Shown here: piece after piece, positions 1 through 64,000 of the stretch
Layout of the letters: every line of letters starts with the position of its first letter
Numbering within the stretch: the first letter of the stretch is position 1
Notes under the pieces: model-generated
The model's input: only the letters and a program-made list of their open reading frames with translations
Database searches by the model: none
What the model was told of the DNA's origin: nothing
Program-made: the position numbers and the translations under genes
Source: Flavobacteriaceae bacterium
GTDB taxonomy: Bacteria > Bacteroidota > Bacteroidia > Flavobacteriales > Flavobacteriaceae
DNA: 64,000 nt
Reading direction: 5' to 3'
NCBI GenBank assembly: GCA_030835825.1
Contig: JAURRA010000010.1
Coordinates: 62,001 to 126,000, forward strand

Positions 1-240
1 CCCATACTGCTGAACGTAGTTTTTACTTGGCTTACCAGCATAGATATACATGATTAAATCCTTTTTACCGAGCTTTTCAACTTGATCTGCACTTGGCAAA
101 ACATTCTCAATTTTGAGGGTAGTATCACGCATGACTGTTGCTACCATGAAAAAGAACAATAGCATGAATACAATGTCTGGTAAAGACGCTGTTGAAATAG
201 CTGGTAATTCACCTCCTGTTTTCTTTTTAAATTTTGACAT
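1..240 (-). CDS. exbD: ExbD/TolR-type biopolymer transport protein, second copy (C-terminus cut by window edge)
   Basis: Eighty N-terminal codons are present; the rest lies beyond the left edge. After a basic cytoplasmic start (MSKFKKKTGGELP) comes one membrane segment at about residues 20-37 with an aspartate at its beginning (SLPDIVFMLLFFFMVATVM). This is the ExbD/TolR anchor, whose Asp takes part in proton translocation with ExbB/TolQ. A periplasmic region follows. The gene starts 14 bases after the neighbouring exbD and is probably in the same operon as the exbB-like gene at 1335-2102. The product should help power TonB-dependent outer-membrane transport or a similar trans-envelope process. 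The family call is secure; the partner system is not known. Confidence 0.85.
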   Translation of the reverse strand, partial: MSKFKKKTGGELPAISTASLPDIVFMLLFFFMVATVMRDTTLKIENVLPSADQVEKLGKKDLIMYIYAGKPSKNYVQQYG

Positions 241-254
241 CTTTTCGAGTTTTA

Positions 255-860
255 TTATTGTACTTCGGACAATTTCTGAGGATATTCTATTTTAATCTGC
301 TCAATAACTTCTTTCAACTTGGTTTTGTTACCACTCCAATTGACGTTATTATAGTTGTTCTCCATATCTGAAAAATTCATATTTGGAAAACCCTTAGACG
401 ATCCTATCTGAAGCGCACGACGGTTTCTCAACTCGCTGTAAGCAGCTACTAATTCATTTTGAACGGAAATATAAACGCCATAGGTGGTCTCTCTATCGTT
501 CTTCAGCGAAATGATAGCCTTATCAGGGTTATCAGACGATGTCGGGTCCTTGGCCCCGGAACAATAATTACATGTACCATCTCCACCATTGTCCAAAAAC
601 TTGACCGCCTCCGATCTCAAATCTTCCAATTCCATGAGTTCGTCTTCAACCAGCAATTGATCTTTACCGTTTAATAAAACGGTAAAGATGTTCTTTTGCT
701 TGATGACAACATCCTCTTGATTGTCTTCAATGGGTGGTAATTTCCGGCTAATACCACTATCTGTTTCAATGGTTGTTGTAACCAAGAAAAAGATGAGGAG
801 CAGGAAGGCAATGTCCGCCATAGATCCAGCGTTTACTTCTGGTGCTGATCGTTTAGCCAT
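255..860 (-). CDS. exbD: ExbD/TolR family biopolymer transport protein
   Basis: This 201-residue protein has the ExbD layout: a short cytoplasmic N-terminus, one membrane helix at about residues 14-32 with the conserved aspartate (MADIAFLLLIFFLVTT), and a periplasmic domain. It is longer than the usual ExbD of about 140 residues. The extra stretch in the periplasmic domain contains a small Cys pair (GTCNYCSGAK) and an Asp/Asn-rich segment. ExbD works with ExbB to convert proton-motive force into motion of TonB-type partners. It lies between a small membrane protein (two bases upstream) and a second exbD, so two non-identical ExbD subunits are probably made together. The Cys pair may be a disulfide or metal site; that is a guess. 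Confidence 0.88.
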   Translation of the reverse strand: MAKRSAPEVNAGSMADIAFLLLIFFLVTTTIETDSGISRKLPPIEDNQEDVVIKQKNIFTVLLNGKDQLLVEDELMELEDLRSEAVKFLDNGGDGTCNYCSGAKDPTSSDNPDKAIISLKNDRETTYGVYISVQNELVAAYSELRNRRALQIGSSKGFPNMNFSDMENNYNNVNWSGNKTKLKEVIEQIKIEYPQKLSEVQ

Positions 861-862
861 AA

Positions 863-1309
863 TTACTTAATCGATTTTTTGATGCTAGCAAACGCCATAG
901 CGCCAACCGCAACAACAGTTAGAATGTAAAACATATATAACCCTGTGTCAATCAATTTTGAGCCTGTTGCAGACAAGATGTCGCCATCACGCAATTCCGT
1001 TTCTACACCTTCTGATAAGGCGAAAAAGGAGAAAATCGCTAGGACGGCGAACGCCCCAATATTGATGGCAAATTGTTTTAAGGTATCCTTGTTTGAAAAG
1101 ACGTTCTTCAGTGTGAAAAACAATACAAACGCAACAACTACCCCCAAAATAAGATAGGCGATAAACATAAAAGGCGTGACCAAACTATTCTGCAAATCCT
1201 CTGACGTTTCCAATGCATCATCTCCAGCTCCAATGATACGAGCTAAGAATACAATAGCAACCAAACCTATAAGTCCTACGACAATTTTAAATACTTTTTG
1301 AAAATCCAT
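863..1309 (-). CDS. Small four-helix membrane protein of the exbB-exbD cluster
   Basis: The 148-residue product has four clear hydrophobic segments, near residues 8-27, 46-67, 81-99 and 123-143. A charged loop lies between the first two (GAGDDALETSEDLQNS), another (SEGVETELRDGD) between the third and fourth, and the C-terminus is short and basic. I do not recognise a named domain. It sits between the exbB-like gene (25 bases upstream) and exbD (two bases downstream), so it is almost certainly co-transcribed with them. An accessory role in the proton-channel complex is a reasonable guess based only on this position. The compact start and dense operon packing support it being a real gene. Confidence 0.75.
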   Translation of the reverse strand: MDFQKVFKIVVGLIGLVAIVFLARIIGAGDDALETSEDLQNSLVTPFMFIAYLILGVVVAFVLFFTLKNVFSNKDTLKQFAINIGAFAVLAIFSFFALSEGVETELRDGDILSATGSKLIDTGLYMFYILTVVAVGAMAFASIKKSIK

Positions 1310-1334
1310 AATTATAGTATTTTTAGGTGGTTGA

Positions 1335-2102
1335 TTATTTTTTGTTTTTTACCAACAAGTCCATTAAAGAAATTGATGCATCTTCCATATCATTCACAAT
1401 ACTGTCAATTTTAGCAATGATGTAGTTGTAAAATATTTGCAAAATAATTGCAACAATCAGACCAAACACTGTGGTAAGAAGTGCTACTTTAATACCTCCT
1501 GCTACCAATGCAGGCTGCATATCACCGGCTGCTTCAATTTTATCGAAGGCTTGAATCATCCCAATTACAGTTCCCATGAAACCAAGCATAGGTGCCAAAG
1601 CGATAAAAAGTGAAATCCAAGAAACGTTTTTCTCAAGTTGTCCCATTTGTACACCACCGTAGGCCACAACCGCTTTTTCAGCAGCTTCTAGATCTTCATT
1701 GGCTCGGTCTAGTCCTTGATAAAAAATTGAAGCTACAGGACCCTTAGTATTTCTACAAACCTCTTTGGCTGCATCGACACCACCTGAAGCTAGAGCATCT
1801 TCTACTTCCTGGGTTAATTTTTTTGAGTTAGAGGTTGACAGGTTTAAATAAATGATGCGCTCAATTGCGATAGCCAATCCTAGGATCAAACACAATAAAA
1901 CGATGCCCATAAATCCTGGGCCTCCTTCTATAAATCGCTTCTTTAACTCTTGATGAAATCCAACGCTACTTGCATCGTCGGCAGTGGTTACATCATCTTG
2001 AAGTTCCATAGCCACATTATCAGCTACAGTGAATGCGTAAGAAGTAGTGGTACTCACAGTCATCAAAGCAACTAGAAGAATAAGTGAAAATAAATTTTTC
2101 AT
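1335..2102 (-). CDS. exbB: MotA/TolQ/ExbB family proton channel protein
   Basis: The protein has 255 residues. A signal-like N-terminus (MKNLFSLILLVALMTVS) and a short acidic linker precede the MotA/TolQ/ExbB core. The core has a first membrane helix near residues 60-80 and two long helices in the C-terminal half (LFIALAPMLGFMGTVIGMIQAF, then ALLTTVFGLIVAIILQIFYNY). The GFMGTVIGMI stretch is the family signature. ExbB/TolQ proteins form the pentameric proton channel that surrounds ExbD. This gene heads a cluster with a small membrane protein and two exbD genes. It starts 73 bases after tRNA-Ser on the same strand. Whether the complex drives TonB, a Tol-like function or another machine cannot be told from the sequence. 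Confidence 0.9.
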   Translation of the reverse strand: MKNLFSLILLVALMTVSTTTSYAFTVADNVAMELQDDVTTADDASSVGFHQELKKRFIEGGPGFMGIVLLCLILGLAIAIERIIYLNLSTSNSKKLTQEVEDALASGGVDAAKEVCRNTKGPVASIFYQGLDRANEDLEAAEKAVVAYGGVQMGQLEKNVSWISLFIALAPMLGFMGTVIGMIQAFDKIEAAGDMQPALVAGGIKVALLTTVFGLIVAIILQIFYNYIIAKIDSIVNDMEDASISLMDLLVKNKK

Positions 2103-2175
2103 GGTGGTGAATTTAATTAGTTTAAAGTTAGAGGTTAAATATATAAAAATTAAAATGGGTTATAAAATAAATTTG

Positions 2176-2263
2176 CAGAGAGGAAGGGATTCGAACCCTC
2201 GATACGCTTTTGGCGTATACACACTTTCCAGGCGTGCGCCTTCGACCACTCGGCCACCTCTCT
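2176..2263 (-). tRNA. tRNA-Ser (anticodon GGA)
   Basis: On the minus strand the molecule folds as a class II tRNA. Its acceptor stem is AGAGAGG paired with CCTCTCT, and there is a D arm with GCCGAGTGGTC. An anticodon arm with loop TGGAAAG gives anticodon GGA, a long variable arm pairs TATACGC with GCGTATC, and the T arm has loop TTCGAAT. The long variable arm fits serine. The discriminator is G; CCA is not fully encoded. A weak -7-like element, TAATATTG, lies just upstream. Confidence 0.95.
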
Positions 2264-2334
2264 CAATATTACTTCAAACGCAGTGCCAAGAAACAAAAAA
2301 AACCCTGATTACTCAAAAATAAAGGGAGCTATTT

Positions 2335-3366
2335 TTAGCCAATTTCTCCCGAAAGAGATTCTTCAAATCTGGCCTTGAGATGGTTATAGTCACCGGGGTC
2401 GTTGGCTAATAAAAACATCAACTTAGTCAATGCCGCCTCTGTTGTTATGTCCTTTCCCGATATAATACCAATACGTCTCAATTCAAGACTAGTCCCATAA
2501 TCTCCCATAGACACTGCGCCTGCAGGACATTGCGTGACATTTACCAGTGGAAATCCTTGGCTTACCGCTTGTTCTAACAAATCAATAAACCATTGGGTTG
2601 TTGTTGTGTTGCCCGAGCCAAAAGTCTCGATTATCAATCCTTTCAAATTGGATTTTAATAAAATAGCTTCGACAAAATCTTTGGTAATTCCCGGAAACAA
2701 TTTTAAAATCCCTACGGAAGAGGACATAGATTTATAGGCCTTAAACGGCAATCCCGATTCGTTTTTTAGCAATAGTTCTCTCCTTACTTCCAAATGAACC
2801 CCAGAGGTAATTAATGTGGGATAGTTTGGAGAATTAAATGCCTCAAATTGCTCGGCACTAATTTTAGTCGTTCTATTGCCGCGATACAATTTATATTCAA
2901 AATACAAACCTACTTCCCGGACACAGGGCTTGCCCTCCTCTTGAAGCGCAGCGATTTGAATGGCGGTAATGAGATTTTCCTTGGCGTCGGTCCTTAAATC
3001 GCCAATGGGCAATTGGGATCCCGTTAGAATAACAGCCTTGTCAAGGTTTTGCAGCATAAAACTAAGCGCCGAGGCCGTGTAACTCATGGTATCACTTCCG
3101 TGTAAAATGACAAATCCATCGCAACAACTATAATTTTGTTCTATGATTTCAACAAGTTCACCCCAAATTTCAGGCTGCATGTTGGATGAATCGATAGGAA
3201 TTCTAATGGCACAATGCGTAATCTCGCATTGTAGCAGCCTCAATTCTGGTATTTCGTCTAATACATTTTGAAAATCAAAGGTTACAAGACTTCCTGAATT
3301 ATAATCGCGACGCATACCAATGGTACCGCCGGTATATATGAGCATTATTTTGGGATGATTTATCAC
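2335..3366 (-). CDS. ansA: Type I (cytoplasmic) L-asparaginase
   Basis: L-asparaginase hydrolyses asparagine to aspartate and ammonia. The 343-residue protein has both catalytic threonine regions: YTGGTIGMRRD at the N-terminus (Thr12 region) and HGSDTMSYTASAL near residues 89-101. These are the two ASNase signatures. There is no signal peptide, and the length fits the cytoplasmic type I family. The start codon is GTG, overlapping the TGA stop of the upstream tatD gene in a GTGA arrangement. This implies translational coupling, and the start is supported by the short distance to the first motif. Specificity for asparagine over glutamine is not provable from sequence. Confidence 0.92.
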   Translation of the reverse strand: MINHPKIMLIYTGGTIGMRRDYNSGSLVTFDFQNVLDEIPELRLLQCEITHCAIRIPIDSSNMQPEIWGELVEIIEQNYSCCDGFVILHGSDTMSYTASALSFMLQNLDKAVILTGSQLPIGDLRTDAKENLITAIQIAALQEEGKPCVREVGLYFEYKLYRGNRTTKISAEQFEAFNSPNYPTLITSGVHLEVRRELLLKNESGLPFKAYKSMSSSVGILKLFPGITKDFVEAILLKSNLKGLIIETFGSGNTTTTQWFIDLLEQAVSQGFPLVNVTQCPAGAVSMGDYGTSLELRRIGIISGKDITTEAALTKLMFLLANDPGDYNHLKARFEESLSGEIG

Positions 3367-4133
3367 CAGCTATTAAATATAAAAGATGCGTTTTCTGTTG
3401 TCACAGCTATAATTTCTTGTTGAGGAAGATTATAAATTAATGCCAATTTATCAATTACTTCGGAAATGTAAGCACTCTCGTTGCGTTTTCCGCGATAAGG
3501 AACTGGCGCCAAATAGGGTGCGTCCGTTTCCAGAACTATATGTTTTAGTGGAATTTGATTTAGAAATTGATCTATTTTGCCATTTTTAAAAGTTACAACA
3601 CCGCCAATACCAAGCTTCATATTGAATGAAATAGCACGCTTTGCTTGCTCGAGAGTCCCGGTGAAGCAATGAAAAATTCCTCTTAATTTTGGATTATTCT
3701 CTTGAGTTAATACCTCAAATATTTCTTCAAAAGCTTCTCGACAATGAATAACAATGGGCAGATCATATTGTTGCGCTAGCCTTATTTGTTCTGAAAAGGC
3801 TTGTATTTGAAGATCAAGAGTGGTTTTGTCCCAATACAAATCAATCCCTATTTCACCAACCGCCACAAACGATCTTTGGGCAAGCATATCACGCACATGA
3901 GCCATTTCGGACTCAACCGACTCTGATTTTACATGCGTTGGATGAAGCCCCATCATAAGGTAAATGCAGTCTGGATACTTCTCCTCCAAGTCAATCATTG
4001 AGGTCGTGTAGGTCGAGTCGATCGACGGTAAAAAAAATCTGCTGATTCCGTGCTCTAAACCTCTTGCAATAACCGCATCTATATCCTGACCAAACTCTTC
4101 GACGTACAAATGGGTATGCGTATCTGTAATCAT
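3363..4133 (-). CDS. tatD: TatD family metal-dependent deoxyribonuclease
   Basis: TatD enzymes are TIM-barrel metallohydrolases with 3'-5' nuclease activity in DNA repair and degradation. The 256-residue protein shows the expected order of metal ligands: THTHL at the N-terminus, GEIGIDLYWD in the middle, VIHCREA, FHCFTG, and LETDAPYLAPVPYRGKRNE near the C-terminus. The last two are the standard TatD signatures. The length is typical. It overlaps the asparaginase gene downstream by four bases and follows sucB by 31 bases, so it may sit in the same transcription unit as the 2-oxoglutarate dehydrogenase genes. The grouping looks like genome compaction rather than a shared pathway. Confidence 0.92.
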   Translation of the reverse strand: MITDTHTHLYVEEFGQDIDAVIARGLEHGISRFFLPSIDSTYTTSMIDLEEKYPDCIYLMMGLHPTHVKSESVESEMAHVRDMLAQRSFVAVGEIGIDLYWDKTTLDLQIQAFSEQIRLAQQYDLPIVIHCREAFEEIFEVLTQENNPKLRGIFHCFTGTLEQAKRAISFNMKLGIGGVVTFKNGKIDQFLNQIPLKHIVLETDAPYLAPVPYRGKRNESAYISEVIDKLALIYNLPQQEIIAVTTENASFIFNSW

Positions 4134-4164
4134 GAGTTTAGATTGATCCTGGCCGTTGACGCCA

Positions 4165-5385
4165 CTATAGCTCTAGGGCGGTTTTGATATCGTTATTCAT
4201 TAAAAATGCTTCGGGATTTTCAATAGCCTCCTTTACTGCCACAAGGAAACCAACACTTTCCCTGCCGTCAATAATACGGTGATCATATGATAGGGCTACA
4301 TACATGATTGGACGAATTTCTACTTTACCGTTAACGGCAACTGGTCGCTCAACAATATTGTGCATCCCTAGGATACCACTTTGAGGAGGATTAATAATTG
4401 GTGTAGATAACATACTTCCAAAAACGCCTCCGTTAGAAATGGTAAAAGTTCCTCCTGTCATTTCATCGACTGTAATTTGACCATCTCTGGCTCTAATAGC
4501 CAATCGCTTAACTTCCTCCTCGACCCCTCGAAAGCTTAACTTCTCTGCATGCCTAATTACCGGAACCATCAATCCTTTTGGTCCCGAAACAGCAATGCTT
4601 ATATCTTGAAAATTGTAGGTGATCATTTCTTGCCCATCTATCATTGAGTTGACAGCGGGAAACAATTTCAAAGCACGAACTGTTGCCAAGGTGAAAAAGC
4701 TCATAAAACCAAGACCAACATCATGTTTTTCTTTAAACTGTTCTTTGTATTTCTTGCGTATTTCGAAAATAGCAGACATGTCCACCTCGTTAAAAGTGGT
4801 CAGCATAGCAGTTTCATTTTTGGCTTGCACCAAACGCTCGGCTACCTTTCTTCTGAGCATTGATAGTTTTGTTCTGCTGGAATCTCGATCACTCGCTTCG
4901 GTACTCGAACCCATTGATGGAACGGCATTTACAGCGTCTTCTTTTGTCACCCGACCATCTCGACCAGAGCCACTCACTGTGGCTGGATCAATGCCCTTTT
5001 CTGATAGAATTTTTTTAGCTGCTGGACTAGCAGTTCCTGTAGCATAGGTCGTTTCATTTGAAGCTGAAGCAGCCCCCAATGGCTCGACCTTAGTCTGGAC
5101 TGCAGTTTTCTCGGTGGTTTTTACTTGGGCTGACCCTTGTGGTTTTGCCGCACTAGTATCTATCAAACATACAACTTGACCCACTGCAACAGCTTCGCCT
5201 TCTTCCGCTTTTAAAGTAATGGTTCCGCTCACTTCGGCAGGCAATTCTAATGTGGCCTTGTCCGAGTCAACCTCAGCTATGGCTTGATCTTTGTCAACAT
5301 AGTCCCCATCGGACACCAGCCATGTTGCAATTTCTACCTCCGTTATCGATTCACCTGGTGAAGGCACCTTCATTTCTACTATCAT
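4165..5385 (-). CDS. sucB: 2-oxoglutarate dehydrogenase E2, dihydrolipoyllysine succinyltransferase
   Basis: This is the E2 core of the 2-oxoglutarate dehydrogenase complex, transferring the succinyl group to CoA in the TCA cycle. The 406-residue protein has one lipoyl domain (about residues 2-76, lipoylated Lys43 in VDSDKATLELP), a Ser/Thr/Ala-rich linker, an E3-binding domain (about 117-152, with SPAAKKILSEKG and GRDGRVTKED), and the catalytic acyltransferase domain. The catalytic histidine is His369 in SYDHRIIDGRESV. It follows sucA by 24 bases on the same strand, the usual E1-E2 operon. The single lipoyl domain and the partner gene favour succinyl- over acetyltransferase. No gene for E3 is nearby. 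Confidence 0.96.
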   Translation of the reverse strand: MIVEMKVPSPGESITEVEIATWLVSDGDYVDKDQAIAEVDSDKATLELPAEVSGTITLKAEEGEAVAVGQVVCLIDTSAAKPQGSAQVKTTEKTAVQTKVEPLGAASASNETTYATGTASPAAKKILSEKGIDPATVSGSGRDGRVTKEDAVNAVPSMGSSTEASDRDSSRTKLSMLRRKVAERLVQAKNETAMLTTFNEVDMSAIFEIRKKYKEQFKEKHDVGLGFMSFFTLATVRALKLFPAVNSMIDGQEMITYNFQDISIAVSGPKGLMVPVIRHAEKLSFRGVEEEVKRLAIRARDGQITVDEMTGGTFTISNGGVFGSMLSTPIINPPQSGILGMHNIVERPVAVNGKVEIRPIMYVALSYDHRIIDGRESVGFLVAVKEAIENPEAFLMNNDIKTALEL

Positions 5386-5409
5386 GAAATTGATATTATT
5401 TATTCAAAA

Positions 5410-8172
5410 TTATGAAACTCTTTGATTATCCATTGACGCATCAAAAACGAAGTCAATGATTTCTTTATGCCTGCGTTGATACCTTACTGTACTTCCAGCC
5501 GCAGGGGCCCCATAAGGCCTTCTCGAAGCAATTCTAAAGGACTTCACAGGGTCGAAATTCATCAATAGGTGCCCAAAGGCCCCCATATTTCTGGGCTCTT
5601 CTTGGGCCCAGACAAAGTCTTTGACATGAGCGTATTTTTCCAAAACAGCTGTCATTTGAGCTTTTGGCAGCGGAAACAATTGTTCCAAGCGAACCAAAGC
5701 CACGTCCATTCGTTTTGTTTTGATGCGTTCCTCAAGCAGGTCGTAATAGAATTTACCTGTAACAAAAACAACGGTTTTTACAGCCTCAACTGTTACCTGA
5801 TTATCATCTATCAATTCTTGAAATTGGCCATGAGCAAATTCATCGACAGTGGATACTACTAGCGGATGCCTCAACAAACTTTTAGGAGTAAAAACTATCA
5901 GCGGTTTGCGATAATTCGATTTCATTTGTCTGCGCAATAAATGGAACATATTAGCTGGTGTGGTACAATCAGCAACAAACAAATTGTCCTTGGCGCACAA
6001 TTGTAAATAGCGTTCCATTCTGGCCGATGAATGTTCAGCGCCTTGTCCTTCATAGCCGTGTGGCAATAACATCACCAACCCATTTTGTAACTTCCATTTG
6101 TCCTCGGCAGAAGAAATATACTGATCTAACATGATTTGAGCTCCATTACCGAAATCTCCAAATTGGGCTTCCCAAATAGTAAGGGTATTTGGACTGGCCA
6201 TGGCGTAACCATAATCAAACCCTACTACACCATATTCAGATAAAAGAGAATTATAAATCTGAAACGCGCCTTGCTCTTTATTAATTTTCTCCAGCAGTAT
6301 GACCTCTTCTTCACTGTCTTCGACCTTGACTACCGCATGACGGTGGGAGAAGGTTCCGCGTTCAACATCTTGACCAGAAATTCGCACATGGAAACCTTCG
6401 TCTAGTAAACTGGCATAAGCCAAGTGTTCGGCCATAGACCAATCTAACTTATCGCTATCAAACATGGTTTGACGCGACTCTACCAGTCTTTGCATTTTCC
6501 TGATGAATTTCTTTTCTTTTGGTAGCGTTGACAAAACTGCGGTGAGTTCTTTTAATCTTGACTTGGCAAATGTAGTATCCACAGGTCGCAACATGACCTC
6601 CTCGGTCACTCTTGAAAGCCCAGACCATTCTTCCTCCATAAATGGCGTGATGATTGTCTTTTCAATCTTTCTAGAATCCTCTAACGCTATTTCTAAAAAC
6701 TTTTTATAATCCAATTGTAAATCTTCCAGTTCGGCCTGCTGAATAGCCCCTTCTGAAAGCAATTTCTGTGTATAAATTTCTAAAGGATTTTCATGACTGG
6801 CAATGGCTTTGTAGAGAATGGGTTGGGTGAATTTTGGCTCATCACCTTCGTTGTGACCATATTTTCTGTATCCCAATAAATCAATAAAAACATCACGTCT
6901 AAAAGTCATGCGATAGTCTAAAGCAAAAAGCATGGCATGAACCACGGCTTCAACATCGTCAGCATTGACGTGCATCACAGGCGATAAAGTTACCTTACCG
7001 ACATCGGTACAGTAGGTACTGGAACGACCGTCCTTATAATTGGTCGTAAATCCAATTTGATTATTGACCACGATATGAATAGTTCCTCCCGTTTTATAGC
7101 CGTCTAATTGAGCCATTTGAATCAGTTCATAAACCACACCTTGACCAGCAATAGCCGCGTCACCATGGACCAATATAGGCAAAACAGATTCTTGACCCCC
7201 CAATGGGTTGCGGTCAATTTTTGCCCTTGTTATTCCCTCCACTACCGGACCTACAGTCTCTAAATGTGACGGGTTTGGAGCAATATTTAAATGGATTTTC
7301 TTTCCACTGTCGGTCTCTCTATTACTGGTCCATCCTAAATGATATTTTACATCACCGTCAAATACCTCTTGTTCGTAATCCTTTCCATCAAATTCACTAA
7401 AAATATCTCGTGGCGATTTGCCGAATATGTTTGTCAACACATTCAACCGACCTCTGTGGGCCATGCCCATTACAAATTCTTCAATGCCATAATCAGCAGC
7501 ATGTTCTATGAGGGCATCTAAGGCGGGTATCAATGACTCCCCGCCTTCCAAGGAAAATCGCTTTTGACCTACGTATTTGGTATGAAGAAACTGTTCAAAG
7601 GATACAGCTTGAGACAGTTTTCTAAGAATATTTTTTTTTGTTGATAAAGAGAATTTTGGCTGATTGTCATTAATATTTAGCCTGTTTTGTATCCACGCCA
7701 CCTCTCCTGGCTTTCTGATATACATATACTCTACCCCAATAGCCTCGCAATAAATGGACTCCAAATGCTTGATAATATCTTTTAAGGGGGCCTTCCCTAT
7801 GCCGATAATGGCACCAGCATCAAAATCCGAATTGAGATCGTCTTGATTTAGTCCAAATTGACCAATAGACAGGTCTGGACTATAGGTGCGACGCTGTCGC
7901 ACGGGGTTGGTTTTTGTAAACAAATGACCTCTTGACCGATAGGCGTCAATTAACTTTACGACTTGAAATTCTTTTTGGAGTTTTTCTGGAATTTGAACAG
8001 AAACACCGGCTGTCAACTGGTTTTCAAGCCCATATTGTTCAGTGCCAAAATCATAGCCTTGGAAAAAGGCGCGCCAGCTAGGCTCAACAGAATCGGGATT
8101 GATAAGATATTGGTCGTAGAGCTCTGCGAAATAGGCAGTATGTGCTGCGTTTAAAAAAGAATATTTGTCCAT
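5410..8172 (-). CDS. sucA: 2-oxoglutarate dehydrogenase E1, thiamine-diphosphate-dependent
   Basis: E1 decarboxylates 2-oxoglutarate and passes the succinyl group to the E2 lipoyl arm. The 920-residue protein is full length for the family. An N-terminal docking region (about residues 10-40, AYFAELYDQYLINPDSVEPSW) is followed by a helical region, then the thiamine-diphosphate domain with MAHRGRLNVL (about 237-246) and HGDAAIAGQGVVYE (about 336-349) leading to VVNNQIGFTT. Then come the transketolase pyrimidine-binding domain and the C-terminal domain (WAQEEPRNMGAFG). A TACTTTTG promoter element lies about 35 bases upstream, so this gene probably heads the sucA-sucB unit. Confidence 0.97.
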   Translation of the reverse strand: MDKYSFLNAAHTAYFAELYDQYLINPDSVEPSWRAFFQGYDFGTEQYGLENQLTAGVSVQIPEKLQKEFQVVKLIDAYRSRGHLFTKTNPVRQRRTYSPDLSIGQFGLNQDDLNSDFDAGAIIGIGKAPLKDIIKHLESIYCEAIGVEYMYIRKPGEVAWIQNRLNINDNQPKFSLSTKKNILRKLSQAVSFEQFLHTKYVGQKRFSLEGGESLIPALDALIEHAADYGIEEFVMGMAHRGRLNVLTNIFGKSPRDIFSEFDGKDYEQEVFDGDVKYHLGWTSNRETDSGKKIHLNIAPNPSHLETVGPVVEGITRAKIDRNPLGGQESVLPILVHGDAAIAGQGVVYELIQMAQLDGYKTGGTIHIVVNNQIGFTTNYKDGRSSTYCTDVGKVTLSPVMHVNADDVEAVVHAMLFALDYRMTFRRDVFIDLLGYRKYGHNEGDEPKFTQPILYKAIASHENPLEIYTQKLLSEGAIQQAELEDLQLDYKKFLEIALEDSRKIEKTIITPFMEEEWSGLSRVTEEVMLRPVDTTFAKSRLKELTAVLSTLPKEKKFIRKMQRLVESRQTMFDSDKLDWSMAEHLAYASLLDEGFHVRISGQDVERGTFSHRHAVVKVEDSEEEVILLEKINKEQGAFQIYNSLLSEYGVVGFDYGYAMASPNTLTIWEAQFGDFGNGAQIMLDQYISSAEDKWKLQNGLVMLLPHGYEGQGAEHSSARMERYLQLCAKDNLFVADCTTPANMFHLLRRQMKSNYRKPLIVFTPKSLLRHPLVVSTVDEFAHGQFQELIDDNQVTVEAVKTVVFVTGKFYYDLLEERIKTKRMDVALVRLEQLFPLPKAQMTAVLEKYAHVKDFVWAQEEPRNMGAFGHLLMNFDPVKSFRIASRRPYGAPAAGSTVRYQRRHKEIIDFVFDASMDNQRVS

Positions 8173-8206
8173 TTGTGATACTATCGCCTATAGCTCATTT
8201 GTTACA

Positions 8207-8240
8207 CAAAAGTATAACTTTTGTCAATCAAATGGGGCAA
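8207..8240 (-). promoter_or_regulatory. Putative sucA promoter (Bacteroidota type)
   Basis: On the minus strand the -7 element TACTTTTG occupies 8207-8214. A TTG at 8238-8240 is 23 bases upstream, the long end of the allowed spacing; another TTG at 8229-8231 is only 14 bases away. Transcription would begin near 8203, giving a leader of about 30 bases. The -7 match to TANNTTTG is exact; the -33 assignment is uncertain. Confidence 0.5.
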
Positions 8241-8315
8241 TAAAGTAGCTTTTCTATTAAATATTCCTAACGCAAAAAATGAAGCTCATTTTTCTTTCTT
8301 TCAGCCAAGTCACGC

Positions 8316-9290
8316 TTAGCTTACCCGCGACATCAACCAGATGGCAAATTGACGAAATTGGGCCTTACTAGCCTCAGGTAAAGAAGTGTCTTCCAGAGCA
8401 GTCATGGCTTGCTGTGTATGAGTGTCAATTTTGAGTTTGATCGCCTCGTCAGCTTTGCTTTCACGGAAAAATAATTTAACCTGGTCTATTTTATCTTCAA
8501 CAGAATCGGGCTCTTTTTGAAACAAATCTTTTAGAGTCTGGGCCTTCACGGAATCTAAAAGTGCCATCGCCTTGAGGTAAAGAAAAGTCTTTTTATTTTC
8601 AATAATATCTCCTCCAACTTGTTTGCCAAAAGTTTCAGGATCACCAAAAGCGTCTAAATAATCATCTTGAAGCTGAAAGGCCATTCCCAATTCGACACCA
8701 AAAGTGTATATGCTGTCTTGATCTTGAGCAGAGGCCCGAGCAACAATGGCCCCCATTTGCAATGCAGCCGCAACCAAAACGGCTGTTTTTTGACGTATCA
8801 TGAGTAAATAATCCGATTCGGTAACAGTGTGTTGAGTTTCAAAATTAATATCACGCTGCTGTCCTTCACAGACCTCTAAAGCAACTTTATTGAATGCCTT
8901 CATAAGTTGCTGATATCGCTCATCCTTATATTCTTCGAGCTGTTGATAGGCCAAAATCATCATGGCATCACCAGATAAAATACCGGTATTAGTATCCCAC
9001 TTTTCATGCACGGTTACCATTCCCCTTCTCAAAGGCGCATCGTCCATAATATCATCGTGAATTAACGTGAAATTATGAAAAATCTCAACGGCCATTGCCG
9101 CTCCCATGGCTTGGTCTATGCCTTCCCCAAAGGCTTCGGCAGCCATTAACGTCAATAAAGGCCTCAGTCTTTTACCTCCCAATTTGAGTACATAATTGAT
9201 GGGCTCATACAATTCGGGCGGCTCTCTGTCTGCCGCGTCAACTGCCAAGGCGGACTCAAATTTTGCGCTGTAGTGATTGAGAAAATCCAT
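8316..9290 (-). CDS. Trans-isoprenyl (polyprenyl) diphosphate synthase
   Basis: The enzyme condenses isopentenyl diphosphate with allylic diphosphates to make prenyl chains for quinones, carotenoids or other isoprenoids. The 324-residue protein contains GGKRLRPLL (about residues 38-46), the first Asp-rich motif DDIMD (79-83) followed by DAPLRRG, and the second motif DDYLD (209-213) in a FQLQDDYLDAFGDPETFGKQVGGDI block. All catalytic aspartates are present. The residue before the first DDxxD region is a bulky aromatic set (FHNFTLIHDD), which affects chain length, but I cannot assign farnesyl, geranylgeranyl or longer product with certainty. It is divergent from the tetR gene across 129 bases. 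Confidence 0.92.
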   Translation of the reverse strand: MDFLNHYSAKFESALAVDAADREPPELYEPINYVLKLGGKRLRPLLTLMAAEAFGEGIDQAMGAAMAVEIFHNFTLIHDDIMDDAPLRRGMVTVHEKWDTNTGILSGDAMMILAYQQLEEYKDERYQQLMKAFNKVALEVCEGQQRDINFETQHTVTESDYLLMIRQKTAVLVAAALQMGAIVARASAQDQDSIYTFGVELGMAFQLQDDYLDAFGDPETFGKQVGGDIIENKKTFLYLKAMALLDSVKAQTLKDLFQKEPDSVEDKIDQVKLFFRESKADEAIKLKIDTHTQQAMTALEDTSLPEASKAQFRQFAIWLMSRVS

Positions 9291-9419
9291 GGTCGCAAGT
9301 TAAAAGAATTATAAAACCAACATACACCTCAGAGCCGAAAATGTTAAATTTTATTAAACTTGGGAAACGAATTAGGTTTTTAAAGTTTCCATAATTAATT
9401 TCGTGCCCTAATTTAAAGG

Positions 9420-10037
9420 ATGACTACCAAAGATTTAATTGTTTCAAAAGCCACTGAATTGTTCCTTTCATTAGGTTTCAAAAGTGTAACTATGGACGAT
9501 ATTGCTCGCCAAATTGGCGTGTCTAAAAAAACACTTTATATTCATTTGCAAAACAAAACCTCCCTGATTGAGGAGGCGACTTTTCAACTTTTTACCAAAA
9601 TTTCTTTAGGCATTGATCATATCTGTGATCATTCTGAGAACCCTATTGAGGAACTATACGACGTCAAGCGCTTTGTGATGAGTCACATGAAGAATGAACG
9701 CATGTCTCCACAATTTCAACTCAAAAAATATTATCCTGAGATATACGATCGCCTTTGGAAAAATCAGTTTGACAAAATGTATCTGTGCATACACAACAGT
9801 ATTCGCAAGGGAATTGATACGGGGTTTTTTCGGGAAGAAATTGATCCCGACTTCACAGCCCGCCTCTATTTCAATGGTATGATGGGTATACGAGATGAGC
9901 GTATTTTTCCCCCAAAATCATTCGCTCTAACTTACCTAGAGAACAGCTTTTTGGAGTATCATCTCCGCGCTCTCGTAACCATGAAAGGAATGACGGTATT
10001 ACAAGATTTTATTTCAAATAATATAACTCAAAAATGA
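9420..10037 (+). CDS. TetR/AcrR family transcriptional regulator of the efflux operon
   Basis: The 205-residue protein has an N-terminal TetR helix-turn-helix at about residues 8-52 (ATELFLSLGFKSVTMDDIAR, then QIGVSKKTLYIHLQNKTSL), followed by an all-helical ligand-binding region. Its last four bases overlap the start of the tolC-like gene (ATGA), so regulator and pump genes are translationally coupled. TetR proteins in this position usually repress their own efflux operon and are released by a pump substrate; that is inferred from context. A near-consensus -7 box (TAATTTCG) lies shortly upstream. The inducing ligand is unknown. Confidence 0.9.
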   Translation: MTTKDLIVSKATELFLSLGFKSVTMDDIARQIGVSKKTLYIHLQNKTSLIEEATFQLFTKISLGIDHICDHSENPIEELYDVKRFVMSHMKNERMSPQFQLKKYYPEIYDRLWKNQFDKMYLCIHNSIRKGIDTGFFREEIDPDFTARLYFNGMMGIRDERIFPPKSFALTYLENSFLEYHLRALVTMKGMTVLQDFISNNITQK

Positions 10038-11374
10038 AAAATAAACTTATTCTCTTATTGACATGGGTCATGCCAATTATTGCTTTGGCACAAAACAGTC
10101 ATTCCTTGAGTCTGGAAGAAGCCATTGACTATGCTTTGGAACACAATACTAAAATTTTGAGTGCTCAAAAATCGGTATTGAGCGCTGAATATGAGCGCCG
10201 CAAAACCATAGCAACTGGATTGCCTCAAATCAAGGGTGATTTGACCTACAACAATTGGCTAAAGCAGCAAGTTTCTTTAATTCCAGCAGAATTTTTTGGA
10301 GGAAATCCTGGAGAATTTGCATCAGTTACTTTCGGGACAAAACAAAATGTTGGTGCCTCTGCCGAACTCAGTCAACAGTTATTTAATGGTTCCTATTTGG
10401 TTGGACTTCAAGCCTCTAAAGTGTATTTAGCAATTTCTCAAAATGCTAAAGAAAAAGTAGAAATAGAGGTGGTCAAAGCGGTGACATCGGCCTATGCCAA
10501 TAGTTTAATGGCCGATGAAAGCACTCAAATAGCCGAGAGAAATTTGATCGATATAGAGAAAAATTTAGGAGATATAGAAGGTCTTTTTAGAGAAGGCATG
10601 GTGGAAGAGGAAAGTGTTGAGCAAATAAAGATTCTTAAATCATCCGTTGAATCTAATTTTAACAATGGTCAAAGAATGCGTGATTTGGCCTTTAATATGT
10701 TGAAACTTGTGCTAGGGCTGAAAATAGATGAGACATTAATTTTAAGTGATAATTTGGAAAGTTTAGCGCTTCAAAATTTAAATATAGACCTAGTCAATCA
10801 AGACCTCAACGTAGAGCAGCATATTGATTTTCGAATTGCCAAAAACCAAGAAGAAAGCAATGCCCTATTGTTAAAATTAGAAAAAAGCAAAGCCTTACCT
10901 CAACTCAATGCGTTTGTAAATACAGGGTATAATGGTTTTAATGACGCATTCCAATTCACCTCGTCTCAACAGCAATGGTTCGGTTATTCGCTGGCAGGAA
11001 TCAGAATGTCAATACCTATATTTAGTAGTCTAGGTCGTCAAGCCGCAACAAATCAGGCTCGTGCAAACTTGGATATGGCGCGAATTGCATTGAAGGAAAC
11101 GCAACAAAAATTATATTTCGAATTGGACTCGGCCAAAAGTAATTTCCAGTATGCGATTGAAACCTACTATAACAACCAAGAGCGTCTTCTATTGGCCGAA
11201 CGCATATCCAAAAAAAACCAAATCAAATTTCTCGAAGGCATCGCCACAAGTTTTGATTTATTGCAGGCTCAAAAACAACTTTACGAAGCGCAGTACAACT
11301 ATCTCAATGCGATGACCGAGGTCATAAATAAAAAAACATCTTTAGATACAATTCTCAATAATCTTTCAAAATAA
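10034..11374 (+). CDS. TolC family outer-membrane efflux protein
   Basis: TolC proteins form the outer-membrane and periplasmic exit duct of tripartite pumps. The 446-residue product has a signal peptide (MKNKLILLLTWVMPIIALAQ) and then the family pattern SLSLEEAIDYALEHNTKIL. Two long helical hairpin repeats follow, including LPQIKGDLTYNNW in the first half and LPQLNAFVNTGYNGF plus SIPIFSSLGRQAATNQARANL in the second. The duplicated structure and length are typical. It is the second gene of a tetR-tolC-adaptor-RND operon, overlapping the regulator by four bases and separated from the adaptor gene by seven. It should pair with the pump at 12576-16058. Confidence 0.93.
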   Translation: MKNKLILLLTWVMPIIALAQNSHSLSLEEAIDYALEHNTKILSAQKSVLSAEYERRKTIATGLPQIKGDLTYNNWLKQQVSLIPAEFFGGNPGEFASVTFGTKQNVGASAELSQQLFNGSYLVGLQASKVYLAISQNAKEKVEIEVVKAVTSAYANSLMADESTQIAERNLIDIEKNLGDIEGLFREGMVEEESVEQIKILKSSVESNFNNGQRMRDLAFNMLKLVLGLKIDETLILSDNLESLALQNLNIDLVNQDLNVEQHIDFRIAKNQEESNALLLKLEKSKALPQLNAFVNTGYNGFNDAFQFTSSQQQWFGYSLAGIRMSIPIFSSLGRQAATNQARANLDMARIALKETQQKLYFELDSAKSNFQYAIETYYNNQERLLLAERISKKNQIKFLEGIATSFDLLQAQKQLYEAQYNYLNAMTEVINKKTSLDTILNNLSK

Positions 11375-11381
11375 CATCATC

Positions 11382-12566
11382 ATGGTTAAGATTTTTCAAC
11401 AAAGTAAACGGGTTTTAATGGTGAGTATAATCGCCCTATTCACATCATGTGGGGAAAGCCCCGAACGCTCAGTGGATGACATTATTGCCCAAGGCGATTT
11501 GACTATCATTAGAGAAAAACGAAATGCTTTACTTGCTGAGCAGCAAGCAAAAGGTGAACAGTTACTATTACTTGATACGGCCATTGCCGAATTGTCAAAA
11601 GAGCAATATTTGGCGTTAATAACAACCCAAAAAATTGAGCCTACTTTTTTCCAACATTTTATTGACTTACAAGGAAGTGTGGCAACTCGACAAGATGTCG
11701 TCATATTTTCAGAAATGTCGGGCAACCTCTTCGAAATACTTGTTTCGGAAGGTCAGCGTGTGACTAAGGGCTCGATCTTAGCCAAAATTGATGACGGTGG
11801 CTTGATGCAAAGAAAAGCTCAGACGGCAGTGCAATTGAATTTGGCAAAAACCACCTTTGAAAAGCAAGAAAGACTTTGGAATCAAGGCATTGGCAGTGAA
11901 ATGCAATTCCTCCAAGCCAAGGCCATTTACGAAACGCAATTAGAAGGACTCAAGCAACTAGATAGTCAACTCGAGAAGACACTAATCACAGCCCCGTTTA
12001 ATGGTGTAGTTGATGATATTATGGCACAGCAGGGGGGCGTTGTTTATCCGGGTCAATCGCCTATCATGCGTATCATTAATTTACAAAACATGTATATCGA
12101 AGCCGAAGTTCCAGAAAGACATTTGTCCGCTATTACTCAGGGGGCAGTCGTGGAAGTGTTTTTCCCCGTATTAAATCGCTATGTCAAGTCTACTATCAAA
12201 CAGGTTGGGCAGTACATCAATCAAGCCAACCGGACCTTTAAAATTGAAATTGCCGTTCCCAATACCGATGGTATGGTCAAACCCAATTTAACAGCTAGAA
12301 TTAAAATCAGCGATTACACCAAATACAATGCCCTGGTCGTTCCTTTAAGTGTCATTTCTGAAAATGGCGAGAGTGAACAATTTGTATATACCATTCAAAG
12401 AGAGGAAGGCACAGACAAAGGCATAGCCGAAAGACGTATCATTAAAACGGGCCTCATTCAAAATGGCCTGGTTGAAGTTTTATCTGGATTGGGAGATGGA
12501 GCAGAAATCATTACCGAAGGAGCCCGCAACGTGAGAGCAGGACAAGCCGTTCAAGTTATTTATTAA
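11382..12566 (+). CDS. RND efflux periplasmic adaptor (membrane fusion protein), lipoprotein
   Basis: The adaptor bridges the inner-membrane RND pump and the TolC duct. The 394-residue protein begins with a lipoprotein signal (VSIIALFTSCGES; lipidated Cys about residue 23). A predicted coiled coil follows (INTERRUPTED by a long charged region near residues 30-85), then the lipoyl/barrel-sandwich halves: SGNLFEILVSEGQRVTKGS and LITAPFNGVVDDIMAQQGGVVYPGQ. After these come a beta-barrel and a membrane-proximal domain. The helical hairpin between the lipoyl halves is short. Gene order and spacing (7 bases after tolC, 9 before the RND gene) show it belongs to this pump. The substrate cannot be predicted from the adaptor. 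Confidence 0.92.
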   Translation: MVKIFQQSKRVLMVSIIALFTSCGESPERSVDDIIAQGDLTIIREKRNALLAEQQAKGEQLLLLDTAIAELSKEQYLALITTQKIEPTFFQHFIDLQGSVATRQDVVIFSEMSGNLFEILVSEGQRVTKGSILAKIDDGGLMQRKAQTAVQLNLAKTTFEKQERLWNQGIGSEMQFLQAKAIYETQLEGLKQLDSQLEKTLITAPFNGVVDDIMAQQGGVVYPGQSPIMRIINLQNMYIEAEVPERHLSAITQGAVVEVFFPVLNRYVKSTIKQVGQYINQANRTFKIEIAVPNTDGMVKPNLTARIKISDYTKYNALVVPLSVISENGESEQFVYTIQREEGTDKGIAERRIIKTGLIQNGLVEVLSGLGDGAEIITEGARNVRAGQAVQVIY

Positions 12567-12575
12567 TAATTATTT

Positions 12576-15500
12576 ATGAATCAGCCTAAAACAAGTGCTA
12601 AAAAGGAATTCAAGTGGTCGAGCTTAGCTATTGACAACAAAACCACTATTTATGTGTTGATGTTTGTCATCTTCATTTTAGGTGTTGGAGCCTACAACAG
12701 TATGCCTCGAGAGAGTTTCCCAGAAATCAGAGAAACTAAAGTTTATATCAGTACTATTTATCCCGGTAATACTGCTGAAGATGTCGAGAAGTTAATCACA
12801 GATCCTCTCGAAGCAAAACTAAAAACCATTAGTAATTTGGTTGAGCTTACCTCCAGTTCTGAGGAAGACTATTCCATGATCGTCGTTGAGTTTGACGACG
12901 ACATTAATGTCGAGGGTGCCAAGCTGAAGGTAAAGGACATTGTTGATGAAGAAAAGGCGAGTGAAGACTGGCCTGTGTTCAATAACGCTAAAGTAGAGCC
13001 CAATGTTTTTGAACTTAGTCCAAGTGAAGAAGTCCCTATTCTAACCATAAATATCACGGGGGATTATCCCGTGCCACAACTCAAGGCCTACGGAACCATC
13101 TTGGAAGAGGCCATTGAAGATTTGACTGAGATCAAAGAGGTGGACCTTCTCGGTGTGCAAAATGAAGAAATCGAAGTAGCTGTGGACATCTATAAAATGA
13201 TGGCTTCTAAAGTTAGTTTCGATGATATTTTGACGGCCATAAATCGTGAAAATATTACCATGTCTGCCGGAAATTTGGTTGCTAATGGACAACGGCGAAC
13301 GGTAAGGATAATTGGAGAAATTGAGAATCCTCAAGACCTCGAGGATTTTGTGATTAAATCGGAATTCGGGAACCCCATTTACCTTAAAGATGTTGCCGAA
13401 GTAACCTTCAAAGAGGAAAAACATACCACCTACGCCCGAGAGTTCGGTGCGCCAGTGGTCATGCTAAACGTCAAAAAACGAAGCGGGCAAAACATGGTCA
13501 GTGCCATTGATAAAATCAAAGGCATAATCGCTGAAACCCAAGCCAATGCATTTCCAAAAGATCTTGTTGTCACTACTGCAAATGACCAGTCAGACCGCAC
13601 CATAGGTCAAGTAGATGATTTGGTGAATAACATTATTTTCGGAATTCTATTGGTAGTAACTGTGTTGATGTTTTTCCTCGGATTTAAAAACGCCTTGTTC
13701 GTGGGGTTCGCCATCCCGATGTCGATGTTCATGTCCTTGATGATCTTATCTCAACTGGGTTACACATTAAATACCATGATTTTATTTGGGCTTATTATGG
13801 GATTAGGCATGCTCGTTGACAACGGTATTGTGGTTGTTGAAAACGTATACCGTCTCATGGAACAGGAAGGCATGAGCCGAGTCCAAGCTGCCAAGCAAGG
13901 TATCGGAGAAATTGCTTATCCCATTATCATTTCTACGGCAACAACCGTTGCAGCTTTCATTCCTTTAGGTTTGTGGCCAGGTTTAATTGGCCAGTTCATG
14001 ATTTATTTTCCAATCACGCTTTCAGTAGTCTTGGGCTCCTCTCTTTTTGTGGCTATTTTTTTCAATTCTGTTTTGGTATCACAATTTATGAAGACCGAAG
14101 ACAAGGAGATGCCGTTAAAGAGAATCATCCGTATATCCTCAATAATAGGAGGTTTAGGATTGTTAATTTTCTTTTTCGGCGGCAGCTACAACTTCCTGGG
14201 TAGCGTCATGATAGCTACGGCCCTATTACTGTGGATATACCGCTTATTTCTCAGAAAAATGGCCAATAACTTTCAAGCCAATACTATTGGTAAATGGGAA
14301 CGTTTTTACGAAAAAATTGTCAGGAAAGCCTTGTACGGTAAACGCCCCATCGTCATTGTTGGCAGCACAACCCTACTTCTCATTGGTGCATTTATGGCTT
14401 TTGGCATGTCTATCGGAAGCCAAAGAACTAAGGTTGAATTTTTTCCCGACAATGAACCCAATCAAATCATTGTATTTGTTGAATACCCCGAGGGAACAGA
14501 TATCGAAAAAACCAATGAGCTAACCCGTCAAATTGAATCGAGGGTTTACAGTATCATTGAAAACGCTGTTTATTTGGATGGTTCAACGAATTTTATGGTT
14601 GAAAATGCTGTCTCTCAAGTTGGGAGGGGCGCAGGAAACCCTCAAACAGATGCAGGATCGGCCGCTGCCATGCCGCACCGCAGTAAAATAACTGTGGCTA
14701 TGCGAGAATACAAATACCGCCAAGGCATGAGTAGCGGAGAATTACAAAAGAAGATTCAAAATTCACTTCAAGGCGTTTTTCCTGGGGTTGCCATTTCTGT
14801 TGAAAAAGATGCCTCGGGCCCTCCTGTTGGTTATCCCATTAATTTAGAAATTGAAGGGACCGATTATTCAGAAATCATTCAAATCGCCGAAAACATCAGA
14901 ACCTATATAAACTCTAAAAATATTGGAGGGATTGATCAATTAAAAATCGATGTCAACAAATCGAAGCCAGCCATGCAGGTTGTTGTCGATCGTAAAAAAG
15001 CGGGGGAGTTGGGTGTGCGGACCGGAATGATTGCGCAACAGTTGAGAAACAGTATTTTTGGCAGTAAGGCTGGAATTTATAAACGAGACGGAGACGACTA
15101 CAATATCAATGTCCGATTCAATGATGAAAATCGTTACGACAGAAATGCCATTTTTGACCAGTCTCTGACGTTCAGAGATATGGCTTCTGGGAAAATCAAG
15201 GTTATTCCCATCTCGGCACTCGTAACCCAAACAAATGCATCGGGTTTCAGCGCGATCAAACACAGGGATACTAAAAGAGTGGTTACCATCTATTCCGCTC
15301 TCGAACCTGGCTATACAGACGCTCGAGCGGTAGTGAATCAGGTTCAAGAAATCATGAAAAATTACGACCAAATTCCAGACCATGCGACCATCGACTATAC
15401 GGGACAAATTGAGGAACAAGGGAAACAAATGGCTTTCCTCATCGGGGCCTTTTTCTCAGGACTTGGCTTGATATTTTTCATTCTAATTTTCCAATTCAAT

Positions 15501-16058
15501 TCGGTGTCAAAACCTGCTATTATCATGCTGGCTATCTTTCTCAGTCTGATCGGAGTTTTTGGCGGCCTGGTCATTACAGGCCGACCATTCGTCATCATGA
15601 TGACCATGATGGGGATTATTGCCCTAGCAGGAATTGTCGTGAACAATGGGGTAGTTTTACTCGATTACACCCAATTATTGGTTGATCGTAAAAAGGAAGA
15701 ACTTGGACTGCTAAAAGATCAATTTTTGTCCAATGAAGACACCCTCGAGTTGATCGTCGCTGGCGGCAAAGCCAGACTTCGACCTGTATTGTTAACCGCC
15801 ATAACCACTATTTTGGGGTTGATTCCTTTAGCCACAGGACTAAATATCAACTTTTATACCCTGTTCGGTGAATTGGATGCCAATATTTATCTAGGAGGTG
15901 ATAATGTCCGGTTTTGGGGACCCCTCGCTTGGACCGTCATCTATGGATTAATGGTTGCTACATTCTTAACATTAATTGTAGTTCCCGTATTGTTTTATCT
16001 GGTGTCTCAGCTCAAATTTTGGATTTATTCAAAAAAAATCAATCCGCGCAGTGAATAA
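12576..16058 (+). CDS. RND family efflux pump, inner-membrane permease subunit
   Basis: The 1160-residue protein is a proton-driven resistance-nodulation-division exporter with the usual duplicated plan: first membrane helix at about residues 28-45, a large periplasmic domain, a helix bundle (IIFGILLVVTVLMFFLGF onward), then the repeat. The conserved fourth-helix motif GLGMLVDNGIVVVENVYRLM carries the aspartate of the proton relay. The porter domains contain typical segments such as YPGNTAEDVEKLITDPLE. Between the halves there are extra hydrophobic segments (about residues 510-565), which makes it longer than AcrB. It is the last gene of the tetR-tolC-adaptor-RND operon. Sequence favours a multidrug or hydrophobic-compound pump over a metal pump, but the substrate is not determined. 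Confidence 0.93.
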   Translation: MNQPKTSAKKEFKWSSLAIDNKTTIYVLMFVIFILGVGAYNSMPRESFPEIRETKVYISTIYPGNTAEDVEKLITDPLEAKLKTISNLVELTSSSEEDYSMIVVEFDDDINVEGAKLKVKDIVDEEKASEDWPVFNNAKVEPNVFELSPSEEVPILTINITGDYPVPQLKAYGTILEEAIEDLTEIKEVDLLGVQNEEIEVAVDIYKMMASKVSFDDILTAINRENITMSAGNLVANGQRRTVRIIGEIENPQDLEDFVIKSEFGNPIYLKDVAEVTFKEEKHTTYAREFGAPVVMLNVKKRSGQNMVSAIDKIKGIIAETQANAFPKDLVVTTANDQSDRTIGQVDDLVNNIIFGILLVVTVLMFFLGFKNALFVGFAIPMSMFMSLMILSQLGYTLNTMILFGLIMGLGMLVDNGIVVVENVYRLMEQEGMSRVQAAKQGIGEIAYPIIISTATTVAAFIPLGLWPGLIGQFMIYFPITLSVVLGSSLFVAIFFNSVLVSQFMKTEDKEMPLKRIIRISSIIGGLGLLIFFFGGSYNFLGSVMIATALLLWIYRLFLRKMANNFQANTIGKWERFYEKIVRKALYGKRPIVIVGSTTLLLIGAFMAFGMSIGSQRTKVEFFPDNEPNQIIVFVEYPEGTDIEKTNELTRQIESRVYSIIENAVYLDGSTNFMVENAVSQVGRGAGNPQTDAGSAAAMPHRSKITVAMREYKYRQGMSSGELQKKIQNSLQGVFPGVAISVEKDASGPPVGYPINLEIEGTDYSEIIQIAENIRTYINSKNIGGIDQLKIDVNKSKPAMQVVVDRKKAGELGVRTGMIAQQLRNSIFGSKAGIYKRDGDDYNINVRFNDENRYDRNAIFDQSLTFRDMASGKIKVIPISALVTQTNASGFSAIKHRDTKRVVTIYSALEPGYTDARAVVNQVQEIMKNYDQIPDHATIDYTGQIEEQGKQMAFLIGAFFSGLGLIFFILIFQFNSVSKPAIIMLAIFLSLIGVFGGLVITGRPFVIMMTMMGIIALAGIVVNNGVVLLDYTQLLVDRKKEELGLLKDQFLSNEDTLELIVAGGKARLRPVLLTAITTILGLIPLATGLNINFYTLFGELDANIYLGGDNVRFWGPLAWTVIYGLMVATFLTLIVVPVLFYLVSQLKFWIYSKKINPRSE

Positions 16059-16082
16059 ATAGCAGAGTCTAAAGGACTTCAT

Positions 16083-16090
16083 TACTTTTG
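16083..16090 (+). promoter_or_regulatory. Putative aspS promoter -7 element
   Basis: TACTTTTG matches the Bacteroidota -7 consensus TANNTTTG exactly and lies 17 bases before the aspS start, giving a short leader. No TTG is found at the expected -33 distance, so this is only a half-supported promoter. It falls in the 48-base gap after the RND pump gene and would separate aspS from the efflux operon. Confidence 0.4.
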
Positions 16091-16106
16091 TAATAAATTA
16101 ATTTCT

Positions 16107-17861
16107 ATGTACCGGACGCACCATTGTGGAGAATTGAATACTAAGCATATTGGAACTGCAGTAACCCTTTCGGGTTGGGTTCAAAAAAACAGAGATAAAG
16201 GCTCTGTAATTTGGATAGATTTGCGCGATCGTTACGGAATTACTCAATTAATTTTTGACGAAGCAAGAACCAGCGAAACCCTTATGCCGCTTGCCAAAAC
16301 TCTTGGTCGCGAATTTGTAATCCAGGCAACGGGAACGGTGATAGAAAGAAGTTCTAAGAATCCTAATATTTCAACTGGCGACATTGAAATATTAGTCACA
16401 GACCTAAAATGCCTCAACCAGTCCAAAACACCACCATTTACTATTGAAGACGATACTGATGGCGGAGACACCTTACGGATGCAATACCGCTATTTGGACA
16501 TTCGAAGAAACCCCATTAAAAACAATTTGATCTTTAGGCATCGTATCGCTCAATTGGTCCGAAATTATTTGTCAGAACAACACTTCATCGAAGTAGAAAC
16601 ACCCGTTTTGATTAAATCTACACCCGAAGGGGCACGCGATTTTGTGGTACCCTCACGAATGAATCCAGGGCAATTTTATGCCTTACCTCAATCTCCTCAG
16701 ACTTTTAAACAGCTTTTGATGGTTGGTGGTATGGATCGCTACTTTCAAATTGTTAAGTGCTTTAGAGATGAAGATTTAAGAGCCGATAGACAACCCGAAT
16801 TTACACAAATCGACTGTGAAATGGCTTTTGTAGAGCAGGAAGATATTTTAGAAACTTTCGAAGGCTTGACGCGTCATGTGATTGCCACGGTAACTGGAAA
16901 TGACCCTGGCGTTTTTCCGCGAATGACCTACGATGACGCCATGAAACGATTTGGAAATGACAAACCCGACATTCGTTTTGGAATGGCATTTGGCGAACTC
17001 AATGCGGTGACCCAACAAAAAGATTTTCAAGTTTTCAATCAAAGTGAGTTGGTTGTTGGCATTGCGGTTCCAAAGGCTAATGAACTAACCAGAAAAGACA
17101 TTGACCAATTGACAGACTGGGTCAAGCGACCTCAAATTGGGGCATCAGGGATGGTGTATGTGCGCTGCCTTGAGGACGGAAGTTTTAAGTCTTCGGTAGA
17201 CAAATTCTACGACCAAGACGATTTTAAAGCCTGGGCCAAAATAACTGGAGCATCGGCTGGGGATTTAATACTAGTTCTGAGTGGTGACACCCAAAAGGTT
17301 AGACCACAAATGAGCGCCCTGCGGATGGAAATGGCAGAGCGGCTTGGCTTGAGAGATCCAAAAGTTTTCGCCCCTTTATGGGTAGTCGATTTTCCCCTAT
17401 TGGAATGGGATGAGGCGTCGGAACGTTACCACGCTATGCACCACCCGTTTACTGCCCCGAAACCAGAACATATGGCACTACTGCACACGAATCCTTCTGC
17501 CGTAAATGCTAATGCCTATGACCTGGTTCTCAACGGTAATGAAATTGGAGGAGGATCCATCAGAATTCACGATAAAACCACCCAATCTCAAATGTTCGAT
17601 TTACTAGGTTTTACACCTGAAGAGGCCAAATCCCAATTTGGATTTTTGATGAATGCCTTTGAGTTTGGGGCACCACCGCATGGCGGCATTGCCTTTGGTC
17701 TAGATAGATTAGTGGCTATACTAGGCGGTCAAGAGACCATTCGAGAGTTTATCGCCTTCCCTAAAAACAATACTGGTCGTGATATCATGATTGACGCACC
17801 ATCTGCTATTGACCAAAATCAGTTAAACGAGTTGTACCTCAATCTAAAAACCATTGAGTAG
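16107..17861 (+). CDS. aspS: Aspartyl-tRNA synthetase
   Basis: AspRS charges tRNA-Asp with aspartate. The 584-residue length fits the bacterial type with the GAD insertion domain. The N-terminal OB-fold anticodon-binding domain contains [24 protein letters not shown] written over residues 22-45, the class II motif 2 is at [20 protein letters not shown], and motif 3 is at [14 protein letters not shown] near the C-terminus. The bacterial insertion domain lies between motifs 2 and 3 (about 285-420). Start at ATG 16107 aligns with the usual MYRTHxCGEL-type N-terminus. The next gene begins two bases after its stop codon and is probably co-transcribed. Confidence 0.97.
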
Positions 17862-17862
17862 T

Positions 17863-18087
17863 ATGCGAATTACACTGCCACTATTATGGTTTATTGCCAT
17901 CGCTGGCATCGCCACTGGTGTCATCCTTGGAGTGCCCAAAGTGATTGGTAGCGGGGTCGTATTTCTTTTTTTTATAGTCTTTCCAGTCTTCTCTTACCAC
18001 CGCTGGAAAAATAAAAAAGTAAGCGATTATCTTCTCAATCAAGAGAATTTAGACAAAATGAGGACATACAACAACTCCAAATCCTAG
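17863..18087 (+). CDS. Small two-helix membrane protein downstream of aspS
   Basis: The 74-residue product starts at ATG 17863, one base after the aspS stop codon; a longer reading from TTG 17854 overlaps aspS and is less likely. It has two hydrophobic segments (LLWFIAIAGIATGVILGV and VIGSGVVFLFFIVFPVF) followed by a basic, hydrophilic tail (YHRWKNKKVSDYLL). No domain is recognised. It is likely inner-membrane and translated by coupling from aspS. It overlaps the convergent tadA gene by four bases at its 3' end. Function unknown. Confidence 0.65.
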   Translation: MRITLPLLWFIAIAGIATGVILGVPKVIGSGVVFLFFIVFPVFSYHRWKNKKVSDYLLNQENLDKMRTYNNSKS

Positions 18088-18518
18088 TTCAAAGATCTTT
18101 TCGATTCAAAAAACTGATGAATTAATTTTGCCGCAGTCGCTGCCATAATTCCGCCAATAACTTTTGTTTTAGGGTGATAAATGGCTTGTCCTGCGCCTTG
18201 GTGTCTGGTCTCTTTAGCACCGTAAACCACACTTCCAATTTGACTCCAATACAAAGCACCAACGCACATGGGGCATGGTTCTAAGCTCACATAGAGCGTA
18301 CATTGATTGAGGTATTTGGCTCCTAAAAAATTAGCTGCCGACGTAATGGCCTGCATCTCGGCATGAGCCGTAACATCGTTCAGTGTTTCGGTTAGATTGT
18401 GTGACCGAGCAATGATTTGGTCTTCTAAAACAATCACTGCACCTATTGGGATTTCACCTCTTTCAAATGCGTATTGTGCCTCTTGAATGGCTTTACTCAT
18501 AAAATATTCGTGCTCCAA
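18084..18518 (-). CDS. tadA: tRNA-specific adenosine deaminase
   Basis: TadA converts adenosine-34 of tRNA-Arg(ACG) to inosine. The 144-residue protein is a cytidine-deaminase-fold enzyme with zinc ligand His52 and catalytic Glu54 in TAHAEMQAI and Cys82/Cys85 in LEPCPMCVGALYWSQI. The EIPIGAVIV and HNLTETLNDVTAHAE stretches match TadA more closely than guanine or cytosine deaminases, although the family boundary is narrow. It lies nine bases after the M36 peptidase gene on the same strand and meets the small gene at 17863-18087 tail to tail. Confidence 0.88.
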   Translation of the reverse strand: MEHEYFMSKAIQEAQYAFERGEIPIGAVIVLEDQIIARSHNLTETLNDVTAHAEMQAITSAANFLGAKYLNQCTLYVSLEPCPMCVGALYWSQIGSVVYGAKETRHQGAGQAIYHPKTKVIGGIMAATAAKLIHQFFESKRSLN

Positions 18519-18527
18519 TTTTACTAG

Positions 18528-21143
18528 CTATTGAATGACAATTTTTCGGGTAAATCGCGATGGCCCTTGGCTTACAGATAAAAAATACAAGCCCGAGGTC
18601 ATGGAAGACAGGTCAACAACAATCTCTGATTCAAATACGCCCTTGGTTTCCCAAACTACCCGCCCGTTCAAATCGGATAAAACATAGTGCACTTGACCTA
18701 TTTCGGTAGTATTTGAAATGTGTAAGACATCTGAGGCTGGGTTAGGGAAAATCTTAATTTTATTTAGGTTTAAATTATCTGTTGATAGCAGGCAATTCAC
18801 TAAAGAAGGGTCGTCAGATGGAGGCATGCTAAAGTCTTCGACTTGATCCGTTCTTGACATACTCAAACCTTGAACTGCATTGAATCCCAAGCCTCGGTTG
18901 GCAAATACTTCCCATATCAAACATTGATCAACACCTGCTGTTATGGCGGTATCTGCCGCTAAAATGGCATTTCTTCCATCGACAAATCCAGGATTACAGG
19001 ACTGCAGTTTCAGGCCTTCTATTACCAATTGCATGATTTTATTATTACCTCCTGTACCGTTGAACAGGTCGTCATCAAAACCATACTTTTCAATATAGGC
19101 CCAGGTCAAATCCCATAACATAGTCGCCCAAATAAAACCTATACCGTGTGGCTCCGAAATATTAGTCACATCATTGGTTGAGGCATAGGTATGGTCATTA
19201 ATCGAAAAGTCTGTACTGTATGGCGCAGGACGAATACCATTACCATCGATTGGTTGACCAATGGCATATGTTCCAATTCCAGAAATATCTGACCCTAAAT
19301 CGTTAGCTTCCATGGTGAGCATCAAACCAAACCAATCAGACCAGCCTTCGCCCATTTGTTCGGGGTTATTTAAACAAGAACTGACATTGGCGCCTCCGGC
19401 CAATCTGTTAGAAATACCGTGACCATATTCATGGGCAATAATCCCATTATCGAAATCGCCGTCTTGATTGAATGGCCCTAAATTAAGTAGATCGGCGGTG
19501 ATAGTCTCTCCCGATTCTAAAGCCGCAATCAAGGCAGCCCCATCGGTGTCTGAAATCATGATAGACGGAATGGTCACGGACCCTCCATCGCTTCCTGCTC
19601 CCATGGTAATTGGGTCTCCTGCAACATTATTTATCATTATCACAGCAATAGCACCAGCATTTTCGGCTGCCAGCACTTTGAATCCAAACTCACATACCCC
19701 GCGTCTGATGACTGCAATGTTACCAGATAATGCTGATGTATTTTGAAGAGGCTCACAAGCGTCGTAGGGATCGGGGGTAGTCTCGTCAAACGCCAAAACT
19801 AGTGTGCCCGTCAAGGCCACATCTGTTGGGACAGAACCTCCAAAAGCTCCTTCAATTCCAGTGTAGGTGCCTGCAGTACTTCCGCTAGCTATGGTGAGCA
19901 GCTCTGGAGCGGTGGCAGGTGTCCACAAAAACATCTGCATCCGCCCACTGCCTCCGTCCGGTGGTGTAGAAAAATTGGCATTATTAAAACCACTGCCATC
20001 TTGTGCCTCGGCCAAAACAGGATCATTTGGAGCACCGCCATTGGTGTAATTATTTTGTTGAAAATTACCACTGGCTTCGTCAAATCCGTAATTGTACCAA
20101 ACATCGTGCATCATGTTATTGACATAAAATAAATTCGTGATGGCCGCATCTAAATAACTCGACGCCTGGCCAGATAAATCCAATGCAAAATCAAACGATA
20201 AATCAGAACCTCCATCGGGTGAATAACCTGGAATATTGAGACCTTCACTGTCCTCATAGGCATAGACGTTGTTGCCTCTTGTGATAGTATGTTCGGCCCC
20301 ATCGACCCCATTGGTGTCATGCCACCCAAAGGGCGAAGCATCCAAATTGGCAGGATCTGTTATGAGCTGTCTTTCTCCATGGTTTGGACTTTCGACAGGT
20401 AGCTGATAAACCCTATACTGGGATCCATCGGCTGATAAAGTGTTTTGCGTACCGTAAAATTCAAACCGAGGTTGCTTAGACAAATTCGCGATTTGAGGTG
20501 AATGGAATTGGCAATTTAAAATGTGGTCATCCACTTTTAATACGTCGCCACTGACAGCATCAACAATACCGCTCCACCAATGCGACCCGTCGATAAGCTC
20601 AATATGTAAATCCCACGAGAGTCGCAATGACCCATTATTGGGAAACAAGACCAATTGGATTGGAATATCTCTATCAGATAAATTGGGCGCCTCAAAAACA
20701 TAGGTCGTTCCCTGAGTACTAATCAATTGGATGTCAACAGGATTGTCCAATTGTAAATTTTCTGTAAGCTTGACAATAGCTTGGTCTGGTTGGAGTTGTG
20801 GAGCAAAGGTGTTGGTAATGGCCTGTGCATTGGAGATAAAGGTATTGGCGGCATTAAATACTCTACCGTTAATGATTCCAATGGAAGCCAATGCATTGTA
20901 AACTGGGATCTGATTGATATACTGCTGAGCATAGACGTGAGAAATACCAGTTTTAACATCATTGTGGGAGGTATTAACCACCAATTCGTTCAAATCCTGA
21001 GAACTGAGCTGCCATTGATCTTTGTTCTCATTGAGATAAGATTGAATCAACGGTCCATGCTCACTCCCTGATAGAGGTGTTTGAGCCAATGAAAAATTGA
21101 TCGAAAAAAAAACAAGTAAGGCTAAAAAGGTTAGGTTTTTCAT
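18528..21143 (-). CDS. Secreted M36 (fungalysin-type) metallopeptidase with PA domain and T9SS sorting domain
   Basis: This is a zinc endopeptidase exported to the cell surface or medium. From ATG 21143 it has 871 residues; the longer frame begins with TTG and is rejected because the signal peptide starts at MKNLTFLALLVFFSINFSLAQ. Domains in order are a fungalysin/thermolysin propeptide and PepSY-like prodomain, the M36 catalytic domain with zinc motif HEYGH (His571, Glu572, His575) and GEGWSDWFG, a protease-associated domain inserted before the zinc motif (GNIAVIRRGVCEFGFKVLAA), and a C-terminal type IX sorting domain (IKIFPNPASDVLHISN to GLYFLSVSQG). The T9SS tail implies outer-membrane translocation. 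It probably serves protein degradation for nutrition. Confidence 0.94.
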   Translation of the reverse strand: MKNLTFLALLVFFSINFSLAQTPLSGSEHGPLIQSYLNENKDQWQLSSQDLNELVVNTSHNDVKTGISHVYAQQYINQIPVYNALASIGIINGRVFNAANTFISNAQAITNTFAPQLQPDQAIVKLTENLQLDNPVDIQLISTQGTTYVFEAPNLSDRDIPIQLVLFPNNGSLRLSWDLHIELIDGSHWWSGIVDAVSGDVLKVDDHILNCQFHSPQIANLSKQPRFEFYGTQNTLSADGSQYRVYQLPVESPNHGERQLITDPANLDASPFGWHDTNGVDGAEHTITRGNNVYAYEDSEGLNIPGYSPDGGSDLSFDFALDLSGQASSYLDAAITNLFYVNNMMHDVWYNYGFDEASGNFQQNNYTNGGAPNDPVLAEAQDGSGFNNANFSTPPDGGSGRMQMFLWTPATAPELLTIASGSTAGTYTGIEGAFGGSVPTDVALTGTLVLAFDETTPDPYDACEPLQNTSALSGNIAVIRRGVCEFGFKVLAAENAGAIAVIMINNVAGDPITMGAGSDGGSVTIPSIMISDTDGAALIAALESGETITADLLNLGPFNQDGDFDNGIIAHEYGHGISNRLAGGANVSSCLNNPEQMGEGWSDWFGLMLTMEANDLGSDISGIGTYAIGQPIDGNGIRPAPYSTDFSINDHTYASTNDVTNISEPHGIGFIWATMLWDLTWAYIEKYGFDDDLFNGTGGNNKIMQLVIEGLKLQSCNPGFVDGRNAILAADTAITAGVDQCLIWEVFANRGLGFNAVQGLSMSRTDQVEDFSMPPSDDPSLVNCLLSTDNLNLNKIKIFPNPASDVLHISNTTEIGQVHYVLSDLNGRVVWETKGVFESEIVVDLSSMTSGLYFLSVSQGPSRFTRKIVIQ

Positions 21144-21193
21144 GGGAGTTGTGTTGTTATATTTTATCAAAATTAACGATTTAATTTAAACTC

Positions 21194-22528
21194 TTAAAAC
21201 TTCAAGCCTTTTAGTGTATTATAAGTTATGACTGCTTGACTATCTGACATAATGGCCACGTGCCCACAAATGGCGATAAGTTGCTCATAAAGGCTGATAT
21301 TATGCGTACTGATGGTATCAGGCAAGGTTTTTAAAATCAAATTCTCATACTGGGAGCATTCACTAGAATTAAACTGTACGATAGCATTACAATACACAGT
21401 CAATAGGTGTGTAAGTACTTCATAGCCTGCTATTTCTTTATCAATAACTTCTGGTGACTGATACATATTTTGTATGCTCAAATTCTTGATGTCGGTGATT
21501 TGAGCCTCATACTTGCACTTGTCCAATAAACCAATGCCGTAAGTGCCTGAAAGTATAGCCTCCTCATTGGACATGAAGAGATCAACCGCTTCGTCAATTA
21601 AAGCACCAATGGCAAGTGCCCGTAAATAGCTCACCCGATCCGAAGTTAATGTCATGCCGTTGTAGGTCTTGACATTCATTTTATCCTTAACCAATTTGAT
21701 CAAATATTCAAGGGCATAGGATTCCTCAATCCAACCGCAATTGATAGCATCCTCAAAGTCAATAATGGTATAGCAAATATCATCGGCAGCCTCTACTAGA
21801 AAAGCTAAGGGGTGCCGACTGATTCTATCATGGCCATCTATTTTCAAGCCCAAATCGGTCGCCAGTGTATTGAAAAATTCGGTCTCAGATTGAAACACTC
21901 CAAATTTCTTATCGCCAATATGGGAAGTAGGTCTTTTCGGTAAAGAAGCTTTCGGATATTTGATGAAAGCACCGAGCGTAGCATAGCTCAACCTTAAACC
22001 TCCTGGTCGGCCTGGACGACTTTCTGTTAAAATTCTAAAGCCATTGGCATTTCCTTCAAAATCGCACAAATCCTGAAACTGTGCCTCTGTTAATTGAGTC
22101 TTGAATTGTTGACCCTCTCCTTTGGCAAAATATCTTCCAATGGCTTTTTCTCCTGAATGACCAAATGGCGGATTACCAATATCATGGGCCAAAGCAGCAG
22201 CAGAAACGATAGCACCAAAATCATGAATCTGGAATCCATGAATATTTTGAAGATGTGGATGACGTTCTAAAATACGCTGACCAACTTGCCGACCCAAAGA
22301 CCGGCCAACTACACTCACCTCAAGACTATGGGTCAAGCGGGTATGGACAAAGTCCCGGCGAGACAACGGCACCACTTGGGTTTTGTCTTGTAAGCTCCTG
22401 AATTCACTAGAAAAAATGATTCTATCGTAGTCGACTTCAAAACCCAATCGGGTTTGATCTTGTTCCTTTCGTATTCTTTTATGCGTATCTCCAAAGCGTT
22501 TGAGCGACAACAGTTCTTCCCAATTCAT
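21194..22528 (-). CDS. dgt: Deoxyguanosine triphosphate triphosphohydrolase (dGTPase), HD superfamily
   Basis: The enzyme cleaves dGTP to deoxyguanosine and triphosphate and so adjusts dNTP pools. The 444-residue protein has the HD-domain metal residues in THSLEVSVVGRSLG and AAALAHDIGNPPFGHSGEKAI, preceded by the dGTPase-specific FSSEFRSLQDKTQVVPL segment. The second half carries the EAADDICYTIIDFEDAI motif of the family. The length is right for the non-E. coli dGTPase group. It lies downstream of nrdA on the same strand, but a terminator hairpin and 390 bases separate them. Nucleotide specificity could be broader than dGTP. Confidence 0.93.
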   Translation of the reverse strand: MNWEELLSLKRFGDTHKRIRKEQDQTRLGFEVDYDRIIFSSEFRSLQDKTQVVPLSRRDFVHTRLTHSLEVSVVGRSLGRQVGQRILERHPHLQNIHGFQIHDFGAIVSAAALAHDIGNPPFGHSGEKAIGRYFAKGEGQQFKTQLTEAQFQDLCDFEGNANGFRILTESRPGRPGGLRLSYATLGAFIKYPKASLPKRPTSHIGDKKFGVFQSETEFFNTLATDLGLKIDGHDRISRHPLAFLVEAADDICYTIIDFEDAINCGWIEESYALEYLIKLVKDKMNVKTYNGMTLTSDRVSYLRALAIGALIDEAVDLFMSNEEAILSGTYGIGLLDKCKYEAQITDIKNLSIQNMYQSPEVIDKEIAGYEVLTHLLTVYCNAIVQFNSSECSQYENLILKTLPDTISTHNISLYEQLIAICGHVAIMSDSQAVITYNTLKGLKF

Positions 22529-22673
22529 ATCAAAAAATTTGATTCGAATGTACTAATAATGAACAAGCCGTCCTAGTCTTAACCTGCAATTATCGCAGCA
22601 CTTGGGGTATCCTAACAATAAATAATGAGTGTATTTCAAATGCCTATAAGTGGATTACAATACTTTGAATAAT

Positions 22674-22705
22674 AAACAACCTCCGCAGTCATCGGAGGTT
22701 GTTTT
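22674..22705 (-). terminator. Rho-independent terminator of the nrd genes
   Basis: A 12-base stem (AAACAACCTCCG paired with CGGAGGTTGTTT) closes a seven-base loop. On the minus strand it is followed by a T-rich run (TTTATTATT), and it has T's on the plus strand too. It lies downstream of nrdA and before dgt, so it most likely ends nrdA transcription about 210 bases beyond the stop codon. Confidence 0.75.
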
Positions 22706-22809
22706 AAGGGTCCTACGCCCTTGTGTATTTTACGCGCAATGCGTGTGAGAATTGTATTGAGAAAAGGACTGTGGCAAGCAGTTCTCGATACGATTTTTCG
22801 TCAGTCAAC

Positions 22810-22869
22810 ATCACGTGAACTGACAAGGATGCTGCGATGCGCCATGCCTCAAAATCACGCGAACTGACA
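22810..22869. repeat. Two copies of a 16-base direct repeat
   Basis: ATCACGTGAACTGACA (22810-22825) and ATCACGCGAACTGACA (22854-22869) differ at one base and start 44 bases apart. They lie in the 3' untranslated region of nrdA. The function is unknown; they could be part of a dispersed intergenic repeat family. Confidence 0.6.
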
Positions 22870-22918
22870 TTTTTTGAGCCGAGCGCTATTATGAACAGTG
22901 GTGAATTAAGCACAAGGC

Positions 22919-25411
22919 TTAAGAACCACACATCAGGCAATCGTCGCCTTCGCCGTTTTTGGCTTGCTCAATGAGTGCTTTCATCTCTTCTGGAGAAATG
23001 GGCTCTGCGTCAACTTTGGGCTTCTCTGTAGCCTGCGCGAAAGTTTCGGCAGCCTTTTCGGCCTGTTGTTGCTTTTGAGCCAGTATTTCCTCACCTTGGT
23101 TGGCGTCAGTTTCAATAACTACTGGTTCTTGGGTGTTTACATTTTCTTGTTTCAAAGTAAACTTAATGGCATCTACTGCACTTTTGGTTCTCAAATAGTA
23201 CATACCTGTTTTCAAACCATTTTGCCAGGCGTAGAAATGCATGGAGGTCAGTTTGGCCATGGTAGCTCCTTCCATGAACAAATTCAAGGATTGAGACTGA
23301 TCGATGAAATAGCCCCTGTCGCGTGCCATGTCGATGATGTCTTTCATACTCATTTCCCAAACCGTTTTGTACAATTCGCGAATTTCTTCTGGAATATGAC
23401 TCAGGTGCTGGATGGAGCCATTGGCCCGCATGATCGCCTCTTTGAGTTTTTCATCCCATAACCCAAGCTCAACCAAATCGTTTAACAAGTGATTATTGAC
23501 CACAATAAACTCGCCCGAAAGCACGCGTCTGGTGTATATATTAGAGGTGTACGGTTCAAAGCACTCGTTATTACCCAAGATTTGTGAGGTACTTGCCGTT
23601 GGCATCGGGGCGACTAATAGGGAGTTGCGCACACCGTGTTTCGCCACTTTGACCCGCAAGGCCTCCCAGTCCCAGTTACCACTCAAGATGGCTTCGTCCA
23701 CACCCCACAGGTTGTGTTGGAATTTTCCTTTGCTGATCGGGGACCCTTCATAAGATTGGTAAGGGCCATCGGCCTTGGCTTCTTCCATAGAGGCAGTAAC
23801 CGCAGCAAAATATAGGGTTTCGAAAATGTCTTTGTTCAATTGCTTGGCTTCAGGACTGGTAAAAGGCATCCGCAACATGATAAAAGTATCTGCCAAGCCT
23901 TGTACCCCAAGTCCAATAGGTCGGTGTCTCATGTTTGAGTTTTCGGCTTCGATGACCGGATAGTAATTACGATCGATGACCCTATTGAGGTTTTTAGTCA
24001 CCCGTTTGGTTATTTTGTATAAAGCCTGATGATCGAATTTACCGTCCTTGACAAACATCGGTAGGGCAATGGATGCCAAATTACAGACCGCGACTTCGTC
24101 GGGCGAGGTGTATTCTAATATTTCTGTACACAGGTTTGAGGAACGTATGGTGCCTAAATTTTGCTGATTGGACTTGGAATTAGCTGCATCTTTATACAAC
24201 ATATACGGTGTTCCGGTCTCAATTTGAGATTCCAAGATTTTCTCCCATAACTCGCGGGCCTTGATGGTTTTACGACCTTTACCTTCTTCCTCGTACTTAA
24301 GATAAAGGGCCTCAAATTCTGCACTGTGGTGGTCGTACAATCCGGGGCACTCGTTGGGACACATTAAAGTCCACGTTGATCCTTCCTGAACGCGTTTCAT
24401 GAATAAGTCGGGTATCCACATGGCGTAGAATAAATCGCGCGCCCGCATTTCTTCCTTACCGTGGTTCTTTTTCAATTCTAGGAAATCGAAAATATCGGCA
24501 TGCCAAGGCTCGAGATAAATAGCAAAACTGCCTTTGCGCTTGCCCCCACCTTGATCGACGTAACGGGCAGTATCATTGAATACCTGAAGCATGGGGACCA
24601 ATCCATTACTGGTGCCATTGGTGCCAGCAATATAACTGCCCATGGCACGCACATTGTGCACAGACAAGCCGATACCACCAGCCGATTGGGATATTCTTGC
24701 CGTTTGCTTTAAGGTGTCATAAATACCATCAATACTATCATCTTTCATACTCAACAAGAAACAAGACGACATCTGGGGTTTGGGTGTACCCGCGTTGAAC
24801 AGCGTTGGCGTGGCATGAGTGAAGTATTTTTTAGACATTAACTCGTAGGTCTCAAAGGCCGCCTCGAGATCGTCCATGTGGATTCCAATGGCTACCCGCA
24901 TGAGCATGTGTTGCGGTCGCTCAGCAATTTCACCGTTGAGCTTCAGTAAATAGGAGCGCTCGAGGGTTTTGAAACCAAAGTAGTCGTAACCAAAATCGCG
25001 ATTATAAATGATGGTTGAATCGATTTGCTCCTTATTGTCCATAATGACCTTATAGACGTCATCGGCCAAAAGTGGTGCAGGTTTACCTGTTCTTGGATTG
25101 ATATAGGTATACAGGTCTGTCATCACCTCACTAAACACCTTTTTGGTATTTTTATGGAGGTTAGACACAGAAATACGAGCAGCGAGTTTGGCATAGTCGG
25201 GATGCGCGGTTGTTAAAGAAGCGGCGGTTTCGGCAGCAAGGTTATCAAGGGTGCTGGTAGTTACGCCGTCAAAGAGACCCTCAATGACTTTCATGGCTAC
25301 CTTCACAGGATCGACCATTTCGTTGAGTCCATAACACAATTTTTTTACTCTCGCGGTGATCTTGTCGAAAATCACTGGCTCTTTATGGCTATCTCTTTTT
25401 ATTACATACAT
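22919..25411 (-). CDS. nrdA: Ribonucleoside-diphosphate reductase, class I alpha subunit
   Basis: NrdA is the catalytic subunit that reduces ribonucleoside diphosphates. The 830-residue protein starts with an ATP-cone (about residues 1-90, [19 protein letters not shown]), which gives dATP feedback control. The active-site cysteines occur in [15 protein letters not shown] and VAVCNLASI, the radical-transfer tyrosines in the [20 protein letters not shown] region, and the C-terminal redox pair in CLMCGS at the very end. A linker rich in Gln, Ala and Glu precedes the tail. It pairs with nrdB (149 bases upstream, same strand). A palindrome lies 22 bases before the start codon and may be an operator. 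Confidence 0.97.
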
Positions 25412-25433
25412 AGTTTTTAACTTTTAAAGCCCA

Positions 25434-25452
25434 ACATTTGTTAGACAAATGT
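25434..25452. promoter_or_regulatory. Perfect inverted repeat upstream of nrdA, candidate operator
   Basis: ACATTTGT and ACAAATGT form a perfect 8-base inverted repeat separated by TAG. The element ends 22 bases upstream of the nrdA ATG, in the nrdB-nrdA gap. It does not match the 16-base NrdR box. It could be a regulator-binding site or a short hairpin in the mRNA leader. Confidence 0.4.
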
Positions 25453-25560
25453 CTTGGCTGTACTATTAGACCCTCACGGGCGATCTTATTTGTTGGTCTC
25501 TGAATATCTACTTATTACCAGGGGCCTGAATTGAGATATGCAGAGTGGTTTGGTATCCGA

Positions 25561-26541
25561 TTAAAAATCGGCGTCAAAATTAAATTTATCGGCTTCCTCT
25601 TCTTTGCTGTAAACACCAGCTTTTTGATATTCGGCAACACGCTTTTCAAAGAAGTTGGTTTTACCCTGCAATGAAATCATATCCATAAAGTCAAAAGGAT
25701 TGCTCACGTTGTAAATGGGCTCACATTCGAGTTCTCGCAACAAGCGATCGGTAACAAATTCCAAGTACTGCGTCATTAAGGTGGCATTCATTCCGATTAA
25801 ACTCGCTGGAAGAGATTCTGTGATAAATTCTCTTTCAATATTAAGGGCGTCTACGATGATTTCGGTGATACGTTCTTTTGACACCTTATTGACCAGGTGT
25901 TTGTTGTGCAAGTGCACGGCAAAGTCACAGTGAACACCTTCATCACGTGAAATCAATTCGTTAGAAAAGGTTAGGCCGGGCATTAGGCCGCGTTTTTTAA
26001 GCCAGAAAATAGAACAGAATGCCCCAGAAAAGAAAATACCCTCCACAGCTGCAAAAGCGATCAAGCGCTCGGCGAAGCTTGGTGACTCAATCCATTTTAA
26101 GGCCCATTGGGCTTTTTTCTGAATGGCGGGGAAAACATCAATAGCCTGAAACAATTGATTTTTTTCGGCCTCGTCTTTGACATAAGTGTCGATGAGCAGG
26201 GAGTAGGTCTCGCTGTGAATATTTTCCATCATAATTTGGAAACCATAGAAAAACTTGGCTTCGGAATACTGCACTTCATTGACAAAATTTTCAGCCAAAT
26301 TTTCATTCACAATACCGTCACTGGCGGCAAAGAATGCTAAAATGTGCTTGATAAAATAACGTTCGTCATCATTGAGCTTGGTACTCCAGTCTGTCAAATC
26401 CTGGTGTAAATCGATTTCTTCTGCTGTCCAAAAACTGGCCTCAGATTTCTTATACCAATCCCAAATATCATGGTGCTGGATTGGAAATATAACAAATCTG
26501 TTAGTGTTTTCCTGTAAAATGGGCTCGATAGCTGTTGACAT
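25561..26541 (-). CDS. nrdB: Ribonucleoside-diphosphate reductase, class I beta subunit
   Basis: NrdB houses the dinuclear metal centre and tyrosyl radical that starts catalysis in NrdA. The 326-residue protein has the conserved ferritin-like helices: [17 protein letters not shown], the ExxH metal ligands in [14 protein letters not shown], and the second set in [18 protein letters not shown] and [13 protein letters not shown]. The length is standard. It lies just upstream of nrdA on the same strand with a 149-base gap, so the two may share a promoter or nrdA may have its own. The metal type (Fe, Mn) cannot be read from the sequence. There is no nrdI nearby, which favours class Ia. Confidence 0.96.
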
Positions 26542-26781
26542 GATAAATTTTTAAAATTCTTATTAATTTTTGACTTAACAAAGATTCAAAATGTCGTTTA
26601 AAATAGAAAGGCTTAATTATAAACATTGCCTTGAAGTTTTTAACAAGGTGTAGTATAAATCTTACAAAATGTTTTTATTTTTTTTATGCTTAAATTATTG
26701 ATTTACAATACATTGAAGTGTAATAATGGTCGCTGTGCGCAGGTTTTTAGGGAAAAATAGAAAAGACAAAAAACAAAAAAT

Positions 26782-27354
26782 TCAGTTTGGTATTTTGTTT
26801 TGGTCATAGGCCTCAAGAGCCGCGAACCAATTGCGTCCAAATTTTCTTACCAACGCCTCTTTTACGAACTGATATACTGGTGTTTTTTGCAATTTTCCCA
26901 GGTCACAAGCCGCACTACAAATCGGCCAATGGTGATAATTCAATGCGGTGAGTTCGTCCAATTCCAAAGCCCGAACCGGATAGAGGTGACAGGAAAGGGG
27001 TTTCATCCAATCCACCGCCCCAGCTCTGTAGGCCTTCTCAATGCCACAAAAAGCCCTTTGATGCTCGTCGAACACCACATAGGCGCACTCTTGATCATTG
27101 ACCAAGGGGGTCTCTAAATCCCCACTCTGAGAAACAATACTGGTTCCTTGAGCAGCAATAGCCTCGCGACCTTCAGGTCTTAAAAATGGGGCTACGTTGG
27201 TGTAAATGGATTGAAGTGTCGCCGTTTCTTCTTGGGTTAGCGGAGCACCAGCATCACCGGCAACGCAGCATTTACCGTGACAAGCATTCAGGTCACAGGC
27301 AAACTGACGTTCCAAAAGATCTTCAGAGACTAAAGCACTGCCAATTCTAATCAT
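26782..27354 (-). CDS. DUF3109 family protein, Cys-rich
   Basis: The 190-residue protein is a member of the DUF3109 family common in Bacteroidota. From ATG 27354 it begins MIRIGSALVSEDLLERQF, which matches the family start; an in-frame ATG 21 codons earlier adds an unrelated extension and is rejected. Cysteines are clustered: Cys20, Cys25, Cys29 and Cys30 in CDLNACHGKCCVAGDAGAPL, more in DQECAYVVFDE and CGIEKAYRAGAVDW, then LSCHLYPVR and WPICSAAC. The pattern suggests a metal or Fe-S cluster site, related in style to YkgJ-type zinc/iron-chelating domains. Its function has not been established. It is divergent from marC. Confidence 0.85.
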   Translation of the reverse strand: MIRIGSALVSEDLLERQFACDLNACHGKCCVAGDAGAPLTQEETATLQSIYTNVAPFLRPEGREAIAAQGTSIVSQSGDLETPLVNDQECAYVVFDEHQRAFCGIEKAYRAGAVDWMKPLSCHLYPVRALELDELTALNYHHWPICSAACDLGKLQKTPVYQFVKEALVRKFGRNWFAALEAYDQNKIPN

Positions 27355-27421
27355 GGGGCAAATATAGGTGCTGTCTTTTAATTTTAACTGGGGTGAAAGT
27401 AAATTTGCCGCTGACATTAGC

Positions 27422-27451
27422 TTGTGATTCGGAAAGAGGACTATATCTTTG
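27422..27451 (+). promoter_or_regulatory. marC promoter, full Bacteroidota consensus
   Basis: TTG at 27422-27424 and TATCTTTG at 27444-27451 are separated by exactly 19 bases, a full match to the TTG-N19-TANNTTTG consensus. Transcription should start near 27455. This rules out start codons at 27393 and makes 27453 very unlikely, leaving ATG 27471 as the marC start. Confidence 0.75.
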
Positions 27452-27470
27452 CATGAAAATTACGCCAGTC

Positions 27471-28055
27471 ATGGTCATAGACTTTAAAGAAATTTTTACC
27501 GCCTTTATGATATTGTTTGCTGTGATCGACATAGTGGGTAACATTCCCATTATTATTGATCTGAGACAGAAAGTAGGACATATTCACAGCGAAAAAGCAA
27601 CCCTCATTGCGGCGTTTATTATGATTGCGTTTTTATTCCTTGGGGATAGTATATTGCAACTGATAGGAATTGATGTGCACTCGTTTGCTGTTGCCGGGGC
27701 ATTTATTCTGTTTTTTATAGCCCTTGAAATGATATTAGGGATTACCCTATATAGGGACAGCAGTTCCAACATTAAAACCGCCAGTGTTTTTCCTTTAGCC
27801 TTTCCGCTGATTGCGGGGCCTGGTAGCATGACTACTTTGATTTCTCTGAGAGCTGAATTCGAAATACAAAATATTATCGTCGCCATTATTATCAACGTGT
27901 TGGTGATTTACGTGGTACTGAAAACCTCTAAAACTATTGAAAAAGCGATTGGAGACAACGGCATTAACATCATTAGGAAGGTGTTTGGGGTGGTCCTATT
28001 GGCCATAGCCGTTAAATTATTTACAGGAAATATTGGCATGTTATTAAACGGATGA
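27471..28055 (+). CDS. MarC family integral membrane protein
   Basis: MarC-family proteins are six-helix inner-membrane proteins of unsettled function. The 194-residue product from ATG 27471 starts MVIDFKEIFTAFMILFAVID, as in relatives, and contains IVGNIPIIIDLR, SFAVAGAFILFFIALEMILG, and FPLAFPLIAGPGSMTTLI, the family's most conserved region. Six hydrophobic segments can be counted. The start was chosen from the consensus promoter just upstream and from the family alignment. A small membrane protein gene overlaps its 3' end by four bases (ATGA), so the two are translated together. A transport role is possible but not shown. Confidence 0.9.
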   Translation: MVIDFKEIFTAFMILFAVIDIVGNIPIIIDLRQKVGHIHSEKATLIAAFIMIAFLFLGDSILQLIGIDVHSFAVAGAFILFFIALEMILGITLYRDSSSNIKTASVFPLAFPLIAGPGSMTTLISLRAEFEIQNIIVAIIINVLVIYVVLKTSKTIEKAIGDNGINIIRKVFGVVLLAIAVKLFTGNIGMLLNG

Positions 28056-28252
28056 TCAAACTCACATACATACTCAGCCTAGTGGCTTTAGGCCTCATGA
28101 TTTTTAATCTGTTTCAAGTCGACTGGACCGACCCAATTGGAGAAGACTCCATGGTCGCTGTGATTTTGATTCTCGCAAGTGGCTGTGGGCTTATGCTTTT
28201 GGGCATACTTCGCCTATCAATCAGGGTAAAGACTTTAAGCGATAACAATTAG
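28052..28252 (+). CDS. Small two-helix membrane protein coupled to marC
   Basis: The 66-residue product starts with the ATGA overlap at the end of marC and has two hydrophobic segments (LTYILSLVALGLMIFNLF and VAVILILASGCGLMLLGIL) joined by a short acidic loop (VDWTDPIGEDS). No named domain is recognised. Translational coupling to marC and good helix structure support a real gene. It overlaps the convergent deaminase gene by four bases at the 3' end. Confidence 0.7.
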   Translation: MIKLTYILSLVALGLMIFNLFQVDWTDPIGEDSMVAVILILASGCGLMLLGILRLSIRVKTLSDNN

Positions 28253-28677
28253 CTATCGAGCGGAAGATGCAGAACTTCAATGCCGGCTTTGACTAAAAAA
28301 TCTACTCCTGACGCATCACGGTAGGCGTCTCTATAGACCACTCTAACAATACCACTTTGGTGGATGAGCTTACTGCACTCCTTGCACGGTGATAAGGTGA
28401 TGTAGAGTGTGGCGCCCTTACTCGACTGGGTTGAGGCAGCAACCTTGGAGAGCGCATTGGCCTCGGCATGTAAGACATACCATTTGGTATAGCCCTCCTC
28501 ATCCTCACAAAAGTTTTCAAATCCTGAGGGTGTACCGTTATAACCATCAGAGATAATCATGCGGTCTTTGACCACAATAGCCCCCACTTGTCTGCGTTCA
28601 CAATAGGACAATTTGCCCCATTCATAGGCCATCCGCAGATAGGCCTGGTCATATTTGAGTTGTTTACCGCTTACCAT
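28249..28677 (-). CDS. dCMP deaminase family protein
   Basis: The 142-residue protein is a zinc cytidine-deaminase-fold enzyme, most similar to dCMP deaminase/ComEB. It has the zinc-binding HAE motif in VLHAEANALSKVA and the PCxxC motif in LSPCKECSKLIHQSG, plus the ISDGYNGTPSGFENFCEDEEG stretch of the dCMP deaminase group over residues 40-60. The start is taken at ATG 28677, since the 22 codons before it lie inside the hupE-like gene and do not match relatives. It overlaps the end of that gene by seven bases. Likely role: dCMP to dUMP for thymidylate synthesis. Regulation by dCTP cannot be judged. Confidence 0.88.
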   Translation of the reverse strand: MVSGKQLKYDQAYLRMAYEWGKLSYCERRQVGAIVVKDRMIISDGYNGTPSGFENFCEDEEGYTKWYVLHAEANALSKVAASTQSSKGATLYITLSPCKECSKLIHQSGIVRVVYRDAYRDASGVDFLVKAGIEVLHLPLDS

Positions 28678-29258
28678 GGCGCGCTTTTGACTAAAAAAGG
28701 CAGCACCAATCCGATAATCAGGGCGCTTACGAATATTATCCAATCCCGGCGAGAAAACCTGAGTAACACATGATCAAAAAATCCGATGAGAAGCGTCACT
28801 AAGGCGGTGGTTATTAGCCCCACAAATAATCCCAAATGGTAGGAGAGGGTTTCGACAAACACCGCATTATCAGCGGTAAAATTTGAAGCCAAGGCAGTCG
28901 TGGAGATAAAGCCATGCAATCCCCCTAAAATGAGTGATACCGTGAATAACAGTCCGAAGAATTTACTGCGCTTACTTTGACGTTCCCGAAAAATATTGTG
29001 GAGACTAAGAAAAACAACAAACAGTGGATTTAAAAAGGCCAAGGACAAGTCGCCCAGCCCCAGAACAGAAAAATATACCAAACAAAAACCAACAAGATGA
29101 GCAGCTACATAAACTCCTAGCCATCCGAATAAAATCCTCCAATGATCAATGCTAAAGGGAACTGCCAGTGCTATGACAAACAACAAGTGATCCCATGACG
29201 CAAGATTGAGTACATGGAATAGGCCCAATTGAAAAAAAGAATACACCTGATCAAACAT
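28671..29258 (-). CDS. HupE/UreJ family membrane protein
   Basis: The 195-residue protein has six or seven hydrophobic segments and a shape typical of the HupE/UreJ_2 family: LGLFHVLNLASWDHLLFVIALAVPFS near the N-terminus (residues 12-37) with a His-containing start, and LILGGLHGF in the middle. HupE/UreJ proteins are thought to bring nickel or cobalt across the membrane, but many members, including those of Bacteroidota, are not linked to hydrogenase or urease. No such genes are near. It may be co-transcribed with dsbD (60 bases upstream) and overlaps the deaminase gene. Function is therefore open. Confidence 0.8.
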   Translation of the reverse strand: MFDQVYSFFQLGLFHVLNLASWDHLLFVIALAVPFSIDHWRILFGWLGVYVAAHLVGFCLVYFSVLGLGDLSLAFLNPLFVVFLSLHNIFRERQSKRSKFFGLLFTVSLILGGLHGFISTTALASNFTADNAVFVETLSYHLGLFVGLITTALVTLLIGFFDHVLLRFSRRDWIIFVSALIIGLVLPFLVKSAPW

Positions 29259-29318
29259 AGAACTCGCTTTCTATCCCTATCGAGATGAGGTAAAGATAAG
29301 TGCTTTTTGGGACATATT

Positions 29319-31346
29319 CTAAAGGGCCTTCCAGGTCTTCAGTCCACATCTTAAAAAATCGGCGAACTGCGCAGCGTCTGGCGTGTATCCAATAGGTTGT
29401 GTCAGGACCTTTTTTCCGTCAGCACTGAGCAACACATAATAGGGTTGCGAATTGGTCTGAAAGAAGTGCGTTTGAAAATTGGCCCATTTGTGTCCATAAT
29501 TCTCGAGCAACCTGGCGCCTCCACCAACGCGGTTGGATACCAATTGTTGCTCTTCAGGCAAGGGTTTCTTGTCATCTACATAAAGTGAAATCAAGACATA
29601 GTCGTCGCGTAAAAAATGGTCTATCGTAGAATTCGGCCAAACGTGCTCTTCCATTTTTCTACAATTGACACAGGCATAACCAGTAAAATCGAGCAAAACC
29701 GGTTTGTCTACACTCTGGGCATAGGCCAAACCTTGTTTTAGATCTTTAAAGCAATCCAGATTATTTGGACAATCGTTGGGATAAAAGACACTATAGCCCG
29801 AGGGGGGTGTCAGCCCACTAAGGAGTTTTAGGGGCACATACCCCTGTGTTTCGGGATTTACCCTTAGTCCAGATATCAGATAAACTACAAACGCAAAAAC
29901 CAGAACAATACCTGAGATTCGGACAAAACTGAACTTTGGACGGCCACCGTCATGCGGGAATTTAACTACACCCATGAGGTACAGTGCCATGACAACGAAA
30001 ATCAATATCCATAGCACCAGGAATAATTCAATTTTTAGGACGCCCCAGTGCTGAACCAAATCGGCGTTGGATAGGAACTTCAAGGCTAAAGCCAATTCCA
30101 AAAATCCTAAGATAACCTTGGTTGTATTGAGCCAACCTCCAGATTTTGGCAATGCTTTGAGCATGTTTGGAAACAGGGCAAAAAGGGCAAATGGCAGTCC
30201 CAAGGCCAAACCAAATCCTCCCATTCCGACAGTGAGTTGCCAAGCACCGCCATCAGATGAAAGGGACCCCGCTAGCAAAGATCCCAAAATAGGTCCTGTA
30301 CAGGAAAAGGACACCAGGGCTAAAGTCAAGGCCATGAAGAATATACCTAACACGCCTCCTATACTCTCCCCTCGCGTGGTTTTTGACATCCAACTGTTTG
30401 GCAAAGTCAATTCATAGTAGCCAAAAAAGGAAAAAGCAAAGGCAATAAAAATAACAAAGAAGACAATGTTCAACACCACATTAGTTGATATGTCGTTCAA
30501 AATATCAGGATTCACAGAATCCAAAAGGTGAAAAGGCACGCTGAATATCAAATAAACCAAAACAATAAAAAAGCCGTAAAGTCCAGCTTTAGCCAATCCA
30601 GAAGATCTCTGATCGCTTTTTTTGGTGAAATAGCTCACTGTCAAAGGAATCATTGGGAAAACACAGGGTGTCAATAGAGATAGTAATCCCCCTAAAAAGC
30701 CCAGCACGAAGATTCTCCACATAGACGATTTGTCTTGACTGTCTATAGCGCTACCACCACCGTAGAGCTGCTCACATCCACTTTCTAAGAATTCAATGTC
30801 CACAGGTTGCATGCCATATAAGGCCTGATTGAGAGCGTCATCATTGACAGAAGCGTCTACCGCATCGGTAACCAGCTCGGTTCCTCCTTCCGATAATACA
30901 ATTTCAAACAACCAATCATCTGGGATACACTTGGTGTCGTTGCAAGTCATGAAGGAAACAGTTCCCGTAATGGTTAGGGGTAAACTACTTACCGTAATAC
31001 GCTGAACAAATTTGGCATAATCGTGAAACTTATTGACGATCACGTTATTAAAGAGCGGTTCTGGCTTTGAGATCAAACGGTCGACTTCCTCGGTGGGACC
31101 TCCCACTAAGTCAATTCCGGCATTGTCATCCAATTCAATGATAGTCGGCAAAGGTCCCTCGTCAGTTTCTTCGATTGAATATAAGGCCCAGCCCGGCGCG
31201 ATGCTGGCATTAAAGACGACATCATAGGTTTGCTCGTCTACCTTTTGGGTTTTCACTTGCCACTTGACAGGTTTTAGTATTTGGGCATATGCCGTGCTTC
31301 CTAGTAGAAGAACAATTCCCGAGAATAATAGTGATCTTAAACGCAT
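29319..31346 (-). CDS. dsbD: DsbD-type thiol:disulfide interchange protein
   Basis: DsbD moves electrons from cytoplasmic thioredoxin to periplasmic thiols. The 675-residue protein has a signal peptide (MRLRSLLFSGIVLLLGSTAYAQ), an N-terminal DsbD-alpha-like domain containing a Cys pair (SFMTCNDTKCIPDDW), and a central eight-helix domain. The central domain carries its two redox cysteines in LLTPCVFPMIPLTV and SFSCTGPILGS. A C-terminal thioredoxin-like domain has CVNC in LDFTGYACVNCRKMEEHVW. All expected cysteine pairs are present. A good promoter lies about 30 bases upstream. The gene could serve cytochrome c maturation, disulfide isomerisation or copper-protein assembly. Confidence 0.95.
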   Translation of the reverse strand: MRLRSLLFSGIVLLLGSTAYAQILKPVKWQVKTQKVDEQTYDVVFNASIAPGWALYSIEETDEGPLPTIIELDDNAGIDLVGGPTEEVDRLISKPEPLFNNVIVNKFHDYAKFVQRITVSSLPLTITGTVSFMTCNDTKCIPDDWLFEIVLSEGGTELVTDAVDASVNDDALNQALYGMQPVDIEFLESGCEQLYGGGSAIDSQDKSSMWRIFVLGFLGGLLSLLTPCVFPMIPLTVSYFTKKSDQRSSGLAKAGLYGFFIVLVYLIFSVPFHLLDSVNPDILNDISTNVVLNIVFFVIFIAFAFSFFGYYELTLPNSWMSKTTRGESIGGVLGIFFMALTLALVSFSCTGPILGSLLAGSLSSDGGAWQLTVGMGGFGLALGLPFALFALFPNMLKALPKSGGWLNTTKVILGFLELALALKFLSNADLVQHWGVLKIELFLVLWILIFVVMALYLMGVVKFPHDGGRPKFSFVRISGIVLVFAFVVYLISGLRVNPETQGYVPLKLLSGLTPPSGYSVFYPNDCPNNLDCFKDLKQGLAYAQSVDKPVLLDFTGYACVNCRKMEEHVWPNSTIDHFLRDDYVLISLYVDDKKPLPEEQQLVSNRVGGGARLLENYGHKWANFQTHFFQTNSQPYYVLLSADGKKVLTQPIGYTPDAAQFADFLRCGLKTWKAL

Positions 31347-31375
31347 GATCGGGTAGATTTTTTAAAACTCAAAAA

Positions 31376-31407
31376 CAAAAGTAAGTAAACTTGGGTCCTG
31401 AAACCAA
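31376..31407 (-). promoter_or_regulatory. dsbD promoter (Bacteroidota consensus)
   Basis: On the minus strand TTG (31405-31407) and TACTTTTG (31376-31383) are 21 bases apart, within the accepted range of the Bacteroidota consensus. Transcription would begin near 31372, with a leader of about 26 bases before the dsbD ATG. Confidence 0.6.
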
Positions 31408-31441
31408 TGAAAATGTCAGAGAATAGAATTTTAAAGGTGAT

Positions 31442-32035
31442 TTATGATATTCGACTGATGACCCATTTCATCTCAGCTGCAATTTGATCCGATGTCCGTT
31501 GGTATTGCCTTTGTTCCTCTGGGTCACCATCAAACTGCTTCGGATCCTCATAGGTTACGGCAAAGCGGGCATCACAACCTGGCACAAAGGGACAGTTGGC
31601 TTCGGCATGACCACAGGTCATTACAGCAGCAAAATTGGCCTTTGGATTGACAGCATCATTAAATAATTTCGAAAACAGAGTGAGCTCTAATCCGTCATTT
31701 TGGACTTGGTAATTTGGATTACTATGACCATTGAACTGGCGGATAATAAACCCACAGTTTTTCAAAACATCAATGGTTTGTGGCGCACAAGAGGTAACCT
31801 CTACGCCGCCAGAAAAACACAATACATCCACGCGATAAGTCAGCGCAATCGCTTGCATCCAGACTTGAGCAAGCTGACTGCGTCTGGAATTATGAGTGCA
31901 AATAAAATTGATCTTAGACTTTCGTCCTGCGGAGGTGTTCAATTTGATATAGTCCAGCAATGGCTGCAGTGCACGTTGGCGTTCTTCTGTAATGGCCGTG
32001 GGCAGCTGATCGATAAAGGTTTTAAGTTGGCTCAA
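31442..32035 (-). CDS. Low-molecular-weight phosphatase / arsenate reductase (ArsC)-like protein
   Basis: The protein has the LMW phosphatase P-loop CX5R as Cys46-Arg52 in NFICTHNSRRSQLAQVW, followed by further cysteines (MTCGHAEANCPFVPGCDARF) that could relay electrons as in thioredoxin-linked ArsC. The start is placed at TTG 32035 (197 residues) because flavobacterial relatives begin near this point and a full TAATTTTG promoter element lies between this codon and the upstream ATG at 32128. The longer form would add a hydrophobic segment (LFLTTCFFIIVLLNF) that makes no sense for a cytosolic enzyme. It lies next to a TauE/SafE gene. Arsenate reduction is possible; a phosphatase role is not excluded. 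Confidence 0.8.
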   Translation of the reverse strand: MSQLKTFIDQLPTAITEERQRALQPLLDYIKLNTSAGRKSKINFICTHNSRRSQLAQVWMQAIALTYRVDVLCFSGGVEVTSCAPQTIDVLKNCGFIIRQFNGHSNPNYQVQNDGLELTLFSKLFNDAVNPKANFAAVMTCGHAEANCPFVPGCDARFAVTYEDPKQFDGDPEEQRQYQRTSDQIAAEMKWVISRIS

Positions 32036-32055
32036 TTGGCATGGTTTTACGGCGT

Positions 32056-32087
32056 CAAAATTAAGGAGAACTATTATAAAAAAGCAA
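32056..32087 (-). promoter_or_regulatory. Promoter candidate inside the longer frame of the ArsC-like gene
   Basis: On the minus strand TTG (32085-32087) and TAATTTTG (32056-32063) are 21 bases apart. It would start transcription near 32052, about 17 bases before the TTG start codon at 32035. It supports the shorter ArsC-like protein and independent transcription from the TauE/SafE gene. Confidence 0.5.
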
Positions 32088-32108
32088 GTAGTCAAAAAGA
32101 GTTGGTGA

Positions 32109-32924
32109 CTATTTGGATTGGATGGCAATAATTTCCATGCTCAGAATACAACTTGACATCAATAAAACAAATAGTCCAAATGCCCGCTTCAATTTGGATC
32201 CTTGCACAAAATTACCGAGATAGATACCCATCAATAGTCCTGACATAACCACGACGGTAAAACTGAATAGAAAGGACCAATCGATCGACATGGTCACAGC
32301 ATCACCAAGGAAGAATCCTGTCAGTGCATTGATAGCAATAATCGCCATAGAGGTCCCCGCAGCCGATTTCATATCAATTCCTGACATATAAATCAAAGCA
32401 GGGACAATCATAAACCCACCACCTGCACCTACTAATCCCGTCAATCCGCCAATGGCCAATCCTTGAAAAAAAATCAAGGGATAATTCAGACTCGATAAGC
32501 CATGGGGTGCTTCAGGTTCAGGTGATTTCAACATGTGAAAAGCAGTTGGAATCATGAGCAAAGCGAACAATCCGAAAATCAGCAACCTTCGGGACAAGAC
32601 AAAACCTTCCGATTCAAAAATGACATCGGGCAATGCCGGTATGAGGTAACGCCTCACAAGAGTAACTGCAATGACCGTCGAAATACCAAAGGCCCAAACT
32701 AAATTCAAGCGAACTAGGCGATTTAAATGCTGCCTAAAAGCACCTACCACTGCCGATGATCCCACCACAAACAAGGAGTAGGCCGTAGTGATTTTCTCGT
32801 CAAAACCAAAAAAATAGGCCAAAACTGGGACCGCCAAAATAGATCCCCCAGCACCGATAAGTCCGAAAATCAAACCAATACATAGCGCCGCCGCAAAGCC
32901 CAATAGCTCGGTAATCAAAACCAT
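32109..32924 (-). CDS. TauE/SafE family sulfite/anion exporter
   Basis: This 271-residue protein has the duplicated eight-helix plan of TauE/SafE. Each half carries the glycine-rich signature: GLIFGLIGAGGSILAVPVLAYF near the N-terminus (residues 18-39) and GLTGLVGAGGGFMIVPALIY in the second half. The family exports sulfite, sulfoacetate or related organosulfur anions, often by unknown mechanism. Here the gene sits between a CorA remnant (overlap of ten bases) and the ArsC-like gene (about 70 bases downstream). The neighbourhood offers no sulfur metabolism genes, so the substrate is unknown. A role with the ArsC-like protein in oxyanion handling is possible but speculative. Confidence 0.9.
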   Translation of the reverse strand: MVLITELLGFAAALCIGLIFGLIGAGGSILAVPVLAYFFGFDEKITTAYSLFVVGSSAVVGAFRQHLNRLVRLNLVWAFGISTVIAVTLVRRYLIPALPDVIFESEGFVLSRRLLIFGLFALLMIPTAFHMLKSPEPEAPHGLSSLNYPLIFFQGLAIGGLTGLVGAGGGFMIVPALIYMSGIDMKSAAGTSMAIIAINALTGFFLGDAVTMSIDWSFLFSFTVVVMSGLLMGIYLGNFVQGSKLKRAFGLFVLLMSSCILSMEIIAIQSK

Positions 32925-33250
32925 TTTTTTCTTTTGAAATAAACTACGGCAGAAACTGCAACTGTCAACATCACCAACATAATGACAGGAAATCCATAGG
33001 CTTGCTGAAGCATGGGGATATTGACAAAATTCATACCATATAATCCTGCAACGAAAGTCAAAGGAATGAAGATCACCGAGAAGATCGTTAAGGTTTTCAT
33101 CACCTCATTCAGGCGGTGGTTCTGCAAACTAAAGAGCAGATTTACAGCGCTGTCAATTTCTTGCAATTGGAAATCAATATCGGCAACAGCACTTGTATCC
33201 TTAGAATAATAAATTAAAGAGGTGTTCTTTTTAAAACTCATATACTGCAT
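32915..33250 (-). pseudogene. CorA-type magnesium transporter, C-terminal remnant
   Basis: Only about 111 codons remain. They match the last third of CorA: the end of the long stalk helix (QNHRLNEVMKTLTIFSVIFI), the first membrane helix with the signature YGMNF, and the second helix ending in a basic tail (YFKRKKWF). The cytoplasmic funnel of about 240 residues is missing. In-frame codons upstream run through a terminator hairpin and do not resemble CorA. The break lies 63 bases from tRNA-Pro. It could still be expressed as a small two-helix protein, but a functional CorA pentamer is unlikely. It overlaps the TauE/SafE gene by ten bases. Confidence 0.75.
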
Positions 33251-33286
33251 GCCAATGGCGAAACTAAAAGTAATAAAACCAAAACA

Positions 33287-33312
33287 ATAAAAGCCCTTTA
33301 CGGGCTTTTATT
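33287..33312 (-). terminator. Rho-independent terminator after tRNA-Pro
   Basis: A ten-base stem, ATAAAAGCCC paired with GGGCTTTTAT, closes a five-base loop. It begins right after the CCA end of tRNA-Pro on the minus strand. It would insulate the tRNA from the CorA remnant downstream. Confidence 0.8.
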
Positions 33313-33389
33313 TGGTCGGGGTGACTGGACTCGAACCAGCGACCTCACGCCCCCCAGACGTGTACGCTAACCAACTGCGCCACACCCCG
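33313..33389 (-). tRNA. tRNA-Pro (anticodon GGG)
   Basis: On the minus strand the acceptor stem is CGGGGTG paired with CACCCCG. The D arm contains GCGCAGTTGGTTAGCGT, the anticodon arm is CACGT-CTGGGGG-GCGTG with anticodon GGG, and the T loop is TTCGAGT. The 3' CCA is encoded. A TATTTTTG element at 33407-33414, 18 bases upstream, is a probable -7 box. Confidence 0.95.
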
Positions 33390-33509
33390 ATTTTTTTAGG
33401 AGAGGTCAAAAATAACAAAATTGAAAATGTGATGATTGAAAAGATGTGCTAATTAGTTATAGAAATCAAATATTTCAGTACTTTCGAAAATTAACCAATA
33501 CCTAAGAAT

Positions 33510-36500
33510 ATGAAAATCAGGACTACTTTTATCCTATTAAGCATGATTTTGGCTACCGTAGGATCGGTATTCAGTCAAAATTTTGACGCCTCAAATTATG
33601 ATGCCCTAGAATATCGATTAGTTGGCCCCTTCAGAGGAGGACGAAGCGCTGCAGTAACTGGCGTCCCCAATCAGCCCAACTTATTTTATTTCGGAGCTAC
33701 TGGAGGCGGTGTTTGGAAAACGAATAACGGCGGTAGATCTTGGGAAAATATTTCAGATGGATTTTTTGGAGGTAGTATTGGCGCCATTACGGTAGCCAAA
33801 AGCGATCCTAATGTCATTTATGTCGGTGGTGGAGAGAAAACCATCAGAGGAAACGTTTCCTCTGGTTATGGCATTTGGAAAAGTGAGAATGCTGGTAAGA
33901 CGTGGCAGTCAATGGGATTGCCCCAATCACGTCATGTACCGAGAATCGCTGTCCACCCTACCAATTCTGAGGTGGTCTTTGCAGCGGTTTTAGGAGATGT
34001 TTACAAACCAACCAACGATCGTGGACTCTATAAAAGCACCGACGGTGGTAAAAACTGGCGCAAGGTTTTATTTGCAAACGAACAATCGGGAGTGGTAGAT
34101 ATGATGATGGATCCCACTAACCCTCGTATCATGTACGCTTCCACCTGGCGTGTGCAGCGAACACCCTACAGTTTGAGCTCGGGCGGCGAAGGATCGGCTT
34201 TGTGGAAAAGTACAGATAGCGGAGAAACATGGACGGAGATTTCGACTAATAAAGGCTTTCCCTCCAGCACTCTAGGGATCATTGGAGTGACAGTTTCACC
34301 AGTCAATAACCAACGGGTTTGGGCTATCGTTGAAAACAAAGACCAAGGCGGATTGTACCGCAGTGAAGACGGTGGAGATACTTGGACTCAAGTCAACAGC
34401 GACCGCAGTCTAAGACAAAGAGCATGGTATTACACCAGGCTGTATGCCGACACTCAAGATGTCAATACCGTTTACGTATTGAATGTCAGATATCACAAAA
34501 GTACTGATGGAGGAAAAACTTTTAAAACTAACAATGCTCCTCATGGCGATCATCACGATTTATGGATAGCTCCTGAGGATCCCAATCGCATGATTATGGG
34601 CGACGATGGTGGCGCCCAAGTGACCTATGACGGCGGAGAAACATGGAGTACGTATTACAACCAACCGACTGCACAATTTTATAGAGTTACAACAGATAAC
34701 CATTTTCCATATCGTATTTATGCCGCACAACAGGATAACTCGACGGTACGTATCGCACACCGCACCAACGGTTACAGCATCGGCGAGGATGATTGGGAAA
34801 GTACTGCTGGAGGTGAATCGGCTCATATCGCTATAGATCCCAACGACAACGACATTGTCTATGGTGGCAGTTATGATGGCTTTCTAACCCGAATCAATCA
34901 CAAGAAAGGAACAGCTCGGGCTATCAATGTATGGCCTGACAACCCCATGGGTGCCGGTGCAGAAGCCATGAAATACCGTTTTCAATGGAATTTCCCAATT
35001 GTCTTTTCCAAGCACAATCCCAAAAGACTTTACACTTTTTCTCAAAACGTTCATGTAACCGAAAATGAAGGCCAGTCGTGGGAGGTTATCAGCCCTGATT
35101 TGACCAGAAATGACCCAGAAAAACTAAAATCTTCGGGGGGACCCATTACTCAAGACAATACGTCTGTTGAGTACTATTGTACCATTTTCGCCGCAGACGA
35201 ATCCGCATTGGTAGAGGGACTCTTGTGGGTTGGAAGCGATGACGGATTAGTTCATGTATCTCAAGACGGTGGTAAAAATTGGGAAAACGTGACGCCAAAA
35301 GGCATGCCCGAATGGATGATGATCAACAGTGTTGAACCCAGTCATTTCGATGCTGGAACTTGCTATATTGCCGGCACCAAATACAAGTCGGGAGATTTTG
35401 CTCCTTACTTTTATAAAACCACCGATTACGGGAAATCGTGGAAAAAAATAACTAATGGCATTGGCGCAGAGCATTTTACAAGAGTAGTTCGAGAAGATCC
35501 TAAACAAAAAGGGCTTTTATATGCTGGTACCGAAACTGGCATGTACATTTCATTTGACGATGGCAAGTCTTGGAGGTCGTTCCAAATGAATTTACCCATT
35601 GTCCCGATAACCGATTTGGCGGTGAAAGACAATAACCTGGTGGTTGCTACCCAAGGTCGTTCCCTTTGGATTGTAGATGATTTAACAGTTTTGCATCAAT
35701 TGTATGACCTCAGCGATAATGGTACCAATCACCTGTTCCAACCTAAGCCAACCTACCGCATGCGTGGCGGTGGCCGAAGCGGTAGTTTGACCAGCGGCAC
35801 AAACCATCCAAACGGTGTTATAACGTATTTCAATTTGTCAGATTTATCGAAAGACGATACAGTTTCCCTGACTTATAAGACCCAATCGGGTGATACCATC
35901 CAGTCTTTCAGTACTGCTGATAAGAAAAAGAAATTGCAAGCCAAAAAAGGCGCTAACCAATTTGTATGGGATATGACCTATGACGGTGCAGAAACGCTGC
36001 CCGGGATGATTCTGTGGTGGTCAAGCTTAGAAGGGCCTCAGGCCATACCTGGCACCTATCAAGTGGCCTTGAATGTGAACGGAACGGATCAAGTACAAAC
36101 TTTTGAAATTGTTGCTGACCCGCGGAGTGAAAGTACACCCGAAGGTATGAAGGCGCAATTTGACTTTATCACTGATGTCAACAAAACCGTGGATGCGGCC
36201 CATCAGTCTATCAAAAAAATCAGAAGTTTTACCAGCCAACTGGAAGCTTTTCAAAATCAGTATAAGGACAATAGCGAAGTGAAATATTTGGTTGACAAAG
36301 CCAAAACCTTGACCGATGAACTGTCCAAAATTGAGAAAGCACTTTACCAAACTCAAAACCGAAGCAATCAGGATCCGTTAAACTTCCCGATCAAATTGAC
36401 CAACAAACTCGGTCACTTGAACAGCCTGGTAGGCATGGGAGATTTCCCCCCAACAGCCCAAGACATTCAAGTAAAGAATGAGCTGTCGGAACAAATAAAA

Positions 36501-36602
36501 ACGCAACTTGAGGCTTTCGATAAATTGTTGAGCGAAGACATCAAAGCGTTTAATCAAGCTTTTAATTCAACTGGATTAAATTATTTGTTTTCAGAAAAAT
36601 AA
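33510..36602 (+). CDS. Exported BNR/sortilin-like beta-propeller protein (first of two)
   Basis: The 1030-residue protein has a signal peptide (MKIRTTFILLSMILATVGSVFSQ). It then has a series of Asp-box/BNR motifs of the form S.DGG.TW: ENAGKTW, TDGGKNW, TDSGETW, EDGGDTW, TDGGKTF, QDGGKNW, TDYGKSW, FDDGKSW. These build beta-propellers like VPS10/sortilin or sialidase-type folds. The remaining C-terminal third is a separate domain containing FVWDMTYDGAETLPGM and ends in a helical region. Annotations such as glycosyl hydrolase are common for this family, but no catalytic residues can be identified. A paralogue is at 38294-41323. A hairpin terminator follows. Substrate and role are unknown. Confidence 0.85.
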   Translation: MKIRTTFILLSMILATVGSVFSQNFDASNYDALEYRLVGPFRGGRSAAVTGVPNQPNLFYFGATGGGVWKTNNGGRSWENISDGFFGGSIGAITVAKSDPNVIYVGGGEKTIRGNVSSGYGIWKSENAGKTWQSMGLPQSRHVPRIAVHPTNSEVVFAAVLGDVYKPTNDRGLYKSTDGGKNWRKVLFANEQSGVVDMMMDPTNPRIMYASTWRVQRTPYSLSSGGEGSALWKSTDSGETWTEISTNKGFPSSTLGIIGVTVSPVNNQRVWAIVENKDQGGLYRSEDGGDTWTQVNSDRSLRQRAWYYTRLYADTQDVNTVYVLNVRYHKSTDGGKTFKTNNAPHGDHHDLWIAPEDPNRMIMGDDGGAQVTYDGGETWSTYYNQPTAQFYRVTTDNHFPYRIYAAQQDNSTVRIAHRTNGYSIGEDDWESTAGGESAHIAIDPNDNDIVYGGSYDGFLTRINHKKGTARAINVWPDNPMGAGAEAMKYRFQWNFPIVFSKHNPKRLYTFSQNVHVTENEGQSWEVISPDLTRNDPEKLKSSGGPITQDNTSVEYYCTIFAADESALVEGLLWVGSDDGLVHVSQDGGKNWENVTPKGMPEWMMINSVEPSHFDAGTCYIAGTKYKSGDFAPYFYKTTDYGKSWKKITNGIGAEHFTRVVREDPKQKGLLYAGTETGMYISFDDGKSWRSFQMNLPIVPITDLAVKDNNLVVATQGRSLWIVDDLTVLHQLYDLSDNGTNHLFQPKPTYRMRGGGRSGSLTSGTNHPNGVITYFNLSDLSKDDTVSLTYKTQSGDTIQSFSTADKKKKLQAKKGANQFVWDMTYDGAETLPGMILWWSSLEGPQAIPGTYQVALNVNGTDQVQTFEIVADPRSESTPEGMKAQFDFITDVNKTVDAAHQSIKKIRSFTSQLEAFQNQYKDNSEVKYLVDKAKTLTDELSKIEKALYQTQNRSNQDPLNFPIKLTNKLGHLNSLVGMGDFPPTAQDIQVKNELSEQIKTQLEAFDKLLSEDIKAFNQAFNSTGLNYLFSEK

Positions 36603-36618
36603 AACAACAGATTATTAA

Positions 36619-36647
36619 AAAAAAAGGGGCTGTAGCCCCTTTTTTTA
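36619..36647. terminator. Bidirectional terminator
   Basis: AAAAGGGGCT and AGCCCCTTTT form a stem around GT, with A-rich sequence on the left and T7 on the right. It can terminate the BNR gene on the plus strand and, from the other side, the PepSY gene whose stop codon lies at its edge. Confidence 0.85.
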
Positions 36648-37352
36648 TTTATTTGATCCAAGTCTTTTTCGAATGGTAGGTGAGGAAATAAACCACAATG
36701 TAAACCCACTCATAACGGTAATTAACCCAAATAGGGAAAAGGCTCTGAGTACTGTTGTATTAAAATTATCTCTGGTTTCGTAATCCATAGTATGTGTCAT
36801 CCATAGAAAATCGAACCAACGCCAGCTGCGATGACGAACCGTCTGAAATTTCCCGTCGACCTGCGACACATAGGCTTTCAATGCCTCATCATGATCATAG
36901 GAAATGACATAGGCCGGCAAAAGTTTTTCTCTGTATTCATGATGCGCATCAGTTGATGTGATCAATTCAATAGATGTCACCTTCAATCCTGCGATCAAAT
37001 GTTGACGGGCAACATATAAGGCTTCACCTTCTGTCACCCCGTCCTTGGTTTGACCCGTGCGGGCATCGACTAACATATGATTATTAATCCAATAATAGGG
37101 ATGCCCGTAAAAATCTCTCAATTCAATCATACTTACCGGATGCTTCATATTTATCTCCGAAGGACTAATCAAACTTTCAAAAGCTGGCATCACATGCTCA
37201 GTATTTTTAAACTGATCCCCGTGAATTTCGTCGATATTAGTCCAAGAAAAATACAACCCGCTGATGGTCCACATTAAAAATTGGAGTCCTAATAATAGAC
37301 CTAAATACCGGTGCGTTTTTCGAATTTTAGTTGACAGTGCTCTAGAAAACAT
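36645..37352 (-). CDS. PepSY-associated transmembrane protein
   Basis: The 235-residue protein has one membrane helix near the N-terminus (YLGLLLGLQFLMWTISGLYFSW) and one near the C-terminus (LFGLITVMSGFTLWFISS). A periplasmic domain between them contains a PepSY-like segment (VTEGEALYVARQHLIAG, and the YVSQVDGKF region). The N-terminal RKTHRYLGLLLGLQ stretch is typical of PepSY_TM proteins, found near iron-uptake or ferric-reductase genes in other genomes. It is shorter than the four-helix members. A TACTTTTG promoter element is 21 bases upstream. No iron genes are adjacent. Role unknown, possibly redox or protease inhibition at the inner membrane. Confidence 0.8.
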   Translation of the reverse strand: MFSRALSTKIRKTHRYLGLLLGLQFLMWTISGLYFSWTNIDEIHGDQFKNTEHVMPAFESLISPSEINMKHPVSMIELRDFYGHPYYWINNHMLVDARTGQTKDGVTEGEALYVARQHLIAGLKVTSIELITSTDAHHEYREKLLPAYVISYDHDEALKAYVSQVDGKFQTVRHRSWRWFDFLWMTHTMDYETRDNFNTTVLRAFSLFGLITVMSGFTLWFISSPTIRKRLGSNK

Positions 37353-37372
37353 AATTTTGTATTTTTGTGTAA

Positions 37373-37380
37373 CAAAAGTA
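37373..37380 (-). promoter_or_regulatory. Putative promoter -7 element of the PepSY gene
   Basis: TACTTTTG on the minus strand matches the -7 consensus exactly, 20 bases before the ATG. No clear TTG is found at the right distance upstream. It lies in the 100-base region shared with the divergent LolA-like gene. Confidence 0.45.
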
Positions 37381-37452
37381 GGCGAAAATCGTCATACAGG
37401 TAGCCTATCACGTTTTTCGTATTTTTATAAACCATATAACTTAAACTAAATT

Positions 37453-38223
37453 ATGAACTATTTTTCACGACTCATCACCCTTTTGGTACTGGCCATTTCG
37501 ATGTCCAATTATGCGCAAACCGCAGATGAGATTATCGCAACTTACCATGAAAACATTGGAGGAATTGACAAATTAAAGGCCGTGAACGGTATTAAATTGT
37601 CTTTAAAAATTAATCAAGGTGGCATGGAACTTCCTATTGAAGTGATTGAACTGAAAGACGGAAGACAAATGACCAAAATCACCTTTCAAGGCCAAGAAAT
37701 TATGCAAGGCGTGTACGATGGAACCACCTTGTGGAGTACTAACTTCATGACCATGCAGGCTGAAAAAAGTGACGCCGAAACTTTCGACAATTTCAAACTA
37801 GGACTGAACGATTTTATGGATGATTTTATCGACTATAAAGACAAAGGTTATACGGCGGAAATGCTTGGCATAGAAACTATTGACGGCACCGAGGCCTTTA
37901 AAATCAAATTGACAAAAGAGCCGATGACTGTTGAGGGACAGTTGGTTGATGACGTTAGTTTCTACTATTTCGATACCGACAACTATGTTCCGATAGCTGT
38001 TCAAACCGAGGTAAAAGAAGGTCCCGGCAAAGGAATGATGAGCGAAGCCACCATGAGTGATTATCAGGAGGTAGATGGTATTTATTTTCCATTTTCAATG
38101 AGCCAAGGCGTTAAAGATCAAGGCTCACAACCTGTAACCGTAGTCAGTATTGAATTGAATCCGACTGTTTCGGATGATATGTTTGTTTTTCCCGATTCTA
38201 TGGAATCAGACGGGGGCAACTAA
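37453..38223 (+). CDS. Exported LolA-like (outer-membrane lipoprotein-sorting-type) protein
   Basis: The 256-residue protein has a signal peptide (MNYFSRLITLLVLAISMSNYAQ). It then has TADEIIATYHENIGGIDKL, a pattern common in Bacteroidota proteins with a LolA/LppX-like half-barrel fold. The rest is beta-rich with alternating polar and hydrophobic residues (KDGRQMTKITFQGQEIMQG, YYFDTDNYVPIAVQTEV). LolA-like proteins carry lipid or lipoprotein cargo in the periplasm. The gene lies between the PepSY gene (divergent) and the second BNR protein (same strand, after a hairpin). Cargo and specific function are unknown, and the assignment rests on pattern, not a clear motif. Confidence 0.7.
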   Translation: MNYFSRLITLLVLAISMSNYAQTADEIIATYHENIGGIDKLKAVNGIKLSLKINQGGMELPIEVIELKDGRQMTKITFQGQEIMQGVYDGTTLWSTNFMTMQAEKSDAETFDNFKLGLNDFMDDFIDYKDKGYTAEMLGIETIDGTEAFKIKLTKEPMTVEGQLVDDVSFYYFDTDNYVPIAVQTEVKEGPGKGMMSEATMSDYQEVDGIYFPFSMSQGVKDQGSQPVTVVSIELNPTVSDDMFVFPDSMESDGGN

Positions 38224-38239
38224 ATGTCTTAACATTACT

Positions 38240-38266
38240 AAAAGCCCTTCTTGTAAGGGCTTTTTT
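38240..38266 (+). terminator. Rho-independent terminator after the LolA-like gene
   Basis: AAAAGCCCTT and AAGGGCTTTT form a ten-base stem with a five-base loop, followed by T's. It ends 28 bases before the next start codon, leaving little room for a promoter, so the second BNR gene may depend partly on read-through. Confidence 0.8.
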
Positions 38267-38293
38267 ATTCTCTATTTCTAAAATTTTTTAACT

Positions 38294-41200
38294 ATGAAAA
38301 CACTGAAACTAACTTTAGTCCTTTTGACACTTCCTTTCTGGGGTCAATCACAAGACGACGCTATTAAAAATGGCAAGGCGCTTTTTGGAGATTTGAGCGC
38401 GCGCCATATAGGCCCTGCATTAATGAGTGGCCGTATTAATGACATGACACTACACCCAACCAATAGCCTTATTGTCTATGCCGGCACCGCAGGAGGTGGC
38501 GTATGGAAATCCAGTGACGGCGGTGTAGTTTTTCAACCTATTTTTGACGACTACTGCCAATCTATTGGTGCTGTCGCCCTCGACCCAAACGACCCAGATA
38601 ACACTATTTACGTCGGTACTGGAGAAACCTGGACAAGAAATAGCGTCTCTGTGGGAGACGGCTTGTACAAATCTACGGACGGCGGTGCGAATTGGAAAAA
38701 AATCGGATTTGAAAACTCCGATCGTATTGCCAATATTGTCATCAACCCCAATAATTCCAATGAAATCTATGTAGGTGTTTTGGGTGCTTTATGGGGCGAT
38801 AGTAGTGAGCGAGGTGTCTATAAATCAACCGATGGCGGAGAAAGCTGGGAACAAATTCTTTACATTGATCAACGCACGGGTTGTGCCGATATGGCCATGG
38901 ATCCTAATGACCCCAATGTTCTCTACGCCAGTATGTGGGCCTTTCGAAGAACAGGATGGTCCTTTGAATCGGGAGGCGACACCAGTGCATTATACAAATC
39001 CACCGATGGTGGCAAAAGCTGGAACAAGATTCACAACGGTTTTCCAAGTGGCGATTTAGGACGGCTTGGAATAGCCATTGCGCCCTCCAATCCAAAAGTA
39101 CTCTATACGGTAATTGAAGCTGAGGAGCCTTCAAAAAAAGGCCTTTATCGCAGTGATGACGCAGGCAACAGCTGGCAGCAACTCAACAACGATTTTGGTA
39201 TTACCGTACGGCCGTTCTATTTTTCGAGAATTGTGGTTGACCCAAGGAATGAAGATGTTGTTGTCAAAGGAGGCCTCAGTGGTTCTATATCTCGCGACGG
39301 CGGCAAGACCTTTAAAGCGTTGGGCAACATGCACAGTGACATTCACGATATAGCCTTTCATATCAAGGACTCTAATATCATGTATGTGGGCACAGACGGT
39401 GGTGTTTATCGTTCCATGAACGGTGGAGTAACTATGGAAATTGTAGAAAATCTTCCGATTTCGCAATTCTATCATATTAGTCTGGACAATGCTAAACCCT
39501 ACAATGTTTATGGAGGCTTGCAGGACAATGGATCGTGGTATGGTCCATCCTCATCTCCTGGAGGTATTGAAGCCAAGGACTGGGAATCCATTGGTCAAGG
39601 TGACGGTTTCCGCGTATTGAAGCACACCACCAAACCTATTATCTATTCTGAGATGCAAGGTGCAGACAATATTTGGCGTATCGACACAGAAAACCGTTTG
39701 ATAAAAACCATCCAACCCCTGCCCGCTGATGAAGCTGTCAAGCTGCGATTCAATTGGAACACACCTATTGCTATGAGTTCCACTCATCCCGATAGATTTT
39801 ATGTGGGAAGTCAATTTCTGCACCGCTCTGAAGATATGGGAGACAGTTGGGATATCATTTCACCCGACTTGACCACCAATGATCCGATGAAACAAAATCA
39901 AGAGGATTCTGGAGGACTTTCAATGGACAACTCAGGGGCTGAAAATCACACTACAATTTTCACTATCGCAGAATCGCCAATCGATGACCAAGTCATTTGG
40001 GTAGGAACAGACGATGGTAATGTTCAAGTGACAAGAAATGGAGGTAAAACTTGGACCAATACAGTTGCTAATATCCCCGATTTACCTGCCAATACATGGA
40101 CTTATCATATTGAGGCCAGTGTTTTTGATGCGGGAACAGCTTATGCTGTATTTGATGGACATACCCAAAATGATATGTCAACCTATGTCTATAAGACTAC
40201 GGATTATGGGGCCAGCTGGAAGAGCATTGTAACAGATGACATTGTTGGCTTTGCTCGAAATATACAAGAAGATTTTGTCAATCCCGATTTACTCTTCCTT
40301 GGAACAGAGTTTGGGCTTTACATCACAATGGATGGTGGTCAGCAATGGCTCAAATTCACCAATAATATGCCTGCTGTAGCTGTACATTTCATCGATTTAC
40401 AACCACAAACAAATGACCTTGTTATGGGCACCCATGGTCGCGGTGTCATTATTGTTGACGACATCTCCCCCTTAAGGGAATTGTCTTCAGAAATGATGAG
40501 CAAGAATGTTCACCTATTTGACATCAAGCCTACAGTTATCGATGAGAAAAGTGATTTTGGTGGTAATTTTGGTGCTGAAACTCAATTTGTGGGAGCCAAT
40601 CCAAATCAGTCCGTTCAAATAAAATATTACCTCAGCAAGCGGCATACCTTTGGTAAAATGGGTATCGATATTTTGAATGCAGAAGGTCAAAAAGTTGGCG
40701 AAGTTGGCCCGGGTAAGAAAAAGGGAATCAATATTGTTTCATGGGACTACAGACTAAAACCACCGATTGTGGCTAAGGGCAAAACCATTACTTTTGGCGG
40801 CTTTACATCCCCAAAAGCAGCGCCTGGAACGTATAAAATGGTCATGACAAAAGGTAAAGACACCTATGAACAACCGTTTGAACTGAAATTAGACGACACC
40901 CTACCGATAACCCCTGCTGATTATGAGGAACGTGACCGTGTCTCAAAATTACTTTTTGACATGAGCGAGTCTCTGGCCTATATGGTCTATCAATTGGATG
41001 AAATGATAGGACATAATACTAACCAAAAACCTTCGAAGTACAGCAAGAGACTGAATACCTTAAAGGAAAGTCTGGTAATCACAACTGGTGACAACTATGT
41101 AGGAACAGCCGAACCTCAATTGAGAGAGAAAATAGCCAATCTATTTAGCAAGGTGGCCACGAGTTATGACCGGCCTTCTGCCAATGATATGGAGAACTTC

Positions 41201-41323
41201 GATCGCTTATCAAAACAGATGAAAGAGGCTGAGTCGACTTTTGAATCCTTAAAAAAGAAATTCAAAAATATGGATCAACTGGCTTTGAAGGATAAGGTCA
41301 GTTTCCTAGAAACAGCCAATTAG
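38294..41323 (+). CDS. Exported BNR/sortilin-like beta-propeller protein (second of two)
   Basis: The 1009-residue protein has a signal peptide (MKTLKLTLVLLTLPFWGQSQ). It has about ten Asp-box motifs (SDGGVVF, TDGGANW, TDGGESW, TDGGKSW, DDAGNSW, RDGGKTF, MNGGVTM, RNGGKTW, TDYGASW, MDGGQQW) and the same overall plan as the protein at 33510-36602, including SARHIGPALMSGRINDM matching YRLVGPFRGGRSAAV. The C-terminal domain (SWDYRLKPPIVAKGK) and helical end also correspond. They are paralogues, not recent copies. The fold should be a pair of beta-propellers in the periplasm or at the cell surface. No enzymatic residues can be assigned. A terminator follows at 41346. Confidence 0.85.
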   Translation: MKTLKLTLVLLTLPFWGQSQDDAIKNGKALFGDLSARHIGPALMSGRINDMTLHPTNSLIVYAGTAGGGVWKSSDGGVVFQPIFDDYCQSIGAVALDPNDPDNTIYVGTGETWTRNSVSVGDGLYKSTDGGANWKKIGFENSDRIANIVINPNNSNEIYVGVLGALWGDSSERGVYKSTDGGESWEQILYIDQRTGCADMAMDPNDPNVLYASMWAFRRTGWSFESGGDTSALYKSTDGGKSWNKIHNGFPSGDLGRLGIAIAPSNPKVLYTVIEAEEPSKKGLYRSDDAGNSWQQLNNDFGITVRPFYFSRIVVDPRNEDVVVKGGLSGSISRDGGKTFKALGNMHSDIHDIAFHIKDSNIMYVGTDGGVYRSMNGGVTMEIVENLPISQFYHISLDNAKPYNVYGGLQDNGSWYGPSSSPGGIEAKDWESIGQGDGFRVLKHTTKPIIYSEMQGADNIWRIDTENRLIKTIQPLPADEAVKLRFNWNTPIAMSSTHPDRFYVGSQFLHRSEDMGDSWDIISPDLTTNDPMKQNQEDSGGLSMDNSGAENHTTIFTIAESPIDDQVIWVGTDDGNVQVTRNGGKTWTNTVANIPDLPANTWTYHIEASVFDAGTAYAVFDGHTQNDMSTYVYKTTDYGASWKSIVTDDIVGFARNIQEDFVNPDLLFLGTEFGLYITMDGGQQWLKFTNNMPAVAVHFIDLQPQTNDLVMGTHGRGVIIVDDISPLRELSSEMMSKNVHLFDIKPTVIDEKSDFGGNFGAETQFVGANPNQSVQIKYYLSKRHTFGKMGIDILNAEGQKVGEVGPGKKKGINIVSWDYRLKPPIVAKGKTITFGGFTSPKAAPGTYKMVMTKGKDTYEQPFELKLDDTLPITPADYEERDRVSKLLFDMSESLAYMVYQLDEMIGHNTNQKPSKYSKRLNTLKESLVITTGDNYVGTAEPQLREKIANLFSKVATSYDRPSANDMENFDRLSKQMKEAESTFESLKKKFKNMDQLALKDKVSFLETAN

Positions 41324-41345
41324 TTCTGATCATTATTTTGGTACA

Positions 41346-41374
41346 AAAAAAGGATGGCATGGCCATCCTTTTTT
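41346..41374. terminator. Bidirectional terminator between convergent genes
   Basis: AAAAAGGATGGC and GCCATCCTTTTT form a 12-base stem with a three-base loop (ATG). A's precede and T's follow, so it can serve both the BNR gene on the plus strand and the acidic lipoprotein gene on the minus strand. Confidence 0.85.
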
Positions 41375-41395
41375 ATTGAATATCATAGCGTTGTA

Positions 41396-42475
41396 CTATT
41401 GGCAGTTGTCAACCAAAAGTAACGCATAACCGCTAGAACTATCGATTAGGGCTAAAATATCGTCGTCGCAATAGGTAACAAGCCACTCTCCGGAAAGAAA
41501 ATCGAAATCGGCGGGCAGATCGTTTATCGTCAATAAAACCATTACAGATGCGTCATCGGTTACGGTAAAAGTGGTTGTAGTTAAAACTGTATTGTCGGCA
41601 TCGTCGGCCAAAATACTCACTGCTCCGTTGTTGTCAAAATCTAAAAACATTCCTGACCCAGAGGCACTATCAGCAATGAAATACAAGCAGTCATCGGTTA
41701 AGGCGGATGTCAATTCTGCGACACTGCAATAGCCCATGCCCAAATCGTTATCTCCAGTATCATCCATACTGTCGTCATAGCACTGCGAATCCATGAAGGC
41801 GGCTTCGAGTTCTGCGTCAGAATAAACTGCGACTTCTGATCCATCTTGAAAAACCAAAGTTACAGGATAGTCGAGCGCAAAATAATAGAAGTTGTCATTA
41901 GACAGATAGTAGTCGTCGAAGAGCTCATACAAATCGGTTTCGCTAAGTACTTGTGACGCATTGACAAATTCGCCATTTTCATCATAAGTAGAGATACTAA
42001 TTGGATAGACAAAATCAACACAAGAATAGCTCTCACTGTCATCGGAGCCGTCGGTACTATCTACACAGCTGTTGATATATTCTTCTAGGACTTCTTGGGT
42101 TTGAACAACTACCTCAGAATAATCAGAAAAAATTAGAGTTATCGGAAAAACAAATTCGACATCATCATCAGCGAGCGCATCTAATAGATCAGACAAAGCC
42201 TCAAGAGATGCCAAATCCTCTATCACCATAGGAACATCGGCTATCAAAATGGTTACTGGCAGAGCAATAGAAAAGCAATCGGAGTCGTCGAGTGAGTTGT
42301 CATAGCTCACATCGTTGGCAGCCGCAGAGCGAATCATCCCAACCAACGGCGCATCTGTTTCTAGGGCATTTGATGGGGCTGTATCCGCAGATTGGATGGG
42401 TTCATTTTGACAAGACATGATTGATATTATCAATACAAATGACAATATCGATTTAAGATTAAACATGTTTTTCAT
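41396..42475 (-). CDS. Highly acidic lipoprotein with internal repeats
   Basis: From ATG 42475 the product has 359 residues; an in-frame ATG 19 codons earlier precedes a second, better start (MKNMFNLKSILSF) and is rejected. A lipoprotein signal ends at SIMSCQNE. The body is very acidic, with many Asp and Ser. Two repeat units can be seen: ALPVTILIADVPMVIEDL with FPITLIFSDYSEVVVQTQ, and VYPISISTYDENGEF with YPVTLVFQDGSEVAVYSD. Each ends in a conserved Glu-rich helix and a Cys (ELEEYINSC-like, ELEAAFMDSQC). The last third, from about residue 245, looks like a separate beta-rich domain (FLDFDNNGAVSILADD). I do not recognise the family. Confidence 0.75.
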   Translation of the reverse strand: MKNMFNLKSILSFVLIISIMSCQNEPIQSADTAPSNALETDAPLVGMIRSAAANDVSYDNSLDDSDCFSIALPVTILIADVPMVIEDLASLEALSDLLDALADDDVEFVFPITLIFSDYSEVVVQTQEVLEEYINSCVDSTDGSDDSESYSCVDFVYPISISTYDENGEFVNASQVLSETDLYELFDDYYLSNDNFYYFALDYPVTLVFQDGSEVAVYSDAELEAAFMDSQCYDDSMDDTGDNDLGMGYCSVAELTSALTDDCLYFIADSASGSGMFLDFDNNGAVSILADDADNTVLTTTTFTVTDDASVMVLLTINDLPADFDFLSGEWLVTYCDDDILALIDSSSGYALLLVDNCQ

Positions 42476-42540
42476 GATAAATGTTGTTTTAGCAAAGTAA
42501 GTCAAAAAAATATGAAGTTCGAAATGAAGCACTTCAGGCC

Positions 42541-42837
42541 TTACTCATTCTCATCAGAATCGGGCAGACTTATATCTATATCCAGGTCGGCATCATCGTT
42601 ACCATCCATATCATGGGACTGATCGATAAAATCTTCCATGGCTTTTTCCAACTTGACTCCAATTTTAACCAAGTATACTATTTCTTCGGAACGCACTTCA
42701 ACAGCGTGAATCAACTCGTTGTTAGCATTTCTAAAGGTAATGATGTCGTCGTCATCATAACCATCGGGGTATTTTTGGACTAACATTTGTAAAACATCAT
42801 CCGTTAATTTTTGAAAATCTACAATTTTTCGAATCAT
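42541..42837 (-). CDS. Small acidic protein of the polyamine operon
   Basis: The 98-residue product has a basic N-terminal end (MIRKIVDFQKLTDDVLQMLV), a predicted beta-rich middle (DIITFRNANNELIHAVEVR), a helix (YLVKIGVKLEKAMEDFIDQ) and a strongly acidic tail of Asp and Glu (MDGNDDADLDIDISLPDSD). It begins one base after the deoxyhypusine-synthase-like gene, the last of a tight four-gene unit. I do not recognise a domain. Its placement suggests a role with the polyamine genes or simply operon packing; acidic tails can bind polycations such as polyamines, which is a speculation. It is probably cytoplasmic. Confidence 0.7.
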   Translation of the reverse strand: MIRKIVDFQKLTDDVLQMLVQKYPDGYDDDDIITFRNANNELIHAVEVRSEEIVYLVKIGVKLEKAMEDFIDQSHDMDGNDDADLDIDISLPDSDENE

Positions 42838-42838
42838 A

Positions 42839-43813
42839 TTAATAATTTAATAAATAAGCAAAAATCAGTGGTGCAACAATGGTTGCATCACTTTCTATGA
42901 CAAATTTCGGGGTATTGATATCCAGTTTTCCCCAAGTGATTTTTTCATTGGGGACAGCCCCAGAATAAGAGCCATAGCTGGTCGTAGAATCGCTAATTTG
43001 GCAGAAATAGCTCCAAAACGGCGTATCGTGTCGTTCGAGATCCTGAGCTAGCATGGGCACCACGCAAATTGGGAAGTCACCTGCAATGCCGCCACCAATT
43101 TGAAAAAACCCTATTCCCTTTTGGGCGTTATCGGTATACCAATCAGCCAAGAAGGTCATGTACTCAATACCAGATTTGACGGTACTGGCTTTGAGTTCAC
43201 CTTTGATCACATAGCTGGCAAAAATATTACCCATTGTACTGTCCTCCCAGCCTGGGACTACCATTGGCAAGTTGGCCTTAGCGGCAGCGAACATCCATGA
43301 ATCCTTCAAGTCAATTTCATAGTATTGCTCTAGCACGCCAGAGAGTAAAAGTTGGTACATGTACTCATGAGGGAAATACCTTTCCCCTTTAGATTCTGCA
43401 GACTGCCAAAGTTCCACAATATGCCCTTGCAATCTTCGGAAGGCCTCTTCTTCGGGGATGCAAGTGTCGGTTACTCTGTTTAGTCCTCTTTCGAGCAATC
43501 CCCATTCATCTTCTGGTGTTAAGTCGCGATAATTTGGAATACGTTCGTAGTGAGAATGGGCCACCAAGTTCATCACGTCTTCTTCCAAATTGGCTCCAGT
43601 ACAAGAAATGATTTGAACCTTATCCTGCCGTATGACCTCAGCAAATATTTTACCTATTTCTGCGGTGCTCATGGCACCTGCGAGTGAAACAAGCATTTTA
43701 TGACCCAATTCCAGTTGGTGCTCATAGGATTTAGCTGCGTCAACAAGGGTTGCGGCATTAAAATGCAGATAGTACTTTTCTATAAATTTTGAAATTTCTC
43801 CCTTATTAGTCAT
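42839..43813 (-). CDS. Deoxyhypusine synthase-like enzyme, probable homospermidine synthase
   Basis: The 324-residue protein belongs to the deoxyhypusine synthase family, NAD-dependent enzymes that transfer an aminobutyl group from spermidine. It contains the NAD-binding LVSLAGAMSTAEIG and SCTGANLEED stretches, GIGFFQIGGGIAGDFP in the middle, and the catalytic lysine Lys296 in ITWGKLD, matching the SWGK of eukaryotic enzymes. Bacteria lack eIF5A, and characterised bacterial homologues make homospermidine from putrescine. Here the gene follows speA and speB (overlap of eight bases with speB), which supply putrescine. A homospermidine synthase role is therefore likely, but spermidine-specific activities cannot be excluded. 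Confidence 0.85.
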   Translation of the reverse strand: MTNKGEISKFIEKYYLHFNAATLVDAAKSYEHQLELGHKMLVSLAGAMSTAEIGKIFAEVIRQDKVQIISCTGANLEEDVMNLVAHSHYERIPNYRDLTPEDEWGLLERGLNRVTDTCIPEEEAFRRLQGHIVELWQSAESKGERYFPHEYMYQLLLSGVLEQYYEIDLKDSWMFAAAKANLPMVVPGWEDSTMGNIFASYVIKGELKASTVKSGIEYMTFLADWYTDNAQKGIGFFQIGGGIAGDFPICVVPMLAQDLERHDTPFWSYFCQISDSTTSYGSYSGAVPNEKITWGKLDINTPKFVIESDATIVAPLIFAYLLNY

Positions 43814-44738
43814 CGGATGAGAATTTAGATTTTAATGCCTCGAAAGACAGGTTGTCGTCGGAATCTTCAATAACTTCGTTGTCCTGTTGGTCTAGGAATT
43901 TATAGGACAGCATTTTGTAATACAGTTTGGCAGCCAATAAATTAGAAGAGCCATCTGTTGGATTTGGGCACAGTTCAACAATGTCAAAACCAACAACATT
44001 TTTTTCTCTAAAAACCATTTTCAAAAAATCTAAGGTTTCATACCACAATAAACCGCCTGGTTCGGGTGTTCCTGTACCGGGCATGATAGAAGGATCGAGG
44101 GCATCCAAATCGAAGGTAATAAAAACATTTTCTGTCATTTCCTCCAAGGCTGCATCCATCCATAAATCACTGGTTGCCATCTCGTGAGCAAAAAAAGTTT
44201 TGCTCAAATCCATAAAATCTAATTCAACTTGGTCCATGGATCGAATACCCACCTGCACTAGATTGGTCATTTTACTTGCCTCATGCACGGCACAGGCATG
44301 ATTACAGGCACTGCCCTCGTAGCTGCTTCTCAAGTCGGCATGGGCATCGATATGCAGCACCGTGAGGTTGTCGAAACAGTCATTGAAAGCACGTATGGTG
44401 CCAATGGAAATAGAATGTTCGCCACCAAATAGGGTGGTAAACTTATTTCGTTTGATATAAGATTTGGTGATTTGGTGCACCGCGTCGACCATATCCTCTG
44501 GCGATTTGTTCTCTGTAATGGCATCGGCCAAATAGATCCCCTCTTTATAGACTTCGGTGCCAGTTTCAATGTCATAGAGTTCCATGTTTTCTGAAGCCTC
44601 TAAAAAGGCTTCTGGGCCTTGATCGGATCCTTTTTGCCAAGTGCTCGTTCCATCGTAGGGCACTGGAATAAGAACTATTTTGGCTGTCTCTAATTTGGCA
44701 AACTCTTCGGGAATACCCGCGTAAGTTCTAATTTTCAT
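43806..44738 (-). CDS. speB: Agmatinase (arginase family)
   Basis: Agmatinase hydrolyses agmatine to putrescine and urea using a di-manganese centre. The 310-residue protein has all six metal ligands of the family: His108 in GGEHSISIG, Asp131, His133 and Asp135 in DAHADLR, and Asp210 and Asp212 in FDLDALDPS, followed by PGTGTPEPGGL. The last motif is shared by agmatinases. It overlaps speA by 11 bases upstream and the next gene by eight downstream, a strongly coupled operon. Formiminoglutamase or arginase is possible on sequence alone, but the neighbour arginine decarboxylase makes agmatine the expected substrate. Confidence 0.93.
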   Translation of the reverse strand: MKIRTYAGIPEEFAKLETAKIVLIPVPYDGTSTWQKGSDQGPEAFLEASENMELYDIETGTEVYKEGIYLADAITENKSPEDMVDAVHQITKSYIKRNKFTTLFGGEHSISIGTIRAFNDCFDNLTVLHIDAHADLRSSYEGSACNHACAVHEASKMTNLVQVGIRSMDQVELDFMDLSKTFFAHEMATSDLWMDAALEEMTENVFITFDLDALDPSIMPGTGTPEPGGLLWYETLDFLKMVFREKNVVGFDIVELCPNPTDGSSNLLAAKLYYKMLSYKFLDQQDNEVIEDSDDNLSFEALKSKFSSDD

Positions 44739-46125
44739 ATCCTAAAATATTAAGTAATTGTTCGCTAGATTGTTGATGTTTAAAAACCGATGTGACCATG
44801 TCTCCATTGTCATTTCGATCGATTAAAATATGTTGAGGTGAAGGAATCAAGCAGTGTTGAAGCCCACCAAAACCACCGATGGACTCTTGATAGGCTCCCG
44901 TGTTAAAAAACCCAACATAGAGTGCTTTTTGTTTGGAATACTTGGGCAAATAAATTGCATTGACATGTTGTTCACTATTGTAATAATCGTCACTATCACA
45001 AGTCAAACCCCCGAGCAAGACACGCTCATAGGGGTCCTTCCAACCATTGATTGGCAGCATGATAAACCTTTTGTTAATGGCCCAAGTGTCGGGTAAATTA
45101 GTGATAAAAGACCCGTTAATCATGTTCCACTTTTCACGATCGTTTTGTTGCTTTTGGTTTAATATTTTAAAAATAGCACCGCCACTTTCGCCAACAGTAT
45201 AACTTCCAAATTCTGTAAAAATATTGGGGACGGGAACCTCTGCTTCCTCACAAGTCAATTTAATTTGATTGACAATTTCCTCAATGATATACTCATAGTC
45301 GAACTCGAAGGCCAATGAATTTTTGATTGGAAAGCCTCCGCCAATATTCAGGCTGTCCAGACTGGGGGATTTCTTTTTCAGGTTGACATATACTTTGAGA
45401 CATTTGACCAATTCATTCCAATAGTAGGCATTGTCACGAATACCAGTATTGATAAAAAAATGGAGCATTTTCAGTTGAACACGGTCGTTATCCTTGATTT
45501 GTTGATCAAAAAAGGGTACAATATCCTTGTAGCCAATACCTAATCTTGAGGTATAAAACTCGAACTTGGGTTCTTCCTCCGAAGCAATCCGTATGCCAAT
45601 ATTAAAATCTCCTTTAATCTTTTCGGAGAGCAGCTCCAATTCGGCATAATTGTCCAAGACTGGGATGCAATTGTCATGACCCTCATTGATTAGGTCGGCA
45701 ATATTAGCGATGTACTGTTTGGTTTTGAATCCATTACTGATGACATAGGTTTGATTGGTAATGGCTCCTGTAGTTTTCAAATTCTTGATTATATCCATAT
45801 CTATGGCCGACGAGGTCTCCAAATGAATGTCATTTTTCAAGGCTTCGTTTAGGACATGACTAAAATGGGAGCTTTTGGTACAATAGCAGTAATGGTATTT
45901 GCCTTTGTAATCGAGCTTTTTAAAGGTCTGTTGAAACATCCTTTTGGCCTTGTTGATGTTGTTAGAAATTTGAGGGAGATAGCTGAATTTCAAGGGTGTT
46001 CCATAGGTTTCGATCAATTGTGTAAGATCGATATCGTGGAATCTAAGACCCGATTCGTCGAGCGTAAACTCCTTTTGAGGAAAGTCAAAGGTTTGTTCTA
46101 TTAAGTCGATATAACGGTTATTCAT
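44728..46125 (-). CDS. speA: Arginine decarboxylase, alanine-racemase-fold (short type)
   Basis: This PLP enzyme decarboxylates arginine to agmatine. The 465-residue protein has the fold-type III layout: the PLP lysine Lys84 in YCYCTKSSHF, then the TIM barrel with NIGIRIASEEEP and LNIGGGFPIKN, and a C-terminal beta-domain with PHIFTEFGS-like (VPNIFTEFGSYTVGESGG) and LLGGLTCDSDD. The length is shorter than the E. coli biosynthetic SpeA (about 630), as in the Bacteroidota group. It heads the polyamine operon and its neighbour agmatinase supports arginine over diaminopimelate or ornithine as substrate. The region upstream of 46125 has no clear promoter. Confidence 0.92.
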   Translation of the reverse strand: MNNRYIDLIEQTFDFPQKEFTLDESGLRFHDIDLTQLIETYGTPLKFSYLPQISNNINKAKRMFQQTFKKLDYKGKYHYCYCTKSSHFSHVLNEALKNDIHLETSSAIDMDIIKNLKTTGAITNQTYVISNGFKTKQYIANIADLINEGHDNCIPVLDNYAELELLSEKIKGDFNIGIRIASEEEPKFEFYTSRLGIGYKDIVPFFDQQIKDNDRVQLKMLHFFINTGIRDNAYYWNELVKCLKVYVNLKKKSPSLDSLNIGGGFPIKNSLAFEFDYEYIIEEIVNQIKLTCEEAEVPVPNIFTEFGSYTVGESGGAIFKILNQKQQNDREKWNMINGSFITNLPDTWAINKRFIMLPINGWKDPYERVLLGGLTCDSDDYYNSEQHVNAIYLPKYSKQKALYVGFFNTGAYQESIGGFGGLQHCLIPSPQHILIDRNDNGDMVTSVFKHQQSSEQLLNILGYEN

Positions 46126-46461
46126 TCTATATTTTTCTATTAAAAGGGAAAGTAATTATTGGTGTAAGGTCACAGAGAACAATGACAAGGTATCAAACCA
46201 AAAGCTGATACCGCGTAGTAGAAAATACAGACGGAATAAAAGGACGAGCCGCGCTCAAGACATTGGAAGCGTGCTTTAAATTTCGGTTACTTGCTCTGCA
46301 AGCTGTCTTTGAAAATGTCTTCCAAATTTTCAAAAACCCGAAGGTAGAAACAGTTTTCAAGTTGTTCAGCGGCTAAGCTAAAACGTGCTTAGGCGAAGCA
46401 AATTAAAATCAAAAAAATTACTTTTAACCGATTTCGCTAAAAAAAATAGTTTCGAGGCTCC
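46126..46461. other. 336-base gap between the divergent-tail speA and AlkB-type genes
   Basis: No gene is supported. The gap contains an inverted repeat, TTTGAAAAT (46308-46316) and ATTTTCAAA (46326-46334), within a 33-codon open frame on the minus strand (46287-46388). Its translation has protein-like composition (FSLAAEQLENCFYLRVF then ENLEDIFKDSLQSK). It could be the end of a decayed gene or a dispersed intergenic repeat. The right part should contain the speA upstream region; I see no TANNTTTG element. Confidence 0.5.
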
Positions 46462-47475
46462 TCAGGCCGCCATAGGCTGAGGGATTCTGGGATTCATTAC
46501 GCCAAACCAAAGGGGGGGGATGAGGGACATTAACATGGAGGTGGGGTAGCCAAAAGGCAACTGTGGGCTATTTTCTTGATGTATTAAATTTTGATAGGGC
46601 TTGTTAGACTTGTTATGATGATCGCTGTGTCTGGTCAGTTCATACAAGAGCATTCGGCCCAGCTCGTGATTAGAATTCCATGAGTGACTGATATTTACCC
46701 GCTCATATCTTCCATTATCATGCCGCTTTCTGGTCAAGCCATAATGTTCGATATAATTTATTGTTTCCAAAAGCAATAGTCCTACTACCCCACAAAACAC
46801 CAGTATCATCATGGGGAATAATCCTAGAAAGAAAATACCTAAACCCACAACCAATACATGAGCCACGCCTGCTAATAGCATATAATTGGATCTGCTGAGA
46901 AAGGGTTTTTCGGAGCGCTGTAGTAATTGCCATTGGATACGCCAAGCCTTGGCATAGGTTCCAAAAACCGACTGGATATAAAACGCATAAACCGATTGGT
47001 TTTTATGGGCAGTAGATGGATCGTTTGGTGTGGCCACATCGAGATGATGACCGTAGTTGTGTTCGATAAAAAAATGATAGTAATGACTAGGAAGCAGCAA
47101 CAACAAAGCGGATAAGTGATCATACCAATGACTGCGATGCCCCAATTCATGAGCCACATTGATCCCGTTAGACCCTAAAACGGTGCCTAATGACAGCACC
47201 AATCCGATCAACTCATAGACTTGTCTTGGCGTATTCAACCACACTATGGCGAAAAAGATCAAACCGTAAACAAAAATCAAATTGACATAGAGCAGTATGT
47301 CAAAAAATATCTGGGACAGCCGATAGCTGTTTTTTACCGACGAAGCCGAAAAGAATAGTTCTGCTATAGGAATTACGACAAAAGCATAGCAAACTCCTGC
47401 AAACGGAAAATAACCCCCCAAGTCAAGACCTAAGTAGGTGATAATCGGTAAGCTATAGGCCAATAGATATTTCAT
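46462..47475 (-). CDS. AlkB-type membrane hydroxylase / alkane 1-monooxygenase family
   Basis: The enzyme uses a di-iron centre in the membrane to hydroxylate an alkyl chain. The 337-residue protein has the four histidine clusters in order: HELGHRSHW (109-117), EHNYGHH (138-144), the AlkB-specific NYIEHYGL (240-247) and HSDHH (283-287). Five or six membrane helices surround them. The NYxEHYGL and HSDHH motifs favour AlkB over fatty-acid desaturases. It is a single gene without rubredoxin nearby, so the electron donor must be encoded elsewhere. In flavobacteria related proteins may act on alkanes, fatty acids or other lipids; the substrate is not clear. Confidence 0.9.
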   Translation of the reverse strand: MKYLLAYSLPIITYLGLDLGGYFPFAGVCYAFVVIPIAELFFSASSVKNSYRLSQIFFDILLYVNLIFVYGLIFFAIVWLNTPRQVYELIGLVLSLGTVLGSNGINVAHELGHRSHWYDHLSALLLLLPSHYYHFFIEHNYGHHLDVATPNDPSTAHKNQSVYAFYIQSVFGTYAKAWRIQWQLLQRSEKPFLSRSNYMLLAGVAHVLVVGLGIFFLGLFPMMILVFCGVVGLLLLETINYIEHYGLTRKRHDNGRYERVNISHSWNSNHELGRMLLYELTRHSDHHNKSNKPYQNLIHQENSPQLPFGYPTSMLMSLIPPLWFGVMNPRIPQPMAA

Positions 47476-47566
47476 ATTGAGTCAAAGTTAAGAGAAATCC
47501 TCAAGTCTCCACGCAACGGTTTTAGAAAAAAATTACTAATTTGGATTCAAGAAAAACGCAAATCTC

Positions 47567-48961
47567 ATGAAAAAAATCGACCGTCGGAATTTCCTTCAAA
47601 AGACTGGGCTCACCACTGCAGGCCTCTATTTGGCTAGTGCCCTCAAACTTTCTGCTCACGAAAGGCCCTTGAAGACATCGGAATATATGGGAGATTTTGC
47701 TGCCCCCAAACTAGAAACTGTTCGTATTGCGCTCATTGGTGTTGGAGCTCGTGGCTCTGGTCACGCCGCTCAATTGGCACAGATTGAGGGGACTGAAATC
47801 GTGGCCATTTCCGATTTATATGAAGATTTGGCTGAGGCATCAAAGTCGCGATGCATGACACTTGGCAAGGGTATGCGACACCAGCAAATCAAAACTTATT
47901 TTGGCCAAGAACAAGCGTGGAAAAATATGCTGAGTGAAATCCGCCCTGATGCCGTTTTCATTTCGACCGATTGGGATAATCACGCGCCGATGGCCATTGA
48001 ATCAATGACTCAAGGGGCCCATGCTTTTGTAGAGGTACCTCTTGCCATTAGCCTTTCACAGCTTTGGGATATCGTTGAAACTTCGGAACGAACCCAAAAG
48101 CATTGTATGATGATGGAGAATGTGAATTATGGTAGAGATGAACTGAGGTATTTGAATTTGTGTCGGCAAGAAGTTATTGGGGACATCCTCCACGGAGAGG
48201 CGGCCTATATTCACGAACTTAGATTCCAAATGGAAGAGCAAGAACGGGGGACAGGCTCGTGGCGCACCTATCAGTATGCCAAACGCAATGGCAACCTCTA
48301 CCCCACCCATGGTTTAGGCCCAGTGGCACAGTGTATGAATTTAGCCCGTAGTGAGGACAACTTTAAATCCTTGGTTTCCTACTCAACCCCTGCATTAGGT
48401 CGCCAACAATATGCCAAATCACACTATCCCGACGAACACAAATGGAATGCCTTGGATTATCGCGGCGGAGATATGAACACCTCTATCGTAAAAACACAGT
48501 TGGGACGGACCATTATGGTGCAGTGGGATGAAACGAGTCCACGCCCCTATTCCCGGCGCAACCTCATCCAAGGCACCAAAGGAACCCTAGCAGGTTTTCC
48601 TACCCGAGTTGCACTTGAAGGCGGTGTTCCAGGGGTCACCGACAGTCATCACTACTGGGCTCAGGGCGAGCAGCTAGACGCCTTCAATGAAAAGTATGAA
48701 CACCCCCTTTACCGCCGATTGGGCCAAGTAGCCGAAGCTATGGGAGGTCATGGTGGCATGGATTTTTTGATGCGCTATAGAATAGTAGAATGCCTGCGAA
48801 ACGGTCTGCCATTAGACCAAAATCTCTATGAGGGCTGCTTTTGGAGCGCTGTTGCACCATTGAGTGAAGCTTCTGTAGCTCAGGGTGGTATGCCTCAAGA
48901 TTTTCCTGATTTTACCAGAGGGCAATGGAAAAACACACGGGCTCTTGACATCGTTGATTAA
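47567..48961 (+). CDS. GH109-type Gfo/Idh/MocA protein, probable alpha-N-acetylgalactosaminidase
   Basis: The 464-residue protein begins with a twin-arginine signal (MKKIDRRNFLQKTGL, Arg6 and Arg7) and a hydrophobic stretch. The NAD-binding fold follows (VRIALIGVGARGSG), as in Gfo/Idh/MocA oxidoreductases. Its core matches family GH109: TQKHCMMMENVNYGRDELRY, GEAAYIHELRF, GSWRTYQYAKRNGNLYPTHG, and MVQWDETSPRPYSRRNLIQG. Characterised GH109 members cleave terminal alpha-GalNAc by an NAD-assisted mechanism and keep the cofactor bound. The Tat signal fits export with cofactor. The next gene encodes a GHMP sugar kinase, overlapping by eight bases from a TTG start, which is consistent with use of the released sugar. 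Confidence 0.88.
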   Translation: MKKIDRRNFLQKTGLTTAGLYLASALKLSAHERPLKTSEYMGDFAAPKLETVRIALIGVGARGSGHAAQLAQIEGTEIVAISDLYEDLAEASKSRCMTLGKGMRHQQIKTYFGQEQAWKNMLSEIRPDAVFISTDWDNHAPMAIESMTQGAHAFVEVPLAISLSQLWDIVETSERTQKHCMMMENVNYGRDELRYLNLCRQEVIGDILHGEAAYIHELRFQMEEQERGTGSWRTYQYAKRNGNLYPTHGLGPVAQCMNLARSEDNFKSLVSYSTPALGRQQYAKSHYPDEHKWNALDYRGGDMNTSIVKTQLGRTIMVQWDETSPRPYSRRNLIQGTKGTLAGFPTRVALEGGVPGVTDSHHYWAQGEQLDAFNEKYEHPLYRRLGQVAEAMGGHGGMDFLMRYRIVECLRNGLPLDQNLYEGCFWSAVAPLSEASVAQGGMPQDFPDFTRGQWKNTRALDIVD

Positions 48962-50021
48962 TCCCAATCCGGTCTATCAGATTCGGGTTCCGGGCAGGGT
49001 TTGTTTTTTTGGAGACCATCAAGACTATCTTGGGCTTCCTGCCATCGCTGGTGCCATCGACCGGTACATTAGCCTGACCGCCAACCCCAATGCCCAGCAT
49101 CAATTCGTCATCCATCTTATCAATACAAACACAACATTACAGCTGCCTGTCAATCCCGATTTATACACGGCAAAGCCAAACTATTTTTTTTCTGGCCTCA
49201 AGGTCATGATCGATCAAGGGGCACAAATTACTCAGGGTTTTGATATCTCAATCGTTGGTAATATTCCAATGAATGCCGGCCTGTCTAGCTCAACGGCACT
49301 GGTCACGGCATGGATCAAATTGCTGGCCGAGGTTGGTTTTCCCCATCTAGACATAACTAAAAGCCAAATTGCCCACTGGTCACACCTCGCTGAAGTCCGT
49401 TTCTTTAATGAACCTGGTGGTCATATGGACCATCTAACTATTGCTGATGAAGGGCTTATTCATATTAATAACAAAACTTTTCAGACCGAAAGACTGGAGT
49501 CCCCATTTGAATGCGTCCTCATTGCCGAGTCGGGCATGGCAAAACAAACGCTACAGACATTAAAAAATGCCAGATCCTATGCAGAACAGGCGATTAGAGA
49601 GGTGCAAATCATCAATCCCCAATTTGACATTGAAAAAGCCGCAGAGGGCGATGTGGCCCATTATGTGGATGCCATAGACCCTAAATACAGAAAACACTGG
49701 TATGCCGCTATTCACAACCATTTGATTACCCAACAGGCGCTCCTACTGATCAAACAACAGGGAACAGCGCAATCGCTCGGTTTACTTATGGATGCCCATC
49801 AACACATTTTGGAGCATTACATTGAAAACACCCCAAAAGCCATGTCTCAAATGATGCGGGCGGCACGTCAAAGTGGTGCCTATGGTGCCAAAATTGTTGG
49901 CTCGGGAGGCGGAGGTGTTGTGGTAGCCTTGTGCTCAAAAGAAAATAAAAAGGATGTTATCAAAGCCTTTATGAAAACTGGAGCCGTCAATTCCTATGAG
50001 GTTCAACTCCTCAATGCTTAA
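48954..50021 (+). CDS. GHMP kinase, galactokinase-like
   Basis: The 355-residue product (from TTG 48954, just before the GH109 stop codon) is a GHMP sugar kinase. It has the N-terminal substrate motif RVPGRVCFFGDHQDYLG, the ATP-binding motif IPMNAGLSSSTALVTA, and the C-terminal KIVGSGGGGVVVAL. The motif order and RVPGRVxxFGDHxDY resemble galactokinase, where Arg, Glu and Asp positions contact the sugar. The longer frame from ATG 48885 adds about 23 unrelated codons inside the previous gene and is rejected. The substrate may be galactose, GalNAc or a related sugar. Coupling to the GH109 gene supports a GalNAc route, but galactokinase specificity is not distinguishable by eye. Confidence 0.85.
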   Translation: MINPNPVYQIRVPGRVCFFGDHQDYLGLPAIAGAIDRYISLTANPNAQHQFVIHLINTNTTLQLPVNPDLYTAKPNYFFSGLKVMIDQGAQITQGFDISIVGNIPMNAGLSSSTALVTAWIKLLAEVGFPHLDITKSQIAHWSHLAEVRFFNEPGGHMDHLTIADEGLIHINNKTFQTERLESPFECVLIAESGMAKQTLQTLKNARSYAEQAIREVQIINPQFDIEKAAEGDVAHYVDAIDPKYRKHWYAAIHNHLITQQALLLIKQQGTAQSLGLLMDAHQHILEHYIENTPKAMSQMMRAARQSGAYGAKIVGSGGGGVVVALCSKENKKDVIKAFMKTGAVNSYEVQLLNA

Positions 50022-50617
50022 AGCAGAAGCAGCAGGCTCTTTTGGTTTTTTGATCTTGACGCCTTAGTCTTTTGAATTTTTTTTCTAAATTTGAGAGTAC
50101 ACTGTCCCCAATCAGTTTTACACCCATGAAAAACCTGCGCCCTATACCTGACATTCAGAAACTCCAACCCATCATCGTAGCAGCTTTGGCTTTTGATTGG
50201 GCATCGGTACCCTTGGGCAAAACACAACCCAACGCGAAATGGCATCAGCCCCTTCAATCGCAGTGTTTTCCCAAACGGTATACCCATGTTTCTCGTCGAA
50301 TGTTAAAAGGAATGGAAAGACCTGTTGATCGCATTTTAAAAAATAAAAATGTTGCTTACCAACATACTAGAAATAAGTACAACAAAAATGATAAAGAAGA
50401 CAACGTACAGAGTATTTAATAAATATTGCATGCCGGTAGAAGTCAAAGCATTTTAAATCTCCACTTCGCGGATACTGTTCGGTTATTTTTCATGCATCAC
50501 TAACAATTGATTTAAATATTGTTTCTCTTAAAATTTTCTAAAAACAATTCTAACTAAATCATTTTATTTTACTTTGCAATCCTTATCGAGAAATTAAAAC
50601 TAAATCAATATTTCACC
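50022..50617. other. 596-base gap before the M1 peptidase gene
   Basis: The left part contains a possible small ORF (50126-50419) described separately. The rest is AT-rich. A TAAATTTG element (50086-50093) matches the -7 consensus but has no -33 partner at a suitable distance. Close to the M1 gene, TTACTTTG at about 50569 is one mismatch from the consensus and could be the promoter. No RNA gene, repeat or terminator is evident. Confidence 0.5.
50126..50419 (+). CDS. Small hypothetical ORF, uncertain
   Basis: A 97-codon frame from ATG 50126 follows a TANNTTTG element (50086-50093). The product (MKNLRPIPDIQKLQPIIVAA, later SVPLGKTQPNAKWH and an Asn/Lys-rich end) is basic and resembles nothing I know. 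The frame lies in a long gap and the end has the low-complexity look of non-coding DNA. It could equally be noise. Confidence 0.25.
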   Translation: MKNLRPIPDIQKLQPIIVAALAFDWASVPLGKTQPNAKWHQPLQSQCFPKRYTHVSRRMLKGMERPVDRILKNKNVAYQHTRNKYNKNDKEDNVQSI

Positions 50618-52858
50618 ATGACAACATTTTCTAAAAATTGCGCTCTTCTATTCGGAATGCTATTCGTTGCAATGACTTCTTTTTCACAAGAAGAAGGGTC
50701 TAATTACGATTACAATGAAGCCTTTGGCAATCATTTTTACACTAAAAACGCTACGGATACACGCTCAGCCAGTGGTCAGCCTGGTCATGCCTATTGGCAA
50801 AACAGTGCCAGCTATAACATTGCCGTTCGCCTGGACGATGCCGCCAAAAAACTAACTGGTACTGAAACAATTACCTATACTAACAACAGTCCAGACCGCT
50901 TGGATTTCTTGTGGATGCAACTAGACCAAAATCTATTCGAAAAAGATTCTAGAGGGAATGCTATTATTCCCCTAAGAGGTAGCCGAAACGGTGCCAAAGG
51001 TCAAGAATTTGACGGAGGCTATGACATCACTTCAGTGAGAATGCTAACTGGTAAAGGCCGTAAAAGTACTGCGGTCGATTTGACGTATCGTATCGTTGAT
51101 ACCCGTATGCAAATCGACTTGCCCAAAGGATTAGACGCCAGAGGCGGACAAATTACCTTAAAAATAGATTATTCATTCACTTCACCCGACTATGGCTCAG
51201 ACCGTATGGGTGTGCTCGCCACGGAAAACGGCAACCTCTATACTGTTGCCCAGTGGTATCCAAGAATGTGCGTCTATGACGACGTCTATGGATGGAACAC
51301 CTTACCCTATCTGGGCGCTGGGGAGTTTTACTTAGAGTATGGCGATTTTAACCTAGAAATCACCGTTCCTGCAAGTCATATCGTTGTGGCATCGGGTGAG
51401 CTTCAAAATCCATCCGAGGTCTATACCAAGACTCAATTGAATCGCTGGGCAGCAGCCGCAAAAAGCGATACAACAGTAATGATTAGATCGGCCGAAGAAG
51501 TAACGGATCCCAACTCAAGACCCTCTGGATCTTCCGAATTAACTTGGAAATTTAAAATGAACAATGCCAGAGATGTAGCATGGGCTTCATCGGCTGCCTT
51601 TATCCTCGACGCTTCTCGTATTAATTTACCTAGCGGTAAGACAAGCATGGCAATTTCGGCCTACCCCGTTGAAAGTGACGGGCAAGATGCATGGGGTCGT
51701 TCCACTGAATATGTGAAAGGTTCAATAGAACATTATTCAAAAATGTGGTTAGAATATCCTTACCCAGCGGCAGTCAATGTTGCTGGAATCGTTGGAGGCA
51801 TGGAATACCCTGGAATTGTATTTTGTAGTTATAGATCTAAAAACGGCAGACTTTGGGGCGTTACAGACCACGAATTTGGACACATTTGGTTCCCAATGAT
51901 CGTTGGTTCGAATGAACGTTTGTTTGCTTGGATGGACGAAGGATTCAACACTTTTATCAATTCTTTGAGTTCTGCTGAATTCAATAATGGAGAATACAAA
52001 GATCCTGAAATGAATATGCACCAATATTCTGCGGTATTGACCAATGATAATCTAGAACCAATCATCAGTGCTCCAGACAACTTGAAAGAACGCAATTTAG
52101 GATTATTAGCTTACCTGAAGCCAGGTGTGGGCTTGACCATGCTAAGAGAGCAGGTGCTCGGCGAAGAGCGTTTTGACAAGGCTTTTCGTACCTACGTAGA
52201 GCGCTGGGCCTACAAGCATCCAATGCCCGACGATTTCTTTAGAACTATGGAAAATGTTTCAGGCGAAGATTTATCGTGGTTTTGGAGATCTTGGATTCAA
52301 CAAAATTGGAAACTCGATCAAGCGATAACAGAAGTGAAATACGCCGATGGCGACCCGGCTAACGGAGCAATTATTACCATCGAAAACTTGGAGCAAATGC
52401 CAATGCCTGTTGAATTGGAATTAACCATGGAAAACGGTGAGACCATGAGACATAAACTGCCAGTCGAGATTTGGAAACGCAATGTAACATGGACATTTAA
52501 AGTGCCGACAACCGTTGCTCTGAGCAAAGTAGTTGTGGATCCTGACAAAGTGCTTCCCGACAGCAATGAATCAAACAACACCTGGTCAGCTAGTGAAAAT
52601 GGGGTTGCAGAGGTTGAAGATTTAACGCCTTACAACGGTGTATTTGTTTCCGACCAAGCTCCAATTGAAATTAAACTCAATTCTTCAAATGGGTCATTGA
52701 TTTTAGTTGTCGAAGGGCAACCAGAATTGCCTTTAGAAAATGAAGGCAATGGCAAATTTACCATGTCTGAAGCTGGAATGTCTATGCAATTCAATGAAGA
52801 TCGATCGAGTTTTCAATTGAGTGTTCAAGGACAAAACTTGACTTTTACCAGAAAGTAG
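50618..52858 (+). CDS. Exported M1-family (gluzincin) metallopeptidase-like protein
   Basis: M1 peptidases remove N-terminal amino acids. The 746-residue protein has a signal peptide ([24 protein letters not shown]), an N-terminal beta domain ([40 protein letters not shown]), the exopeptidase-type motif as GGMEYPG, and the zinc site HEFGH (His418, Glu419, His422) with the third ligand Glu441 in WMDEGFNTF at the correct 18-residue spacing. A C-terminal beta domain follows. It is a single gene with a terminator just after. Location is probably periplasmic or surface. GxMEN is changed to GGMEY, which might alter aminopeptidase specificity. Confidence 0.9.
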
Positions 52859-52875
52859 AATTAACATTATTTCAC

Positions 52876-52904
52876 CAAAAAGGGGCTTTTGAGCCCCTTT
52901 TTTG
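52876..52904 (+). terminator. Rho-independent terminator after the M1 peptidase
   Basis: AAAAAGGGGCT and AGCCCCTTTTTT form an 11-base stem with a four-base loop (TTTG), flanked by A's and T's. It lies 18 bases after the stop codon, and in the minus direction it could also end amn transcription. Confidence 0.85.
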
Positions 52905-52981
52905 GTTTGATCTACTTTTTTGTTTTTAACTCTTGATATCTTTAAAAATATATACCGAAATGACGCCTCAAGAAATCAGGT

Positions 52982-53752
52982 CTAAAACTTTAAGTGTCGA
53001 ATGGTATCTCCATGGGTTATTAACTCCATCAAAGCGTCTATACCCACCTGAATGTGGGTGCTGTCAAATTTCTTAGAATTAACAGCGTCCTTAGCCTGAG
53101 TTTTAACGCCGCTTGCCACCATGGGCTGATCAGAAACCAGTAGTAAGGCTCCCGTAGGAATTTTGTTGTGGAATCCAACCACAAATAAGGTAGCTGTTTC
53201 CATATCGATAGCGTAGGCTCTAATTTCTTCGAGGTAATGTTTGAAATTCTCATCGTGCTCCCAAACCCTCCTGTTCGTGGTATAAACCGTACCTGTCCAA
53301 TAGCTCACATCGTTTTGACGGATGGAGGTTGAAATAGCCCTTTGCAAGGCAAAGGAAGGCATCGCAGGTACTTCTTTAGGCAAATAATCGTCCGACGTTC
53401 CATCGCCACGAATAGCACCAATAGGAAGTATAAAATCACCTATACTGTTGCGTTTTTTCAAACCACCGCATTTGCCTAAAAACAATACTGCCTTAGGGTT
53501 GATGGCGGTGAGTAAGTCCATGATCAAAGCTGCGTTTGGACTGCCAATACCAAAATTAATCATCGTAATATTATCGGCTGTAGCCGATGACATAGGTTTG
53601 TCGATTCCAACGATTGGGGCGCCGGTCATCTCAGAAAACATACTAACGTATTTCTGAAAATTTGTCAATAAAATATATTCTCCAAATTCAGGCAGCGGAA
53701 CCCCCGTGTAACGGGTTAGCCAATCGGATACAATTTCATGTTTGGTATTCAT
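52982..53752 (-). CDS. amn: AMP nucleosidase (short Bacteroidota type)
   Basis: AMP nucleosidase splits AMP into adenine and ribose 5-phosphate. The 256-residue protein is a nucleoside-phosphorylase-fold enzyme with VLFLGKCGGLKKR, RGDGTSDDYLPKEVPA, AYAIDMETATLFVVG and LLLVSDQPMVASGVKT. The ME-containing stretch (DMETATL) is the nucleoside-binding site and the SDQP loop holds the base-contacting aspartate. It lacks the N-terminal regulatory domain of E. coli Amn (about 480 residues), as is usual in Bacteroidota. A promoter element is 17 bases upstream of the ATG. Purine nucleoside phosphorylase or other activity is less likely but possible. Confidence 0.9.
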   Translation of the reverse strand: MNTKHEIVSDWLTRYTGVPLPEFGEYILLTNFQKYVSMFSEMTGAPIVGIDKPMSSATADNITMINFGIGSPNAALIMDLLTAINPKAVLFLGKCGGLKKRNSIGDFILPIGAIRGDGTSDDYLPKEVPAMPSFALQRAISTSIRQNDVSYWTGTVYTTNRRVWEHDENFKHYLEEIRAYAIDMETATLFVVGFHNKIPTGALLLVSDQPMVASGVKTQAKDAVNSKKFDSTHIQVGIDALMELITHGDTIRHLKF

Positions 53753-53768
53753 AGTTCAAATATTTGAG

Positions 53769-53776
53769 CAAAGATA
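53769..53776 (-). promoter_or_regulatory. Putative amn promoter -7 element
   Basis: TATCTTTG on the minus strand matches the -7 consensus exactly, 17 bases before the ATG. A TTG at 53793-53795 is 16 bases upstream, slightly short. Transcription would start near 53765. Confidence 0.45.
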
Positions 53777-53808
53777 AGACTCTAATTGATTTCAATAAGG
53801 TCAATCAA

Positions 53809-54165
53809 CTATCGCTGTTGTTTTGGCAACATATCAACTCCAATTTTTTTACCTAAATAAATGAGCATTGGAGTCAGCGGTATCGGTAGCGGTATGAATT
53901 TTAGGCTAATTAAGACAAGTATCTTAACGATATCCGCCGATTGCGAGCGCACAAATTTCTTATCCTCGGGGCTCACCGCTTGGAGTAGAATAATCCGTTT
54001 TAGAATAATCAACGCTTCAATGGTTTCCTTTTTTTCTCTTGAGGTGGCCGATTTTACTTTGACCCAATTGTCGTTTAACCAAACAATGGAACGATCCAGC
54101 CAGTGCGCCATTTTAGCGCGTGCTGCTTCTGTAAATACCATCACGCTTGACTTGTCTTCAGACAT
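53809..54165 (-). CDS. Small LETM1-like protein
   Basis: The 118-residue protein has an amphipathic N-terminal half rich in Lys and Glu, with KKETIEALIILKRIILL, a VSPEDKKFVRSQSADIVKI linker, and a C-terminal hydrophobic, proline-rich stretch (LISLKFIPLPIPLTPMLIYLGKKIGVDMLPKQQ). The last part resembles the LETM1-type ribosome-binding-like tail found in small Bacteroidota proteins. The assignment is by pattern only. It lies 57 bases upstream of amn on the same strand and may share its transcript. Probably membrane-associated. Function unknown. Confidence 0.6.
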   Translation of the reverse strand: MSEDKSSVMVFTEAARAKMAHWLDRSIVWLNDNWVKVKSATSREKKETIEALIILKRIILLQAVSPEDKKFVRSQSADIVKILVLISLKFIPLPIPLTPMLIYLGKKIGVDMLPKQQR

Positions 54166-54367
54166 CTAAAATCCTTTATAGAAGAAACGACTTGTTTTTA
54201 AGGCCATTAGCATCTATGTAAACTTAATCTGTTTATAGCATTATTCTTTAAAAAAAACTCAAAAGTTTGATCTACCGTGCACTTTATAACAGAGATAAAT
54301 CAGGAGACACATGGTGTTCTAATTCTCTAAAATTTTGTTAAACAAACAGTTGCATTTAAATAATTTG

Positions 54368-54375
54368 TAGCTTTG
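54368..54375 (+). promoter_or_regulatory. Putative promoter -7 element of the metal-efflux operon
   Basis: TAGCTTTG matches TANNTTTG exactly and lies nine bases before the ATG of the HYC_CC_PP gene, giving an unusually short leader. A TTG at 54350-54352 is only 15 bases upstream. If correct, translation might start at Met13 instead. Confidence 0.4.
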
Positions 54376-54384
54376 TAATGGCTA

Positions 54385-54804
54385 ATGAAACAAATAGTAC
54401 ATAAAATAGCGTCCGTAAGTATGGCACTTTTAGTGTTGTGTTCTACCTTGTCTGTCACGGTAGAGCAGCATTATTGCGGGCAGTATTTAGTTGATTCTTC
54501 GTGGTTTGGTCATGCCAAGTCCTGCGGTATGGAAATGCCTCAGGCTAGCAGCAGTTCTTCAGATTGTGAATTTGTGCAAACAGGCTGTTGTTCGAATAAA
54601 ATATTTCATATTGAAGGGCAGGATGAGCTCAACTCGGCAGTATCTCCATGTGCTCTTGAGCAATTGGATTTTGTGGCTCTCATTGCGCCATCATTTCAAT
54701 GCTTAACATTACCATGTGGTGAAAACTATCATGTTTTTAAAAACTACAACCCTCCTAAACTAGTGCGGAACGTTCAGGTTCTGAACCAGACATTCTTGAT
54801 TTGA
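54385..54804 (+). CDS. HYC_CC_PP family metal-associated protein
   Basis: The 139-residue protein has a hydrophobic N-terminal signal (MALLVLCSTLSVTV). The Cys-rich exported part has the three landmarks of the family: HYC at 29-31 (EQHYCGQYLV), CC at 68-69 (QTGCCSNK) and PP at 123-124 (YNPPKL). The family is found in Bacteroidota next to heavy-metal efflux genes and is thought to bind or sense metal in the envelope; its function is not established. It is the first gene of the operon that continues with a CusA-type pump 101 bases downstream. His, Cys and Met residues suggest copper or silver. Confidence 0.85.
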   Translation: MKQIVHKIASVSMALLVLCSTLSVTVEQHYCGQYLVDSSWFGHAKSCGMEMPQASSSSSDCEFVQTGCCSNKIFHIEGQDELNSAVSPCALEQLDFVALIAPSFQCLTLPCGENYHVFKNYNPPKLVRNVQVLNQTFLI

Positions 54805-54827
54805 TTTTTTAGATTTCTAACAATAGT

Positions 54828-54870
54828 GCCGTGAGACAAAGACCGCACGGCCTCGTGCTATCCTACACGG
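54828..54870 (+). promoter_or_regulatory. Competing GC-rich hairpins in the leader of the CusA-type gene
   Basis: GCCGTG (54828-54833) can pair with CACGGC (54846-54851). Alternatively GCACG (54845-54849) pairs with CGTGC (54854-54858) around GCCT, and CCGTG can pair with CACGG (54866-54870). The pairings exclude each other, as in attenuators or riboregulators. It lies 35 bases before the pump gene, in otherwise AT-rich sequence. Confidence 0.35.
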
Positions 54871-54905
54871 ACTCCAATGATTCTAAAAAAACAAATTTAT
54901 AAGAT

Positions 54906-57900
54906 ATGCTCAATAAAAGCATCAAATTTTTAATAGACAACAAGCTTGTAGCAGTTCTGCTTCTGGTCGTTGTAATTGGATGGGGGATTGTCAATGCCCC
55001 TTTCAATTGGGATACTGGCTTTTTACCCAATGACCCTGTTGCAGTAGATGCGATTCCTGATATTGGGGAGAATCAGCAAATCGTTTTTACCAAATGGGGA
55101 GGAAGATCGCCGCAAGATATTGAAGATCAAATCAGCTACCCACTTACCTCGGCCTTACTAGGCATACCCGGCGTTAAAACGATTAGAAGCTCTTCAATGT
55201 TTGGGTTTTCCAGTATTTATATCATTTTTGAGGAGGATATTGACTTTTATTGGAGCCGTAGCCGCATACTCGAAAAACTCAATGCATTGCCAATGGGACT
55301 ATTGCCCAGTGAGGTTAATCCTGCTTTAGGACCTGACGCTACTGCCTTGGGGCAAATTTTTTGGTATACCCTAGAAGGACGTGATGCTAACGGGCAAGTT
55401 ACCGGAGGTTGGGATTTACAAGAGTTAAGAAGTATCCAAGATTTTTACGTCAAATACGCACTCTCTTCCTCCAATGGCGTGTCAGAGGTGGCTTCTATTG
55501 GAGGGCATGTCTTGGAATATCAAGTCGATGTCAAGCCCGAATTAATGCGCCAATATGGCCTACATCTCGATCAGGTCGTTCAAGCTGTCAAGAAAAACAA
55601 TAAAGACGTTGGGGCACAAACTGTCGAAATCAATCGAGCCGAATATTTGATCCGAGGATTGGGCTATATCGAGACCATTGAAGACCTCGAAAATGCGGTG
55701 GTCACCTCTGAAAATTACACTTCAATTCGCATCAAAGACATCGCTACTGTAGTAGTAGGACCTGCTAGCCGGAGAGGAATTTTAGATAAAGAGGGCGCAG
55801 AAGTAGTTGGCGGCGTGGTCGTTGCACGGTATGGTGCTAACCCTATGGAGGTTATTCAAAATGTCAAAGCTAAAATAAAAGATTTAAGCACAGGTTTGCC
55901 TTCCAAAGTTTTAGCTGACGGGAGAACTTCTCAACTTACAATTGTCCCTTTCTACGACAGAACAGAATTAATTCAAGAGACATTGAACACGCTCAATGAG
56001 GCCTTAACTCTTGAAATATTGATCACCATTTTTGTCATTGTTATCATGGTGTTCAATTTGAGAGCATCTGTATTAATCTCTGGCCTATTGCCCATTGCTG
56101 TCTTAATGGTGTTTGTAGCTATGAAATACTTTGAGGTCGATGCTAATATTGTGGCTTTATCGGGAATAGCCATCGCCATAGGGACTATGGTTGATGTTGG
56201 CATTATATTATCCGAAAATATCGTTAGACATCTGGATGAGCATGGCGATAAACTGAGTACCAACACCGTTGTTTACAATGCTACTACCGAAGTTTCTGGG
56301 GCCATCCTAACGGCAGTAACCACAACAATAATTAGTTTTATTCCAGTATTTACAATGATTGGCGCAGAGGGTAAATTGTTCAGACCATTGGCATTTACCA
56401 AAACCATGGCCTTATCAGCTTCAATTATAGTCGCCCTATTTTTAATACCGCCAATCGCCGCATTTATTTTCAAGAAAAGGACATTCAAACCACGAATACG
56501 ACTAATAGCTCATGGCTTATTGGGTTTAATTGGTTTGGGCACAATCGTTTGGGGTCAAATTATGGGCTTGCCACTATTGGCCTTTGCCTTGATTGGTGTG
56601 ATGTTTCAATCGGGTAAAATCACAGCATCTCAATCCAAACTACTGCATATTGCAATCACCGTATTTACAATTGTTTTACTTCTTGCAGACTATTGGCGGC
56701 CACTAGGATTCGATCGCTCCATAAGTATCAACTTACTTTTTGTGGCGCTGATTTGTTTTGGACTTCTCGGTTTGTTTTGGGTATTCCAAAGACGCTATAC
56801 CCGGATTTTGAAATGGGCGCTTAACAATAAGTTGCTTTTCCTATCTGTACCAACCGCTGTGGTCATTTTCGGATTTCTTATCATGCGTCAAACGGGCAAA
56901 GAATTCATGCCTTCGCTCGATGAGGGCTCATTTTTACTCATGCCAACCTCCATGCCTCATGCGGGCATTGAAGAGAACAAGCGGGTATTGCAACAATTGG
57001 ATATGGCCGTAATAAGCATACCAGAAATTGCTACGGTTGTGGGAAAAGCTGGTCGAATTGAATCGGCTTTGGATCCCGCACCCTTATCGATGTACGAGAA
57101 TATCATTATCTATAAGTCTGAATACACACAAAATAATCAAGGTGATCCGCAAAGATTTAAAGTCAATGCTGATGGGGTTTTTATGCTAAAAGATGGCAGC
57201 CTTGCCATCAATCCAAATGTAGAAGTGAGCAATCATAAGGACTATATAGGTCAGGTCAAAACCAACCCTTTTGAAGTATCGGCAGATCTTCTGATTGAGG
57301 ACAAGGATGGCGAATATTACCGAAATTGGCGTCCCGAGATCAAATCCACGGACGATATTTGGACCGAAATTGTCAAGGTCAGTAAGTTGCCTGGAGTTAC
57401 CACTGCTCCAAAACTGCAGCCCATAGAAACTAGACTGGTAATGCTTCAAACTGGAATGCGCGCCCCAATGGGAATTAAAGTCAAAGGACAAAATTTGGAG
57501 GATATCGAAGCGTTTGGACTGGAGCTAGAAAAGGTTTTAAAAGAAGCCGAAGGAGTAAAAGCCGAAGCTGTATTTGCCGATCGTATTGTAGGCAAGCCCT
57601 ATCTTATCATAGATATCAACCGTGAAAAATTAGTTCGATACGGGTTATCTATCGATCAAGTACAGCAAATATTAGAAGTAGCGGTAGGAGGAATGGTACT
57701 GTCCCAAACAGTAGAAGGAAGGGAGCGTTACGGCATTAGAGTGAGGTACCCGCGTGAGGAACGCTCTACCCCGGAAGATTTGGGAAATATTTATATTCCC
57801 GTTGGCAAAGGCACACCTATCCCCTTAAGCGAAGTAGCCCAGATTACCTATGAAAAAGGGCCGCAAGTCATTAAAAGTGAGGATACTTTTTTAGTGGGTT

Positions 57901-58643
57901 ATGTACTCTTTGACAAATTGGTCAACTATGCCGAGGTCAATGTTGTTGAAAACGCTCAGGCTCTGATTGAAAAGAAAATTGAAGCTGGAGAGTTGCTTGT
58001 TCCTAAAGGGGTGAATTACGAATTTACAGGAACATACGAAAACCAATTAAGAGCCGAAAAGACATTGAGCGTTGTAGTCCCATTAGCGCTATTAATTATT
58101 TTTATCATTCTTTACTTTCAATTCAGATCCGTTGGCACATCTCTCATGGTATTTTCAGGAATTACAGTAGCTTTTGCCGGTGGATTTATTATGATTTGGC
58201 TCTATGGTCAAGATTGGTTTTTGAATTTCAATTTCTTAGGAGAAAATATAAGAGGTCTTTTCCAGATTCAACCAATCAACCTAAGCGTAGCGGTATGGGT
58301 TGGCTTTATCGCACTATTTGGCATAGCAACTGATGACGGAGTTATAATGGCCACCTATTTGAAACAAAATTTCGAACGGATGCGTCCTCAAAACATAAGC
58401 GAGGTGCACGCAGCAATTATTGACGCTGGACAAAAGCGTATTCGGCCATGTTTGATGACAACAGCTACAACCCTTTTGGCGCTGCTACCTATTCTAACAT
58501 CCACTGGGCGTGGCTCCGATATTATGATTCCTATGGCCATACCTAGTTTTGGCGGGATGGCATTTGCGCTCATTACCTTGTTTGTTGTTCCAGTGCTATA
58601 CAGTTGGAAGGCGGAATTCGATTTAAAAAGATTACAGAAATGA
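54906..58643 (+). CDS. CusA/CzcA-type heavy-metal efflux RND pump
   Basis: This proton-driven pump exports metal ions such as Cu(I), Ag(I) or divalent cations. The 1245-residue protein has the heavy-metal RND features IPDIGENQQIVFTKWGGRSP at the N-terminus, YPLTSALLGIPGVKTIRS, the fourth-helix proton-relay motif MVDVGIILSENIVRHL, and GKEFMPSLDEGSFLLMPTSMP after the second-half start. It is longer than CusA of E. coli (about 1047) owing to extra hydrophobic segments after about residue 535 and a periplasmic insertion near residues 725-810. The gene overlaps the tolC gene by four bases (ATGA). Metal selectivity cannot be read with certainty. Confidence 0.93.
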   Translation: MLNKSIKFLIDNKLVAVLLLVVVIGWGIVNAPFNWDTGFLPNDPVAVDAIPDIGENQQIVFTKWGGRSPQDIEDQISYPLTSALLGIPGVKTIRSSSMFGFSSIYIIFEEDIDFYWSRSRILEKLNALPMGLLPSEVNPALGPDATALGQIFWYTLEGRDANGQVTGGWDLQELRSIQDFYVKYALSSSNGVSEVASIGGHVLEYQVDVKPELMRQYGLHLDQVVQAVKKNNKDVGAQTVEINRAEYLIRGLGYIETIEDLENAVVTSENYTSIRIKDIATVVVGPASRRGILDKEGAEVVGGVVVARYGANPMEVIQNVKAKIKDLSTGLPSKVLADGRTSQLTIVPFYDRTELIQETLNTLNEALTLEILITIFVIVIMVFNLRASVLISGLLPIAVLMVFVAMKYFEVDANIVALSGIAIAIGTMVDVGIILSENIVRHLDEHGDKLSTNTVVYNATTEVSGAILTAVTTTIISFIPVFTMIGAEGKLFRPLAFTKTMALSASIIVALFLIPPIAAFIFKKRTFKPRIRLIAHGLLGLIGLGTIVWGQIMGLPLLAFALIGVMFQSGKITASQSKLLHIAITVFTIVLLLADYWRPLGFDRSISINLLFVALICFGLLGLFWVFQRRYTRILKWALNNKLLFLSVPTAVVIFGFLIMRQTGKEFMPSLDEGSFLLMPTSMPHAGIEENKRVLQQLDMAVISIPEIATVVGKAGRIESALDPAPLSMYENIIIYKSEYTQNNQGDPQRFKVNADGVFMLKDGSLAINPNVEVSNHKDYIGQVKTNPFEVSADLLIEDKDGEYYRNWRPEIKSTDDIWTEIVKVSKLPGVTTAPKLQPIETRLVMLQTGMRAPMGIKVKGQNLEDIEAFGLELEKVLKEAEGVKAEAVFADRIVGKPYLIIDINREKLVRYGLSIDQVQQILEVAVGGMVLSQTVEGRERYGIRVRYPREERSTPEDLGNIYIPVGKGTPIPLSEVAQITYEKGPQVIKSEDTFLVGYVLFDKLVNYAEVNVVENAQALIEKKIEAGELLVPKGVNYEFTGTYENQLRAEKTLSVVVPLALLIIFIILYFQFRSVGTSLMVFSGITVAFAGGFIMIWLYGQDWFLNFNFLGENIRGLFQIQPINLSVAVWVGFIALFGIATDDGVIMATYLKQNFERMRPQNISEVHAAIIDAGQKRIRPCLMTTATTLLALLPILTSTGRGSDIMIPMAIPSFGGMAFALITLFVVPVLYSWKAEFDLKRLQK

Positions 58644-59863
58644 AGAAGAATTATAGCCTGATATTACTGGCCGTTTTTACTGTGCATTTTACACACAGTC
58701 AAGATTTGATGTCTTATATTCAAGAAGCTGAAGCTAATAATTTGGAACTGAAAGCTCTTGGGTATAAACATGACGTCGCATTGGAGAAAATCAATGAAGT
58801 GAATACTTTACCCGATACGGAATTGGGGATCGGTGTTTTTGTCAGTAAACCAGAAACCAGAACCGGAGCCCAAAAAATGAGATTTTCACTCAAGCAAATG
58901 ATGCCATGGTTTGGCACTATCACAGCCAGACAAAATTATAGTTCAACAATGGCAACTGTCGCCTTCGAGAATTTAGTATTGGCTCAACGAAAATTGAGAA
59001 TGGCCGTTGCGCAATCCTATTACAAGCTTTACGCCATACAATCAAAAAAAGACGTTCTTGAAAACCACATTCAGCTTGTTGAACGCTATGAAACTATTGT
59101 CCTAAATAGCGTCGAGGTTGGACAGACCTCTTTGGTTGATGTCTTGAAATTACAAATGAAGCGAGAAGAATTGCTGCGTCAAAAAGAACTGCTGGAGCAA
59201 AATTTTTGGAAAGAACAAGCCGCTTTTAACTTGCTATTGAACAGAGACAGTGGCGTCACGGTAGCGGTCGTGTCTGACTTGAAGTTACCTGCACAAGATC
59301 GCGTAGTTGATACATCAGCCTTAGACCTGCACCCAGAGTTGGTCCAATTCGATCGGCTCTATGCCTCGGTTACCGATTCCGAATTAGTCAATAAAAAAGA
59401 AGCTGCACCGACCATAGGGTTTGGACTAGATTATATCAATGTAGAAGCGCGTCAGGGCCTTGACTTTATTGACAATGGCAAAGACATTTTGATGCCTATG
59501 TTCAGTATTAGGCTTCCTATTTTTAATCACAAATACCGTTCAAAAACCGTTCAAAACAGTCTCAAGCAAGACGCTTTATTGGCTGAAAAAAGTAACAGAA
59601 AAAATCAACTCACCACAATTTTAATTGCCGCACTATCGGAGCGACAAATAGCAAAAATCAGTCACGACACCTATGCCTCGAATATTGAAAAAGCTGAATT
59701 CAGTCTTGATCTTTTAATAAAAAACTTCGAAGTTCAAAACAAAAATTTTACAGACGTATTAGAGCTTCAAGAGCTTTTATTAAACTTAGAAGTCTCAAAA
59801 ATTGAAGCTGTACAAAGCTACTATTCACAATCAACAATCATTAATTATTTAAGCAATCAATAA
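58640..59863 (+). CDS. TolC family outer-membrane protein of the metal pump
   Basis: From ATG 58640, which overlaps the pump stop codon (ATGA), the protein has 407 residues. A signal peptide (MKKNYSLILLAVFTVHFTHSQ) is followed by DLMSYIQEAEANNLELKAL and two helical repeats with RFSLKQMMPWFGTITARQNY, VGQTSLVDVLKLQMKREEL, and LPIFNHKYRSKTVQNSLKQ. The CusC-like shape is clear although it is shorter than the classical TolC. A longer frame from 58604 is inside the pump gene and is rejected. It should form the outer-membrane duct for the CusA-type pump with the adaptor at 60487-62190. Confidence 0.9.
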   Translation: MKKNYSLILLAVFTVHFTHSQDLMSYIQEAEANNLELKALGYKHDVALEKINEVNTLPDTELGIGVFVSKPETRTGAQKMRFSLKQMMPWFGTITARQNYSSTMATVAFENLVLAQRKLRMAVAQSYYKLYAIQSKKDVLENHIQLVERYETIVLNSVEVGQTSLVDVLKLQMKREELLRQKELLEQNFWKEQAAFNLLLNRDSGVTVAVVSDLKLPAQDRVVDTSALDLHPELVQFDRLYASVTDSELVNKKEAAPTIGFGLDYINVEARQGLDFIDNGKDILMPMFSIRLPIFNHKYRSKTVQNSLKQDALLAEKSNRKNQLTTILIAALSERQIAKISHDTYASNIEKAEFSLDLLIKNFEVQNKNFTDVLELQELLLNLEVSKIEAVQSYYSQSTIINYLSNQ

Positions 59864-59883
59864 ACCATCAAAAATTAAAACTC

Positions 59884-60423
59884 ATGAAAACACAAACAAA
59901 AACCCTTGGACTCATGGCATTAACAGCCATTGCATTGTCTTTGACTTCCTGTAAAGAAACTAAAAAAGAGGAACAAGCAACTACCCCAACCAATGTCAGT
60001 AACAGCAGTACTTATATCGATAACTATATGAGTCTTAAGGACGCCTTGGTAGGAGATGACAGCGTTTCGGCTAGTATTCATGCTAAGACTTTAGCTATCT
60101 CTGTGCAAGAATTGGACGTTACGTCCTACGAGTTGAAGGACGAGCGCAACTTTGTATTAACAGTCAAAAAAGTCGCCAAAAACGCATCCCAAATTCCAAA
60201 TGCAGATATTGCTTTACAACGATCACTTTTTGAAGCTATTACCAATGATATGATTAATCTTATTAAAATCACCGGGGCTTCATCGATTGTATATGTGCAA
60301 TATTGCCCTATGTACGAACAAGGTCAGGGTGGGTATTGGTTAAGCCAGAATGAAGCGGTTAAAAATCCACTCTTCGGCAGTATGATGCTCAATTGTGGGA
60401 GGGTGACTGACACCTTAAAATAG
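59884..60423 (+). CDS. DUF3347 lipoprotein
   Basis: The 179-residue protein has a lipoprotein signal (ALSLTSCKETKKEE, Cys23) and a DUF3347 domain. It contains YMSLKDALVGDD at the start of the domain and YCPMYEQGQGGYWLS followed by VKNPLFGSMMLNCG at its end. The Cys, Met and Trp residues of YCPM and LNCG are conserved in the second copy fused to the adaptor (60487-62190). DUF3347 domains occur with copper efflux proteins in Bacteroidota and are presumed to bind Cu(I). This stand-alone copy could be a periplasmic metal chaperone feeding the pump. It lies 20 bases after the tolC gene. Confidence 0.85.
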   Translation: MKTQTKTLGLMALTAIALSLTSCKETKKEEQATTPTNVSNSSTYIDNYMSLKDALVGDDSVSASIHAKTLAISVQELDVTSYELKDERNFVLTVKKVAKNASQIPNADIALQRSLFEAITNDMINLIKITGASSIVYVQYCPMYEQGQGGYWLSQNEAVKNPLFGSMMLNCGRVTDTLK

Positions 60424-60486
60424 TATCAGTCATATCCCTATATGGGGGGCATCGCCTTCCGGGAAATAAATTAATAATCTTATGTT

Positions 60487-62190
60487 ATGAAAAAAAATAA
60501 TTTAACCATAGTCATCGCAGTCATACTTGGTCTTGTAGGCGGGTATGTCCTATTCGCTCCAAATAGTTCTCACCAAGCAGAATCTCATGATCACGCGGAT
60601 ACTGCCTCCCAGAACCAGAAGTGGACCTGTTCAATGCACCCCCAAATCATGCAAGACAATCCTGGTCAATGTCCGCTCTGCGGCATGGATTTGATCCCAG
60701 TCGATAATGATATGGGGGGGCTTCAGCCTAATCAATTCAGTATGAGTGAACATGCTATGGCTTTGGCTAATGTCCAGACCACAGTTGTAGAGGAGCGACC
60801 TACTGACTCGAACACCATGCAGCTCTCTGGAAAGATTACCGCTAATGAGTCCTTAAATAGCGTGCAATCGAGTTATTTCAATGGCCGCATTGAAACGCTT
60901 GATATAAATACTACTGGCGAGACTGTGAGACGAGGTCAAAAACTAGCAACGATTTATTCCCCAGAACTGGTTGCTGCTCAGCAGGAGCTACTCACCTCAG
61001 CTGGTTTGAAAGAAACACAGCCAGAACTCTATTCAGCGGTACGCAATAAATTGAAGATTTGGAAGCTCACCGAAGCTCAAATTCAAAGCATGGAGAAGTC
61101 GGGTAAAGTGATGCATTTTACACCAATTTATGCCAATACGACGGGGACAGTAATCGAAAAACTAGTCAATAACGGAGACTATGTTAAAGCTGGTCAACCG
61201 CTATTTAAAATAGCCAATTTGAATACAGTATGGGCCGAGTTTGACGCTTACGAAACCCAAATTCCTGGATTGGAAATAGGTCAAAAAATCACCGTATCGA
61301 CCAACGCTTATAAGAACGATTTTAGAGAGGCTAAGATCACCTTCATTGAGCCGACCTTAAATACTTCGACAAGAACAGTGTTAGTCAGAGCAGAGATGTC
61401 CAATAGCAAAGGAACTCTCAAGCCAGGGATGTTCGTCAATGGTTCTGTGAAAGGCTTAAACGCCTCATCTGCAAAAGAACTGTTAGTTCCATCAACTGCT
61501 GTAATGTGGACGGGGAAACGATCAATAGTTTACGTGCAGCCCGATAACACACAGCCTATGTTTGAGATGCGAGAGGTCAATTTAGGACCCTTGGTTAATA
61601 CTAATTATACCATTTTATCGGGTCTGCAAGCTGGAGAAACTATAGTAACTAACGGCACATTTACTATAGACGCTGCGGCCCAACTCAATGGAAAAAGCTC
61701 CATGATGAACCACAAAGCTTCCCAATCAATGGATAAAATGGTCGTTCCTCCTGATTTTCAAAAGGAACTCTCTCAAATAATCATTCCTTACATGAGTTTG
61801 AAAGATGCCTTAGTGGCCGGCGATCCAGTAGCTGGTAAAAAAGCAGCAATTGATTTGGTTGAAAAACTAAAAAAAGAAGGTCAATCGGCGCTATCAGCAA
61901 AATCCTCAAGCTTTTGGAAAGCAAAAAAAGACTTGCTTGTGTCAATGGCACAAAATTTATCTAAAGCAGAGGTGTTGGCCTCTCAGAGAAAGCAATTCAT
62001 AGAGCTATCTCAGGAGATGATTGCGGTTGTAGAATTATTCGGAATTGGACAATCTGTTTACCATCAATTCTGCCCAATGGCTAATAATAACGAAGGAGCC
62101 GGTTGGTTGAGTTTTGACAAATCAATCAAAAATCCCTATTTTGGAGAAGTAATGTTAAGCTGCGGCAAAATCATAGCAGAACTGGATTAA
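60487..62190 (+). CDS. CusB-type adaptor with N-terminal metal-binding motif and C-terminal DUF3347 domain
   Basis: The 567-residue adaptor has a membrane anchor or signal (about residues 5-24). A heavy-metal-binding domain follows with WTCSMHPQIMQDNPGQCPLCGMDL (Cys48, His51, Cys62, Cys65). The core has the CusB-like lipoyl/barrel parts (VQSSYFNGRIETLDINTTGE and YANTTGTVIEKLVNNGDYVKAGQPL) and a beta-barrel. The final 150 residues are a DUF3347 domain (YMSLKDALVAGD, YHQFCPMANNN, GWLSFDKSIKNPYFG, LSCGKI). The N-terminal HMBD and DUF3347 domains suggest it loads metal onto the pump. The same domain is found alone in the preceding gene. Confidence 0.9.
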   Translation: MKKNNLTIVIAVILGLVGGYVLFAPNSSHQAESHDHADTASQNQKWTCSMHPQIMQDNPGQCPLCGMDLIPVDNDMGGLQPNQFSMSEHAMALANVQTTVVEERPTDSNTMQLSGKITANESLNSVQSSYFNGRIETLDINTTGETVRRGQKLATIYSPELVAAQQELLTSAGLKETQPELYSAVRNKLKIWKLTEAQIQSMEKSGKVMHFTPIYANTTGTVIEKLVNNGDYVKAGQPLFKIANLNTVWAEFDAYETQIPGLEIGQKITVSTNAYKNDFREAKITFIEPTLNTSTRTVLVRAEMSNSKGTLKPGMFVNGSVKGLNASSAKELLVPSTAVMWTGKRSIVYVQPDNTQPMFEMREVNLGPLVNTNYTILSGLQAGETIVTNGTFTIDAAAQLNGKSSMMNHKASQSMDKMVVPPDFQKELSQIIIPYMSLKDALVAGDPVAGKKAAIDLVEKLKKEGQSALSAKSSSFWKAKKDLLVSMAQNLSKAEVLASQRKQFIELSQEMIAVVELFGIGQSVYHQFCPMANNNEGAGWLSFDKSIKNPYFGEVMLSCGKIIAELD

Positions 62191-62206
62191 ACTAAAAAAC
62201 ACATCT

Positions 62207-62470
62207 ATGAAAACCTATAAAGTTTGTCAAAGCTGTAGCATGCCAATGAAAAAAGACCCCCAAGGAGGGGGAACTAATGCAGACGGGACCAAAAGCAATA
62301 TGTACTGTTCGCTGTGCTATGGAAATGGTAATTTTTGGAATTCAGAAATTGATTCAGCCGAAGAGATGCGTGAATTTGTGAAAGTCAAACTTAAAGAAAT
62401 GGGGTTCCCCGGTTTTTTGACTGGTTTTTTTACGCGTGGTATTCCTAAATTGGAGCGATGGAAAAAATAG
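62207..62470 (+). CDS. Small zinc-ribbon protein
   Basis: The 87-residue protein has two Cys pairs, Cys7/Cys10 (VCQSCSMPM) and Cys34/Cys37 (MYCSLCYGNG), of the putative zinc-ribbon type found in Bacteroidota. A Lys-rich C-terminus (PKLERWKK) completes it. It begins 17 bases after the adaptor gene and is likely the last gene of the metal operon. A role as metal sensor or buffering protein is possible but not shown; many homologues occur without metal efflux genes. Confidence 0.8.
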   Translation: MKTYKVCQSCSMPMKKDPQGGGTNADGTKSNMYCSLCYGNGNFWNSEIDSAEEMREFVKVKLKEMGFPGFLTGFFTRGIPKLERWKK

Positions 62471-62566
62471 TAATAGAACATTAATCAAGCGCTGTAAAAA
62501 TAATACAACTCCTAGTGCCAAACTAGGTAATTCACGATTAGATCATCGCGTCCTTTCCAAAAAATG

Positions 62567-62595
62567 AAAGTAATAATTAAAATAAAAATTACTTT
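62567..62595. repeat. Inverted repeat before the acylase gene
   Basis: AAAGTAAT (62567-62574) and ATTACTTT (62588-62595) form a perfect 8-base inverted repeat with a 13-base AT-rich spacer, 19 bases before the TTG start. It may be an operator or a chance match in AT-rich DNA. Confidence 0.3.
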
Positions 62596-62613
62596 TGATT
62601 AAAATTAATTCTC

Positions 62614-64000
62614 TTGAACACTAAACTATTTTTCGTATTTCATTTAAGTTTTCTAGTTTTCACTTACGCGCAAATCAACCCCAATCAAATCGAGATTATC
62701 CGGGACAGCTATGGGGTGCCGCATATCTACGCTCCAACGGATGCCGAGGTAGCCTATGGCTTGGCTTGGGCGCAGGCTGAAGACGACTTCCAAACCATAC
62801 AGACTGCCTATTTAGCCGGCAATGCGCTTCTGAGCAAAAAATTGGGACTCAAAGGGGCTTCGGCAGATTTTCTCACCCAATTTATTGGAGCAAAAAATAC
62901 TGTCAACCGCTTATACAATACCTTAAGTCCAGCGTTTTTAAGGATATTGAAAGGGTATTGTCTTGGATTGAATGCCTATGCTGAACATCACCCCAAAGAA
63001 GTGATTCTCAAGGAATTGTTTCCTCTCGGTCCGAAAGAATTATTGGCCTACACCCAACTACAACTTTTTATATCCAATGGCGCTGACCAACTGGTGAGCG
63101 CCATTGTCAATAACGAGCTGCCAGTTTATACACCACAAATTGAGAATGACACCAAAGGATCGAATTTGATAGCCATTAGTCGAAGTCTCAGTGGATCAGA
63201 AGATACATTTTTGGCCATTAACACTCACCAGCCTTTGGAAGGGCCCATGTCATGGCTCGAAGCACATTTGGTTAGCGAGGAAGGCACGAACATCATTGGA
63301 GCCACATTTCCAGGAGCACCTTGTTTGTTTACGGGAGCCAATGAAAATCTTGGCTGGACTCATACCGTCAATTATCCCGATAAGGCAGACGTTTACGCCT
63401 TGGAATTAGATGCCAAAAATAAAAATGTTTATTATGTCGATGGCAAAGCTTATAAACTTCAAAAACACAAGGCCAAAGTATTTGTCAAGGTACTTGGAAT
63501 TCCAGTCCCTGTAAAGAAAAAATACTACACCAGTATTTATGGTCCTACACTTAAAAACCGCAGCGGCACATTTTCTGTGAGAACACCTAGTACAACCAAT
63601 ATTAATGCCGTAGAACAATGGTGGCGTATGAATAAAGCGAGCTCCTTTTCTGAATTTTATGCAATTTTGAAAATGAATGCCCTTCCCGGATATAATATCG
63701 GTTACGCCGATCGCAATGATACTATATTTTATATTTCAAATGGGAAAATTCCCAAAAGAAACGAGAAATATGATTGGACAAAGGTGGTTCCTGGCAATAC
63801 CATGGCCACCTTGTGGGATACTTACTACAACACTGAAGATTTGCCTCAGGTGGTCAGTCCAAAAGCCGGTTTTGTATACAATGCCAATCACAGTCCATTC
63901 AAATCGACAGCCAGTGATGAAAATCCAAAGGCCGAGGATTTCTCTAAAACAATGAATTACGAAACCTATGACAACAATAGATCAACACGGTTGTTGGCCT
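62614..64000 (+). CDS. Penicillin acylase family N-terminal nucleophile hydrolase (3' end cut by window)
   Basis: The frame runs from TTG 62614 to the right edge (462 codons). A signal peptide (NTKLFFVFHLSFLVFTYAQ) precedes IEIIRDSYGVPHIYAPTDAE, the start of the alpha chain, and WAQAEDDFQTIQTAYLAGN. The self-cleavage site is expected at Gly182/Ser183 in TKGSNLIAIS, with Ser183 the nucleophile. The beta chain has GATFPGAPCLFTGANENLGWTHTVNYPDKADVYAL, split here over two stretches near residues 228-260. The family cleaves amide bonds of beta-lactams, acyl-homoserine lactones or related compounds. No ATG precedes the signal in frame, so TTG is the probable start. The substrate is unknown and may be quorum signals or peptides. 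Confidence 0.85.
   Translation, partial: MNTKLFFVFHLSFLVFTYAQINPNQIEIIRDSYGVPHIYAPTDAEVAYGLAWAQAEDDFQTIQTAYLAGNALLSKKLGLKGASADFLTQFIGAKNTVNRLYNTLSPAFLRILKGYCLGLNAYAEHHPKEVILKELFPLGPKELLAYTQLQLFISNGADQLVSAIVNNELPVYTPQIENDTKGSNLIAISRSLSGSEDTFLAINTHQPLEGPMSWLEAHLVSEEGTNIIGATFPGAPCLFTGANENLGWTHTVNYPDKADVYALELDAKNKNVYYVDGKAYKLQKHKAKVFVKVLGIPVPVKKKYYTSIYGPTLKNRSGTFSVRTPSTTNINAVEQWWRMNKASSFSEFYAILKMNALPGYNIGYADRNDTIFYISNGKIPKRNEKYDWTKVVPGNTMATLWDTYYNTEDLPQVVSPKAGFVYNANHSPFKSTASDENPKAEDFSKTMNYETYDNNRSTRLLA

Follow-up and report, generated by a model that had tools for sequence, protein, structure and literature searches.

Bacteria carry EF-P in place of eIF5A. Among their relatives of deoxyhypusine synthase (DHS), SpeY is a DHS-like homospermidine synthase (PMC10407285, PMC9992855), and the clusters presented in these two sources join SpeY with a decarboxylase and with either SpeB or AIH plus NCPAH. 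A preliminary description of the locus studied here had stated that characterised bacterial members of the family make homospermidine. This is too simple, since CdmS of Thermus (NF002699) makes caldomycin from agmatine, reported in PMC10981699 as the only substrate that it uses, in a route ended by the SpeB-type ureohydrolase TtSpeBap. Within the open-licence literature, screened by title or by the start of the abstract, we found no assay of a Bacteroidota DHS homologue; nor did we find an open-licence paper joining homospermidine, Flavobacterium and deoxyhypusine. PMC12323627 mentions a gene of the DHS family, from a symbiont in the Bacteroidota, in expression correlations only.

Here we analyzed a four-gene operon in a stretch of 64,000 nucleotides (the window) from a member of the Flavobacteriaceae. 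Its DHS-like enzyme shares the fold family and the catalytic lysine with SpeY, the fold family and a SpeB-type partner with CdmS, and the catalytic lysine in WGK with eukaryotic and archaeal DHS. We consider it likely that this operon encodes the pathway by which the cell makes homospermidine, leading from arginine to sym-homospermidine.

Results

Four ORFs lie on the minus strand in positions 42541-46125 of the window. The first gene (44728..46125) encodes a short PLP-dependent arginine decarboxylase (ADC) of 465 aa, and the second (43806..44738) encodes an agmatinase (SpeB) of 310 aa. The third (42839..43813) encodes the DHS-like enzyme, a protein of 324 aa in a Bacteroidota clade (clade iv) that we predict to be a putrescine-using homospermidine synthase. 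The last (42541..42837) encodes an acidic protein of 98 aa. The ADC and agmatinase ORFs overlap by 11 nt (44728-44738), the agmatinase and DHS-like ORFs overlap by 8 nt (43806-43813), and a single nucleotide (42838) separates the DHS-like ORF from the acidic one. These distances are as described earlier, and the claim that the genes form one unit is supported by the ADC homologue that adjoins the DHS-like gene in every one of the 80 titled loci described below. No known RNA was found at the operon, two tRNAs being all the matches at the gathering threshold in the whole window, and terminator-like sites in 41300-46600 were at shuffle level (five versus a shuffle mean of 4.6).

The titled loci are the best 80 of at least 592 confirmed matches to the DHS-like enzyme, a sample biased to the Flavobacteriaceae. 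Besides the ADC homologue in 80/80, agmatinase was also present in 55/80. The acidic gene was found at 70/80, on the same strand in all 70 and with its ORF start no more than 60 nt away in 63. Six other window genes that flank the operon recurred in 0/80 of the same loci. Because the ADC, agmatinase and acidic genes recur across this sample, the four-gene set is a real unit and not a chance neighborhood. The set is not universal, since agmatinase is absent from all 22 Flavobacterium loci among these 80 and the acidic gene was found behind the DHS-like gene in 0/17 clade loci sampled from other families than that of the window. A wider sample of the phylum comprised 19 loci with an enzyme of this clade; an ADC homologue lay in the flank of 9 and an agmatinase homologue in the flank of 2. 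Across 60 relatives, 29 had both the DHS-like and the acidic gene, 4 had the DHS-like gene alone (one of these genomes is 55% complete), 13 had the acidic gene alone, and 14 had neither. Within the window's family, 10 of 37 genomes gave no match to the DHS-like enzyme; should every family member contain homospermidine, another maker would be needed in these 10.

The DHS-like enzyme matches Pfam DS (PF01916) with 132.1 bits (cut-off, 27) over profile positions 10-287 of 288. It also matched seven NCBIfam models of the DHS family, each time with a score under the cut-off. It scored 101.3 bits against an equivalog cut-off of 450 on NF001980 (homospermidine biosynthesis protein), 86.5 against 500 on NF002699 (caldomycin synthase), and, for DHS proper, 95.9 against 304 on TIGR00321 and 105.7 against 434 on NF002006. 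Relative to the cut-offs, its score on the homospermidine model is no better than that on the DHS model NF002006. Three other clade members gave 103 to 122 bits on NF001980, under the cut-off, and none of the four clade members scanned passed any NCBIfam cut-off. In a tree with 20 clade sequences, the enzyme falls in a separate Bacteroidota clade (support, 100/99), apart from the NF001980 and CdmS types; the comparison with SpeY was made through the NF001980 model. Since the enzyme passes neither NF001980 nor the CdmS model, its substrate cannot be read from family membership.

The catalytic lysine had been placed at Lys296 in TWGK, and the alignments bear this out. The motif GSYSGAVPNEKITWGK (42926..42973, minus strand; Lys296 codon at 42926-42928) aligns with GSDSGARPDEAVSWGK of human DHS; its 16 residues are identical in 20/20 aligned clade rows and, Lys296 included, showed no variation in two further alignments. 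By motif alignment alone (the AlphaFold model has a mean pLDDT of 46, from an 18-row alignment with 80 to 88% identity to the window), human Asp243 corresponds to Asn196, Asp316 to Tyr283, and His288 to Asp246; the counterpart of human Asn292 is unsure, with an HMMER gap nearby. The aligned NF001980-type rows also differ from the window's enzyme at human positions 243, 288 and 316. The human Glu136-Glu137-Asp motif is kept as Glu77-Glu78-Asp79, whereas the aligned NF001980- and CdmS-type rows do not keep it. The enzyme retains the Lys, Trp and Glu. The changed residues are polyamine-holding positions of human DHS.

At two of these sites, PMC10981699 highlights Phe204 and Leu286 of CdmS as replacing human Asp243 and Asp316. 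The CdmS-type rows in our alignment have Phe at the first site; at the second, Leu predominates, with Cys in L112. These rows include a protein from a cyanobacterial plasmid, which also passes the CdmS model; we know of no assay of this protein. We rejected these residues as a test of agmatine versus putrescine, as Asn and Tyr in the clade against Phe and Leu in the CdmS type settle the question neither way.

In the proposed pathway, ADC would convert arginine to agmatine. The protein matches Orn_Arg_deC_N (PF02784) with 54.7 bits, and its closest solved relatives are biosynthetic or arginine decarboxylases (3n2o, 87 bits; 3nzq, 81; 3nzp, 72), with a diaminopimelate decarboxylase at 31 bits. 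It lies under the NCBIfam speA (TIGR01273) equivalog cut-off, at 150.8 of 624 bits, with 465 aa against a profile of 624 positions. Long ADCs occupy the same neighborhood in four related clusters, and 3/3 scanned pass the speA cut-off. We infer that the short ADC is also specific for arginine. SpeB, which passes NCBIfam TIGR01230 (229.4 bits; cut-off, 174.3) and matches Pfam Arginase with 214.7 bits, would then convert agmatine to putrescine and urea. With NAD, the DHS-like enzyme would transfer the aminobutyl group of one putrescine, via an imine on Lys296, onto a second putrescine to give sym-homospermidine; the putrescine specificity, product, cofactor and imine are all predictions.

The order arginine, agmatine, putrescine, homospermidine had been proposed before. 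It stands as the best-supported route, on gene content, gene swapping and printed polyamine profiles, but the earlier proposal missed a rival in which the DHS-like enzyme couples two agmatines, as Thermus CdmS does. The shared fold family and the presence of both ADC and agmatinase in the window's operon, which recalls the agmatine route ended by a SpeB-type enzyme, speak for this rival. Evidence on the other side came from a survey of gene swapping. An agmatine deiminase together with an amidase offers a second way from agmatine to putrescine. We surveyed 57 clade genomes of 71, counting clade members by Pfam score band (membership is by tree for 20 sequences, by NCBIfam for 4, and otherwise by score band). 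All 14 genomes outside the survey have agmatinase over the cut-off, G130 only with neighbors in frame. The survey covered clade genomes alone, and the thresholds and tally are our own (agmatine deiminase homologue, at least 250 bits; aguB-like amidase, at least 280 bits). Agmatinase was over the cut-off in 25/57 genomes and not in 32/57. The deiminase and amidase pair occurred in 26 of these 32 genomes versus 7 of the 25 in which agmatinase passed (Fisher P = 1e-4, treating kin genomes as independent). In four loci (L097, L099, L102 and L105), the deiminase and amidase genes share a cluster, all on the same strand, with a clade DHS gene and a long ADC. The other 6 of the 32 genomes also lack the pair at these thresholds and carry arginase-family proteins under the cut-off. 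The aguB-like proteins scored 281 to 328 bits, under the model cut-off of 410, and both deiminases that were scanned were under their model cut-offs. The putrescine route is favored because deiminase and amidase homologues replace agmatinase in clade genomes, a pattern that points to putrescine and not agmatine as the substrate. Considering also the separate clade and the low score on the CdmS model (86 of 500 bits), agmatine coupling appears improbable.

Published polyamine profiles are consistent with the putrescine route. Two Flavobacterium type strains contained 27.3 and 20.5 μmol of homospermidine per g dry weight, compared with 0.7 and 0.2 μmol of putrescine and 0.2 and 0.3 μmol of spermidine, as printed in PMC8570120; the DHS-like enzyme is encoded at 22 loci from this genus. 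A genome paper (PMC3072086) states that homospermidine is the major polyamine of all Flavobacteriaceae members. The window's own genome (95% complete) gave no match to the spermidine synthase family or to nspC (CASDC). Homospermidine synthase (HSS) carries Sacchrp_dh_C. The genome has one Sacchrp_dh_C match, the nearest solved protein being saccharopine dehydrogenase 2axq; no HSS was among its five solved-protein matches, and the two saccharopine-dehydrogenase-like proteins scanned received no NCBIfam name. This test for HSS is indirect. Spermidine-synthase-family matches of at least 120 bits occurred in 8/59 clade genomes, so the DHS-like enzyme is not everywhere the sole candidate triamine maker.

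Another donor or acceptor is quite unlikely. The enzyme could use, for example, imported spermidine with putrescine, or agmatine with putrescine to give aminobutylagmatine, which SpeB would then hydrolyze. Its active-site residues are unlike those of human DHS and of the NF001980- and CdmS-type sequences aligned, and human-type DHS is termed highly promiscuous in PMC7780104. Against this, the window's genome has no spermidine synthase or CASDC match, and spermidine is scarce in the two Flavobacterium strains.

The acidic protein had been described as having no known role, and this holds after searches of Pfam, NCBIfam, PDB sequences, Foldseek and VIA-align. It has no Pfam or NCBIfam match over the cut-off; the best PDB sequence match, a fluorescent protein with an E value of 0.025, is not convincing. 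Its AlphaFold model gave no usable fold match (Foldseek best E value, 0.12; VIA best Z, 2.8). Among the VIA rows, with Z of 2.0 to 2.8, many were to glyoxalase-like proteins, and one was to a ribosomal protein of a eukaryote. The model, with block means of 81 to 87 for residues 1-60, 51 for residues 61-70, and 43 to 47 beyond, predicts a beta-alpha-beta-beta-beta-alpha core of about 70 residues followed by an acidic tail. We rejected the idea that the acidic gene belongs to the core of the pathway: of the 19 clade loci sampled more widely, a profile search found it in 2, both from the same family as the window, and copies of the acidic family lie beside aroB in four loci (Pfam-checked). A counterpoint is Ancylomarina, whose DHS gene is followed by a divergent homologue. 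Our guess is that the protein most likely has an accessory role, for instance as a polyamine-responsive regulator or a polyanionic partner, and is not a pathway enzyme.

It is very unlikely that the DHS-like enzyme is a protein-modifying enzyme that adds an aminobutyl group to Lys10 or Lys58 of the acidic protein or to the EF-P lysine, a bacterial counterpart of deoxyhypusine with homospermidine as a second product: Lys10 is kept in 71/71 and Lys58 in 70/71 aligned rows of the acidic family, but some genomes with no match to this DHS (e.g., G012 and G022) also encode acidic homologues that have these lysines, and the acidic gene was not found behind the DHS gene in any of the 17 clade loci sampled outside the family. 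EF-P was rejected as a target: its PGKG loop, read in 23/30 genomes (6 were unread, and one matched the wrong stretch), has the same lysine in 10 genomes with the DHS gene and 13 without it.

Discussion

What is new here is modest: a separate Bacteroidota clade of DHS-like proteins that, judged from sequence, lies below every curated model and has altered active-site residues. If the homospermidine pathway is confirmed, the clade would add a third branch to the bacterial part of the deoxyhypusine synthase family, one with active-site residues of its own. It would explain why homospermidine is the main polyamine in Flavobacterium, and perhaps also in many other Bacteroidota. Confirmation would also caution against transferring the names "caldomycin synthase" or "deoxyhypusine synthase" to clade members, and the acidic partner is a candidate accessory protein linked to polyamines, a role that can be tested.

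Conservation of the four-gene operon

Within 42541-46125 on the minus strand lie four genes encoding a short arginine decarboxylase (ADC; 44728-46125), an agmatinase (SpeB; 43806-44738), a deoxyhypusine synthase (DHS)-like enzyme (42839-43813), and an acidic protein of 98 amino acids (42541-42837). The open reading frames of the window reproduced exactly the arrangement proposed in the preliminary description, with overlaps of 11 and 8 nt followed by a 1-nt gap. Pfam searches placed the first three operon proteins in the decarboxylase-fold, arginase, and DHS families, respectively, with no match over cut-off for the acidic protein, and NCBIfam identified the second gene as agmatinase (229 bits versus a cut-off of 174).

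Conservation was analyzed in the loci of the best 80 of at least 592 confirmed matches to the DHS-like protein, a sample that leans to Flavobacteriaceae. Among these loci, an ADC homolog adjoins the DHS-like gene in all 80, agmatinase is present in 55, and the acidic gene is present in 70, on the same strand in every case (70/70); six other genes of the window recurred in none of the 80. The four genes form a genuine unit. Agmatinase was missing from 25 loci, of which 22 are from Flavobacterium and three from uncultured genomes. The acidic open reading frame starts at a distance of 60 nt or less in 63 of its 70 loci, 93 nt in one, and about 1.6 to 1.7 kb in six, where a protein of 509 to 562 amino acids related to L088:3453-4982 lies in between. 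The L088 protein, the one on which Pfam was run, has carbon-nitrogen hydrolase and GNAT domains. Proteins of this type (∼510 amino acids) are often found inside the operon or a few kilobases from it (L088:3453-4982; L092:3441-4958), and occur in 20 of the 80 loci (e.g., L143:5975-7507).

Eight nucleotides beyond the operon, on the same strand, begins an Asp-rich gene that is lipoprotein-like by eye (41396-42532, counted from the earliest possible start). None of the 80 loci has this gene, which is therefore probably outside the operon unit. One contig labeled Campylobacterales (L197) bears the flavobacterial operon, with a DHS 85% identical, and is probably mis-binned.

The DHS-like enzyme belongs to a separate clade

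The DHS-like protein scored below the cut-offs of all seven NCBIfam DHS-family models that it matched, including NF001980 (homospermidine biosynthesis protein; 101 of 450 bits), the DHS model NF002006 (106 of 434 bits), and the caldomycin synthase model (86 of 500 bits). A DHS-family gene was found in 159 of 198 Bacteroidota genomes. By Pfam score band, 79 of these genes resemble caldomycin synthase (CdmS; about 307 to 346 bits where listed), 71 resemble that of the window (about 130 to 153 bits where listed), eight score about 230 to 250, and one scores 277. The bands were checked against NCBIfam on single members: the caldomycin synthase model gave 603 bits for L107, NF001980 gave 567 bits for L117 and 468 bits for L121, and neither the 277-bit protein (L116) nor four members of the window's clade (window, L088, L089, and L102) passed any cut-off. 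The L116 protein (2050-3081; G185), whose best score was 261 of 434 bits, adjoins a long ADC and stands alone on a long branch of the tree.

The preliminary description had proposed placing the enzyme by phylogeny. In a tree of 42 sequences, one branch separated the 20 clade sequences from the rest in each of 200 bootstrap trees (support 100/99), the 13 CdmS-type sequences grouped in 99%, and the 7 NF001980-type sequences grouped in 100%. The clade thus stands apart from both other types; the order in which the groups join is unsure because the program warns of long branches. All 20 clade rows of the alignment share GWEDSTxGN, FFQIGGGIAGDFPICVV, and GSYSGAVPNEKITWGK. In the wider phylum sample, an ADC homolog lay within the flank covered in 9 of 19 clade loci.

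The consulted sections of a human DHS study (PMC7226451) describe Asp316 as holding spermidine N1, Asp243 and Asn292 as holding N10, and His288 as approaching C5; with putrescine, Asp243 and Asn292 do the holding and the ligand turns towards Glu136 and Glu137. In a motif alignment, based on sequence only, human Lys329, Trp327, Glu323, and the Glu-Glu pair are kept as Lys296 (in TWGK, as first noted), Trp294, Glu290, and Glu77-Glu78. Tyr283 replaces Asp316, Asn196 replaces Asp243, and Asp246 replaces His288; the counterpart of Asn292 is Cys250 if ungapped, a place that is unsure since HMMER opens a gap there. As aligned, the predicted site residues are unlike those of human DHS and of the other bacterial rows. 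The literature searched yielded no assay of a DHS-like enzyme of this clade.

Putrescine or agmatine as substrate

The short ADC falls far short of the speA cut-off. Among solved proteins, however, arginine decarboxylases match it best, by a wide margin over diaminopimelate decarboxylase, and other clade clusters carry a full-length ADC in its place, which together make specificity for arginine likely.

The preliminary description predicted a route from arginine through agmatine and putrescine to homospermidine. This route is the most likely one, but the description left out a scheme with which an ADC-SpeB-DHS operon would be just as compatible: Thermus CdmS joins one agmatine to another, and a SpeB-type enzyme then releases homospermidine (PMC10981699, in the part consulted). 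What argues against agmatine coupling in the clade is that genomes without an agmatinase over cut-off mostly carry homologs of agmatine deiminase and amidase. In the 57 of 71 clade genomes tested, an agmatinase over the cut-off was present in 25 and not in 32; the pair of a deiminase homolog (at least 250 bits) and an aguB-like amidase (at least 280 bits) was present in 26 of these 32 compared to 7 of the 25 (P = 1e-4, uncorrected for kinship). The amidases score 281 to 328 bits, under the NCBIfam cut-off of 410, and the two deiminases scanned were likewise under theirs. In L097, L099, L102, and L105, deiminase and amidase share one same-strand cluster with the clade DHS and a long ADC; the long ADC passes the speA cut-off in each of the three loci where it was scanned (L097, L099, and L105). 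Deiminase and amidase are a known route from agmatine to putrescine (amidase step, PMC10135574, in the part consulted), making putrescine production the predicted common trait of the clade's partner genes. The remaining six genomes of the 32 (G075, G091, G103, G115, G142, and G149) show neither agmatinase nor the deiminase-amidase pair at the thresholds used, and carry arginase-family proteins under cut-off. The window's own genome had no match to the aguB amidase model.

The deiminase match at L102:8869-10055 (G235) is split over two overlapping frames, perhaps by a frameshift or an assembly error. At least 14 genomes of family f30 (e.g., G069, G073, G078, and G090), with caldomycin-synthase-type DHS by score band, gave no agmatinase-model match.

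Homospermidine as the predicted product

According to the part consulted of the Weeksella virosa genome paper (PMC3072086), all members of Flavobacteriaceae have homospermidine as their major polyamine. The two homospermidine-rich Flavobacterium type strains of PMC8570120 are not, by name, among the 80 loci; 22 other Flavobacterium loci carry the enzyme. Among 37 genomes from the window's family, ten (e.g., G012, G020, G021, G022, and G035) lacked a match to the DHS-like enzyme, two of the ten being <90% complete, which counts against a simple one-to-one link between enzyme and homospermidine. These bacteria may have another homospermidine maker, or the published claim may be too wide.

In the window's own genome, neither the spermidine synthase family nor nspC had a match; this genome is 95% complete, so a gene could sit in the remainder. 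Two congeneric genomes, 86 and 92% complete, likewise gave neither match. Homospermidine synthase would presumably show up with the Sacchrp_dh_C model; the own genome's one match has saccharopine dehydrogenase (2axq) as its nearest solved protein, and homospermidine synthase was absent among its five solved matches. Across 59 clade genomes, spermidine-synthase-family matches of at least 120 bits occurred in 8, seven of them in frames of 505 to 542 amino acids, and none of the 59 passed the nspC cut-off.

The acidic protein

The acidic protein, described at first as having no known role, was recognized by no library searched, whether of sequence or of fold. Lys10, Leu11, Pro24, Gly26, and Tyr27 are invariant in 71 rows (70 relatives and the window), and Lys58 is kept in 70. 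The tail, which starts at residue 71, has a median length of 31 residues and is 60% Asp and Glu, and the median net charge of the family is -21 (window, -18). AlphaFold predicted a beta-alpha-beta-beta-beta-alpha core, with block means of 81 to 87 for residues 1 to 60, and a low-confidence tail.

The family has paralogs, with two or three copies in some genomes and copies beside aroB in four loci. It was found in 26 of the 198 genomes: 19 belong to the window's family, and the seven outside it matched only weakly (E, 2e-12 to 4e-4); Ancylomarina has a divergent homolog (26% identity) behind its DHS gene. In the wider sample of 19 clade loci, the acidic gene was seen downstream of the DHS gene twice, each time in a locus of the window's family. 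We therefore rejected a part in the core route; the protein seems to be an accessory of the flavobacterial operon. Its charge and its position prompt a guess that it regulates polyamines or serves as their polyanionic partner.

The preliminary observation was correct, and the route that it predicted is the likeliest, on better grounds than first given. Judged from its genes, the operon belongs to a known type of pathway, of which it forms a divergent branch, and carries in addition a probable accessory protein.
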